In this document: piece by piece, positions 1 through 38,294 of the stretch | How the letters are laid out: each line of letters starts with the position of its first letter | Numbering within the stretch: the stretch's first letter is position 1 | Notes under the pieces: generated by a model | What the model was told of the DNA's origin: nothing | Databases searched by the model: none | What the model saw: the letters and a program-made list of their open reading frames with translations, nothing else | Virus record (IMG/VR): IMGVR_UViG_3300010883_000122 | Span: 1-38,294 of that record | Length of the DNA stretch: 38,294 nt | Reading direction: 5' to 3' (one strand) | DNA from: a virus | Made by a program: the position numbers and the translations under genes

Positions 1-185
1 CCAGTAGCTGATAAGTGAGATATATCTACACTACCATCTACGAGTTCTGAACTGTCTACAGAGTTTGCTCCTAAATCAGAAGCTACTACTGTTCCTGTAG
101 CAATTTTTGCTGAAGTGATTGCATCATCTTCTATGTCAGAAGTTGTAACAGCTTTGTTAGCTGGTCTAGACCCTATGTAACTCAT
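1..185 (-). CDS. Fiber-like virion protein, N-terminal part (runs off left edge)
   Basis: The first 61 codons of a minus-strand gene are present, starting MSYIGSRPANKAVTTSDIED and continuing into an alternating Ser/Ala/Ile-rich pattern (SAKIATGTVVASDLGANSVD) with no stop before base 1. This N-terminus and the repeated SAKI/SDLGANSVDSSEL style are typical of tail-fiber or receptor-binding proteins of marine podoviruses and myoviruses. A good Shine-Dalgarno (AAGGAG) sits 8 nt upstream of the ATG. It is the last visible gene of the virion operon, 18 nt after the gene at 204-554. The receptor-binding C-terminus is outside the window, so host specificity cannot be judged. Confidence 0.7.
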   Translation of the reverse strand, partial: MSYIGSRPANKAVTTSDIEDDAITSAKIATGTVVASDLGANSVDSSELVDGSVDISHLSAT

Positions 186-203
186 TTATTATTCTCCTTA
201 ATT

Positions 204-554
204 CTAAGTTATTTCCATGATAGACAATGAAGCGTCAATTTTTGCCGCCACACTACAATCAATTTTTAAAACATCTGTTGCTTGTAATACAACTTTTGAA
301 CCCGATAATAATTCTAACGAACTTCCAACTGGAATACTTACATCTTTTGCAAGTAAAGTAGTTTGGTTAGTTTCGGTATCACTAGTATCAGAAACAAGTT
401 GTACACTAGCAGTAACTGAAGCACTATGAACATTAGTAAGTATTAATCCAAGAACAACAGTTGTTGTTGAACTTGGTACTGTATATAATGTTAAAAAAGT
501 TCCGGCACTACTAGGCATAGCATCATTTGTTTTTACTTTAAAAGTATTAGCCAT
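204..554 (-). CDS. Small beta-rich virion protein
   Basis: A 116-aa protein without cysteine-rich motifs or membrane segments. It is almost entirely Thr/Ser/Val/Leu-rich with alternating hydrophobic residues, which suggests a beta-sandwich. A glycine/proline turn (SIPVGSSLELLSG) lies in the middle and a hydrophobic strand near the end. Proteins of this type are common next to fiber genes in marine phages and are usually annotated as hypothetical structural proteins. It lies between two fiber genes (10 nt after the gene at 565-2634), so a role as a head or fiber decoration or fiber partner is plausible, but this is inference. The start has a strong GGAGGAG Shine-Dalgarno 5 nt upstream. Confidence 0.65.
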   Translation of the reverse strand: MANTFKVKTNDAMPSSAGTFLTLYTVPSSTTTVVLGLILTNVHSASVTASVQLVSDTSDTETNQTTLLAKDVSIPVGSSLELLSGSKVVLQATDVLKIDCSVAAKIDASLSIMEIT

Positions 555-564
555 TTTTCTCCTC

Positions 565-2634
565 CTATCCTAAAGCAATTGCAAGTGCTGTCGCTGTGTC
601 TGCACTAGCAAAGTTTGCATTACTATTAATGAATGTTGTTATTTGTGAAGCGTTAACATATTTTGTCGCCCCACCATCATCAACTAAAAGTTTATCAGTA
701 TTAGCAAGAGTAATACTTGTGCCATCTGTTCCACTATCTATTTGAATTGCTCCACCTGCTACCTTATCAGCAGTTGAAATTGTTGCAAGTTTACTATCTG
801 CGATTGCCGCACTACCATTAATATCTGCATTAACAATAACGCCACTTCCAATAGCCGCTACACCTGCATCTGAAATTGTTACATCACCAGAAACTACATA
901 GTCTCTCCAAGTTGATGTTCCTGTATCGTAAATTAATAAGGACGCATCTGCTGGACTTGTAATATTTGTATCATTTAATTCAGCAAGTGTATCTTCAGTT
1001 AGTATCTGTGAATCTACATAAGCTTTAACGGATTGTTGAGATGGGACAGATGTTGCACTATTTGAGTTCATGTTATCTTCATCAACTAATGTTAAATGAG
1101 ATTTACTATCTACATATGCTTTAATACTTTGTTGCGTTGCTAAATGTGTTGCGGAATTTGAAGACATAGTATCTTCGTCTTTAACTGCTGTTCCACTAAC
1201 ACCCGTGTTAAAAACCGGACTTGTTAATGTTTTATTTGTAAGAGTTTGAGAACCTGTAAGAGTAGTAACAACAGAAGTATCAACAGCTATGTCATCCGCA
1301 TTAGCGGTAATACCAGTTCCACCGACTACATTTAAAGTTGCCGCACCACTTGTTGCCCCACCTGTTAAACCTGTTCCGGCTACAACTGATGTGATATCAC
1401 CAACACTTACTTGCGTTGCTATATAAGCTTTAATACTTTGCTGTGATGCAACCTTTGTTGCACTATCAGAAGAAAAGTTATCCTCATCAAGAAATGCTGT
1501 ACCGCTTAATCCAGTATTTAAAACTGGACTTGTTAGAGTTTTATTTGTTAATGTTTCTGAACCTGTTAGTGTAGTAAAACTTTCACTTTGTAATGCTGAA
1601 TTAAATTCTGCAACTGAACCTGTTAAAGTATTAGCACCTAAATCAATTGTTTTATTTGTAAGCGTTTGAGAACCTGTTAAAGTTGCAACAACCGAAGTAT
1701 CAACAGCAATATCATTTGCATTTGCTGTAATACCTGTACCTCCAATAACATTTAATGTAGCATCCCCACTCGTAGCACCACCTGTTAAACCAGACCCTGC
1801 CACTACAGAAGTAATATCGCCTACGCTAATTTGTGTAGCGATGTAAGCTTTAATAGATTGTTGTGTTGCTAATTTTGTAGCTGAATCAGAAGCAAAATTA
1901 TCTTCATCTAATATTGCTGAACCAGATACGCCTGTATTGAAAACAGGACTTGTAAGAGTTTTATTTGTAAGGGTAGATGTTGTTCCAGAAATATAAGTAT
2001 CAAAGTCAGATACAAGAGCTTGTTTCATAACATCCGCATCACTAATAACAACACCATCTGTTGCTACTAATGTTACAGTTGCTTGGGTAGTTGCACTACC
2101 ATCTATAACATTAAGTTCTGTCGTTGTTGCTGTTAGACCATCTAAGATTTCTAATTCCACTTCTGATATACCAGCACTACCAATTGTAAGTGTTCCCGAT
2201 ATATCAACATTACCATTAATATCTATTGTTGTTGCCGCTATTTGTATCTCTGTATCTGCAACTATATCTAATTGTCCATCCGCAGATGAATTAATATATA
2301 AACCTGTATCTCTAAAAAGTAATTTTTCTGTACTATTAATAAGAATATCATCTGAGAATTTAAAATAATCCTCATCTTCCATCCATGTTAATAAACCATC
2401 ATTTGTGTTTGCATTAAATGTAAGAGCTATATCCGCATCTGTACCTGTACCAAAACTTAGTACATTACTAAATAAAGTTGATAAAGGTCCTCCATCTCCT
2501 GCTGTTGACCCGTCATGTGTGTGACCAGTTGAAACATGAAATGCCGCTAGTAGTTGGTTGTATTCATTATTTAATAAGGATGAATAAATTGTATCACCAT
2601 CTGAAAATGAACTTTGTCTAGTATAAGTCGCCAT
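565..2634 (-). CDS. Tail fiber protein with internal repeats
   Basis: A 689-aa protein. The first ~165 residues include the segments [10 protein letters not shown] and [14 protein letters not shown], shared widely among marine phage fiber or appendage proteins. Residues ~215-500 contain repeated blocks built from [15 protein letters not shown], a DEDN[17 protein letters not shown] element and [14 protein letters not shown]. The C-terminal ~100 residues are Ser/Thr/Ala-rich without a recognisable chaperone (S74) peptidase domain. Such repeats are expected to form a trimeric beta-structured shaft. The gene lies immediately after the nozzle-type gene, 3 nt away, as expected for a short-tailed phage fiber. 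The exact adsorption role cannot be read from the sequence. Confidence 0.75.
1220..1985 (-). repeat. Imperfect tandem repeat inside the fiber gene
   Basis: Two long units of roughly 350 nt (about 1640-1985 and 1220-1570), offset by about 420 nt, encode near-identical blocks: LTNKTLTSP, then [30 protein letters not shown] and [10 protein letters not shown] partial third unit follows toward 1080. The units diverge mostly at synonymous positions, so they look like an old duplication kept by selection on the protein. Confidence 0.7.
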
Positions 2635-2637
2635 ATT

Positions 2638-4437
2638 TTATATTCTTCCTCCGGGTATAAAGTCTACATAAAATCCAGACACAGTATAAGGTGAAGCTGT
2701 ATCTGTACTTCTAATTTTAAAATTACTTGTGAATCCGCTTCCTGTTAATATTGTTCGTTGTTGTGGGAATAAAGTTTGTCCAAATATTCCCGTACCAAAA
2801 ACTGATGTTCCAAATGCAGATGGGGATGCTAATGAACCTAAATCTATTTCGGTTGGTTGAGGTATATTGTTATCTTCAAAATCAAATCTTGGTAAAACTT
2901 TTAAATTATTATTTGTTCCTTCAGCTCTAATACTTGTTTTAAGATAGTATAAAGTTTTACGAACACCGGCATCACCATAATCTAAATCGGGTGTTTTATA
3001 AACTGCCTCTATGTTACTACCACCAAAATTATTTCCTGTGTCATGTTGCCATACATATCCATCATCTGACGCATGATATAAAACTTCTGAATTATTTTCA
3101 TCTGTACCTGCATGAAGTCTTCGGGCTGGTATTCCAACTGTTTGACTCCATTCATATACTGCCGCACCAGTAGAAGAAATTTTAAATGTTCCTATAACTC
3201 CTTCTTGGAAATTATTTGCTTTTGTTGAGTTGTAATAAAATAATCTATATTGACTTTTTTCTCTTACAACCATACTCGCAAAAACAAGATTTGTTAAATT
3301 AGGTAAAACATCATCTCTAAAGACAGGTAATATTTTTCTACTAATAGAACTTAATTCAATATCATCAATACGAGCTGTACCTGCAATGGTTCTTAATCCA
3401 TCTGGTGATAAAAAAATTAAGTCACCACCAATCTCTTGAACTGTATTACCATCAAGACATCCTATATTTTTTGTTACTCCGGATAAAACTGGAGTTGAAT
3501 CTAAATTCGATAATTGATAAATACTATCTTTACAGAAAATAATTAATTTATTTCGAAAAGGTTTTATAGCTCTTATTCTATCACCGACATCTATTGTTCC
3601 TGCACTAGACCCAGTAAAATCTTCTGGTACTAATCGTGTACTATAGGCAAGAACTTGTGGGTTTATAGAATGTCCTGCTACAACTAATCGTTCTGCAAAT
3701 ATTGTGCAAAGAGAAGGATTAACTGGAGCTGACCTTGCCTCAATTTCTTTAAAAGAATAAGTATAGGTACTTCCAGAAATTGTTATTTTTAATTGAGCAA
3801 TTTCATTTACACCATCTGTAATAAATAATTCACCATATTGTGACTCACCTTCATAAACAGTAAATTGACAGTTACTTTGGTTTGTTCTTGCAACTGCTGA
3901 ACCACTTGATAATTGTCCTGCTGTTGCTCCATTCTTATAAATAGTTTGACTAGAAGCAGAAGATAGAAAATTTTCATCTACAGCCATCGATGTATTACTT
4001 GCAATAGAAAGAATATTATATTCTTCGCCATTAACTCTAATATCATCACCAACTGCAAACTCTGAACTAAAAGCTGTACTGCTTCCTGTTATTGTTGCTG
4101 AACCAGAGGATACAGTTACTGTACCTGTTTTAGCTTGGTAAGTATTTTTATTTACTTGTGTCCATGTTGACCCATCGGTACTATAATATATATTAGCACC
4201 TTGACAAGCTACAACACCTTTCGCATATCTAAAAATACCTTCAACATTATTTGCACTACCATTAGGTTGATTACTTCCAAATTTTGTATAACCATTTATT
4301 CTTCGGTATCCACCATGAATAGAGGATTCAAAGTTTTGTAATTCTGTTGCTACTCCGGGAGTTCTAAATAAAGTATGTGTTGTACCTACTAAATCTAATC
4401 CACCTTCACATATAACTGATACACCTTGTTCTGCCAT
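2638..4437 (-). CDS. Tail nozzle / tubular protein B-like structural protein
   Basis: A 599-aa protein. It begins with a segment naming a G-G-Y-R-R-I-N-G-Y motif and has repeated beta-propeller-like strands such as ERLVVAG, KLIIFCKDSIYQL and DLIFLSPDGLRTI at residues ~240-350. This matches the architecture of short-tail nozzle proteins (T7 gp12, P22 gp10 type) but is shorter than T7 gp12 (~790 aa). Its position after the adaptor gene and before the fiber supports this. The ATG lies one base past the stop of the 4439-5215 gene with only a weak Shine-Dalgarno, so translation is probably coupled. The assignment rests on context and fold style, not on diagnostic residues. Confidence 0.6.
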   Translation of the reverse strand: MAEQGVSVICEGGLDLVGTTHTLFRTPGVATELQNFESSIHGGYRRINGYTKFGSNQPNGSANNVEGIFRYAKGVVACQGANIYYSTDGSTWTQVNKNTYQAKTGTVTVSSGSATITGSSTAFSSEFAVGDDIRVNGEEYNILSIASNTSMAVDENFLSSASSQTIYKNGATAGQLSSGSAVARTNQSNCQFTVYEGESQYGELFITDGVNEIAQLKITISGSTYTYSFKEIEARSAPVNPSLCTIFAERLVVAGHSINPQVLAYSTRLVPEDFTGSSAGTIDVGDRIRAIKPFRNKLIIFCKDSIYQLSNLDSTPVLSGVTKNIGCLDGNTVQEIGGDLIFLSPDGLRTIAGTARIDDIELSSISRKILPVFRDDVLPNLTNLVFASMVVREKSQYRLFYYNSTKANNFQEGVIGTFKISSTGAAVYEWSQTVGIPARRLHAGTDENNSEVLYHASDDGYVWQHDTGNNFGGSNIEAVYKTPDLDYGDAGVRKTLYYLKTSIRAEGTNNNLKVLPRFDFEDNNIPQPTEIDLGSLASPSAFGTSVFGTGIFGQTLFPQQRTILTGSGFTSNFKIRSTDTASPYTVSGFYVDFIPGGRI

Positions 4438-4438
4438 T

Positions 4439-5215
4439 TTATACTATAAATGTTCTATCGTCTGTCATGCTGTCTGGGAATGGTTCTATTAATTGTTCCC
4501 TCATAGTTCGTAAACCTTTTTTATATTCTGCGTCAGCTAATTGTGATTGAGAAATATTATCTTTAAACTGATGCATATAGTATCTTGCTCTTGCTAACAA
4601 TACTGTTGAATATTGTTTAGGAAATACAACTGTATCTCCATGAGCTGATAGTTCTGTTGGTTGGCTGTACGCAAAAAAGTAAACTTTAAATACACCATTT
4701 GGTATTGGTGATAATCCAAACTTATCATTCTTCGGACTACGGATTATTCTTGCCGGTATTCCATAAGCTTGTGTTCCGCTTTTGTCTACAGCTTCAGAAA
4801 TTGCAAAATGTTTATTCCAATACTCTAAAGTTACTGGATATAACTTTCTAATTTCATGTGGTGCAGTTTTACCACTTACACCTTCTTCTGTTAATGTTAT
4901 ATTATTATAATCTATATGACTATAAATTGTTGTTATATTACTTGTTCCACTTTTAAAATTGTACCATCTCGTACCAGACGCTGTTTCAATAGAAATATTT
5001 CCATAGTAATTATCTGCTGGGTCTCCTACTGATAAGAAACTCCATTTATCTTCTGCATTACAAATATCAAAATAAGCTCTATTAACTTGGTCTTTAACTA
5101 ATTTTTGTATTCCTTTAGCACCACTTGCAAAACTTGCAGAAGTTAATTCAACTTCATTTAATTCTCGTAATATCGTATTACTTAAATCAAGATAAGTTCT
5201 AAAGGGAGCTGACAT
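4439..5215 (-). CDS. Head-tail adaptor / tail tubular protein A-like
   Basis: A 258-aa protein starting MSAPFRTYLDLSNTILRELN. The N-terminal half is helical, with VNRAYFDICNAEDKWSFL at ~45-60, and the C-terminal helix-rich end carries QLADAEYKKGLRTM. This organisation (N-terminal helical bundle, central beta insertion, long C-terminal helix) is that of podoviral adaptor proteins below the portal (T7 gp11, P22 gp4 type). It sits between the capsid and nozzle genes, the usual place in this group. A GAGGA Shine-Dalgarno precedes the ATG. A terminator separates it from the capsid gene upstream, so it depends on read-through or an unseen promoter. Confidence 0.6.
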   Translation of the reverse strand: MSAPFRTYLDLSNTILRELNEVELTSASFASGAKGIQKLVKDQVNRAYFDICNAEDKWSFLSVGDPADNYYGNISIETASGTRWYNFKSGTSNITTIYSHIDYNNITLTEEGVSGKTAPHEIRKLYPVTLEYWNKHFAISEAVDKSGTQAYGIPARIIRSPKNDKFGLSPIPNGVFKVYFFAYSQPTELSAHGDTVVFPKQYSTVLLARARYYMHQFKDNISQSQLADAEYKKGLRTMREQLIEPFPDSMTDDRTFIV

Positions 5216-5241
5216 TTATTTATTTCCTCATTGTAAATATT

Positions 5242-5269
5242 AAAAGAAAGGGGAAAATTAATTCCCCTT
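5242..5269 (-). terminator. Intrinsic terminator after the capsid gene
   Basis: On the minus strand a perfect 8-bp stem (AAGGGGAA / TTCCCCTT, plus coordinates 5262-5269 and 5248-5255) with a 6-nt loop is followed by TCTTTT. It lies 14 nt after the capsid stop codon. It probably trims or attenuates transcription so that capsid mRNA exceeds downstream tail mRNA. Confidence 0.8.
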
Positions 5270-5282
5270 CCAATATTAAGTA

Positions 5283-6254
5283 TTAGTCGATTTTGTAAAA
5301 CGCTGAAACAATTGCGTCATCTCTAAGGACTTGTCTACCATAAACATGAAGACCTCTTACAATGTCACCAAAAGTATCTTGGTCACGAAGAGTTTCAATG
5401 TTAAGAATAGATTGTGCAGTTGCTGTAGAAGACATATGTCCAGCTAAAGCTTTACCTGTACAGTTAGTTACAGCCGCTATGTTTGAAGTTTTATACATTT
5501 GAAAACCTCTAATCATACCTGCCGCTACTAGACCATTTCTAACACCACCATCACCTTGATTAAAATCAGATGTCATTAGTTTAGAATCTTCTGCCGCAAG
5601 TTCTTCAAAGAATCTAGGGTCAGCTAAAAACCAACGCCCATCTTCTGGAACTTGTGACTCATCTAGTAATCTAGCAAATCTAGACATAAGAGCCAATGGA
5701 GTAATCTCTCCAGTACCATAACCTAGGTCAACAGAGTTAGTTGCGTGAGTCATAGTTGAATCCGCAGTAGCACTATCAGAACCTATTACATGGTCTGGGG
5801 AAGCAGTTGAAGGACCGGCAAACATTGCCACAATCACTTCTGCATCCATCGTATCTTTTAATTTGTAGGCGGCACTAGATGCCCCTACTGAAGCCCAGTT
5901 AACATGAGACATTCTTTCCTCAATGTCATCGATAATGAATTTGAATGAATTCGCTTTATCAATAACAAGTGTTAACTCTTGGTCTCCAAGGTATTGTTTA
6001 GTAGTAGATGCCGCTCTAGTATAAGCCGCAACAGTTACAGCAGGTTCTTTAATGATTTTGACAGTATCGCCATAAGCACTAATTTCACCAGCGTAGTCTG
6101 TATTGGTTATCGCTTCTATAACAGAGGATTTTCTAAAGAAGTTTTGAATCTTCTTCGAAAAAATTTCCGGGACCCAAAATTCATTGGTTTGACCCGTAGT
6201 TCCTACATTAAAGTTGGAAGCGTTGGCATTACTTGCATTTTGTAATGTACCCAT
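5283..6254 (-). CDS. Major capsid protein (HK97-fold type)
   Basis: A 323-aa protein, the usual length for a podoviral coat protein. Features are WVPEIFSKKIQNFFRKSSV at ~27-45, the GDTVKI segment at ~63, KQYLGDQELTLVIDKANSF at ~87-105 and DIEERMSHV at ~109. These belong to the N-arm and E-loop style of P22-like/HK97-fold coats in marine podoviruses. The C-terminus (GLHVYGRQVLRDDAIVSAFY) is the typical last strand. A strong AAGGAG Shine-Dalgarno lies 6 nt upstream. It follows the scaffold gene and is followed by a strong terminator, consistent with a highly expressed gene. Confidence 0.88.
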   Translation of the reverse strand: MGTLQNASNANASNFNVGTTGQTNEFWVPEIFSKKIQNFFRKSSVIEAITNTDYAGEISAYGDTVKIIKEPAVTVAAYTRAASTTKQYLGDQELTLVIDKANSFKFIIDDIEERMSHVNWASVGASSAAYKLKDTMDAEVIVAMFAGPSTASPDHVIGSDSATADSTMTHATNSVDLGYGTGEITPLALMSRFARLLDESQVPEDGRWFLADPRFFEELAAEDSKLMTSDFNQGDGGVRNGLVAAGMIRGFQMYKTSNIAAVTNCTGKALAGHMSSTATAQSILNIETLRDQDTFGDIVRGLHVYGRQVLRDDAIVSAFYKID

Positions 6255-6309
6255 TACTTTCTCCTTGTAGTTAAGTTAGTTGTTGTGATGGCTTTGTCTT
6301 TATCTTTAT

Positions 6310-7269
6310 TTACATTGTGGGATTGCCCGAACCACCATACGACCTAGACATATCATTTACGATACGACCTTCTCGTTGTGCGTCTTCGATAGCTTTCTCA
6401 TTTTTGTCAAAGTCAGATTGAGACATTGCCGCTATTTGAGAACGAGTAAAAATCTTTCTTGTACCATATCCAATGTCTTTACTGTTTGTTACCTTTATCA
6501 TTTCTGACGCAGGTACAGTATCACCAGATACAGTTTGGTTAGATTTCGACTTGCCGGTATCCTGTTTGAAAAGGTCAATTGCTCTGGATGCTAATTCCGC
6601 ATCGGCATTATTCCCATAGACCCATGACTTAATAGATTCGGGTTGACTATTAGCCCAATTATGAAAATCATCTGACTCTCGAATTTCTTCAAAGTCTGGA
6701 TGCATCCGTACTAATCGTGCTTCCGCTTTTTCTTTAGAAATAGTTTGATTAAGTTGTTTAAGAGAAGTTAATTCTCCTTTTAAATCTTCTAATTCTTTAG
6801 ACGCTTGAAGATGTGAGACTGATTCAACTACACCATAAACATCGGGGTATTCTTTTTTAAAAGCGGCAATTTCTTCTGGACTCTTTGGAGCTTTATACTT
6901 AGGTCTATTCGACTTAGCTTCAGCTAGGAGTTCATCTTCTCTTGCCTTAAAAGAATTAACCCGACCATCATAATGTTTCTTGAGGTCGTCATATCTTTTT
7001 TTATAGTCCACCTTTTTATAAGGTTGGTCTTGTGGTTCTTCTACAGCTTCTTGTTCATCATCTAAAGTGTGTAATGAATCCACTACAACTTTTCGATTAA
7101 CCTTCTGCCCTAAAAGAGTGTTTGCATCAGCAAACGAACTTTGTTTTGCCGTTTCCATATCGTCATAATTAAGATAATCTTTTTTTTGATTATACGGATT
7201 TGGCTCTTGCTCTTTACTTTTCTGAGAAGTAGCTTTATTTAGTAAAGGGTTCTCGTTACTTTCAACCAT
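6310..7269 (-). CDS. Scaffolding protein
   Basis: A 319-aa highly charged, Lys/Glu/Asp/Gln-rich protein without cysteine. It has long predicted coiled coil at ~90-200 (YKKRYDDLKKHYDGRVNSFK and the ELEDLKGELTSLKQ region) and a basic, flexible C-terminus (FDKNEKAIEDAQREGRIVN). Composition, length and position directly before the capsid gene fit an assembly scaffold that is expelled or degraded during maturation. No protease motif is seen inside it. Confidence 0.8.
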   Translation of the reverse strand: MVESNENPLLNKATSQKSKEQEPNPYNQKKDYLNYDDMETAKQSSFADANTLLGQKVNRKVVVDSLHTLDDEQEAVEEPQDQPYKKVDYKKRYDDLKKHYDGRVNSFKAREDELLAEAKSNRPKYKAPKSPEEIAAFKKEYPDVYGVVESVSHLQASKELEDLKGELTSLKQLNQTISKEKAEARLVRMHPDFEEIRESDDFHNWANSQPESIKSWVYGNNADAELASRAIDLFKQDTGKSKSNQTVSGDTVPASEMIKVTNSKDIGYGTRKIFTRSQIAAMSQSDFDKNEKAIEDAQREGRIVNDMSRSYGGSGNPTM

Positions 7270-7298
7270 TGTTTTATCACCTTTCTTGTTATTGGGGT

Positions 7299-7357
7299 CT
7301 TACATAATTGTAAGAGTAGCCGAGTAGAGTGCCTAGTGATAGCTGGGTAGCTCTACT
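7299..7357 (-). other. Paired hairpins between virion genes
   Basis: The intergenic mRNA between the genes at 7353-8294 and 6310-7269 can form two perfect stems. AGTAGAG (7351-7357 on the complement) pairs with CTCTACT (7323-7329). CTTACA (309-314 side) pairs with TGTAAG (299-304 side) around a 4-nt loop. The first stem includes the upstream stop codon. There is no U-tract, so an RNA processing or stability element is more likely than a terminator. Confidence 0.4.
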
Positions 7358-8294
7358 TATAATGACCAGCAGACATAAGTCCACCTCTAGCCATCATGGG
7401 TTCATTTATACTCATCTCTTGATTCGCATCTTGTTCGCCCATACCATTATCATAATCCTGTTCTGCTTTTGCCATCATGTTACGAAGTTTGTCTACACCT
7501 AGTTGTTTAACTGACTTAGCTGTAAAAACAAATTCTCCATCTGATAACATAGCTGGAATAGAATCTGAAGTCTCTGTTCCCGGTCCATCGACTTCGCCTT
7601 CACCGGTAAATTCTTTTGTACTTAATTTAATAATAACATCCACCATATCGGGATGCATTTCTATTACTTCTTCTAATAATTGTTCTTCTTCTGAATCTAA
7701 TACAGACATATCTATGTTTGCACTAACTTCCATTTCTGGTTCTTCATCTTCTTCACTTGGAGTCATCATCGTATCAACTTGCATATCCATATCAGAACCT
7801 TGCTCACTTCGTATATCTTCTCGTAGTTCGGGTATAACCATATCTTCTTCTACTTCGCCACCTTCTGCATAAGCTCTGTATTCTGGTTGTTCAAAGTATT
7901 TTCCAAATCGAGGGTCAAGTAATGGGTCTGTTGGTAATCCACCAGTTGCCATTTTTTGTTTTGTATTCATTTTATTCATTACAATTTTATTATACATATT
8001 TTCCCCAATACGACTTTTAATTTCTTGTGGTGTTTTATTTTCTCTTGCCATTAAATGAAAAACATTTAACGCTTTATTATAGTTATTCTCATCATCTTTA
8101 ACAACATCACCTTCTTTATATCTAGTTCTATTTTTATCAAATAGTCGAAGAGGTAATCCTTCTCTAGCACTTGCAGGTGTCTCCACATCCATAGCACCCA
8201 TAGTAGGTACTTCATTTGTAGCAGGAGTTAAAAAATCTCCCATCTGTTTATATAAAGAGTTAGTTGCCACTATAATATAATCCTTTAGTAACAT
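7353..8294 (-). CDS. Virion-associated protein with GPGTETSDSIPAMLSDGE motif
   Basis: A protein of up to 313 aa. Residues ~150-235 are very acidic (Asp/Glu/Met-rich). They are followed by the motif GPGTETSDSIPAMLSDGEFV and a short helix (VKQLGVDKLRNMMAKAEQ). This motif is frequent in head or internal proteins encoded near portal and scaffold genes of marine phages; the biochemical role is unknown. The start is uncertain: the ATG at 8294 overlaps the previous gene by 35 nt and lacks a Shine-Dalgarno, whereas a GTG at 8270 (ninth codon) has AAAGGA 10 nt upstream and shortens the overlap to 11 nt. Both are compatible with translational coupling. Confidence 0.7.
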   Translation of the reverse strand: MLLKDYIIVATNSLYKQMGDFLTPATNEVPTMGAMDVETPASAREGLPLRLFDKNRTRYKEGDVVKDDENNYNKALNVFHLMARENKTPQEIKSRIGENMYNKIVMNKMNTKQKMATGGLPTDPLLDPRFGKYFEQPEYRAYAEGGEVEEDMVIPELREDIRSEQGSDMDMQVDTMMTPSEEDEEPEMEVSANIDMSVLDSEEEQLLEEVIEMHPDMVDVIIKLSTKEFTGEGEVDGPGTETSDSIPAMLSDGEFVFTAKSVKQLGVDKLRNMMAKAEQDYDNGMGEQDANQEMSINEPMMARGGLMSAGHYK

Positions 8295-8556
8295 TTTTTT
8301 TAGTATTACTTAATTTTCTTTCTTCATCTCGTTTTTTTTGTTTTTTCTTACCAGAATAATAATTAATAATATTTTTTGTATGAGCTATGTTGCCACTCAT
8401 CATCGCTTCAATAGGAGAAAAAAACATTCGTATTGGATTCTTATTAACCATAATAGCTTTGTTAGTTTTCATCCAATTAGTAGCATTAATACTTTTCTTT
8501 TTAGCATAGTATTTTTTTTCATGGCTTAACTTACTTCTTGTTTTAGGACCAGACAT
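8260..8556 (-). CDS. Small basic protein, unknown
   Basis: A 98-aa Lys/Asn-rich protein (MSGPKTRSKLSHEKKYYAKK at the start, KKKQKKRDEERK near residue 75) with a hydrophobic middle containing FFSPIEAMMSG. It starts one base after the stop of the 8556-8738 gene region in a tightly packed block between the portal and scaffold genes. Its strong positive charge would suit nucleic acid or acidic-protein binding, but no family is recognised. Confidence 0.6.
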   Translation of the reverse strand: MSGPKTRSKLSHEKKYYAKKKSINATNWMKTNKAIMVNKNPIRMFFSPIEAMMSGNIAHTKNIINYYSGKKKQKKRDEERKLSNTKKNVTKGLYYSGN

Positions 8557-8738
8557 TAATATTTCTTTTTCTTTTTCATCATTCCACCTTTAGCTCTGCT
8601 AGGTCTAGGTGATTTATTACTTTTAGTGATTTGTTTACCACTAGGTAATTTTGATTCTAATACTTTAATAGGACCAGTATAACTACCAAATCCCGGTATA
8701 TTAATTGTTTTAACTTCTATTGTTTTATATCCACTCAT
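8556..8738 (-). CDS. Small basic protein, paralogue of its upstream neighbour
   Basis: A 60-aa protein whose first ~40 residues align by eye with the gene at 8738-8956: both show I-x-x-K-x-I-N, then G-S, then P-x-x-x-L and K-Q followed by S-K. It ends in a poly-lysine tail (MMKKKKKY). Its ATG shares one base with the upstream TAA (TAATG), implying translational coupling. The function is unknown; location suggests a head completion or packaged basic peptide. Confidence 0.6.
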   Translation of the reverse strand: MSGYKTIEVKTINIPGFGSYTGPIKVLESKLPSGKQITKSNKSPRPSRAKGGMMKKKKKY

Positions 8739-8956
8739 TATTTTTTTCCTTTTTTAGATTTAGACGCAACATAACCACCTTCATTATACACGACTTTTAG
8801 TTTACCAACTCGACCACCATAGCCACCAGTTTTAGAACCTATTAGTTGTTTGTTTGTGTAAGCTCCCGGTTTTAATATTGTAACCGGATATTCTATACTC
8901 CCACTTCCACCTAATCGTTCCATGTTAATTGATTTAATAACTATTCTATTGCCCAT
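8738..8956 (-). CDS. Small Gly/Lys-rich protein, tandem paralogue
   Basis: A 72-aa protein starting MGNRIVIKSINMERLGGSGS. It has a glycine-rich middle (KTGGYGGRVGKL) and a basic end (SKSKKGKK). It shares its N-terminal pattern with the next gene (8556-8738), so the two look like a tandem duplication. The start overlaps the end of the 8946-9176 gene and has a GGGAG Shine-Dalgarno. No family is recognised. Confidence 0.6.
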   Translation of the reverse strand: MGNRIVIKSINMERLGGSGSIEYPVTILKPGAYTNKQLIGSKTGGYGGRVGKLKVVYNEGGYVASKSKKGKK

Positions 8957-9176
8957 TTACTTCTCCCTTATATGATTTAATTGTTTCTGGTAGGTGGATT
9001 AACTGCTCCAGTAAATTCCATTTCCCCTGTTTGCGGAATACCTCCTGTTCCGATTGTGCCATTACCAACTCCCGAGTTGTCAATGTTTGGAGTTTCAGCA
9101 GGTACTCCTTGAGGTACGCCCATTCCGGTTTCGCCACCACTACCTGTAGTTTCTGTAGGTCCTTGTTGTCTAGCAT
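8946..9176 (-). CDS. Overprinted 76-aa helical protein overlapping the portal C-terminus
   Basis: The protein has a normal, helix-forming composition (AYLKEYLLKLQTLTTRELVM at ~20-39, EEVFRKQG-like helix, LLEQLIHLPETIKSYKG at the end). It is read in a different frame from the last 200 nt of the portal gene. The portal product in the overlap is low-complexity Gly/Thr/Pro (TGSGGETGMGVPQGVP), as expected if the second frame is the constrained one. Start support: AGGA 7 nt before the ATG. End support: its stop overlaps the start of the 8738-8956 gene, giving coupling. Small proteins of the form W-x6-L...A-x-x-L...L-P are known after portal genes in podoviruses. Function unknown. Confidence 0.6.
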   Translation of the reverse strand: MLDNKDLQKLQVVVAKPEWAYLKEYLLKLQTLTTRELVMAQSEQEVFRKQGKWNLLEQLIHLPETIKSYKGEVNGQ

Positions 9177-11181
9177 TTTGTAGTCCTATTATTTTTGCGT
9201 AAATTTCTGCTTCATTAGGGTCATTGATTATTGCGTCTGGGTCAAGGTCTAATGTATAAGCCAGTTCTTTTATTAGTTCTGGTATCTTAACAAATGGGGC
9301 TATCGCTGGATTCTGAACACTTTGTAAAAACATTGTTAATCGTTGTGACCTAACTTCCTTCTGCATAAGAGAAGAAGTACCAGTTGCTTTAACTTCTAAG
9401 TCACCTTCGATTTTTAATTCTCCTTGATAAAACTGCATATTCCATTGGAAGTATGCTTCGCCTAAAGGTCTTAATAAGAAATCATCTAAGTTTTTTACAA
9501 CAGTTTTAATGTTAAGGTTTGCCGCACTAAGTAGCATTGACATACCAGAAGCTGTTCTTGTCATACTTTGTACACCTGTCTGACCATGTGAGTAAGAAGG
9601 TATACCAGTTGACTCATCAGCTAACTGTCTAAACTTATCAAACATCATCATGTTTTCTGTTGATGTGTTTGGAAACTTTAATCCGTGTATTGCTTGTCCG
9701 GGCATACCGGCTTGTCGTCTGAATATTTTTCCCGGATAGATATCCATGCTCTGTCCTGCAACTAATGCTGATTCATCAACATCAAATATAAGTGAACCGG
9801 ATAACGCTAAATTATCAATAGCCATTCTTGCATGACCATTCATAATTTGTTGGGCATCATCCATATTTTCTGGTACACCAATACCAAAAAAGTTATATGG
9901 ATTTTTTTCGTAGGGAAATGCTTGATAAGGAATACGATAGGGTTTAAAGGGATTAACCACCATTCGTAAAACTCGTTGGTCTGTAACCCAAGCATTAATC
10001 TGAAACTCAGTAGACTCATCCATATCTTCTGGAATATCCATCTGAGAATCTTCTAAAGTCTTTCTATCAACAACACCCCAATATTCTAATATTTCATATC
10101 GGGCATTGTTTTCTTGGTAGTCACTATCTTCTAATTCTATTTGTGATTCGAAAGTTCTTTTTTTATAATTTGGACCATCATCTAATGTTGCTAAGACTTC
10201 TTCTTTATTAAAGAAAGGTAAGTCTATTAAATCTCGTACTTGATTTCTATTAAACTTATGTCTGTGAATAACATACTCAGCATCATCTAAAGTTTTTGCA
10301 TTTGGGTCGGGATAGAAATCCCACGCACTTACAAATTCTATTCGAGGAACTCGTACTGTTTCTGGTTCGTAATTTCTTTCATCACTATCTTCTTTTTTAT
10401 TCCACTTGTGTAAAGTTTTATTAAAAGTAAAAGGACCTTTAATAATACCTGTTCCAAGTAATACAGCTTCAAATACAGCACTTCGTAATTCTTGTGAACC
10501 ATTTGATTCATCTATTTCATCATGGATAAGTTTTTCCATTCGTCTAGCCAACTTAGAAGCTGGTTTAATCTGTGGCATATCCGGCATAGGAGCTGGACCT
10601 TTGTTAATTCCTTCTGCTCCAAGTTCATCTTCTAATCCACCGAGTATAGCTTTCTTCTCACTTACATCAGTAAATGTAGCTCCGGGTTTAAGAGATTTCC
10701 CATCTCCTTCGAAACCAAGCGGAGACTCCGGTTGCTCTGAGAAGGGGGTCGAGGAAAGACCAGAACCGGGGCTATAGTTTAAATTACCTTCTATAGCTGG
10801 GGCTGACTCTTGAAGATTGTCACCCATCTGCTCCTTTAAGGGATTGAGATGTGCAAATGTTGCTACACCTTCGGGTACTTTAGTTTCTTCAACAGAGATG
10901 GGAAACTTATTTGCGGAAAATAGGACATCAATTATCTGTCCATATGCCGCTAAAACTTTTGTCTTGGTAACCTTTACAAATACTTTTGACTTTTCATGTT
11001 CTCTAAATGAAACATTCTTATAATATTTTCCCCTATAATTATGAAAAGCTTGTAACCATCGTTCCTCATCATTTCTACGAGACCTTTCACATCCTTCAAA
11101 TTTATCATAGACAAAACCAGCCAGTCTAGTTGCGACTTGCTTTATGTCTTGCTCTTCCTTGTTCTTTTCTTCTTCTGCCAT
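8977..11181 (-). CDS. Portal protein
   Basis: A 734-aa protein, the length expected for P22-like podoviral portals. Diagnostic regions are the N-terminal ERRWLQAFHNYRG-like segment, the central YEILEYWGVV and WVTDQRVLRM strands (~370-410), NPFKPYRIPYQAFPYEKNPY at ~420, GIGVPENMDDAQQIMNGHAR at ~440 and the long helical stem SMTRTASGMSMLLSAANLNI at ~545. The C-terminal ~80 residues are low-complexity and overlap another gene. It would form the dodecameric DNA channel at the capsid vertex. It has its own promoter 19 nt upstream and an AGGGG Shine-Dalgarno. Confidence 0.9.
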   Translation of the reverse strand: MAEEEKNKEEQDIKQVATRLAGFVYDKFEGCERSRRNDEERWLQAFHNYRGKYYKNVSFREHEKSKVFVKVTKTKVLAAYGQIIDVLFSANKFPISVEETKVPEGVATFAHLNPLKEQMGDNLQESAPAIEGNLNYSPGSGLSSTPFSEQPESPLGFEGDGKSLKPGATFTDVSEKKAILGGLEDELGAEGINKGPAPMPDMPQIKPASKLARRMEKLIHDEIDESNGSQELRSAVFEAVLLGTGIIKGPFTFNKTLHKWNKKEDSDERNYEPETVRVPRIEFVSAWDFYPDPNAKTLDDAEYVIHRHKFNRNQVRDLIDLPFFNKEEVLATLDDGPNYKKRTFESQIELEDSDYQENNARYEILEYWGVVDRKTLEDSQMDIPEDMDESTEFQINAWVTDQRVLRMVVNPFKPYRIPYQAFPYEKNPYNFFGIGVPENMDDAQQIMNGHARMAIDNLALSGSLIFDVDESALVAGQSMDIYPGKIFRRQAGMPGQAIHGLKFPNTSTENMMMFDKFRQLADESTGIPSYSHGQTGVQSMTRTASGMSMLLSAANLNIKTVVKNLDDFLLRPLGEAYFQWNMQFYQGELKIEGDLEVKATGTSSLMQKEVRSQRLTMFLQSVQNPAIAPFVKIPELIKELAYTLDLDPDAIINDPNEAEIYAKIIGLQNARQQGPTETTGSGGETGMGVPQGVPAETPNIDNSGVGNGTIGTGGIPQTGEMEFTGAVNPPTRNN

Positions 11182-11199
11182 TTAATTCCCCTAATTTAT

Positions 11200-11228
11200 A
11201 TTATACACCTATTTGTTCGTTTTGTCAA
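11200..11228 (-). promoter_or_regulatory. Perfect sigma70-type promoter for the portal gene (class I)
   Basis: On the minus strand TTGACA (plus 11223-11228), 17-nt spacer and TATAAT (11200-11205) are both full consensus. The spacer starts AA and ends AGGTG directly against the -10 box, as in the promoters at 14536-14564 and 32347-32375. The -35 lies inside the 3' end of the upstream gene. Transcription would start about 12 nt before the portal ATG. Confidence 0.85.
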
Positions 11229-11577
11229 GTAAATTCTTACTAAAATACGATAATAACCAATTATTATTTCTGAACAATTGAATGAGGTGGTTAGCAAAAT
11301 TATTTACTACGGCTTCCTCACTTGTACTTTCAGTTAATCTCCCACCATCTGTTGTTTCCCCAGAGATATAAGCAATAGAATGAAGGAGTTCATGTAGTAA
11401 AACATTGGCTTCTTCTATCTTATCTAGCTCCGGTTGTATCTCAATTTTGTTTTCTCGTTGTAAATACTGACCATAACAGTCCGACATATTATCTTTTTTA
11501 AAATTAGGTATGGTTAGATTGATAGTTATATCCGCATAACCTACTTTAACTATTTTTTTATCTAAGTTATTCTTCAT
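11209..11577 (-). CDS. Putative zinc metallopeptidase-like protein (HELLH)
   Basis: A 122-aa protein with ANVLLHELLHSIAYI at ~57-71. This is a hydrophobic-flanked HExxH zinc site (H62, E63, H66), followed ~20 residues later by TSEEAVVNNFA, whose Glu could be the third ligand. The arrangement is that of small minimal zincins found in phages. It lies in the packaging module between TerL and portal, so a role in head maturation or host protein turnover is possible but inferred. It has no signal peptide. Confidence 0.6.
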   Translation of the reverse strand: MKNNLDKKIVKVGYADITINLTIPNFKKDNMSDCYGQYLQRENKIEIQPELDKIEEANVLLHELLHSIAYISGETTDGGRLTESTSEEAVVNNFANHLIQLFRNNNWLLSYFSKNLLDKTNK

Positions 11578-11580
11578 CTA

Positions 11581-11745
11581 TCATATTTTCTTAGGTCCAA
11601 CTCTTGTAAAAGCTTCTATTAATCCATACGGGTCATCTAAGGGATACCCTAGTTCATTAAGCTTTGGTCGTGGTTTAGATTTATTTATTCCATATCCATC
11701 TTTTGTTAAAAGAGATGGTGTTTGTTTTTCTTTTTTCTTTTTCAT
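11581..11745 (-). CDS. Small 54-aa protein, unknown
   Basis: Starts MKKKKEKQTPSLLTKDGYGI and contains PRPKLNELGYPLDDPYGLIE before ending FTRVGPKKI. The ATG shares one base with the TAA of the preceding gene (TAATG), and the next gene starts 3 nt after its stop, so it sits cleanly in the operon. The basic N-terminus and Pro/Gly-rich body suggest a small structural or DNA-associated peptide. No family is recognised. Confidence 0.6.
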   Translation of the reverse strand: MKKKKEKQTPSLLTKDGYGINKSKPRPKLNELGYPLDDPYGLIEAFTRVGPKKI

Positions 11746-12011
11746 TACTTATCTTTCTTATCACTAAACAAGTATTCGTTTTTAGATTGTCTAAAATTAT
11801 TAGACTTGCTTACATCTATATCATCTGGTGGTTGTTTACACCACTCTCTAAAATTATTTTCCTTACTATCACTACCAAGTCTAAATACTTTTGGAGCAGA
11901 GAATATATATTCTATATTCCTTTTCTTTTTATATTGTAACATTTCTTCGTATGATAAAGTTAAATCATATACTTCTTTTGTTTTTGTATTCTTAAAACTA
12001 TAAACAGGCAT
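11745..12011 (-). CDS. FmdB-like small protein without the zinc cysteines
   Basis: An 88-aa protein starting MPVYSFKNTKTKEVYDLTLS, then YEEMLQYKKKRNIEYIFSAP. This is the N-terminal pattern of the FmdB zinc-ribbon family (MPxYxFxCxxCG), but here the CxxC knuckle is replaced by KNTKTKE, and only one Cys (CKQPP) occurs later. Related cysteine-less versions are frequent near terminase genes of marine phages. Its start overlaps the TerL stop as TAATG. Function unknown. Confidence 0.6.
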   Translation of the reverse strand: MPVYSFKNTKTKEVYDLTLSYEEMLQYKKKRNIEYIFSAPKVFRLGSDSKENNFREWCKQPPDDIDVSKSNNFRQSKNEYLFSDKKDK

Positions 12012-13630
12012 TAGTATCCAAAGGTTGGGTCAGAAGGAGCAAATCGTTTTATCTCTCGCATATCATGGTAAGCAGAAGGTTGTTGTGGTCTTGACATAAT
12101 AAGATAACGAAGTGCATCATATGCATGGTCAGATGCTTTTGTATCAACATCTTCCGGTTTATTTGGGTCAATAGGAATACTTTGTAGTTCCCGTATAATA
12201 TTAATACAAGTATTAAAAAATTGCATTCGTGGTCTTCCTGTCGTCTTGTCTTGTTTTAATCTTTCGTGGACTTGTATCTTACCTTGTATTCTATTTTTAT
12301 CTGCTGGTCTAAGTTTATGTCCGGCTCGTACTAATGTTTCACCAACAGTAGGTCCACCAGCTCCGGTTCTATTCCATGAAGAAGTATCAAGAACACCTTG
12401 AATACTTCGTCTATCATCTCTCTCAAACTCTATCATCATATTGGATAAGTCTTCCCCTGTCAAACCTTTTTTATAAAGTTCTCTATAAATAATAAGTGTA
12501 CCATCATCGGGGTCTATTGTTGCCCATAGACACGCAGACTCTGCCGCATAACCATAGTCAACACCTTTTACTCTCATCCAATGATGTGGAATTTTAAAAG
12601 GAGGTATGACATGAATCTCTGAATCAAATTCTGTAAAAGCCGCACCTTCGGAAACATTCCAATCACCAGATAGTAATTGTTTTCTTTGTGTTGGCGGTAA
12701 AGACTCCAACATCTTTTCATATCTACCATCTTTTGCTAGGTAAGGATTATCATTAAGTCGTGCTGGAATAAACTTTCTTGTTAGTCCATCACTCCCTTCA
12801 AACGATTCGTTAGGTGGAGCTGGGTCAAGATATCTTTTTTTAACCCAATGTCCACCAACACCACCAGGGTTTGCTGTACACCGGATATAAGTTCTTATGT
12901 CTGAATCTGTTGTTCTTAATCGTGATTGCAAGTATTGGAGAGGAAACTCGGTGGGGTATTGAGTTAATTCATCAATACCTATCCAACTGTAAGATTGACC
13001 TTGATAACGATACACATCGGCATCTCTATCGAGGTATCCAAACTCCAACATAGCTCCGGATGGAAACCTCCATGTCTTTTCAACTTCTCTAAACTTAGCC
13101 CCGGGAAATGCTTTGACATACAACTCCCTTGACTTATCTATGAGTTCTCGTAACTCCGGCATACTTCTTCTTAGAAGTAATGCTCTATGTGTTGGTCTAT
13201 GCATAAACCTAAGTGGGTCAACAAGCATGGCATAGGATTTACCACCTCCTGCCGCACCTCCATAGAGAACATCTTGTTCCGAAGAAGCTAAGAAATCTGT
13301 TTGTGGTCCTTCGTTTGGTTTAAAAACAATGGACTCCTTGTTTTCTTTTATAAAATCTCTGACTTGTTTAGGAGCTTTCTCAAACTCCTCTGCTGTTATA
13401 ACTGTATTCTTTGTTGTCTTATCTACTTTAATTGGGTCAATAGCAAGTTCTACTTTTTGTAATACTTCTTTCTTACCTTTATAGTTTACCTTTGCTTTTG
13501 CAAGTTTAGTCTCAAGCTTACGAATTTCTTTTTCTTTTGTTGCTAATTCTTTTCTTGCTTGTGTCTTTGCTTTTGTTGCAACAGAAGTTCTTCTTGGTAT
13601 TCCTGTCGTACCTTTCGGTCTTCCTGCCAT
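12011..13630 (-). CDS. terL: Terminase large subunit
   Basis: A 539-aa DNA-packaging motor. A basic/coiled N-terminal extension (~1-70) precedes the ATPase: Walker A GGAAGGGKS at ~124-132, Walker B WIGIDEL with D220/E221, and coupling motif CTANPGG at ~251. The nuclease domain has GVDYGYA (D358), VLDTSSWN (D415) and ASDHAYDALRYL (~499-510) as metal-ligand regions. It acts with TerS at the portal. Both neighbours overlap by one base (TAATG at each end), so expression is coupled. The long basic N-terminal extension is somewhat unusual. Confidence 0.95.
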   Translation of the reverse strand: MAGRPKGTTGIPRRTSVATKAKTQARKELATKEKEIRKLETKLAKAKVNYKGKKEVLQKVELAIDPIKVDKTTKNTVITAEEFEKAPKQVRDFIKENKESIVFKPNEGPQTDFLASSEQDVLYGGAAGGGKSYAMLVDPLRFMHRPTHRALLLRRSMPELRELIDKSRELYVKAFPGAKFREVEKTWRFPSGAMLEFGYLDRDADVYRYQGQSYSWIGIDELTQYPTEFPLQYLQSRLRTTDSDIRTYIRCTANPGGVGGHWVKKRYLDPAPPNESFEGSDGLTRKFIPARLNDNPYLAKDGRYEKMLESLPPTQRKQLLSGDWNVSEGAAFTEFDSEIHVIPPFKIPHHWMRVKGVDYGYAAESACLWATIDPDDGTLIIYRELYKKGLTGEDLSNMMIEFERDDRRSIQGVLDTSSWNRTGAGGPTVGETLVRAGHKLRPADKNRIQGKIQVHERLKQDKTTGRPRMQFFNTCINIIRELQSIPIDPNKPEDVDTKASDHAYDALRYLIMSRPQQPSAYHDMREIKRFAPSDPTFGY

Positions 13631-13890
13631 TATGATTCCTGTTTATCTAATAAACCCTTTGTTCTTTTTTTATCCACTATTTTCTTTAATCCTTGTGCGG
13701 ATATTCGTCTTCCGGTAATATGTTGTAGTTGTTCTGAAGCTCCTCTCAGAGACAGAGAACCATTTAATATGTAGTCCGATGTTTCCTTGAGAGCTTGTAT
13801 TTCTATATCAATGGGTTCTAGGAAACCTGCTACATCTGATTCTCTGTAACCAAAAGGAATCGTTGAGGTCGTTCTACGCTTTAATGTCAT
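13630..13890 (-). CDS. Putative helix-turn-helix small protein upstream of terL
   Basis: An 86-aa protein. Residues ~44-75 (LSLRGASEQLQHITGRRISA then QGLKKIVDKK) read as a helix-turn-helix, with an R-G-A-S...G-R-x-I-S turn as in resolvase-like or terminase-associated HTH proteins. It overlaps the preceding gene by 17 nt and terL by one base. It may aid recognition of the packaging site or act as a small regulator; neither is proven. Confidence 0.6.
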   Translation of the reverse strand: MTLKRRTTSTIPFGYRESDVAGFLEPIDIEIQALKETSDYILNGSLSLRGASEQLQHITGRRISAQGLKKIVDKKRTKGLLDKQES

Positions 13891-14110
13891 TTGGTTTTAA
13901 TCCGTTAATAGGAAAGCTTTCAAACTCGACACAATAGGCATTGAGTGCTGTTATACTTTTATATTCGGGTGGTTTATTATTGTACGCCTCTAATAACTTA
14001 TATCGTGCTACTGCACATTCTTCTTCACTTACATATACAAATCCATTATACTTAACAGAGGGTGCGTTAGGCATGGATAATAATACGAGCATAAACCATA
14101 CTTTAATCAT
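13874..14110 (-). CDS. Small protein with N-terminal signal-like segment
   Basis: A 78-aa protein beginning MIKVWFMLVLLSMPNAPS, a short positively charged start and hydrophobic core that would act as a signal peptide. The remaining ~60 residues are soluble, with two cysteines (EEECAVARY and NAYCVEF) that could form a disulfide in the periplasm. A strong AGGAG Shine-Dalgarno lies 6 nt before the ATG; the start overlaps the TerS end by 8 nt. Periplasmic phage proteins in such positions may block superinfection, but that is speculation. Confidence 0.6.
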   Translation of the reverse strand: MIKVWFMLVLLSMPNAPSVKYNGFVYVSEEECAVARYKLLEAYNNKPPEYKSITALNAYCVEFESFPINGLKPNDIKA

Positions 14111-14528
14111 CTCGTTCTCCTTCTATTATTGTTATTTCCTTTTTATCGGGTAATAGAAAGATTCCGCCTGTAACATTGTGATTAACATTAAGATGTTCTC
14201 TTTTAGAAACACCTACTCTATCTAACACAGTCTGTGCCGCTTGTAGTTTAACACTTGCTTGTGGTATTGGTACATCTGATTCTAGTACATCAACTAAACT
14301 TTGTGCCGCCTTTGGAGCTGAGTGAGCTAGTATTGTATTAGCTACTTCTATAATAGGTTCTCGAAGAGCTTTGACAACTGCGTAGTAACTCGTTTCTTCA
14401 TAACCAGCTAGGACTAACGCCTGTTTTAAATCTCCTCTTGCTTCCCCACTCAAACAATCCAAGAACTTTTCTTGTTTCTCGGTTAACTTTCTATTTTTAT
14501 TTGGCTCTATTGTTTTTAAAAAACTCAT
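14103..14528 (-). CDS. Terminase small subunit-like protein
   Basis: A 141-aa protein. The N-terminal KLTEKQEKFLDCLSGEARGD followed by KQALVLAGYEE gives the typical small-terminase DNA-binding HTH. A central helical oligomerisation region (~60-110) contains APKAAQSLVDVLES, and the acidic C-terminus is IIEGERDD. It is first in the virion arm with its own perfect promoter. Its ATG begins only 7 nt after the -10 box, so the transcript would be leaderless or almost so, with no room for a Shine-Dalgarno. No alternative start with a Shine-Dalgarno is present nearby. Confidence 0.8.
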   Translation of the reverse strand: MSFLKTIEPNKNRKLTEKQEKFLDCLSGEARGDLKQALVLAGYEETSYYAVVKALREPIIEVANTILAHSAPKAAQSLVDVLESDVPIPQASVKLQAAQTVLDRVGVSKREHLNVNHNVTGGIFLLPDKKEITIIEGERDD

Positions 14529-14535
14529 ATACCCT

Positions 14536-14564
14536 ATTATACACCCTAGTTAACACTTTGTCAA
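14536..14564 (-). promoter_or_regulatory. Perfect sigma70-type promoter for the virion arm (class I)
   Basis: Minus strand TTGACA (14559-14564), 17-nt spacer beginning AA and ending GGGTG, and TATAAT (14536-14541). The start site is expected at about 14528-14530, essentially on the TerS ATG. The -35 lies 13 bp from the -35 of the divergent promoter at 14578-14606. Confidence 0.88.
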
Positions 14565-14577
14565 GTAGTTTTTTCTC

Positions 14578-14606
14578 TTGACAAAACGCAAATAAAAGTG
14601 TATAAT
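14578..14606 (+). promoter_or_regulatory. Perfect sigma70-type promoter for a small RNA (class I)
   Basis: TTGACA (14578-14583), 17-nt spacer beginning AA and ending AAGTG, TATAAT (14601-14606). Same class as the promoters of the virion arm, portal and Hsp20. The only thing between it and a strong terminator is about 97 nt without an open reading frame of note. Confidence 0.88.
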
Positions 14607-14612
14607 GTAATT

Positions 14613-14709
14613 ATAGCCCCGGGGGTACAACACCCATATAATCTAATTAAATTATTTTACTACTATATAGTCTTTACAAGCTCTGTCCTAATCCGACAGG
14701 GCTTTTTTT
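14613..14709 (+). ncRNA. Candidate small RNA between promoter and terminator
   Basis: Predicted start about 7 nt after the -10 box. The RNA starts with a self-complementary CCCCGGGG (14617-14624) and an adjacent GGGT/ACCC hairpin (14623-14635, 5-nt loop). An AU-rich single-stranded middle (14636-14675) follows, and it ends in a 10-bp terminator hairpin. No ATG with a Shine-Dalgarno and meaningful reading frame exists. It could act as an antisense or decoy RNA, or be an attenuated leader for the early arm, which begins 400 nt downstream. Expression has not been shown. Confidence 0.6.
14678..14709 (+). terminator. Intrinsic terminator of the small RNA
   Basis: AAGCTCTGTC (14678-14687) pairs with GACAGGGCTT (14695-14704; one G-U pair) around a 7-nt loop, followed by a T-tract to 14709. 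Confidence 0.88.
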
Positions 14710-14780
14710 ATGTCTTCATATCCGCCCCCTAACTAGTTTACAAGCTAATTGGCTAATTTAGTATGAGTATGATATCTATA

Positions 14781-14808
14781 CCCCCGTACCCCACCCTGCC
14801 ACCTGCCC
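14781..14808 (-). other. G-quadruplex-capable tract
   Basis: On the minus strand four G-runs (3, 3, 4 and 5 G) are separated by loops of 9, 1 and 3 nt. The rest of this AT-rich genome has very few G-runs, and the plus strand here is almost free of G. The 9-nt loop is longer than the classical limit of 7, so folding is possible rather than certain. Confidence 0.45.
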
Positions 14809-14834
14809 ATGCCTTGCCTTAATCTTGACATATT

Positions 14835-14890
14835 GTTACAAATCTTTACAAGTTTACAATAAATCTTTACAAATCTTTACAGGTTTACGA
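14835..14890 (+). repeat. TTTACA iteron-like direct repeats
   Basis: Six copies of (T/G)TTAC(A/G) start at 14835, 14845, 14853, 14866, 14876 and 14884. They form a 19-nt direct repeat (14841-14859 and 14872-14890, 3 differences) with a shorter copy AATCTTTACA between them at 14862-14871. Two further copies, CTTTACAAG and GTTTACAAG, occur at about 14672 and 14736. Confidence 0.6.
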
Positions 14891-15064
14891 CTGTGGTAAA
14901 AATACAACAGATTATCTAGTTAACAAAATTATTTAGAATATGATGAGTAGTAAATATATTATACAGACTAGACAAATTAAAAAAACCTAATCAAATCAAT
15001 GCTTTTATGAATTAATTAAATTAATCTAGCAGTATCTAAAAATAATTAAAAAAAACTTCTTAAT

Positions 15065-15080
15065 TGTCATAATTGTGACA
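15065..15080. promoter_or_regulatory. Palindrome TGTCA-N6-TGACA upstream of the early arm
   Basis: A perfect 5+5 inverted repeat 48 nt before the first early ATG, just upstream of a TATAAA (15092-15097). No well-spaced -35 is seen, so the site may bind an activator or repressor. Confidence 0.35.
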
Positions 15081-15127
15081 CATTCTTTTAGTATAAAGGG
15101 GTTAGGTAAACAAAAGGATAAAAAATT

Positions 15128-15328
15128 ATGACTAGAAAAGATTATATAAAATTCGCTAAAGTATTTAAAAAAGCATTTAAAGAAAATTCAGACAATAAAG
15201 AAAATAAAAACTTTTCAAATTCAACTGATGTTATCGTAGGCACAATGTTAGATGAAATGATTACAATATTTGAAAATGATAAAAATAAATTTTGTGAGGA
15301 TACTTTTAGAAATGCGATTTCAAAATAA
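15128..15328 (+). CDS. Early gene, 66-aa unknown protein
   Basis: A Lys/Asn/Phe-rich soluble protein (TRKDYIKFAKVFKKAFKENS at the start) with an amphipathic second half (VGTMLDEMITIFENDKNKFC). It has an AAAGGA Shine-Dalgarno 8 nt upstream. It is the first gene of the plus arm, the place where podoviruses usually encode host-takeover proteins. No family is recognised. Confidence 0.6.
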   Translation: MTRKDYIKFAKVFKKAFKENSDNKENKNFSNSTDVIVGTMLDEMITIFENDKNKFCEDTFRNAISK

Positions 15329-15341
15329 ATAAATAAAAAGC

Positions 15342-15376
15342 TTGACAGCCCTTTTTAGATATGCTATAAAGGGCTG
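15342..15376 (+). promoter_or_regulatory. Early promoter overlapped by a 9-bp inverted repeat
   Basis: TTGACA (15342-15347), 17-nt spacer ending TATGC, TATAAA (15365-15370). CAGCCCTTT (15346-15354) and AAAGGGCTG (15368-15376) form a perfect inverted repeat that overlaps the last two bases of the -35 and half of the -10, as an operator would. No U-tract follows, which argues against a terminator. Confidence 0.75.
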
Positions 15377-15400
15377 AGAGATTAAAAAAGGTAAAAAATT

Positions 15401-15589
15401 ATGAAATATTATAAAAAATCAACTATTGAATATAAAAGTCTTTATGATTTAAGACTTGACACTAATAGAAAAAATACAGGTAAAATTTTACCTACTGAAA
15501 TATTTTTAAAGATAAGTAATTCTAGTTTTTATAACCCAATTAATATGGGGTATAATTCGGGTAAAAGTAAAAAATGTAGATATGCTTAA
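15401..15589 (+). CDS. Early gene, 62-aa unknown protein
   Basis: A basic Tyr/Lys/Asn/Ser-rich protein (KYYKKSTIEYKSLYDLRLDT) with a Gly/Lys-rich C-terminus (GYNSGKSKKCRYA). It has its own promoter and an AAAAAGG Shine-Dalgarno 9 nt upstream. Codon use is very AT-rich. Nothing links it to a known family; an early host-interaction role is only positional inference. Confidence 0.5.
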   Translation: MKYYKKSTIEYKSLYDLRLDTNRKNTGKILPTEIFLKISNSSFYNPINMGYNSGKSKKCRYA

Positions 15590-15598
15590 ATAAAAAGC

Positions 15599-15627
15599 TT
15601 GACAACATAAAATCGTTATGGTATAAA
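15599..15627 (+). promoter_or_regulatory. Early promoter (class II)
   Basis: TTGACA (15599-15604), 17-nt spacer, TATAAA (15622-15627). The extended -10 is TATGG before TATAAA. The start region AAGGTTAAGA matches that of the promoter at 20903-20930. CATAA-N5-TTATG (15606-15620) forms a small inverted repeat in the spacer. Confidence 0.8.
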
Positions 15628-15653
15628 AGGTTAAGACTAAACAAAGGAAAAAA

Positions 15654-15839
15654 ATGAATATAGAATATACTGATATTTCAAATACTTATATTAAAAAATT
15701 TAGTAACGAAGTTATGGCTAGAATTTGGATAGCTAAATTTAATAAGACTGCTAAGAGACTTAAAAAAATAAGTCATATAAAAGTACTTGACAACTTTAAA
15801 AGAATAGAGTATAAAATAATAGGGGTAAAAATAAAATGA
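15654..15839 (+). CDS. Early gene, 61-aa basic protein
   Basis: The sequence starts MNIEYTDISNTYIKKFSNEV. It has a helical centre (MARIWIAKFNKTAKRLKKI) and ends FKRIEYKIIGVKIK. Net charge is strongly positive. It has an AAAGGA Shine-Dalgarno and its stop overlaps the next ATG (ATGA). A TTGACA-17-TATAAA sequence at 15787-15815 inside the gene could be a weak promoter for the next gene. No family is recognised. Confidence 0.55.
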   Translation: MNIEYTDISNTYIKKFSNEVMARIWIAKFNKTAKRLKKISHIKVLDNFKRIEYKIIGVKIK

Positions 15840-16033
15840 TGATAACAGGTGAAAAAAATATAAAAAGATATAGATTATTTGTATTAAAAAGTGCATTAGA
15901 ATTTGAAATTAAAACCGGTATAAAATTAGTACGGGGTCAATCAGCATATACAAGAATTAAAAATGAATTTAAATTAAAAGGAAACAAGAAAAAAGTATTG
16001 GAACAATTTATAGACAGGGAATGTTTGATATAA
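15836..16033 (+). CDS. Early gene, 65-aa basic protein
   Basis: The protein (MMITGEKNIKRYRLFVLKSA then LEFEIKTGIKLVRGQSAYTR) reads as two helices with a G-K-x-L-V-R-G turn, somewhat HTH-like, and ends KVLEQFIDRECLI. The start overlaps the previous stop by 4 nt and its stop shares a base with the next ATG (TAATG). A DNA-binding role is conceivable; no family is recognised. Confidence 0.55.
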   Translation: MMITGEKNIKRYRLFVLKSALEFEIKTGIKLVRGQSAYTRIKNEFKLKGNKKKVLEQFIDRECLI

Positions 16034-16134
16034 TGTTTAAATTTGTATTGAAGTTTTTAATTACAGTTTATGCTATGTATATATTTTTACATATCATATT
16101 AATTTGTATGGTACTTATAGGGAGTACATACTAA
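16033..16134 (+). CDS. 33-aa single-helix membrane microprotein
   Basis: MFKFVLKFLITVYAMYIFLH then IILICMVLIGSTY. Almost the whole protein is one hydrophobic helix with a short basic start, so it would insert in the host inner membrane. Its ATG overlaps the preceding TAA (TAATG), which supports translation by coupling. Small early membrane peptides of phages often modulate host membrane functions or superinfection, but nothing specific can be said here. Confidence 0.5.
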   Translation: MFKFVLKFLITVYAMYIFLHIILICMVLIGSTY

Positions 16135-16160
16135 CAACACATAACAAGGAGAACAAAATT

Positions 16161-16415
16161 ATGTGGAATTTTATTAAAGTATATTACTATCATTTGGTAC
16201 ATTTCCAATTACAAGGAATTAAACCAACAAGATATAGAGAAAATTTAGAAAAAAACAACGGCTACTCAATAGATATTACTCATGGTGGTCAATCAAATGA
16301 GGGTTTTGTAAGAGTTAGCAAGGGTTTAAATACATGGTATTACCCAAACTATCAAAGACGAAGTGGAATACGAATAAATAATTATTCACTTGACTTATAC
16401 AATAATAAGATATAA
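16161..16415 (+). CDS. 84-aa unknown protein
   Basis: The start MWNFIKVYYYHLVHFQLQGI is chosen because AAGGAG lies 10 nt upstream of it; a longer in-frame start at 16104 has none. The body (YSIDITHGGQSNEGFVRVSK) and RRSGIRINNYSLDL suggest a small beta-sheet protein. A terminator-like hairpin follows. No family is recognised. Confidence 0.55.
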   Translation: MWNFIKVYYYHLVHFQLQGIKPTRYRENLEKNNGYSIDITHGGQSNEGFVRVSKGLNTWYYPNYQRRSGIRINNYSLDLYNNKI

Positions 16416-16426
16416 TATATAAAAAG

Positions 16427-16466
16427 ATATGGCAAGTTATGAATGGGTTATGACTTGCTATATTTT
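16427..16466 (+). terminator. Terminator-like hairpin
   Basis: A 14-bp stem (16427-16440 with 16450-16463; two G-U pairs), 9-nt loop, then TTTT. It follows the gene at 16161-16415 by 11 nt. The stem is AU-rich with a G/C core, so termination efficiency may be partial. Confidence 0.6.
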
Positions 16467-16487
16467 ACTTGACAAAGGAATTATAAT

Positions 16488-16739
16488 ATGTCAGCTATCA
16501 TAAACATTAAAAATATAAAAGTTATAGGCGTTAAAAGATTAAATAATTCATTTATGGGTAACCCTAAGTATAAATTTTATACTAAAGATGGAGTAATGAC
16601 AACACCATCAAACGCCGGTTGGGTATATGCTTTTAGTACCTATACATTTATTAATAAGATAGTAGATATATCTTATCATATAACAAAATCGGGTAAAGCA
16701 ATATTAAATTCAATTAAAGAGGTAAAAATATGTCAATAG
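16488..16739 (+). CDS. 83-aa unknown protein
   Basis: A small beta-rich protein: alternating hydrophobic strands (NIKNIKVIGVKRL, KYKFYTKDGVMTTPSNAGWV) and a basic end. An AAAGGAAT Shine-Dalgarno lies upstream. It overlaps the next microprotein by 10 nt. No recognised family. Confidence 0.55.
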   Translation: MSAIINIKNIKVIGVKRLNNSFMGNPKYKFYTKDGVMTTPSNAGWVYAFSTYTFINKIVDISYHITKSGKAILNSIKEVKICQ

Positions 16740-16816
16740 ATTATATAACATTTACTTATACAATGATTATATTAATAGTAATGGTTGTATTCTTAATAAC
16801 AAGGTGGTATAAATGA
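16730..16816 (+). CDS. 28-aa single-helix membrane microprotein
   Basis: MSIDYITFTYTMIILIVMVV then FLITRWYK: a polar N-terminus, one hydrophobic helix and a positively charged end. A GAGGT Shine-Dalgarno lies 6 nt upstream. It overlaps both neighbours: the previous gene by 10 nt and the next by ATGA. Tight overlap on both sides supports a real gene despite its size. Confidence 0.5.
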   Translation: MSIDYITFTYTMIILIVMVVFLITRWYK

Positions 16817-17520
16817 AACACTTAGAGTTTACAAAGTCTAAAAAGTTATTAAACATAGACAATAATGCTAAGACAATTAAAGGTCAGAAGTATGGCTATA
16901 TGACAGCGATTTTATACCTTGCACCCTCAAATTTAAGTGGCTTTAATGTTTGTCCTATGGCAAGTGAGGGCTGTAAAAAAGCGTGTTTAAATACAGCCGG
17001 TCATGGTGCATTTAGTAATGTACAGTTAGGTCGTATCAATAAAACAAGATGGTATGTGCAAGAAAGAGACACATTTTTAACACAATTAAGAAAAGAAATA
17101 AATAACTTTATTAAGAGAGCCAAGAAAAAAGAACTGATACCTTGCGTAAGATTAAATGGTACATCAGATATAGCATGGGAAACAACAGGAATATTTGAAG
17201 AGTTTCCTAACCTTATATTCTATGACTATACAAAGATATATAAGAGGGCTGTTAAATTTGTAACCGGTCAACTACCTAGTAATTATCACTTGACATATAG
17301 TTTAAATGAGGATAATATAAAAGAAGCATTTGATATATTAAGTCAAGGTGGCAATATAAGTGCTGTGTTTAGGCATGATGTACCAAATACTTATAAGAAT
17401 TATAAAGTTATAAATGCAGATGAAAGTGATTTAAGATTTACAGATGATGTTAATGTTATCTGTGGACTAAAAGCTAAAGGTAAAGCCATTAAAGATTATA
17501 GTGGTTTTGTTCTAGGATAA
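16813..17520 (+). CDS. Gp88-like phage protein with conserved cysteine cluster
   Basis: A 235-aa protein of the family first named from mycobacteriophage gene product 88. It has a central NVCPMASEGCKKACLNTAGH (C47-x6-C54-x3-C58), another Cys in IPCVRLNG at ~115, ending with VICGLKAKGKAIKDYSGFV. The spacing could bind a metal or Fe-S cluster, but no enzymatic activity is established for the family. Widely distributed in unrelated phages, it is typically an early accessory gene. It has an AAGGTGG Shine-Dalgarno and overlaps the preceding microprotein by 4 nt. Confidence 0.75.
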   Translation: MKHLEFTKSKKLLNIDNNAKTIKGQKYGYMTAILYLAPSNLSGFNVCPMASEGCKKACLNTAGHGAFSNVQLGRINKTRWYVQERDTFLTQLRKEINNFIKRAKKKELIPCVRLNGTSDIAWETTGIFEEFPNLIFYDYTKIYKRAVKFVTGQLPSNYHLTYSLNEDNIKEAFDILSQGGNISAVFRHDVPNTYKNYKVINADESDLRFTDDVNVICGLKAKGKAIKDYSGFVLG

Positions 17521-17539
17521 TCTTATTATAACCTTAGTG

Positions 17540-17568
17540 TTGACATAATGTTGACACAATGGTATAGT
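17540..17568 (+). promoter_or_regulatory. Early promoter with duplicated TGTTGACA
   Basis: TTGACA (17540-17545), 17-nt spacer, TATAGT (17563-17568) with TGG in front of the -10. A second TGTTGACA lies 11 nt downstream of the first (17549-17556), an 8-nt direct repeat that could be a regulator site. Confidence 0.7.
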
Positions 17569-17596
17569 ATATAAGTAATAGAAGAGGAGAAAAAAT

Positions 17597-17800
17597 ATGG
17601 GCTTAATGAAACAATTAGATTTATCATTACAAGAAATAATATTTGAAGGAACTTTGGAAGACAACATAAAAGAAAATGTTGGAACTAGATTAGATGTAGG
17701 TGGTAGCGTTTGTGACTTCCATTATACAGTAACAAAGCAAGATGTTATAGATTATTATAACAAAGAAATAGCAAGAGAGGAAGGACTATATGAACTATAA
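17597..17800 (+). CDS. 67-aa unknown protein
   Basis: An acidic protein (MGLMKQLDLSLQEIIFEGTL) with DVIDYYNKEIAREEGLYEL at its end. The strong GAGGAG Shine-Dalgarno and a dedicated promoter support it. It overlaps the next gene by 11 nt. No family recognised. Confidence 0.6.
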   Translation: MGLMKQLDLSLQEIIFEGTLEDNIKENVGTRLDVGGSVCDFHYTVTKQDVIDYYNKEIAREEGLYEL

Positions 17801-18095
17801 AAAAACTGATAGTGTAGGGGGTACTTGTTTGCAAGGTTACATTACAATACCTTATAATAATATATGTAATAAACTAGGAGAGCCAAGTAAAGCAGATGAA
17901 TATAAAAGTGATTGTGAATGGGCTGTTGAATTTGATAATGGTACTGTTGCAACATTATATAATTGGAAAAATGGTATTAATTATTTAGGTAAAGAGTATG
18001 GTATACCTAAAGAAGAAATAACTAATTGGAATATAGGTGGCAATACAAAGGACGCTGTAATACAATTAGAAAATATTTTTAAGGGGGTATTATGA
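17790..18095 (+). CDS. 101-aa conserved phage protein
   Basis: Contains GGTCLQGYITIPYNNI (~10-25), the W-A-V-E-F-D-N-G-T-V-A-T segment and YNWKNGINYLG with a WNIGG motif at ~82. This pattern (LQGYI, LGEP, EW-x-EF-x-DGTVATIYNWK) is shared by small hypothetical proteins of many phages and some bacteria, with no defined role. It overlaps its neighbours on both sides. It is probably soluble. Confidence 0.65.
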   Translation: MNYKKTDSVGGTCLQGYITIPYNNICNKLGEPSKADEYKSDCEWAVEFDNGTVATLYNWKNGINYLGKEYGIPKEEITNWNIGGNTKDAVIQLENIFKGVL

Positions 18096-18307
18096 AAGCA
18101 AGTGAATTAGTTAAAGGTAGGTGGTACATCATAAATAATTTTGGTCATGATATACGAGCAAAATTAATTGAGAGTGCAAGACAAGGTCGAGGGTATAAGG
18201 CAATCGTTCTCATGGATGTACGAGGAACAGACGCAGGTTTCTTTGATGAGATGGGTGGTGTTCACACTAATGATATAATAAAATTAATGCCTAACAATAT
18301 GTTATAG
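18092..18307 (+). CDS. 71-aa unknown protein, SH3-like appearance
   Basis: Starts MKASELVKGRWYIINNFGHD. The short strands and glycine turns (YKAIVLMDVRG, NDIIKLMP) resemble a small SH3-like barrel. An AAGGGGG Shine-Dalgarno precedes the ATG, which overlaps the previous stop (ATGA). No recognised family. Confidence 0.6.
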   Translation: MKASELVKGRWYIINNFGHDIRAKLIESARQGRGYKAIVLMDVRGTDAGFFDEMGGVHTNDIIKLMPNNML

Positions 18308-18320
18308 GAGGAGTATAAAG

Positions 18321-18590
18321 ATGGACTTAAAATATTATAGAGAAACAATAGGAGAATTTTACAATGACCATTTCTCTGAAGAGGAACAAGAAATAATTTA
18401 TGAAATCATGCGAGGTAATGTACCACTTGACGCTTTAAAAGATAAGCTGTTAGATTTATATGGCGAGGAGGATATGCCTACACCTATGGACTTTACACTT
18501 GATACTGATGATAACATATTAGATAGATTAGATTATGATATTGGGTATGTTGGTGGTGTTGGTACACGAAGTGTGTATCGCCCTAACTAA
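18321..18590 (+). CDS. 89-aa acidic unknown protein
   Basis: A strongly acidic protein (EEEQEIIYEIMRGNVPLDAL, DTDDNILDRLDYD) ending in a Gly/Val-rich tail. The acidity and size suit a DNA-mimic or host-protein inhibitor, a common type of early phage protein, but this is only compositional. An AGGAGG Shine-Dalgarno lies 10 nt upstream. Confidence 0.6.
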   Translation: MDLKYYRETIGEFYNDHFSEEEQEIIYEIMRGNVPLDALKDKLLDLYGEEDMPTPMDFTLDTDDNILDRLDYDIGYVGGVGTRSVYRPN

Positions 18591-18609
18591 TTGATATATA
18601 AGGAGAATT

Positions 18610-18780
18610 ATGGTAGCAAGTTGTGATGTAATAGACTTTGCAGAAATTGTAAAAACTATTTACATAAAAAAATATTCTCAAAAAGAATTTGCGAGGATAG
18701 TAGATTTAGTTTACTTTGAAATTTTTGTAAAGCAAATTAAGAAAAGAAAAAAAGAGAGGAGTAAAAATGTTAGACGCTAA
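18610..18780 (+). CDS. 56-aa unknown protein
   Basis: MVASCDVIDFAEIVKTIYIK, then SQKEFARIVDLVYFEIFVKQ and a very basic C-terminus (KKRKKERSKNVRR). An AAGGAG Shine-Dalgarno lies 5 nt upstream. It overlaps the next gene by 14 nt. It is probably a helical nucleic-acid-associated peptide; no family recognised. Confidence 0.5.
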   Translation: MVASCDVIDFAEIVKTIYIKKYSQKEFARIVDLVYFEIFVKQIKKRKKERSKNVRR

Positions 18781-19009
18781 TAAATATATAGATAGACTAC
18801 GAGTAATTGTTAAGAGTTCTTATGAGGTAGAAAAATATATTGACAAAGCTTACTTTTTATTGTATAGATTAGAAGATTTAATCAGAGATTATGATAGAGA
18901 TTTTGATAAAGCTATGGAAGAAATGAAAGAGGAAGAGGAAGGTGTGAGAAGAGGAAGAGAGACAGCAGAATATTTAAAAAAATTAAATAAAAAGAAAGGG
19001 ATTAAATGA
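18767..19009 (+). CDS. 80-aa coiled-coil protein
   Basis: A highly charged, continuous helix. It contains YFLLYRLEDLIRDYDRDFDK, then AMEEMKEEEEGVRRGRETAE, which predicts a coiled coil across residues ~25-75. A GAGAGGAG Shine-Dalgarno lies upstream and the end overlaps the next gene as ATGA. Function unknown. Confidence 0.6.
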   Translation: MLDANKYIDRLRVIVKSSYEVEKYIDKAYFLLYRLEDLIRDYDRDFDKAMEEMKEEEEGVRRGRETAEYLKKLNKKKGIK

Positions 19010-19170
19010 ATATAAAAAAGAAAACTAAAAAAGACTATTGGATTACAAATGATTACGAGAGTGAAGAAATGACAGTAGATGATAGTATCTTAGATGTAGA
19101 TACAGATAAATATTTAGATAGTTATTCTGATGAGCAGATTGTATCTGAGTATGTAAGGAAAGGAAATTAA
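19006..19170 (+). CDS. 54-aa acidic unknown protein
   Basis: A basic start (MNIKKKTKKDYWITNDYESE) followed by a very acidic stretch (MTVDDSILDVDTDKYLDSYS) and DEQIVSEYVRKGN. It overlaps the previous stop by 4 nt. A homologous-looking YSDEQ element also occurs in the gene at 19329 (HSDEQKE). No family recognised. Confidence 0.5.
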   Translation: MNIKKKTKKDYWITNDYESEEMTVDDSILDVDTDKYLDSYSDEQIVSEYVRKGN

Positions 19171-19171
19171 T

Positions 19172-19327
19172 ATGAGTGAAGAGTGGACACCACATTTAAT
19201 TTTTGATAAAGAAATGGATGATTGGTTGGCGACTTGTCCAACACATAAGTATGATGTTGAATATGCAGATGATGATGGTATTCATGTGTGTATTCGATTT
19301 GATAATTCAGAAGAAGGGAATAAATAA
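19172..19327 (+). CDS. 51-aa acidic unknown protein
   Basis: MSEEWTPHLIFDKEMDDWLA, then TCPTHKYDVEYADDDGIHVC. Two cysteines and two histidines (H8, C22, H25, C40 region) could bind zinc but do not form a canonical finger. An AAGGA Shine-Dalgarno lies upstream of the ATG, one base after the previous stop. Confidence 0.5.
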   Translation: MSEEWTPHLIFDKEMDDWLATCPTHKYDVEYADDDGIHVCIRFDNSEEGNK

Positions 19328-19328
19328 A

Positions 19329-19613
19329 ATGAAAGTAAAAGAACTATTAGAACTACAAAAAGTTATCACTAAAAAAGAAACACCTAGTGATATGGATGGT
19401 GGTAGCTTACAACAACACTACTCAACATCTAAGGATATATATATTTCTATATTAGATATGGATTTAATACATTTAGTTAGGTCTTATTCGAAATGTTTAG
19501 GTAATCATTCTGATGAGCAGAAAGAATTAAAATCTCAAGATATTTTAAATAATTTAGATGTTATAGAAAATAGATTATCTACTGTTAAAGAATTATTTAA
19601 AAATTCTTATTGA
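19329..19613 (+). CDS. 94-aa unknown helical protein
   Basis: The start MKVKELLELQKVITKKETPS was chosen because AGAAGGGA lies upstream and the previous gene ends just before it. The longer in-frame extension reads through that gene. The body is helical and ends KELFKNSY. Its last codons overlap the inverted repeat of the next promoter. No family recognised. Confidence 0.6.
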   Translation: MKVKELLELQKVITKKETPSDMDGGSLQQHYSTSKDIYISILDMDLIHLVRSYSKCLGNHSDEQKELKSQDILNNLDVIENRLSTVKELFKNSY

Positions 19614-19638
19614 CAAACAATAAGAAGTATGATATAAT
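19604..19638 (+). promoter_or_regulatory. Early promoter with 9-bp operator-like palindrome (class II)
   Basis: TTGACA (19610-19615), 17-nt spacer, TATAAT (19633-19638). TTCTTATTG (19604-19612) and CAATAAGAA (19618-19626) form a perfect inverted repeat around the -35. The 18 nt TAAGAAGTATGATATAAT recur as AAGTAAGAAGTATGATATAA in the promoter at 21463-21491. Confidence 0.85.
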
Positions 19639-19652
19639 GGAGAGTTAGTATT

Positions 19653-19892
19653 ATGAAAAAGATAACACCCTATAAAGATTTAAGTTGGTATGTTAAATGG
19701 AGTAGTAGTGTTATATTACTATGTGCTATGGTACTAACAACAAAACAAATAACACCAATCAATCTGTACTTCCATACAGTTGGAGTTACAGGTTGGTTAG
19801 TTGTTGGGTATCTATGGCATGATAGAGCATTGATATTTATTAATTCAGTTGCCCTTGCTATATTTTTATCCGGCATTATATATGAGGGATAA
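19653..19892 (+). CDS. Small membrane protein, DUF6552-like
   Basis: A 79-aa protein with LSWYVKWSSSVILLCAMVLT, a central VGVTGWLVVGYLWHDRALIF and a final hydrophobic INSVALAIFLSGIIYEG. This gives three short membrane segments. The W-Y-V-K-W-x-S-S and G-V-T-G-W...Y-L-W-H-D-R-A motifs match the small membrane family DUF6552 found in marine bacteria and phages, as far as I recall it; its function is unknown. It has its own promoter. Possible host-derived gene. Confidence 0.65.
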   Translation: MKKITPYKDLSWYVKWSSSVILLCAMVLTTKQITPINLYFHTVGVTGWLVVGYLWHDRALIFINSVALAIFLSGIIYEG

Positions 19893-19894
19893 CT

Positions 19895-20059
19895 ATGGAA
19901 AAACAAGTAAGTTTAATTGTGTCAGAATTAAGACGCATAGCAAACGCATTAGAAAAAATGAATGATATAAAAAAAGAAAAAGATAAATCAAATCTTAAAG
20001 GTATATTAAGTGATGGAGAAATTGAATACTTAATAGCTACACAAAAAAAGAAAAAATAA
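19895..20059 (+). CDS. 54-aa helical protein
   Basis: MEKQVSLIVSELRRIANALE reads as an amphipathic helix followed by a basic linker (KMNDIKKEKDKSNLKG) and LSDGEIEYLIATQ before a poly-lysine end. It starts 2 nt after the previous stop. It may dimerise as a coiled coil. No family recognised. Confidence 0.5.
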   Translation: MEKQVSLIVSELRRIANALEKMNDIKKEKDKSNLKGILSDGEIEYLIATQKKKK

Positions 20060-20060
20060 T

Positions 20061-20138
20061 ATGGTAAATATAATATTAATTTATATGGTAATTATTCCGA
20101 TAGGTTTGGGCATGGTACTATATGTTTATTTAAAGTAA
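20061..20138 (+). CDS. 25-aa membrane microprotein
   Basis: MVNIILIYMVIIPIGLGMVL then YVYLK: one hydrophobic helix with a proline in the middle and a Lys at the end. It starts one base after the previous stop, without a clear Shine-Dalgarno, so coupling would be needed. It is the smallest gene proposed here and the least certain. Confidence 0.35.
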   Translation: MVNIILIYMVIIPIGLGMVLYVYLK

Positions 20139-20145
20139 AGGTTGT

Positions 20146-20532
20146 ATGAAAAAAGGATTTAAAGACTTTGATATTGATTTAAAGTATGGTTTAATTAAGG
20201 AGCAGAAGGTCAAGGATATGTTTGAAAACTGTACGATAGAGGTTAAATCAGAGAGAAATTGGTGGAAGAAGACAGGAAACATAGCGATAGAGTATGAGTA
20301 TAGGGGAAAACCGAGTGGTATCTATGCAACAAAATCTGACTATTGGTTTCATAGACTAGAGGAAGGGGCTGAAGAATTTTGTACACTTGTATTTAAAACA
20401 TCTACTCTTAAAAGAATTGTAGATAAATATAAAGATAAGATGACAAAGAATGTAGGGGATAACAAAGCAAGTAAGTGTGTTATCATTCCTATAAAAGAAA
20501 TCTTTAGCAAGGAATTTTATACAGATGTATAA
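20146..20532 (+). CDS. Putative PD-(D/E)XK-type nuclease-like protein
   Basis: A 128-aa protein with a helix around E19 (LIKEQKVKDMFE), then CTIEVKSERN (E32-V-K34), a basic WWKKTGNIAIEYEYRGKPSG segment and KSDYWFHR. The E-x-K on a strand following a helix, then the G-N-I-A-I-E strand, is the core pattern of small phage PD-(D/E)XK nucleases and resolvases. The first acidic metal ligand is not obvious, so activity is uncertain. The gene lies just before the structured RNA region. Confidence 0.5.
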   Translation: MKKGFKDFDIDLKYGLIKEQKVKDMFENCTIEVKSERNWWKKTGNIAIEYEYRGKPSGIYATKSDYWFHRLEEGAEEFCTLVFKTSTLKRIVDKYKDKMTKNVGDNKASKCVIIPIKEIFSKEFYTDV

Positions 20533-20893
20533 TAAATATGAGGATATTTTTACTAAAAATGATATCCCTTTATTTAAAAAGGAATTAAAAAAAGCTATAG
20601 TAGGATTAGATAAAGATAGAAGAGACAATTGGCATAAAGGTTTAACAGGTAGGTCAGCAGAAAAAGATGTTATTAGATTAAAAAAAATTATAAAGTTATT
20701 AAATGCTGGATTATCTTTTGTAGAATATAATGAAGGTCTAGTTATTGTAAACAATAAATTTATTTTATCATTAGTTCATAATAGGTGGAGAGTAAAAGGT
20801 AAATCAATATGGTATTGGTATACTAATGATATACAAAAATTTAAAGAAAGATATATTGATAGCGACAAGATGTCGCAGATAGAAAATAAATAA
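20525..20893 (+). CDS. 122-aa unknown protein
   Basis: A basic, helical N-terminal half (PLFKKELKKAIVGLDKDRRD) with a Trp-rich C-terminal half (VHNRWRVKGKSIWYWYTNDI). It overlaps the previous gene by 8 nt. Near its 3' end the mRNA has a perfect 6-bp hairpin, GCGACA-AGA-TGTCGC (20862-20876), not followed by U's, so it is more a stability or protein-binding element than a terminator. No family recognised. Confidence 0.6.
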   Translation: MYNKYEDIFTKNDIPLFKKELKKAIVGLDKDRRDNWHKGLTGRSAEKDVIRLKKIIKLLNAGLSFVEYNEGLVIVNNKFILSLVHNRWRVKGKSIWYWYTNDIQKFKERYIDSDKMSQIENK

Positions 20894-20902
20894 AAAAAGT
20901 TC

Positions 20903-20930
20903 TTGACTTTAAAATTTATTGTGGTATAAT
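20903..20930 (+). promoter_or_regulatory. Promoter of the large structured RNA (class II)
   Basis: TTGACT (20903-20908), 16-nt spacer, TATAAT (20925-20930) with TGTGG before the -10. AGTTCTT (20898-20904) and AAGAACT (20936-20942) bracket the promoter as an inverted repeat. The start region AGGTTAAGA is shared with the promoter at 15599-15627. The expected start is about 20937. Confidence 0.85.
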
Positions 20931-20942
20931 AGGTTAAGAACT

Positions 20943-21037
20943 AATTAACTATAACTAATTATGTTTAAGTATTGTTTAATTATTATTTTAATATTATTTA
21001 TTATATTAATAATATAATATAATAGAATATTATAAAG
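20943..21037 (+). other. Extremely AT-rich leader
   Basis: About 9% G+C by count over 20941-21040. It holds a perfect 9-bp A/T inverted repeat (20999-21007 with 21011-21019). It lies directly after a promoter and before the structured RNA core. It could be a DNA unwinding element or an unstructured RNA leader. Confidence 0.5.
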
Positions 21038-21456
21038 AGTTTGGACTTATGTTTCTTATAAATTCATAAGTGTTTATGGCTGAACAACAATAGCAAAGTT
21101 GTAAGGCATGGTTCTTAAAAAGTATGTCCAAATGGATGAGTGTTTAAGGATTGGTACTGAAGTAGCGTTATCCAGAAATGTGATTTGTCGTGAAAAGGTT
21201 GTAGGTGAGGTCACACAAGCCCTACTAAACTACCAAAAAGAATTAACTTGGTTGACTATTAATGAAAAGTCTTAACTGTGGAAGTTCCACGCCATTGGCG
21301 GATGCCACTACCTAGACGATACAGGATATGGGTCAGTAATTAAGTTCCTGTCTCGATGAATTAACATCGTGAGTATAAAACACACCCAAGTTATACAGGT
21401 TTGAGTAGTACCTTTAATGTGCAATAAGCATAGTAAGAAACTACTCAAGTTTTATT
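21038..21456 (+). ncRNA. Candidate large structured non-coding RNA
   Basis: No gene of normal size fits these ~420 bases. G+C rises to about 37% from about 9% just upstream. Perfect or near-perfect complementary segments are: 21040-21046 with 21126-21132; 21047-21051 with 21065-21069; 21084-21088 with 21098-21102; 21185-21193 with 21211-21218 (one bulge); 21201-21205 with 21221-21225, which makes an H-type pseudoknot with the previous stem; 21244-21251 with 21386-21393, closing a large domain; 21252-21257 with 21268-21275 (2-nt bulge); 21278-21282 with 21286-21290; 21321-21326 with 21346-21351; 21352-21358 with 21365-21373 (one bulge); and 21401-21409 with 21440-21448. It has its own promoter upstream and a terminator-like last stem. 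A 55-codon frame (21108-21275) overlaps it but lacks a Shine-Dalgarno. It matches no RNA family I can recall. Covariation is untested. Confidence 0.65.
21399..21456 (+). terminator. Terminator-like closing hairpin of the structured RNA
   Basis: TTGAGTAGT (21401-21409) pairs perfectly with ACTACTCAA (21440-21448). An inner hairpin TGTGC/GCATA lies in the loop and TTTTATTTT follows. It separates the RNA from the next promoter, which begins 7 nt later. Confidence 0.6.
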
Positions 21457-21462
21457 TTCTTC

Positions 21463-21491
21463 TTGACTTGAAGTAAGAAGTATGATATAAT
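21463..21491 (+). promoter_or_regulatory. Promoter of the replication operon (class II)
   Basis: TTGACT (21463-21468), 17-nt spacer ending TATGA, TATAAT (21486-21491). TTCTT (21458-21462) and AAGAA (21476-21480) flank the -35 in the same arrangement as at 19604-19638, so both are probably bound by the same factor. Confidence 0.85.
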
Positions 21492-21517
21492 ATAGTTATT
21501 AAAAAAAGGAGGGCAAT

Positions 21518-21949
21518 ATGCCTACAGTTGAAGGAAAAGCTTATTGGGCTAGTATCACTAGACCTAATACAACATTCGACCCTGTGTATCAAGTGGACTT
21601 AGCCATTGATGATACTACTGCTGATGATTTCAAAAGCAGAGGGGTAATAGTTAAGACTGATGATAGAGGTAACATCATTAAGTTTAAACGCAAAGTGTCT
21701 CGTCAAGATGGCACAAACAATCCAACACCACGCTTAGTGGACTCAGCTAAAAATCCGGTGGATGTTTTAGTTGGTAATGGTTCACAAATTAAAGTTCTAT
21801 ACAAAGAATTTGAGTGGCAGTTTGCCGGTAAGAGTGGGAAAAGCTTAGACCTACAAGCAGTCCAAGTCTTAGACCTTGTACCTTATGGTGAGGACTTTGA
21901 TGTGGCAGAGGGCTTCGTCTCTGGGGAAGGTAAAGGCGAAGAATTTTAA
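21518..21949 (+). CDS. Single-stranded DNA-binding protein (T7 gp2.5-like)
   Basis: A 143-aa protein: an OB-fold-like beta-rich body (GKAYWASITRPNTTFDPVYQ at the start, QIKVLYKEFEWQF at ~90) and an acidic C-terminal tail (SGEGKGEEF), the hallmark of gp2.5-type SSBs that contact polymerase and helicase. Length is somewhat shorter than T7 gp2.5 (232 aa) but normal for marine podoviruses. It is first in the replication operon with an ideal AGGAGGG Shine-Dalgarno. Confidence 0.82.
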   Translation: MPTVEGKAYWASITRPNTTFDPVYQVDLAIDDTTADDFKSRGVIVKTDDRGNIIKFKRKVSRQDGTNNPTPRLVDSAKNPVDVLVGNGSQIKVLYKEFEWQFAGKSGKSLDLQAVQVLDLVPYGEDFDVAEGFVSGEGKGEEF

Positions 21950-21967
21950 TTAACTAAGAGGGGCGAC

Positions 21968-23626
21968 ATGGATGACAAATCAAATTTTGTAGAGTGTCAT
22001 GTTCCTTGTAATAGTTGTGGAAGTAGTGACGCAAGAAGTATTAATGATGACGGAAGTAGTTATTGTTTCTCTTGCCAAAGCTACTTCCCTTCTACTAATG
22101 AGGATGTACAATTTATAAAAGAAAGGGGCGACAATATGCAAGAAGCAATAAAGCTTAATGTAACAGACTTAGGTTATCATGCCGGAGTTTCATCGGCAAT
22201 TAAAGACAGAGGAATTAATGAGGACACCTGTAAAAAGTATGGTGTTAAAGTTACTTATAATGGTGATGGACTAATACAAAAACATTTATATCCTTACTAT
22301 GATGAGAAGGGTACAATGATAGGAACAAAAACTAGATTTGTAAAGGATAAACAATTTTCTATTGTAGGTTCAACAACAAACGCTGGACTATTCGGACAAC
22401 AATTATTTAATGGTGGTAAATATGTGACCATAACTGAGGGAGAAGTTGATGCCATGAGTGTGTATCAAATGCTTGGTTCAAAATATCCTGTAGTATCTAT
22501 TAAGAATGGGGTTGCATCTGCTCTTAAAGATATAAAGAAAAGTTATACTTGGCTTGATAAGTTTGATAACATTGTTATTAACTTTGATAATGATAATGTT
22601 GGAAGAGACGCAAGTAAGAAAGTCGCAGAGTTATTCAGCCCATCAAAAGTTAAGATACTTAAATTAGCAGAAGAGTTTAAAGATGCTAATGATATGTGTC
22701 GTGCAAGAAAGTACGAGGAGTATGTTAAGTCATGGTGGAACGCACCTGTTCATGCACCAGATGGAATTATTAAGGGTACATCTTTACTTAATGATGTACT
22801 AGAACCTGTTGTTAAATCAACAACATCGTATGGTTGGAAAGGTTTAGATGAATTAACTTATGGTATTCGTAGTGGAGAGTTAGTATGTATTACTGCCGGT
22901 ACAGGATTAGGTAAGACATCAGTCATTAAAGAATTAGTCTATCATATTTTTAAATCAACTGAACAAAACATTGGTATGATTATGCTAGAGGAAAGTCCTA
23001 AAATATCTGCATTAGATATTATGGGTATTGAAGCTAACTTACCACTTAGAAGACCAGACATTACTTTAAGTAAAGAAGATAAGATAGAATACTTTAATAA
23101 GACTTTAGGTACAGATAGATTCTATTTATATAATCACTTTGGTTCTAACTCTGTCGATAATATTATTTCAAGAGTTAGGTACATGGCTAAAGCTTTGGAG
23201 TGTAAGTTCATAGTACTTGACCATATTAGTATGGTTGTATCATCACAAGAGTTTGGGGATGAAAGAAAAAGTATTGATGAGATTATGACAAAGCTTCGTG
23301 TACTCGTACAAGAAACAGACTGTGCTTTGATTATTGTATCACATCTTAAAAGACCAGATGGAAAAGGACATGAAGAGGGAGCAGTCACATCTCTATCTCA
23401 ACTAAGAGGTAGTGGTTCTATTGCTCAACTATCTGACATGGTGCTTGGATTGGAGAGGGATGCTCAACATGAGAATGAAACAATTAGAAACACAACATCA
23501 TTACGAGTATTAAAGAATAGGTTTGTTGGGATGACAGGACCTGCTACATATTTATTTTATGATAAAGATACAGGGAGATTACATGAGACTGATAAACCTA
23601 CAGGCAATGAAGAAGATACATTTTAA
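21968..23626 (+). CDS. DNA primase-helicase (T7 gp4-like)
   Basis: A 552-aa bifunctional protein. The N-terminal zinc ribbon has C14-x2-C17 and C33-x2-C36. The TOPRIM primase core has TEGEVDAM at ~156-163 and NFDNDNVGRDA at ~205. The DnaB-like helicase has Walker A AGTGLGKTS at ~311, Walker B FIVLDH at ~414 and a RecA-core QLRGSGSIAQLSDMVLGLER at ~478. It unwinds DNA and makes primers for the polymerase encoded next. An AGGGG Shine-Dalgarno is present. All catalytic motifs seem intact. Confidence 0.93.
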   Translation: MDDKSNFVECHVPCNSCGSSDARSINDDGSSYCFSCQSYFPSTNEDVQFIKERGDNMQEAIKLNVTDLGYHAGVSSAIKDRGINEDTCKKYGVKVTYNGDGLIQKHLYPYYDEKGTMIGTKTRFVKDKQFSIVGSTTNAGLFGQQLFNGGKYVTITEGEVDAMSVYQMLGSKYPVVSIKNGVASALKDIKKSYTWLDKFDNIVINFDNDNVGRDASKKVAELFSPSKVKILKLAEEFKDANDMCRARKYEEYVKSWWNAPVHAPDGIIKGTSLLNDVLEPVVKSTTSYGWKGLDELTYGIRSGELVCITAGTGLGKTSVIKELVYHIFKSTEQNIGMIMLEESPKISALDIMGIEANLPLRRPDITLSKEDKIEYFNKTLGTDRFYLYNHFGSNSVDNIISRVRYMAKALECKFIVLDHISMVVSSQEFGDERKSIDEIMTKLRVLVQETDCALIIVSHLKRPDGKGHEEGAVTSLSQLRGSGSIAQLSDMVLGLERDAQHENETIRNTTSLRVLKNRFVGMTGPATYLFYDKDTGRLHETDKPTGNEEDTF

Positions 23627-23638
23627 GGGGGCAATTAA

Positions 23639-25336
23639 ATGGGAAAATTATTTTTGGATATTGAAACTACCGAAATTATTAAGGGTGAATTACCTAGTAC
23701 AATTTTTTGTGTGGTTACTATTTGTGATAAGGGCAATATTGTACATTATACTGAGGATAATCTTCATCAATTTAAGATTGATGCGAGTAATTATTCGGAG
23801 TTTATTGGACACAACATAATAGGATTTGATGCACCGGTACTTAAAAAAGTATTGGGTCTTGACTTATTTAAACTTGGCAAGGTTACTGATACCTTAGTCT
23901 TATCAAGATTATTTAATCCGGTAAGAGATGGTGGTCATAGCTTAAAAGCTTTTGGTTTAAAGTTTGGTTATCATAAGCTTGACTTTAGTGACTTCACAAA
24001 GTTTAGTCAAGAGATGTTAACCTATTGTATTCGTGATGTTAAATTACTTATACAAATTCATGGCTTACTACTGAGACAAGGTTCTAATTTTTCTGAGCAA
24101 TCAGTAGAGTTAGAGCATAAGGTAGCAGAGATAGTAGAGCAACAAGTATCACATGGATTTAAACTTCACCTTGAGAAAGCACACTTACTCCTTGCTAGAT
24201 TACAATCAAAGATAGATGTTGCACAAACTAAGGTGAGAGAAACATTTCTTCCATTAAAGATTGAAGAAACTTTTATACCTAAATCAAATAACAAATCAAG
24301 AGGGTATGTGAAGGGTGTACCTTTTATTAAAGTTAAGTATCAAGAGTTTAATCTTGGTTCAAGACAACAGATAGGTGATAGACTAATGAGACTTGGTTGG
24401 ACACCCACAAAGAAAACAGATAAAGGTCATGTCATTGTAGATGAGAAAGTTTTATCAGAGATTATAGACATACCAGAAGCTAAAATAATTAACGAGTTTC
24501 TTTTACTACAAAAACGAGTGGCTATGATAGAGTCATGGATTGAAGCAGTAAGAGAAGACGGGAGGGTACATGGCAAAGTGATAACCAATGGGGCTATCAC
24601 AGGTAGGATGAGCCATCAGTCGCCCAACATGGCACAGATTCCTGCTGTGTATTCTCCCTACGGACCAGACTGTCGAGAACTTTGGGTAGTTCCTAGTGGC
24701 TACAAATTAGTGGGAGTAGATGCTAGTGGACTTGAGTTAAGAATATTATCTCACTACATGAACGATAAGGATTATATAAATGAACTCATTAATGGAGATA
24801 TACACACTACAAATCAAACTCTTGCAGGGTTGGAAAGCAGAGATATTGCAAAAAAATTCATCTATGCTCTCATATATTCGGCAGGTAACAAAAAGCTCGG
24901 AAGTATCTGCGGAAGGGATGAAGGTTATGGAAGAGAGATTAAAGACAGATTTCTCAAGCGTCTCCCAACTCTTGCACGACTGCGAGAAAGAGTGGATGTT
25001 GCAACTAAAAAGGGTTGGCTCAAAGGAATCGACCAAAGGAAACTCATCATCCGGAAAAGATACTCCGCCCTCAACACCTTAATACAAGGTGGAGGTGCGG
25101 TAGCAATGAAGAAAGCATTGGTATTGTTAGAAGAATATGTAAAACAAAATAGTATTGTAGCAATACCTGTTGCAAATGTACATGATGAATTTCAATATCA
25201 AGTACGAGAAGACCAAGCTGATGTGTTCGGTACACTAGCAGTTAAATCAATCGTGGATGCCGGAGACCAATTAGGTTTAAGGTGTGCATTAAATGGAGAG
25301 TATAAAGTTGGAAACAATTGGAAAGAAACACACTAA
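23639..25336 (+). CDS. Family A DNA polymerase (T7-like)
   Basis: A 565-aa replicative polymerase, smaller than T7 gp5 (704 aa). The 3'-5' exonuclease has DIET (D7/E9), NIIGFD (~59-64) and YCIRD (~129-133). Polymerase motif A is VDASGLELR at ~360, motif B is RDIAKKFIYALIYSAG at ~401 and motif C is HDEF at ~515. The position equivalent to E. coli Pol I residue 762 is Tyr (KKFIY), as in T7, which in surveys of viral polymerases goes with virulent fast-replicating phages. It overlaps the next gene by 44 nt. Confidence 0.95.
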   Translation: MGKLFLDIETTEIIKGELPSTIFCVVTICDKGNIVHYTEDNLHQFKIDASNYSEFIGHNIIGFDAPVLKKVLGLDLFKLGKVTDTLVLSRLFNPVRDGGHSLKAFGLKFGYHKLDFSDFTKFSQEMLTYCIRDVKLLIQIHGLLLRQGSNFSEQSVELEHKVAEIVEQQVSHGFKLHLEKAHLLLARLQSKIDVAQTKVRETFLPLKIEETFIPKSNNKSRGYVKGVPFIKVKYQEFNLGSRQQIGDRLMRLGWTPTKKTDKGHVIVDEKVLSEIIDIPEAKIINEFLLLQKRVAMIESWIEAVREDGRVHGKVITNGAITGRMSHQSPNMAQIPAVYSPYGPDCRELWVVPSGYKLVGVDASGLELRILSHYMNDKDYINELINGDIHTTNQTLAGLESRDIAKKFIYALIYSAGNKKLGSICGRDEGYGREIKDRFLKRLPTLARLRERVDVATKKGWLKGIDQRKLIIRKRYSALNTLIQGGGAVAMKKALVLLEEYVKQNSIVAIPVANVHDEFQYQVREDQADVFGTLAVKSIVDAGDQLGLRCALNGEYKVGNNWKETH

Positions 25337-26198
25337 AAGTTTAGACACTTTAATACCAGACATTTATAAGTTGTTAGCTAATGTCTCGGAGAATAAGAAA
25401 GTTAAAGTTACAGATAAACAATTAAATAAATTTTTAAATAACATAACAGAAACTGTTAAAGATTTTACTAACTCAAGTAAAAGAGATAGGAAAAAATTAC
25501 GAATGTCTTCTATTGGCAAACCATTAAGACAGTTATGGTATGATAAAAATAATCCACCTCAAAAATCTAAACCAGACCCTGTACTACAATTAAAATTTTT
25601 ATATGGGCATTTCATTGAGCATCTTATTTTATTCTTAGTAGAATTATCTGGGCATGAAGTAACCGATGAACAAAAAAAAGTAGATGTCTATGGTGTTGTA
25701 GGTCATATGGATAGTAAGATTGATGGAGAAGTTGTAGATGTTAAGACTGCTTCTGCTTATTCGTTTAAGAAATTTAAAGAAGGAACTTTGTATGGTGATG
25801 ACCCCTTCGGTTACATCGCACAGTTAAGTGGGTATGAAGAAAATGAACCAACAAATAAAGGTGGCTTCCTTGCTATCAATAAATCCTCTGGTGAACTTGC
25901 TTTGTTTAGACCAGATGATTTAATGAAACCAAATGTAAAATATTTAATTGATAATGTTAAGGATAAGTTATCGAAAGATACACCCCCAGATAGATGTTAT
26001 CAACCTATACCCCATGAGAAGGGTGGTAATATGAAGTTACCTATTGGTTGTTTTTATTGTCAGCATAAAATTAAATGTCATTCAGATGCTAACGAAGGTA
26101 AAGGTTTACGAATATTTAATTATGCAAAGAGTAAAGTTTATTTAACAAAGGTAGTAAAAGAACCTAAGGTAGAAGAGATAGCTGTTGTTTGTATATGA
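25293..26198 (+). CDS. PD-(D/E)XK exonuclease, Cas4/RecB-like with four cysteines
   Basis: A 301-aa protein. Catalytic core: GHMDSKIDGEVVDVKTAS with D140, D149 and K151, and the QLSGY helix at ~177. A helix with GHFIEH (E109) precedes it. C235, C253, C256 and C262 (PIGCFYCQHKIKCHS) are spaced as in Cas4/AddB nucleases that hold a 4Fe-4S cluster. It probably degrades host DNA and processes recombination ends, as T7 gp6 does. The start overlaps the polymerase end; an AAGG 11 nt upstream is a weak Shine-Dalgarno. Confidence 0.82.
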   Translation: MESIKLETIGKKHTKSLDTLIPDIYKLLANVSENKKVKVTDKQLNKFLNNITETVKDFTNSSKRDRKKLRMSSIGKPLRQLWYDKNNPPQKSKPDPVLQLKFLYGHFIEHLILFLVELSGHEVTDEQKKVDVYGVVGHMDSKIDGEVVDVKTASAYSFKKFKEGTLYGDDPFGYIAQLSGYEENEPTNKGGFLAINKSSGELALFRPDDLMKPNVKYLIDNVKDKLSKDTPPDRCYQPIPHEKGGNMKLPIGCFYCQHKIKCHSDANEGKGLRIFNYAKSKVYLTKVVKEPKVEEIAVVCI

Positions 26199-26485
26199 TT
26201 AAAAGTGAACCTAAAATAATTCATACGAAAGAATTTTCATGTTCGGATGACCACCCTATTGTTTATTATGTAGTAGATAATAACAATGAAGGTGTGTGCG
26301 AGTATTGTTACACTAAATTTATTTACAAGGAAAAAGATTTTTATGACAAGGCACAAGAAGAAAAAAAATTATTGGATATGTCAATGAAAGAATCTAAAAG
26401 ACAAAGGGATGAACGAACACCATCACAAAAATTACAAGATGAAATAGAACCAATTATAACAGCACCTATGATGGATAAGGAATAG
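26195..26485 (+). CDS. zf-CHCC zinc-finger protein
   Basis: A 96-aa protein with C16-x3-H20-x14-C35-x2-C38 in FSCSDDHPIVYYVV...CEYCYTKFIY. The order Cys-His-Cys-Cys with HP-x-V-Y and C-x-YC-x-x-x-F is diagnostic of the zf-CHCC family (NDUFS6-like, present in Alphaproteobacteria). It is followed by a charged helical tail (EEKKLLDMSMKESKRQRDER). The start ATG overlaps the preceding TGA. It was probably captured from a host; the phage role is unknown, perhaps a zinc-dependent protein partner. Confidence 0.75.
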   Translation: MIKSEPKIIHTKEFSCSDDHPIVYYVVDNNNEGVCEYCYTKFIYKEKDFYDKAQEEKKLLDMSMKESKRQRDERTPSQKLQDEIEPIITAPMMDKE

Positions 26486-26487
26486 GT

Positions 26488-26715
26488 ATGAAGTTAATAA
26501 TTTTATTTTTATTTATATTAAGTTTAAATGGATGTACTTACTTTGCTTTTAAAACAACAACAAAAGTTATTGAAGAGGTAACAGAGGAAGATGTCAATCC
26601 AGAGAAAAAGAAAAAGATATTAAATAATAAAAAGGAAAAGGAAAAGAAACAAAATGAAAGAGCAAAAGATTTTTATTGTAGTAAAGTTAAAGACTTAAAA
26701 AAGTGTGATGTATGA
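26488..26715 (+). CDS. Small lipoprotein
   Basis: A 75-aa protein with signal peptide MKLIILFLFILSLNGC, where L-N-G-C is the lipobox, so Cys16 would be acylated. The mature part is charged (EEVTEEDVNPEKKKKILNNK) with a C-terminal Cys pair (FYCSKVKDLKKCDV). An outer-membrane or inner-leaflet lipoprotein could act in lysis or superinfection exclusion; neither can be shown. It sits unusually inside the replication operon. Confidence 0.65.
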   Translation: MKLIILFLFILSLNGCTYFAFKTTTKVIEEVTEEDVNPEKKKKILNNKKEKEKKQNERAKDFYCSKVKDLKKCDV

Positions 26716-26972
26716 ATAGAAAAAAAATAAAAAAGATTAGACGAAGAGCTAAAGAACTTCTTGTTGAATGGTTGCAGTCTTTAGTAAGTGAGGAAGAAAA
26801 GAAAAAGATTACAAAGGATAATGTCTTTAAAATGATGCCGGAACAAACTCACTATTGGTTTCAAAACCAAATTCAATTAAGTGCATGGTCATATAAATGG
26901 GTGATTAAAAAATTAAAAAGAAATCCGGACTTGACATTTAAAGAATTACATGATATAGTATATAGGAAGTAA
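26712..26972 (+). CDS. 86-aa conserved small phage protein
   Basis: A basic N-terminus (MNRKKIKKIRRRAKELLVEW) followed by a helix with LVSEEEKKKITKDNVFKMMP, then HYWFQNQIQLSAWSYKWVIK and a basic end. Similar small proteins (with W-L-x-S-L and a P-E-Q-x-x-Y-x-x motif) are encoded upstream of endonuclease genes in marine phages. It overlaps the previous stop by 4 nt. A promoter lies in its last codons. Function unknown. Confidence 0.65.
   Translation: MNRKKIKKIRRRAKELLVEWLQSLVSEEEKKKITKDNVFKMMPEQTHYWFQNQIQLSAWSYKWVIKKLKRNPDLTFKELHDIVYRK
26931..26959 (+). promoter_or_regulatory. Promoter inside the 86-aa gene (class II)
   Basis: TTGACA (26931-26936), 17-nt spacer ending CATGA, TATAGT (26954-26959). 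It would start transcripts about 10 nt before the endonuclease GTG, boosting the distal part of the operon. Being inside a coding region, it could be chance. Confidence 0.55.
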
Positions 26973-26974
26973 TA

Positions 26975-27346
26975 GTGTATCGTTCTAAGTTTGAATCAAC
27001 AGTCATTACAAAATTAAAAAGAAACAAAATTAAATTCTTTTATGAGAAGGAACGATTAAGTTTTGTGCAACCTTCCGTTAAAAGAAGTTACTTACCAGAT
27101 TTATTTTTTCCACAGACAAATATCTTTGTCGAATTAAAAGGACAGTTTAGATTACAAGACAGGAAGAAACATATATGGTTAAAAGAAAGTACAGATTATG
27201 ATATTAGATTTTGTTTTCAAAATTCTAAAGTTAGAATAAGTAAACAATCTAAAACAACTTATGCTATGTGGTGCAATAAGAATAATATACAATGGTGTGA
27301 TAAAGAAATACCAAAAGAATGGATGGTGAAAAATGATAGAGTATGA
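26975..27346 (+). CDS. Endonuclease I / Holliday junction resolvase (T7 gp3-like)
   Basis: A 123-aa protein starting at GTG with AGGAAG upstream. Active-site residues correspond to T7 endonuclease I in spacing: E7 (SKFE), D42 (LPDLFF), E53 and K55 (FVELKG). T7 uses E20, D55, E65 and K67. The rest (DRKKHIWLKESTDYDIRF, NSKVRISKQSKTTYAMWC) also follows the family. It resolves branched replication intermediates and degrades host DNA. Confidence 0.9.
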   Translation: MYRSKFESTVITKLKRNKIKFFYEKERLSFVQPSVKRSYLPDLFFPQTNIFVELKGQFRLQDRKKHIWLKESTDYDIRFCFQNSKVRISKQSKTTYAMWCNKNNIQWCDKEIPKEWMVKNDRV

Positions 27347-27575
27347 AAAGAATAAAGCTTACATTGTCTTATCAACAAGAGGGATTGGTAAAACAAAAAA
27401 GATGGATATAGAGTTTGTTAATATGTGTGATGATACAGGTATAATGATGACAGGTACAGGACTGCATTGGTTCTGTAAAAACAATAATGATTTATGTCAG
27501 TACATTGGCATGAGAGAATTAGAAAAAGTTATGCTGACAGGAGGAGCAAAGAATAATGGAAAACTTACAAACTAA
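27333..27575 (+). CDS. 80-aa unknown protein
   Basis: Contains VLSTRGIGKTKKMDIEFVNM, which looks like a P-loop (G-x-G-K-T), but with only 80 residues there is no room for the rest of an NTPase. Two Cys (CDDTG, WFCKN, DLCQ) are present. It overlaps both neighbours (14 nt with endonuclease, 20 nt with the next gene). Function unknown. Confidence 0.6.
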   Translation: MIEYEKNKAYIVLSTRGIGKTKKMDIEFVNMCDDTGIMMTGTGLHWFCKNNNDLCQYIGMRELEKVMLTGGAKNNGKLTN

Positions 27576-27852
27576 AAACTTATTAACAACAGCTATAAAA
27601 TTAGTAGCGGAAGACAGAGAAAAAGATTATGGTAATAAGATTGAGAACCACACAAACATAGCAACACTATGGAATGGTTATCTTGATGATAAAATAGATA
27701 TGACAAAACCTATTACGCCACATGATGTAGCTATTATGATGTGCTTATTAAAAATAGCAAGAACAAAATTAGGAAAGGTAAGTGCTGATACTTACATAGA
27801 TGCATCGGCTTATATGGCAATTGCAGGGGAGTGTAAATCACATGAAGATTAA
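27556..27852 (+). CDS. DUF6378-like protein (MazG-like helical)
   Basis: A 98-aa helical protein with DREKDYGNKIENHTNIATLW (~20-39), then TPHDVAIMMCLLKIARTKLG and DTYIDASAYMAIAGE. The E-D-Y-G, I-A-x-L-W, T-P-x-D-V-A-x-M-M and D-A-x-x-Y motifs match the phage family DUF6378, which has an all-alpha arrangement like MazG-type NTP pyrophosphatases. Located directly before ribonucleotide reductase, it may act on nucleotide pools, but this is inferred. Overlaps the next start by 11 nt. Confidence 0.75.
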   Translation: MENLQTKNLLTTAIKLVAEDREKDYGNKIENHTNIATLWNGYLDDKIDMTKPITPHDVAIMMCLLKIARTKLGKVSADTYIDASAYMAIAGECKSHED

Positions 27853-29743
27853 AATAGATTTAGAAAGAGATAAGAACTTAACATCGTTTGGGATTAGTAC
27901 AATAAAAGATAGGTACTTTGATAAGAATGAAACATCTCCACAACACGCCTTTGCTAGAGCATCTAAATATGTTTCTACTTACAGAGGTAAAACTGATTGG
28001 GATATGGCACAAAGAATATATGATTATGCAAGTAAACTTTGGTTTGGTTTCTCCTCACCAATACTTTCCAATGCCGGTACAAAAAAAGGATTGCCTATCT
28101 CTTGTTTCCTTAACTATGTACCCGATAGTCGAAGAGGATTAAGCGACCACTATGATGAGAACATTTGGTTAGCAAGTAATGGTGGTGGTATTGGGGGATA
28201 TTGGGGTGATATAAGAAGTGATGGAACATCAACCTCACATGGCTCTATGTCAACAGGTTCAATTCCTTTTATGAGAGTTGTTGATAGTCAGATGTTAGCT
28301 TTTAATCAAGGAACTACAAGACGAGGAAGTTATGCTTGTTATATGGATGTGTCTCATCCAGAGATAGAAGAGTTTTTATTTATGCGTAAGTCTTCTGGTG
28401 GTGACTCTAATAGAAAATGTCTTAACCTTCATCATGGAATTAATATTACTGATGACTTTATGAACGCAGTATCTAAAAATATTGATTGGGAATTAGTTGA
28501 CCCACACTCTAAAAAGATTGCTAAGTCTATTAATGCACGGGAACTATGGAGATTAATATTAGAAACAAGACATGAAACAGGTGAACCTTATTTACATTTT
28601 ATAGATACATCAAATAAACATTTACCAGAGTCTCAACAAAAATTAGGATTAAAAGTTAATCAGTCTAACTTATGTAGTGAAATAACTTTACCTACGAATG
28701 AAGATAGAACTGCTGTGTGTTGTTTATCAAGTGTTAACTTATCACAGTATGATGAGTGGTCCACATCTGCTACCTTTATTCCAGACATGATACGAATGTT
28801 AGATAATGTATTAGAACATTTTATTATGGCTACCTATAATTTTTCCTATGATTATAAAGGAAACATTTTAGATATGAAAGTTAAGGAAGAGATGTCTGGA
28901 TTTGAAAAGTCTGGGTATAGTGCATACAGAGAACGAAGTGTTGGTCTAGGTGCTATGGGATTTCATACTTACTTACAGAAATTAAATGTTCCTTTTGATG
29001 GTGCGATTGCAACAGGTCAAAACATAAAAATATTTAAACAGATAAAAGAATTGGCAGTAGAAACTTCTAAAGAGTTAGCCATTGAAAGAGGCGAAGCTCC
29101 AGATATGGAAGGAACAGGTATGCGTAATGCACACTTGTTAGCTATTGCTCCTAATGCTACATCAAGTATTATTTGTGGTGGTACTAGTCCTTCTATCGAA
29201 CCAATACGAGCAAATGTTTATACGCATAAAACTTTAAGTGGTACATTCCAAGTAAGGAATGGACAGTTACATAATCTATTTAAAACTAAATGGAATATGA
29301 ACGAAGAACTACAAAAAGAATATGATAGTGACTATGATTTATTTAAAGATAAAGTATGGAAAAGTATAAGTGAATATGATGGTTCAGTTACTCATCTTGA
29401 TTTCCTAACTGATATGGAAAAGAATGTATTTAAAACAGCGAATGAGATAGACCAGAATTGGATTGTTGAACACGCTTCAAAGCGACAACAGTTTATCTGT
29501 CAAGCTCAATCAGTTAACTTATTCTTTGTTGCTCCACGAATACAAGCTCCACAAGAGGAGCATGATAATTTCTTACGCTATACAAACAAAGTACATTATC
29601 AAGCGTGGAAACAAGGATTAAAAAGTCTTTACTATTTACGAAGTAGAGAAGCAAAAAGTGCAGAGAATATAAACTTAAAGGTTAAGCGAGTAAAACTTGA
29701 CCAAGAAAACACGGAGGAAGTATGTCTATCATGCGAAGCGTAA
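27842..29743 (+). CDS. nrdA: Class I ribonucleotide reductase, large subunit
   Basis: A 633-aa protein from the ATG at 27842 (MKIKIDLERDKNLTSF); a longer in-frame start at 27800 would lie inside the previous gene. Catalytic residues are C88 (PISCFLN), the N276-C278-E280 triad in NLCSEITLP, C293/C294 (AVCCLSS) and a C-terminal redox CLSC at 628-631. It lacks the N-terminal ATP-cone, so allosteric activity control is probably lost, a common state in phage enzymes. It makes dNTPs from host RNA nucleotides together with the next gene. Confidence 0.94.
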   Translation: MKIKIDLERDKNLTSFGISTIKDRYFDKNETSPQHAFARASKYVSTYRGKTDWDMAQRIYDYASKLWFGFSSPILSNAGTKKGLPISCFLNYVPDSRRGLSDHYDENIWLASNGGGIGGYWGDIRSDGTSTSHGSMSTGSIPFMRVVDSQMLAFNQGTTRRGSYACYMDVSHPEIEEFLFMRKSSGGDSNRKCLNLHHGINITDDFMNAVSKNIDWELVDPHSKKIAKSINARELWRLILETRHETGEPYLHFIDTSNKHLPESQQKLGLKVNQSNLCSEITLPTNEDRTAVCCLSSVNLSQYDEWSTSATFIPDMIRMLDNVLEHFIMATYNFSYDYKGNILDMKVKEEMSGFEKSGYSAYRERSVGLGAMGFHTYLQKLNVPFDGAIATGQNIKIFKQIKELAVETSKELAIERGEAPDMEGTGMRNAHLLAIAPNATSSIICGGTSPSIEPIRANVYTHKTLSGTFQVRNGQLHNLFKTKWNMNEELQKEYDSDYDLFKDKVWKSISEYDGSVTHLDFLTDMEKNVFKTANEIDQNWIVEHASKRQQFICQAQSVNLFFVAPRIQAPQEEHDNFLRYTNKVHYQAWKQGLKSLYYLRSREAKSAENINLKVKRVKLDQENTEEVCLSCEA

Positions 29744-30732
29744 GCCAATTATTTACCGAGAGAACTTATTATAAACCATTTGAATACCCATGGGCATTTG
29801 ATTACTACCAATTACAAAATCAATTACATTGGCTACCAGAAGATGTACCTATGCATGAAGATGTAAAGGATTGGAATCAAAAGTTATCACCGGCAGAGAA
29901 AAATTTATTAATACAAATATTTAGATTGTTTACACAGTCAGATGTAGATGTAGCCGGAGGATACTTTGATAAGTATATACCTTTGTTTAAGAAACCAGAG
30001 TTAAGAATGATGATGGGTTCATTTGCAAACATTGAGTCCGTACATCAACACGCTTATTCATTGTTACTTGATACAGTTGGTATGCCGGAGTCAGAGTATA
30101 AAGCATTTGCTAAGTACGAAGAGATGTCAGCTAAACATGATTACATTCAACAGTTTCAAACATCAGAAATAAAAACAAAGAAACAAGTAAAAGATTTAGC
30201 TAAAGCTCTTGCAGTTTATTCTGGTTTTACAGAAGGACTACAATTATTTTCTAGCTTTGCAATACTTATTAACTTCCAACGCTTCGGTAAAATGAAAGGG
30301 ATGTGTAAGATAGTTGACTATTCTATTAGAGATGAGTCACTTCATGTCGAGGGTATGACAAAAATATTTCGTACTCTTATTAAAGAAAACCTAGACATAT
30401 GGGATGATGATTTTAAAAAAGAACTCTATCAAATATGTAGAGAGATGGTCTCACATGAAGATAAGTTTATTGAATTAGTTTTTGAGATGGGAGATATACA
30501 AGGTCTAACATTAGAAGAGATGAAACAATATAATAGATACATTGCGGATAGACGCTTATTACAATTAGGATTGAAACCTAATTTTGGAGTGAGTGAAAAT
30601 CCTTTAACTTGGTGGGATGAAGTCATAGGTGTTGAACACCAGAACTTCTTTGAAGGCAGAGCTTCTGCTTACACTAAGGCAAGTGTTAAAGGTAATTGGT
30701 CAAATGTTTTTGACGATGTAGAAAATAGTTAG
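29722..30732 (+). CDS. nrdB: Class I ribonucleotide reductase, small subunit
   Basis: A 336-aa radical-generating subunit. Metal ligands by pattern are D74 (TQSDVD), E105 and H108 (IESVHQHAY), E171 (FTEGLQL), and E205 and H208 (RDESLHVEG). The tyrosyl radical position Y112 is conserved, so a tyrosyl-radical type is indicated. It overlaps the large subunit gene by 22 nt with a GGAGGA Shine-Dalgarno. The C-terminal tail is NWSNVFDDVENS. Confidence 0.94.
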   Translation: MSIMRSVSQLFTERTYYKPFEYPWAFDYYQLQNQLHWLPEDVPMHEDVKDWNQKLSPAEKNLLIQIFRLFTQSDVDVAGGYFDKYIPLFKKPELRMMMGSFANIESVHQHAYSLLLDTVGMPESEYKAFAKYEEMSAKHDYIQQFQTSEIKTKKQVKDLAKALAVYSGFTEGLQLFSSFAILINFQRFGKMKGMCKIVDYSIRDESLHVEGMTKIFRTLIKENLDIWDDDFKKELYQICREMVSHEDKFIELVFEMGDIQGLTLEEMKQYNRYIADRRLLQLGLKPNFGVSENPLTWWDEVIGVEHQNFFEGRASAYTKASVKGNWSNVFDDVENS

Positions 30733-30741
30733 TGGTATTGT

Positions 30742-30975
30742 ATGTCAAAAAAAATACACGAGACTACAATATTTTCGTATACTTTACTTATAAATAAAAA
30801 AGGAAAGATTGAAACTAAAATAACCTCCTTACCCATTGAGGATGAGGAGGTTATGATAAAGTGTTTTAAGATTCGGGAGGAACGAAACTTTTTTATTAAT
30901 CTTGTATCTGAAGCGAGACGAAAACTTAAACCTATTCACGAATGGCTCGAACAATACTGTAAAAATATTATATAA
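30742..30975 (+). CDS. 77-aa unknown protein at end of replication operon
   Basis: Starts MSKKIHETTIFSYTLLINKK and has IEDEEVMIKCFKIREERNFF and EARRKLKPIHEWLEQYCKN. It is likely a small alpha/beta protein. It abuts the convergent holin-like gene with no gap, so the plus-strand transcript must continue into antisense territory. The Shine-Dalgarno is weak. No family recognised. Confidence 0.55.
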   Translation: MSKKIHETTIFSYTLLINKKGKIETKITSLPIEDEEVMIKCFKIREERNFFINLVSEARRKLKPIHEWLEQYCKNII

Positions 30976-31413
30976 TTATTTCTTAACTAAGCTACCACCA
31001 AAATATAATCCAATAATTGCAGACATTAAGTGAGTATCAAGTGGTGTTATCACAACACCAAAGAACTCTTTATCCATAACTATTTCTTTTGATTCAATTA
31101 AAAAGAAAAATCCTCTAGTAAATTCTGTCCATGTTAGGTAGACACTTGTGTCAAAAAACACAGGTACAAGTTTAGGATAGGCAATGATAAAGAAGACTGC
31201 TGTTAAAGCAATGATTCTTCTTGTCCATTGAAATCCTTTGTTGTCATAGCGTCTTGCCTTATCAATTTCCTCCATCTGAAACTTACCTCTAGCAAGTAAC
31301 ATCTTTTGTTCTTCTTGTTTTGCTTTGATACTCTGCCCCCAGATAGACATTACTCCACCTAGAACGCTTGAGCCAAGCATTGTAATCATTTCAACTGGCA
31401 ATCCGGCTAACAT
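30976..31413 (-). CDS. Holin-like membrane protein
   Basis: A 145-aa protein: N-terminal hydrophobic segment (MLGSSVLGGVMSIWGQSI), a charged helix (KAKQEEQKMLLARGKFQMEE), a second segment RRIIALTAVFFIIAYPKLVP and a third hydrophobic end MSAIIGLYFGGSLVKK. This matches the three-TM holin-type proteins of alphaproteobacterial phages and gene transfer agents. It is the last gene of the minus arm, next to two small putative lysis genes. No endolysin is adjacent; peptidoglycan degradation may come from the virion lysozyme-like domain or a gene outside the window. Confidence 0.7.
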   Translation of the reverse strand: MLAGLPVEMITMLGSSVLGGVMSIWGQSIKAKQEEQKMLLARGKFQMEEIDKARRYDNKGFQWTRRIIALTAVFFIIAYPKLVPVFFDTSVYLTWTEFTRGFFFLIESKEIVMDKEFFGVVITPLDTHLMSAIIGLYFGGSLVKK

Positions 31414-31425
31414 TTTAATCCTTTA

Positions 31426-31521
31426 CTATAATATAATTTTCCAAGCAACAAGTATAATAACAACAGCAACTACTACTGCGCCTATCTTTCCGTTCTTACT
31501 TAGGTTATTCCAATACTTCAT
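31426..31521 (-). CDS. 31-aa single-helix membrane protein
   Basis: MKYWNNLSKNGKIGAVVVAV then VIILVAWKIIL: a basic, polar N-terminus and one hydrophobic helix. It has an excellent AAGGAG Shine-Dalgarno 6 nt before the ATG and lies directly before the holin-like gene. A role in lysis (pinholin- or antiholin-like) is possible by position only. Confidence 0.6.
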   Translation of the reverse strand: MKYWNNLSKNGKIGAVVVAVVIILVAWKIIL

Positions 31522-31539
31522 ATATTCTCCTTTTAAAAT

Positions 31540-31707
31540 TTATTTAATTTTAATTTTTATTTTATTATAAGGTGATGGGTCATAACTTTCCCATACCTTA
31601 TCCCAAATACTTTTTTTCTTAACTTCCTTTTTCATTACAGGATGAGAAGGTAAAGTTATTTGAGGGTGTCTATCACCTAATTTTTTTCTATACTGTGGTC
31701 CGGACAT
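31540..31707 (-). CDS. 55-aa basic protein
   Basis: The start MSGPQYRKKLGDRHPQITLP is preferred because AGGAG precedes it; a GTG-started 81-aa version would add an N-terminal hydrophobic helix (IITIILILIITGEA) but has no Shine-Dalgarno. It has VMKKEVKKKSIWDKVWESYD and ends in repeated Lys-Ile (KIKIKIK). The alternative start would make it a type II membrane protein, so the choice matters. No family recognised. Confidence 0.5.
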   Translation of the reverse strand: MSGPQYRKKLGDRHPQITLPSHPVMKKEVKKKSIWDKVWESYDPSPYNKIKIKIK

Positions 31708-31792
31708 AGCTTCTCCTGTTATTATTAATATTAATATAATTGTTATAATTCTTGTAAAATAGGGGGGTATCACAGGTCCACTCACTTGCTAC

Positions 31793-31825
31793 AACCCTCT
31801 GTGTGTTGAGATATGAGGGTTTTTT
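31793..31825 (+). terminator. Strong plus-strand terminator inside the minus-gene region
   Basis: AACCCTC (31793-31799) pairs with GAGGGTT (31815-31821) around a 15-nt loop; the Ts run to 31825 (six from 31820). The minus strand has no U-tract after the hairpin, so it works only rightward. There is no terminator between 30975 and here, so the plus operon transcript would end after ~800 nt antisense to the holin region. Confidence 0.75.
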
Positions 31826-31861
31826 CTAGTAGAAATACCTTAAAATACCTCCCCTATCTAG

Positions 31862-32278
31862 TTATTTAATTTTTATTGTTTTTGGTTTCTTTTCTTCTGG
31901 AAGATTGTGTTTCATATCAACAATAAGAATACCATCAACAAACTTTGCATCAGAAACTTCTAAGTGTTCCATCAAAGTCCATTGTCTTTTAAATGCTCGT
32001 TGAGCTATACCTCTATGTACAAAGCTTTCATCTTCTTTATCAGATGACTTTGCAGATATCGTTAAAGTATTTTCTTTTACCTCAACATCTATATCATTCT
32101 TAGAGAACCCAGCCAATGCCATTTCTAATTGATAGTTTTCTTTATCAATTTTTTTTATGTTATATGGTGGGTAATTAGGTATCTCATACTGAGATAGTGT
32201 AGAAAGTTGGTCAAAGATATTATCAAAACCAACAGTCATATTTTTAAATGGGTCAAAGACCCTAGTAGATAGGTTCAT
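31862..32278 (-). CDS. Small heat-shock protein (Hsp20/IbpA-like)
   Basis: A 138-aa chaperone. The alpha-crystallin domain has YPPYNIKKIDKENYQLEMAL at ~40-59, GFSKNDIDVEVKENTLTISA, then HRGIAQRAFKRQWTLMEHLE and FVDGILIVDMKHNLPEEKKP. It ends in the I-x-I oligomerisation motif (KTIKIK). This is the IbpA type frequent in marine phages. ATG 32278 (SD AAAGGAG) is used; a TTG 15 nt further upstream is not needed. It has a perfect promoter and a long structured leader. It probably protects phage proteins during assembly or stress. Confidence 0.92.
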   Translation of the reverse strand: MNLSTRVFDPFKNMTVGFDNIFDQLSTLSQYEIPNYPPYNIKKIDKENYQLEMALAGFSKNDIDVEVKENTLTISAKSSDKEDESFVHRGIAQRAFKRQWTLMEHLEVSDAKFVDGILIVDMKHNLPEEKKPKTIKIK

Positions 32279-32283
32279 CGTTG

Positions 32284-32301
32284 CTCCTTTCAATAAGCGA
32301 G
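32284..32301 (-). promoter_or_regulatory. Hairpin masking the Hsp20 Shine-Dalgarno
   Basis: In the minus-strand mRNA, CUC-(bulged G)-CUU pairs with AAG-GAG, which is the Shine-Dalgarno itself, around the 5-nt loop AUUGA. A weak stem with a bulge over the ribosome site is the style of ROSE and fourU RNA thermometers, which control many small heat-shock genes. The stem is short; melting has not been tested. Confidence 0.5.
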
Positions 32302-32308
32302 TTGTTAT

Positions 32309-32341
32309 AATACAGAATACTATCTATAGCTATTCCGTATT
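32309..32341 (-). promoter_or_regulatory. Long 5'-terminal stem-loop of the Hsp20 mRNA
   Basis: AATACGGAATA (32331-32341 on the complement) pairs with TATTCTGTATT (32309-32319) in 11 pairs with one G-U; loop of 11 nt. It begins at about the predicted start site (32340), so it would cap the 5' end and may protect the mRNA. Confidence 0.55.
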
Positions 32342-32346
32342 AGTAT

Positions 32347-32375
32347 ATTATACACCTGTATATAGCTTTTGTCAA
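32347..32375 (-). promoter_or_regulatory. Perfect sigma70-type promoter for Hsp20 (class I)
   Basis: Minus strand TTGACA (32370-32375), 17-nt spacer beginning AA and ending AGGTG, TATAAT (32347-32352). It begins 3 nt after the stop codon of the giant gene. It can serve Hsp20 and the small lysis-region genes downstream. Confidence 0.88.
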
Positions 32376-32378
32376 GCC

Positions 32379-35300
32379 CTATTTAGACCTCTTTCTGTCA
32401 AGTAATCCGCCATTTTTAAAGTTAATAGTTGCTCCTGTATAAAACTGTCCATCTTTTTGACCGACTTTAAATGTTTTATTATTAGAGTGGTCTGAAATAT
32501 TTAAACCATAACCAAGACCAGTTTCTGTATTGCCTTCTACATAACCGCTAACACCAAACTTACCTCCTGTTTTTTCTAGTAAGGGTTTAAACTGTGGAGT
32601 TGTATAAGTTGCTGTTGCATCTAACTTATTTGTATCTGGAGCATAGCCAACTTTTCCTGTAACATTACCAAACATACTATTATTAGATGCCGATGTGTAT
32701 ATATTATCTGGATTATCTGATGATAGTTTAATACCTACCGCACCATCAACATTTCCGCTAACTCCTTCAAGACCTTCTAATGTTGAACTAAAAAATTTTT
32801 TTTGTAATTCTCCCTCAAAATTTACACCTTCTGCTTTAAGACTTTGTAATTTACTAAAGACTTGAGTATCTGTATCCTTACCAAACAAAGGAACATTTGT
32901 TCTCCATTTTACTTTTACATCTTTATCTTTTGCTTTCTTTATAATTTTTTCTAAAGTTTTAGTAAGAACACTTTCATTATTATTATCACTATTATTGTTA
33001 TTGTTATCACTACCACCAGTATTAGTTCCGCCCTGTGTACTAGCTATATATTTTTCTTTGTTATCATTAAAAGAAGTATTACTAGAACTACTACCACTAC
33101 TAGAACTACCTCCACCATAAGCTTGATTAGAAGTAAACAAAGACTTCCAAGATTTCGTTGGTTTAGATTTCTTTGGTCCATGTGTATGTGATACACTACC
33201 ACCACCATGAAATAAATCTCTTTCTTTCTTTTTTTTATTTAAAATATTTTCAATTTCTTTTATATCATTTTGAACTATTTTTTGAAAACTTTTATTATCA
33301 TCAATAAAATTAGCAGTATAATATGTTCGTAAATATTCTTTTGCTCTTTCATCATTATGATATTTTATATCCATAAATCTAGTTAAAATTTCTTCATACT
33401 CTTCTGCTAAAGTTTCATCATCATATTTTTTTAGTATAAAATTTTGAGTTTTTTTAATAACATTCTTTAAAGAAGGATTATCATTAAATGCTTTGTGTCT
33501 AAATTCATGTAATATTGTTTCTACGCCAGTTGAAGTATTCCAAGGTTCAGACATATAGATAGCTTTATCAGTCTTAGATAATTTTTTACTATTATTAATA
33601 ATATCGTTGTATATTTCTTTGTATAAACCCTCAGTATTAAATGATTTAACATCTTTTATAAAAGTTCCATGAACATCAAGGTCATCTTTTTTTCTTTGTA
33701 CTACACTTTTTACATCATAAACAGACTTAGCAACAGGGTCTTTTTCTTTTTTATCAAATAGTTCTTGTAAAAATTTATTGTTTCTTTTATCAGCTAACTC
33801 ATGTGGTCCACTTGCATCATATAATTGAATTGGTTCTAATTTTTTTTCATTTAATCCACCACTCTGAAATTTTAATCTATCTACAAAATTTTGTAAATAT
33901 GTATTATGTTCTTTTGTTCTTTCTTTTCTTAAATTTATTTTTTTTCCATTTCGAATAACCTTTTCTGCTGGTTTTAAATTATAGTTCATAAAATATTCTG
34001 CGGCTTCTTCTGCTGTTTTAAAATTTTGTTTTAAATAATTTTTTGCTTCTTGTTCAGATAACGCATAATTTATTTGACCTTTCCAATCCACTCTATAATT
34101 TGGAACTGCTTTTAATAAACCTTCTTTCCTTGTTTTATATGTGTGTTGTAATAATCCTATACCTTCACTTCCATCTCCTACTTCATCAGCATTAATTTGA
34201 AAACCACTTTCACCTTGTATATTTGCCATAATGCCTAAAGCTTTATTAGCTGATAATTTTTTTTCATTAATTAAATAATTATAAATTTTCTTTTCATCAA
34301 CATAAATTTTTGTTCCGGGTTTAGGTTTAATAACAGGAGTATTTTCTGATGCATCTTTTAATACCTTATCAAAAACTTTTTTATCCGAAGGAGTATCTGC
34401 AACCTCTTGTAAAATTGTTTTATTATTTAACTTAGCTAAGTTTAAATGTTGTTTAAAATCTTCGTCATTTTCTCCGGCAAGTTTTGTCGTATAGTTTCTT
34501 CCTTCATAAGAAAACAATTCTTGTTTATTATCTCTTGCTTTAGAAAACTCATCATTAAAAGTATTTTTTTTAACTACATCACCTGTTGAAAATAATTGTC
34601 TTACTTGATTAACTAAACCACCTGTTGAAAAAGAACCATCAATAATATTTTGAAGTTTTTTATTTCCTTTATGTACCTCTCGAATATTATAATCTGGTTT
34701 ATATGTTACAGGTATTCCAAACCTACTAAGAAATTTTCTTAATGTAGGAAAAGGTGCAAGATTATCAATTGATTTAAAAAATTTACTTGGGCTTCGTTCA
34801 CTAACAGCACTAATTGTTCCTCCCCAAAAATCTTGAACAATTTCCATAGCCGGAACAAAACTAAAAGGTCTTCCAGAATCATATCGTAATGTATTTAAAA
34901 CTATATTTGGTAGCCATCCTAACATACCACTATATTGCATGGACTCAGCCCAGAAATCTGGAGCTGTTTTTTTGTCAGTAGCTTTTTCAATAATGTTTCC
35001 ATCAACAGAACCATTTTTTATTAATTGTTTAAACTCTTTTATACCACCATACATTGATAATCCACCGAGCATACCAATAGCAGTTTTTAATTCGCCACTT
35101 TCTACTCTTGAAATCATTGCGTTTGTTTGAGAAGATTTAGCCATAGCCCAAGAAGAGAATTGTCCTATAAGTCTTGCTAATGGGTTTTGACTTTGCGTAA
35201 ATAATAATCTATTACCAACTGTTGGAATAATAGCGTCTCTGTTAGCTGTATAATTTCCTGCTCGTTGTAAAAGTAATCTGCTGTTATAAGTTTTTACAGC

Positions 35301-38294
35301 ATCACTTATTTTATTTGTACTACCAAGTCTAATAATATCATCCGAGTTTAAAATGTTTCCATTCTTACCAATGTTTAATAAGTTTAATCTTGTTAACCAT
35401 TTAATATCTTCAAGAGAACTTTTATCTTTAAATTTTCTTAAATCATTTATATCTTTTACTCCTAATTTTTTTAAGTTTTTAACAATTCGTTGTGCTGTTC
35501 TATGGGCATCTAAAGCTCCTACATTATAAGCATATTTTCTTGCTACTTTTGTAATGCCTTGTAATCCAATAGCTTTAAAGTACCATTCATTACTTCTTCC
35601 AATAATATTAGCATAGTTAAATCTTTTTCCTTTAAAAAAAGATAATGTATTATCAGTCTGCGAAGATTGCATCATAGTTTTTCTAATACTATTTTGAACT
35701 TCTCCTGTTAATTCCATCTCTAATGAATCGCTTAATTTTTTTTGATTGACTCCACGAAAAGCAGATAAGAAAAATCTACTATTTTGAAAGGGTTGTATAA
35801 GGTCTCCAATATTTGCAATGGTTACTAACTCCATCATTTTAAAATTAGTAAGGGTACTTAAAGTTGCCGCTATGTGTTTAACTGTAGTATTTCTTTCACT
35901 ATTAAAATGTAATTTTCCAAAGTAAGAATTAACAGCATCTCTCATAGCTTCCGCATCTTTTTTATGTAAACCATTACCATAAAAACCATCTCCACTTTTT
36001 TTCCACCCAGCATTTGCATACTGTTGAGATAAACGATTAAAATAATTTTGTATAAATGTTCCTTGTGTACCAAAAACTCTAGCAAACTCTACAGATTTTG
36101 TTGTTGATAAAGTTAAATCCATTAAGACTGCATTAATATCATTAACAAGATATTTTTCAAACAGCTTTTCAACTTGTTCATACTTACCATTTAGTTTTCT
36201 TTCAAACTTAATATGATTACTTAAAGGTAAAGAATTAAATTTCATACGACCATTTGAAATAGACATAATAGGTTCTTTATTTAACCCTTCTATATTTTGT
36301 AAATATTTAGTAGCAAGAGCTTTATTCTGTGTAATAAAAGTATTGTATCGTTCTATAAGTTTTTTTTCCTCGCCATCCATTTTCCATTTTTTATTATTAC
36401 GAAGATTACCAATTGCTTTTGCAACTTGTTCAATAAAATCTTCCCTGTTTTCATTTATTTTTTTAAAATCAAATTTTCTTGGAAAATATTTTTCAATAAA
36501 CTTTGCTTCTTTAAATCCTACATCACTATAATATTTTCTAAACTCCTTAAGATAACCATTTATTTTATCAGCTAAAAGTTTTGATTGTTCACTTGTTTTT
36601 TCTGTTGACCCTCTAACAATTTTAAGTGCGTCTTTTTGGGTATCTAATGCCCATTGCTCGTCCTTTGTTAATTTTCTTTTAATATAACTATTTTGTTTTG
36701 CGTTAGCTTTTTTTAATAACACCTCAAAATTTTTTCCATATCTTTCTCCAACAGCACCTTGCATTTTTAACATTGCTCTTGCCCAAAATTGATTCATCAT
36801 ATTTTCTGATTGTTCAATTGACCTACCAGAATTTACCTTACCTATAGCTTGATTAGGATTAACTCCTACTTTAAAAATACCTTGAAGTCTAGGTGTTTCT
36901 GTAAATCTAGTAAACATAATATTAGAAAACTCATCAAGTATTGGTCCTCGTTGAGAAAGTTTTTGTGCTTGTTGCATTGATGTCGCAATTCTTGCATTTC
37001 TATCAATAGTATTTAACATAAAATTTTGTATGTTACCAGCAAAAGTTTTTTGTTTAGCAAGAGGAATACCTTTAATACCACCTCTCATTAAAACTCTATG
37101 CGTCATACCTAATGCTAAACCACCATACATAAAATAATTAAAAGCTTCTTCACTATCAGTCATTAAAGTTCCGGCTGTTGCACCCATACCCATACCAACA
37201 CCAGCCCTTGTAACATTGTGTGCTAAAGCTCTAACAAAAGCTGATGTTAAACCACCAGCATTATAACTTTCTTGCATAACTTTTGTTAAAAGTTTATGTT
37301 GAGCATTAGCATAATTAGTTGCAGACTTTTGAAATAAATCATCAACCTCTTTAAAAATTAAAGTTTCATTTTTTTCAATAGTTTTTCTATCTATTTTTTT
37401 ATTCTTTAAAGATTTTAAATCAAGTCTTTGAATAGATTTAATATCATTTTTTGTTAGCTTTGCTTTTTTATTTTTAATAATATTTTGCATCACTTGTTTA
37501 GGTTTTCCTAAAAAAATTCCTGTTTGTGTTAAGCGTTCTACTTCTTTATTAAGTTTTTTAATTGCAGGATTATTAGCAATTGTATAAAGTTTATTTAATT
37601 GTGCTGGGTTTAAATCTAATTTAGTTGTTAAGTCTCCTTTAAGTTGTTGCATAACTCCAGTTACAACTTTTTGATTTTTAAATAAATTAGGAAAAATTTT
37701 ATTAAGACCTATGCCTATAGCTTTTTGACCTCCCATAGCAACTGGAGATAAGATACCACCAAGAGCCGCACCCATAGCTATTTGACTTGCTTCTGGAACT
37801 TTACCTGTTCTTGCTGTACTAGTTAGAATAGTTGCTCCAGCACCTACACCAGCTCCAACTGTTCCAAGTTTTAATGCTCTTGCAGATAATTTACCACCTT
37901 CAGCAAGTGCCTTTGCACCCCAACCCCAAGGCATAATATAAAATGCTGGGTCAGTTATCATACTAGCTACACGACCTGCCCATACTTCGGGGTCATTCAT
38001 ATGAAACCCGCCTTTAAATTCTGGAAATTTTTTATACAGTCTATCTAATCTTTTTGATTCAACTTCTTCATGTGCTTCTTCCCATGTTGTAGGACCAATA
38101 GATTTTAAAGCAATTGTTCCTAATCTCCACGCATCACCTAACAACCAACTTGTTTCACTTGCCCCAAATCGTGCTTTCCTTACTCCAGAAGGGTCATCTT
38201 CAAATTGTTTAGGCAAAGGAAATCCACTCGCAGTTTCAGTTGCTACATCAGTAGCTACCTCTTCTGTTCCTGTATTTATTTCTATGTCTGGGTA
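32379..38294 (-). CDS. Giant internal virion protein with lysozyme-like and zincin-like domains (5' end outside window)
   Basis: The reading frame is open through the right edge, so at least 1971 aa are encoded and the true start lies outside. The N-terminal two thirds are helical and Gly/Ala-rich, with hydrophobic stretches (AAMGGILSPVAMGG, AGVGMGMGATAGTLM). Around 1300 residues after 38216 lies a Phage_lysozyme2-like segment (ALGIMANIQGESGFQINADE, EGIGLLQHTY). About residue 1570 is TILHEFRHKAF, an HExxH site with a later EEYEE. A Ser/Asn/Gly linker (about 32960-33130) follows, then a beta-rich C-terminus. This resembles T7-type ejection or DNA-channel proteins that cross the host envelope. 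Confidence 0.8.
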   Translation of the reverse strand, partial: YPDIEINTGTEEVATDVATETASGFPLPKQFEDDPSGVRKARFGASETSWLLGDAWRLGTIALKSIGPTTWEEAHEEVESKRLDRLYKKFPEFKGGFHMNDPEVWAGRVASMITDPAFYIMPWGWGAKALAEGGKLSARALKLGTVGAGVGAGATILTSTARTGKVPEASQIAMGAALGGILSPVAMGGQKAIGIGLNKIFPNLFKNQKVVTGVMQQLKGDLTTKLDLNPAQLNKLYTIANNPAIKKLNKEVERLTQTGIFLGKPKQVMQNIIKNKKAKLTKNDIKSIQRLDLKSLKNKKIDRKTIEKNETLIFKEVDDLFQKSATNYANAQHKLLTKVMQESYNAGGLTSAFVRALAHNVTRAGVGMGMGATAGTLMTDSEEAFNYFMYGGLALGMTHRVLMRGGIKGIPLAKQKTFAGNIQNFMLNTIDRNARIATSMQQAQKLSQRGPILDEFSNIMFTRFTETPRLQGIFKVGVNPNQAIGKVNSGRSIEQSENMMNQFWARAMLKMQGAVGERYGKNFEVLLKKANAKQNSYIKRKLTKDEQWALDTQKDALKIVRGSTEKTSEQSKLLADKINGYLKEFRKYYSDVGFKEAKFIEKYFPRKFDFKKINENREDFIEQVAKAIGNLRNNKKWKMDGEEKKLIERYNTFITQNKALATKYLQNIEGLNKEPIMSISNGRMKFNSLPLSNHIKFERKLNGKYEQVEKLFEKYLVNDINAVLMDLTLSTTKSVEFARVFGTQGTFIQNYFNRLSQQYANAGWKKSGDGFYGNGLHKKDAEAMRDAVNSYFGKLHFNSERNTTVKHIAATLSTLTNFKMMELVTIANIGDLIQPFQNSRFFLSAFRGVNQKKLSDSLEMELTGEVQNSIRKTMMQSSQTDNTLSFFKGKRFNYANIIGRSNEWYFKAIGLQGITKVARKYAYNVGALDAHRTAQRIVKNLKKLGVKDINDLRKFKDKSSLEDIKWLTRLNLLNIGKNGNILNSDDIIRLGSTNKISDAVKTYNSRLLLQRAGNYTANRDAIIPTVGNRLLFTQSQNPLARLIGQFSSWAMAKSSQTNAMISRVESGELKTAIGMLGGLSMYGGIKEFKQLIKNGSVDGNIIEKATDKKTAPDFWAESMQYSGMLGWLPNIVLNTLRYDSGRPFSFVPAMEIVQDFWGGTISAVSERSPSKFFKSIDNLAPFPTLRKFLSRFGIPVTYKPDYNIREVHKGNKKLQNIIDGSFSTGGLVNQVRQLFSTGDVVKKNTFNDEFSKARDNKQELFSYEGRNYTTKLAGENDEDFKQHLNLAKLNNKTILQEVADTPSDKKVFDKVLKDASENTPVIKPKPGTKIYVDEKKIYNYLINEKKLSANKALGIMANIQGESGFQINADEVGDGSEGIGLLQHTYKTRKEGLLKAVPNYRVDWKGQINYALSEQEAKNYLKQNFKTAEEAAEYFMNYNLKPAEKVIRNGKKINLRKERTKEHNTYLQNFVDRLKFQSGGLNEKKLEPIQLYDASGPHELADKRNNKFLQELFDKKEKDPVAKSVYDVKSVVQRKKDDLDVHGTFIKDVKSFNTEGLYKEIYNDIINNSKKLSKTDKAIYMSEPWNTSTGVETILHEFRHKAFNDNPSLKNVIKKTQNFILKKYDDETLAEEYEEILTRFMDIKYHNDERAKEYLRTYYTANFIDDNKSFQKIVQNDIKEIENILNKKKKERDLFHGGGSVSHTHGPKKSKPTKSWKSLFTSNQAYGGGSSSSGSSSSNTSFNDNKEKYIASTQGGTNTGGSDNNNNNSDNNNESVLTKTLEKIIKKAKDKDVKVKWRTNVPLFGKDTDTQVFSKLQSLKAEGVNFEGELQKKFFSSTLEGLEGVSGNVDGAVGIKLSSDNPDNIYTSASNNSMFGNVTGKVGYAPDTNKLDATATYTTPQFKPLLEKTGGKFGVSGYVEGNTETGLGYGLNISDHSNNKTFKVGQKDGQFYTGATINFKNGGLLDRKRSK

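Follow-up and report, generated by a model that had tools for sequence, protein, structure and literature searches.

The 590-nt gap upstream of the single-stranded DNA-binding protein gene (ssb) in the window (the whole 38,294-nucleotide stretch of viral DNA that was analysed) contains a structured RNA, module A (21040-21237, + strand). Judging from sequence and fold, it is a divergent relative of manA, on a previously unlisted SAR11-phage branch of the manA superfamily. We regard it as nearly certain that module A is a genuine structured RNA and akin to manA. The gap as a whole carries two promoters, and between them lie an AT-rich leader, at least two structured RNA modules that are independent of each other (A and B) and a hairpin (C). 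An earlier note had proposed that the replication operon is preceded by a structured RNA under its own promoter, and covariation, pseudoknots and G-U bias bear this out; the same note had thought of the GOLLD, ROOL or IMES class, which gives way to the manA kinship. With module A, the manA RNAs now extend to phages that infect SAR11, which ranks among the most numerous bacteria of the ocean. New are also two pseudoknots supported by covariation, a possible contact between dimer partners, and module B as an unlisted RNA.

The window phage is akin to pelagiphage HTVC115P, the ssb-primase stretch matching at 76% across its full length. The ssb gene (21518-21949, + strand) is so annotated in HTVC115P and showed a weak match to PF21265. 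Through a motif scan, both promoters named before were recovered on the + strand as 11/12 sites: promoter P1 (20903-20930, TTGACT-16-TATAAT with an extended -10), which lies upstream of the leader in relatives too, and promoter P2 of the replication operon (21463-21491); only three such sites were found in 10.6 kb. A second stretch with 79% identity to the promoter P2 region was located at 19604-19650 of the window, and is probably another promoter of this type. The leader between promoter P1 and module A (20945-21034, + strand), delimited by GC content and by the relatives, has 10-15% GC and the core 35-43%, so that the AT-rich leader and GC-richer core described earlier are both present.

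In the alignment of close relatives, the gap upstream of ssb is a mosaic of about 235 to 910 nt. Promoter P1, the AT-rich leader and promoter P2 are present in nearly all of them, and modules A, B and hairpin C are gained and lost separately; module A is missing at the ssb site in several, including the close relative HTVC115P. The single RNA of about 420 nt assumed at first is thus divided by its homologues into separable modules, A, B (21242-21395) and C (21401-21448). Further small modules, GGCGATACAGTAATCCTGC... and GGGTAGTGCC...ACTACCC hairpins, recur shuffled in these gaps (L006, L083, L036, L243 and L251). The leader (CTATGTTAAAG...TTATTATTATAATATTAATAATAAT in relatives) is kept in three contigs without structured RNA (L013, L025 and L028), which suggests a role at the DNA level, for example as an unwinding element. 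Single-sequence folding of the window, compared with shuffles, gave z-scores of -0.86 (+ strand) and -2.50 (- strand), which is uninformative alone, and therefore we relied on relatives for comparative proof. BLAST of the whole gap against phages returned mostly AT-rich chance matches and promoter-like stretches.

With a pattern of the P3 hairpin of module A we found 81 IMG/VR contigs, with a variant pattern 53 more, and with a pattern from the other end of module A 17 further members, about 150 marine phage contigs in total. A covariance model built from the window's own sequence and 33 others matched the window core at 21071-21230 with 165 bits. The cultured T4-like pelagiphage HTVC008M, which is outside the model, contained one copy (103 bits, E 1.4e-22), located 78 nt upstream of a gp32-type ssb. 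Exactly one copy was found in 16 of 17 records searched and none in the remaining one. Cellular genomes revealed one full match only, in a 9.8-kb contig of a planctomycete MAG that is probably a phage contig; two of the three genome-contig matches were dismissed as chance.

Covariation establishes the predicted fold of module A, namely helices P1, P4 and P6 with two pseudoknots. In this compact fold P0, P2 and helix P1 would surround a three-way junction, followed by P3, P4 and P6 (all on the + strand). The 5′ strand of P0 (TTTGG, 21040-21044) pairs with CCAAA at 21233-21237 and shows compensated variation in most clades; P0 is not evident in every clade. The P2 hairpin (CTTATG/CATAAG, 21046-21070) carries the loop palindrome TTATAA at 21056-21061. 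The five base pairs of helix P1 (21072-21076 with 21226-21230) all covary and are 99.7% paired in 76 sequences. P3 (21078-21107, GGCTGAACAAC...GTTGTAAGGC) is a nearly invariant hairpin. P4 (21111-21119 with 21143-21151) includes the apical hairpin TCC-AAAT-GGA (21127-21136), and a single tertiary pair, 21125-21132, covaries as well (UA 30, CG 3, GC 1). P5a (21165-21167 with 21189-21191) encloses two segments, X1 (21179-21183) and X2 (21184-21188), and P6 (GTAGG/CCTAC) occupies 21201-21225. The single strand X1-X2 is predicted from covariation to pair with the loops of P6 and P3: X1 (TGTGA) with 21211-21215 (TCACA), forming PK1, and X2 with 21093-21097, forming PK2. The area of a pseudoknot noticed before, 21179-21225, was therefore right in place and not in its pairings, since the covarying ones are PK1 and PK2 around the hairpin 21201-21225. 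X1 might alternatively pair locally with the P5 sequence.

Among 76 distinct sequences, 90.4% of the cells of the named structure, pseudoknots included, were paired and 726 cells showed double changes; in shuffles the figures were 68.0% and 231. The covariation score was 0.578, compared with 0.169 in shuffles, which do not keep relatedness, and with at most 0.155 when partners were slid by 1-3 columns, which does keep it. PK2 forms five base pairs in 76/76 sequences through ten loop/partner combinations (e.g. ACAAA/UUUGU, UCCAG/CUGGA, AAGAG/CUCUU, UAUAG/CUAUA, and AACAG/CUGUU in a later subgroup); own partners paired in 44/44 cases and swapped partners in 32/352. PK1 covaries as UGUGA/UCACA in the window and as CAUGA/UCAUG, AUUGG/CCAAU and CUGG/CCAG elsewhere, and its pairing of 65.9% is a lower bound, with register slips in some alignment rows. 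Since G-U pairs outnumber A-C mismatches by 342 to 5, the + strand RNA is the functional molecule.

These data also refute the reading of the gap as protein-coding sequence, degraded or short, or as structure that arose by chance, which can hardly be true any more. It could draw on the + strand folding, no better than shuffles, and on the small CDS gp008 of HTVC008M (NC_020484; L164 3932-4102), annotated across module A and probably not a gene. Besides the covariation and the G-U:A-C ratio, the lack of a conserved reading frame speaks against it: a frame is open across the core in only 3/76 members, so the conserved protein frame named earlier as a refutation did not appear.

The invariance of P3 might be a search artefact and was checked with patterns from other parts of module A. 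Through this P3-independent search, 17 of 23 new contigs were members, and P3 was identical bar one change among those inspected. A subgroup found via a 288-aa protein gene (L284, L286, L291, L293 and L295) has a longer P3 with the helix AAUGUCC/GGGCAU, and looks intermediate towards cyanophage manA.

Most members have UGCA as the core of the P2 loop, the L087 group has GAUC and L205 has UCGA; cyanophage cores are GACG, UCGA and UGAUCA. The palindrome is nearly always present, with few independent changes, and automatic classification missed part of them; the UUAUAA of the window stands in an AT-rich loop and carries little weight alone. The palindromic loop suggests that module A and manA RNAs may form kissing-loop homodimers. 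In OLE and GOLLD, palindrome-to-palindrome changes were read as evidence for symmetric kissing loops (PMC12286853).

Module B (21242-21395, + strand) is a further RNA for which no database family exists. Its closing stem (TTAACTTGG/CCAAGTTA, 21244-21251 with 21386-21393), seen before as a long-range stem, exists and covaries in relatives, and it holds hairpins ACAGGA/TCCTGT and GATG/CATC and one variable inserted arm. The closing stem and two hairpins show compensated variation at 9 of 23 predicted pairs in 12 sequences. One pattern detected module B in 13 contigs, and HTVC115P has a diverged copy before its gene 8 (L252 1123-1254); in L244, L247 and L249 the module is preceded by a promoter-like stretch and followed by a start codon. 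Hairpin C (21401-21448, + strand, TTGAGTAGT...ACTACTCAA) recurs in relatives. The last stem of the earlier note is real, with 14-nt arms that are 86% complementary and a terminator-like look; a terminator scan made no call on it.

Full-length matches to RF01745 (1-192/192) were obtained with L086 (42.9 bits, E 1.2e-11), L206 (39.8 bits) and HTVC008M (25.9 bits), all below the Rfam gathering score of 55.2 bits. We did not file module A under RF01745 because this score test of the family is not reached. Rfam searches gave no family for the window sequence, L119 or L104, and none for module B. The former statement of no known family holds for Rfam with the window sequence; it fails for the relatives of module A that match RF01745 over its full length, and the reverse search agrees. 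In that search, a model made from SAR11-phage sequences (R2) ranked 6/6 cyanophage-type manA loci first, with weak E-values of 0.009-0.2. Full-length matching and the same helix order are found in both directions. The 5′-UTR location in marine phages is also shared, the window clade having promoter P2 before ssb; a place upstream of mannose/fructose, nucleotide, chaperone or photosynthesis genes is not. Cyanophage manA carries a TTGACA-TATAAT promoter directly upstream and occurs at one place in each of 37 cyanophage-type records. PK1 is recognised in it as CUGUA/UACAG and GAGUA/UACUC, with a compensatory change in AG-345-L05. GOLLD, ROOL, IMES, HEARO, tmRNA and group I intron gave no Rfam match (gathering score or E up to 10), and ARAGORN found none.

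In many clades a -10 box is located about 48 nt upstream of helix P1, therefore the transcript is predicted to start at or near P0. A co-oriented ORF follows module A within 90 nt in 112/129 cases, at a median of 25 nt. The usual setting is just past a strong sigma-70 promoter and about 25 nt ahead of a start codon. The downstream genes are unrelated: the window-type SSB, gp32, a Bac_DnaA_C protein beside SSB and many small ORFs, with DNA_pol_A as an upstream neighbour; in cyanophages the neighbours of manA are purL, the major capsid gene and pstS. A 288-aa protein gene was found in 25 contigs, 24 of them with module A, and the other (L300) begins just 38 nt before the gene. Its AlphaFold model (another SSB?) reached pLDDT 34 and was set aside, and PDB and Pfam searches gave nothing useful. 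A specific tie of module A to ssb genes was dropped, other clades having unrelated genes.

The role of manA had reportedly been guessed from cyanophage metabolic genes. The unrelated neighbours of module A speak against a metabolic sensor and in favour of a function common to phages in general. We consider it improbable that module A is a riboswitch that senses a ligand for the gene downstream, the role suggested by the Rfam class 'Cis-reg' of manA. Its 5′-UTR position, complex pseudoknotted fold and conserved unpaired residues would fit, and the mutually exclusive pairings of X1 (P5 or PK1) might be a switch. However, the downstream genes share no common pathway, and neither a consistent terminator nor ribosome-site sequestration was seen, GGAGG being inside helix P1 in some clades and free in others.

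The most likely reading, which we favour tentatively from the sequence comparisons, is a cis-acting leader. An early or replication transcript would begin with the folded module A, which would act in cis on the transcription complex or mRNA that carries it, perhaps through processivity or antitermination like HK022 put RNA, or through protection of the 5′ end; two RNA copies may pair via their palindromic P2 loops. In the window phage, module A is followed by module B, hairpin C and then the separate promoter of the ssb-primase-polymerase operon. Against the cis-acting leader count that promoter P2 separates the RNA from ssb in the window clade, where read-through is not required, that the close relative HTVC115P lacks module A at the site, that P0 cannot be seen in all clades, that X1 has an alternative local partner in P5, and that downstream terminators show no clear excess (putative intrinsic terminators, 6 on both strands against 1.8 expected in HTVC008M, and 3 against 3.8 in the window). 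A wider version, rather unlikely as a whole, takes in all of the manA superfamily, in cyanophages as in SAR11 phages: it would be a general phage leader that dimerises by way of its P2 loop and, whatever gene follows, works in cis on the machinery with which the host transcribes or translates, with module B as a second RNA of the same role.

Alternatively, module A could be a free small RNA released by processing or termination, acting in trans by binding a host protein, RNA polymerase, the ribosome or another RNA. This is possible and somewhat unlikely. One copy per genome, its own strong promoter, unrelated downstream genes and the nearly invariant P3 surface would agree with it, and in the window clade, where hairpin C and then a new promoter follow, an independent unit may exist. 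In most clades, however, the next start codon is on the same strand 12-37 nt after helix P1, and no clear terminator was seen after module A. Part of a replication origin, in which transcription from promoter P1 would open the AT-rich leader and replication would be primed or regulated by all or part of the RNA, is very improbable. An ssb, gp32, polymerase or DnaA-C gene adjoins in several clades, module A is single-copy, and the AT-rich block is kept even without RNA; but most clades with module A have no such block, cyanophage manA adjoins the major capsid gene, purL or pstS, and the GC skew turns at 15.1 kb, where the gene strand changes, and not at the gap. GC skew tracks the gene strand and was rejected as an uninformative origin marker. 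Module A could be tested in the cultured phage-host pair HTVC008M with HTCC1062.

Among known systems, manA (RF01745), an orphan RNA motif of 2010 (Weinberg et al. 2010) with its function unassigned, is the closest to module A (PMC2864571; PMC9964418). Both have the same helix order, the common CUGAAyAA...UAAGG and UUGnGGGUA...AAUCC, PK1, a promoter just upstream, a 5′-leader position and one copy per marine phage genome. Module A differs in that its members stay under the Rfam cut-off (25.9-42.9 vs 55.2 bits) with the window not detected, that it has a short P3 whose loop pairs with X2, that its hosts are of SAR11 type where known, and that its neighbours are replication and early genes. HK022 put RNA acts in cis near an early phage promoter without a phage protein, a role proposed by inference for module A; it is about 70 nt long with two stem-loops, and no sequence relation is known (PMC9378689). 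GOLLD, ROOL and OLE are likewise ornate, with functions mostly unassigned, two of them phage-borne, and their symmetric kissing loops with covarying palindromic cores are the same kind of evidence as that for P2 of module A (PMC12286853). They are unlike it in being far larger (GOLLD often >800 nt), in giving no model match and in a different fold. T4 gene 32 has a structured leader before gp32, with a much smaller pseudoknot. Module A of HTVC008M precedes gp32 in the same way as this T4 leader, and elsewhere module A stands mostly before other genes.
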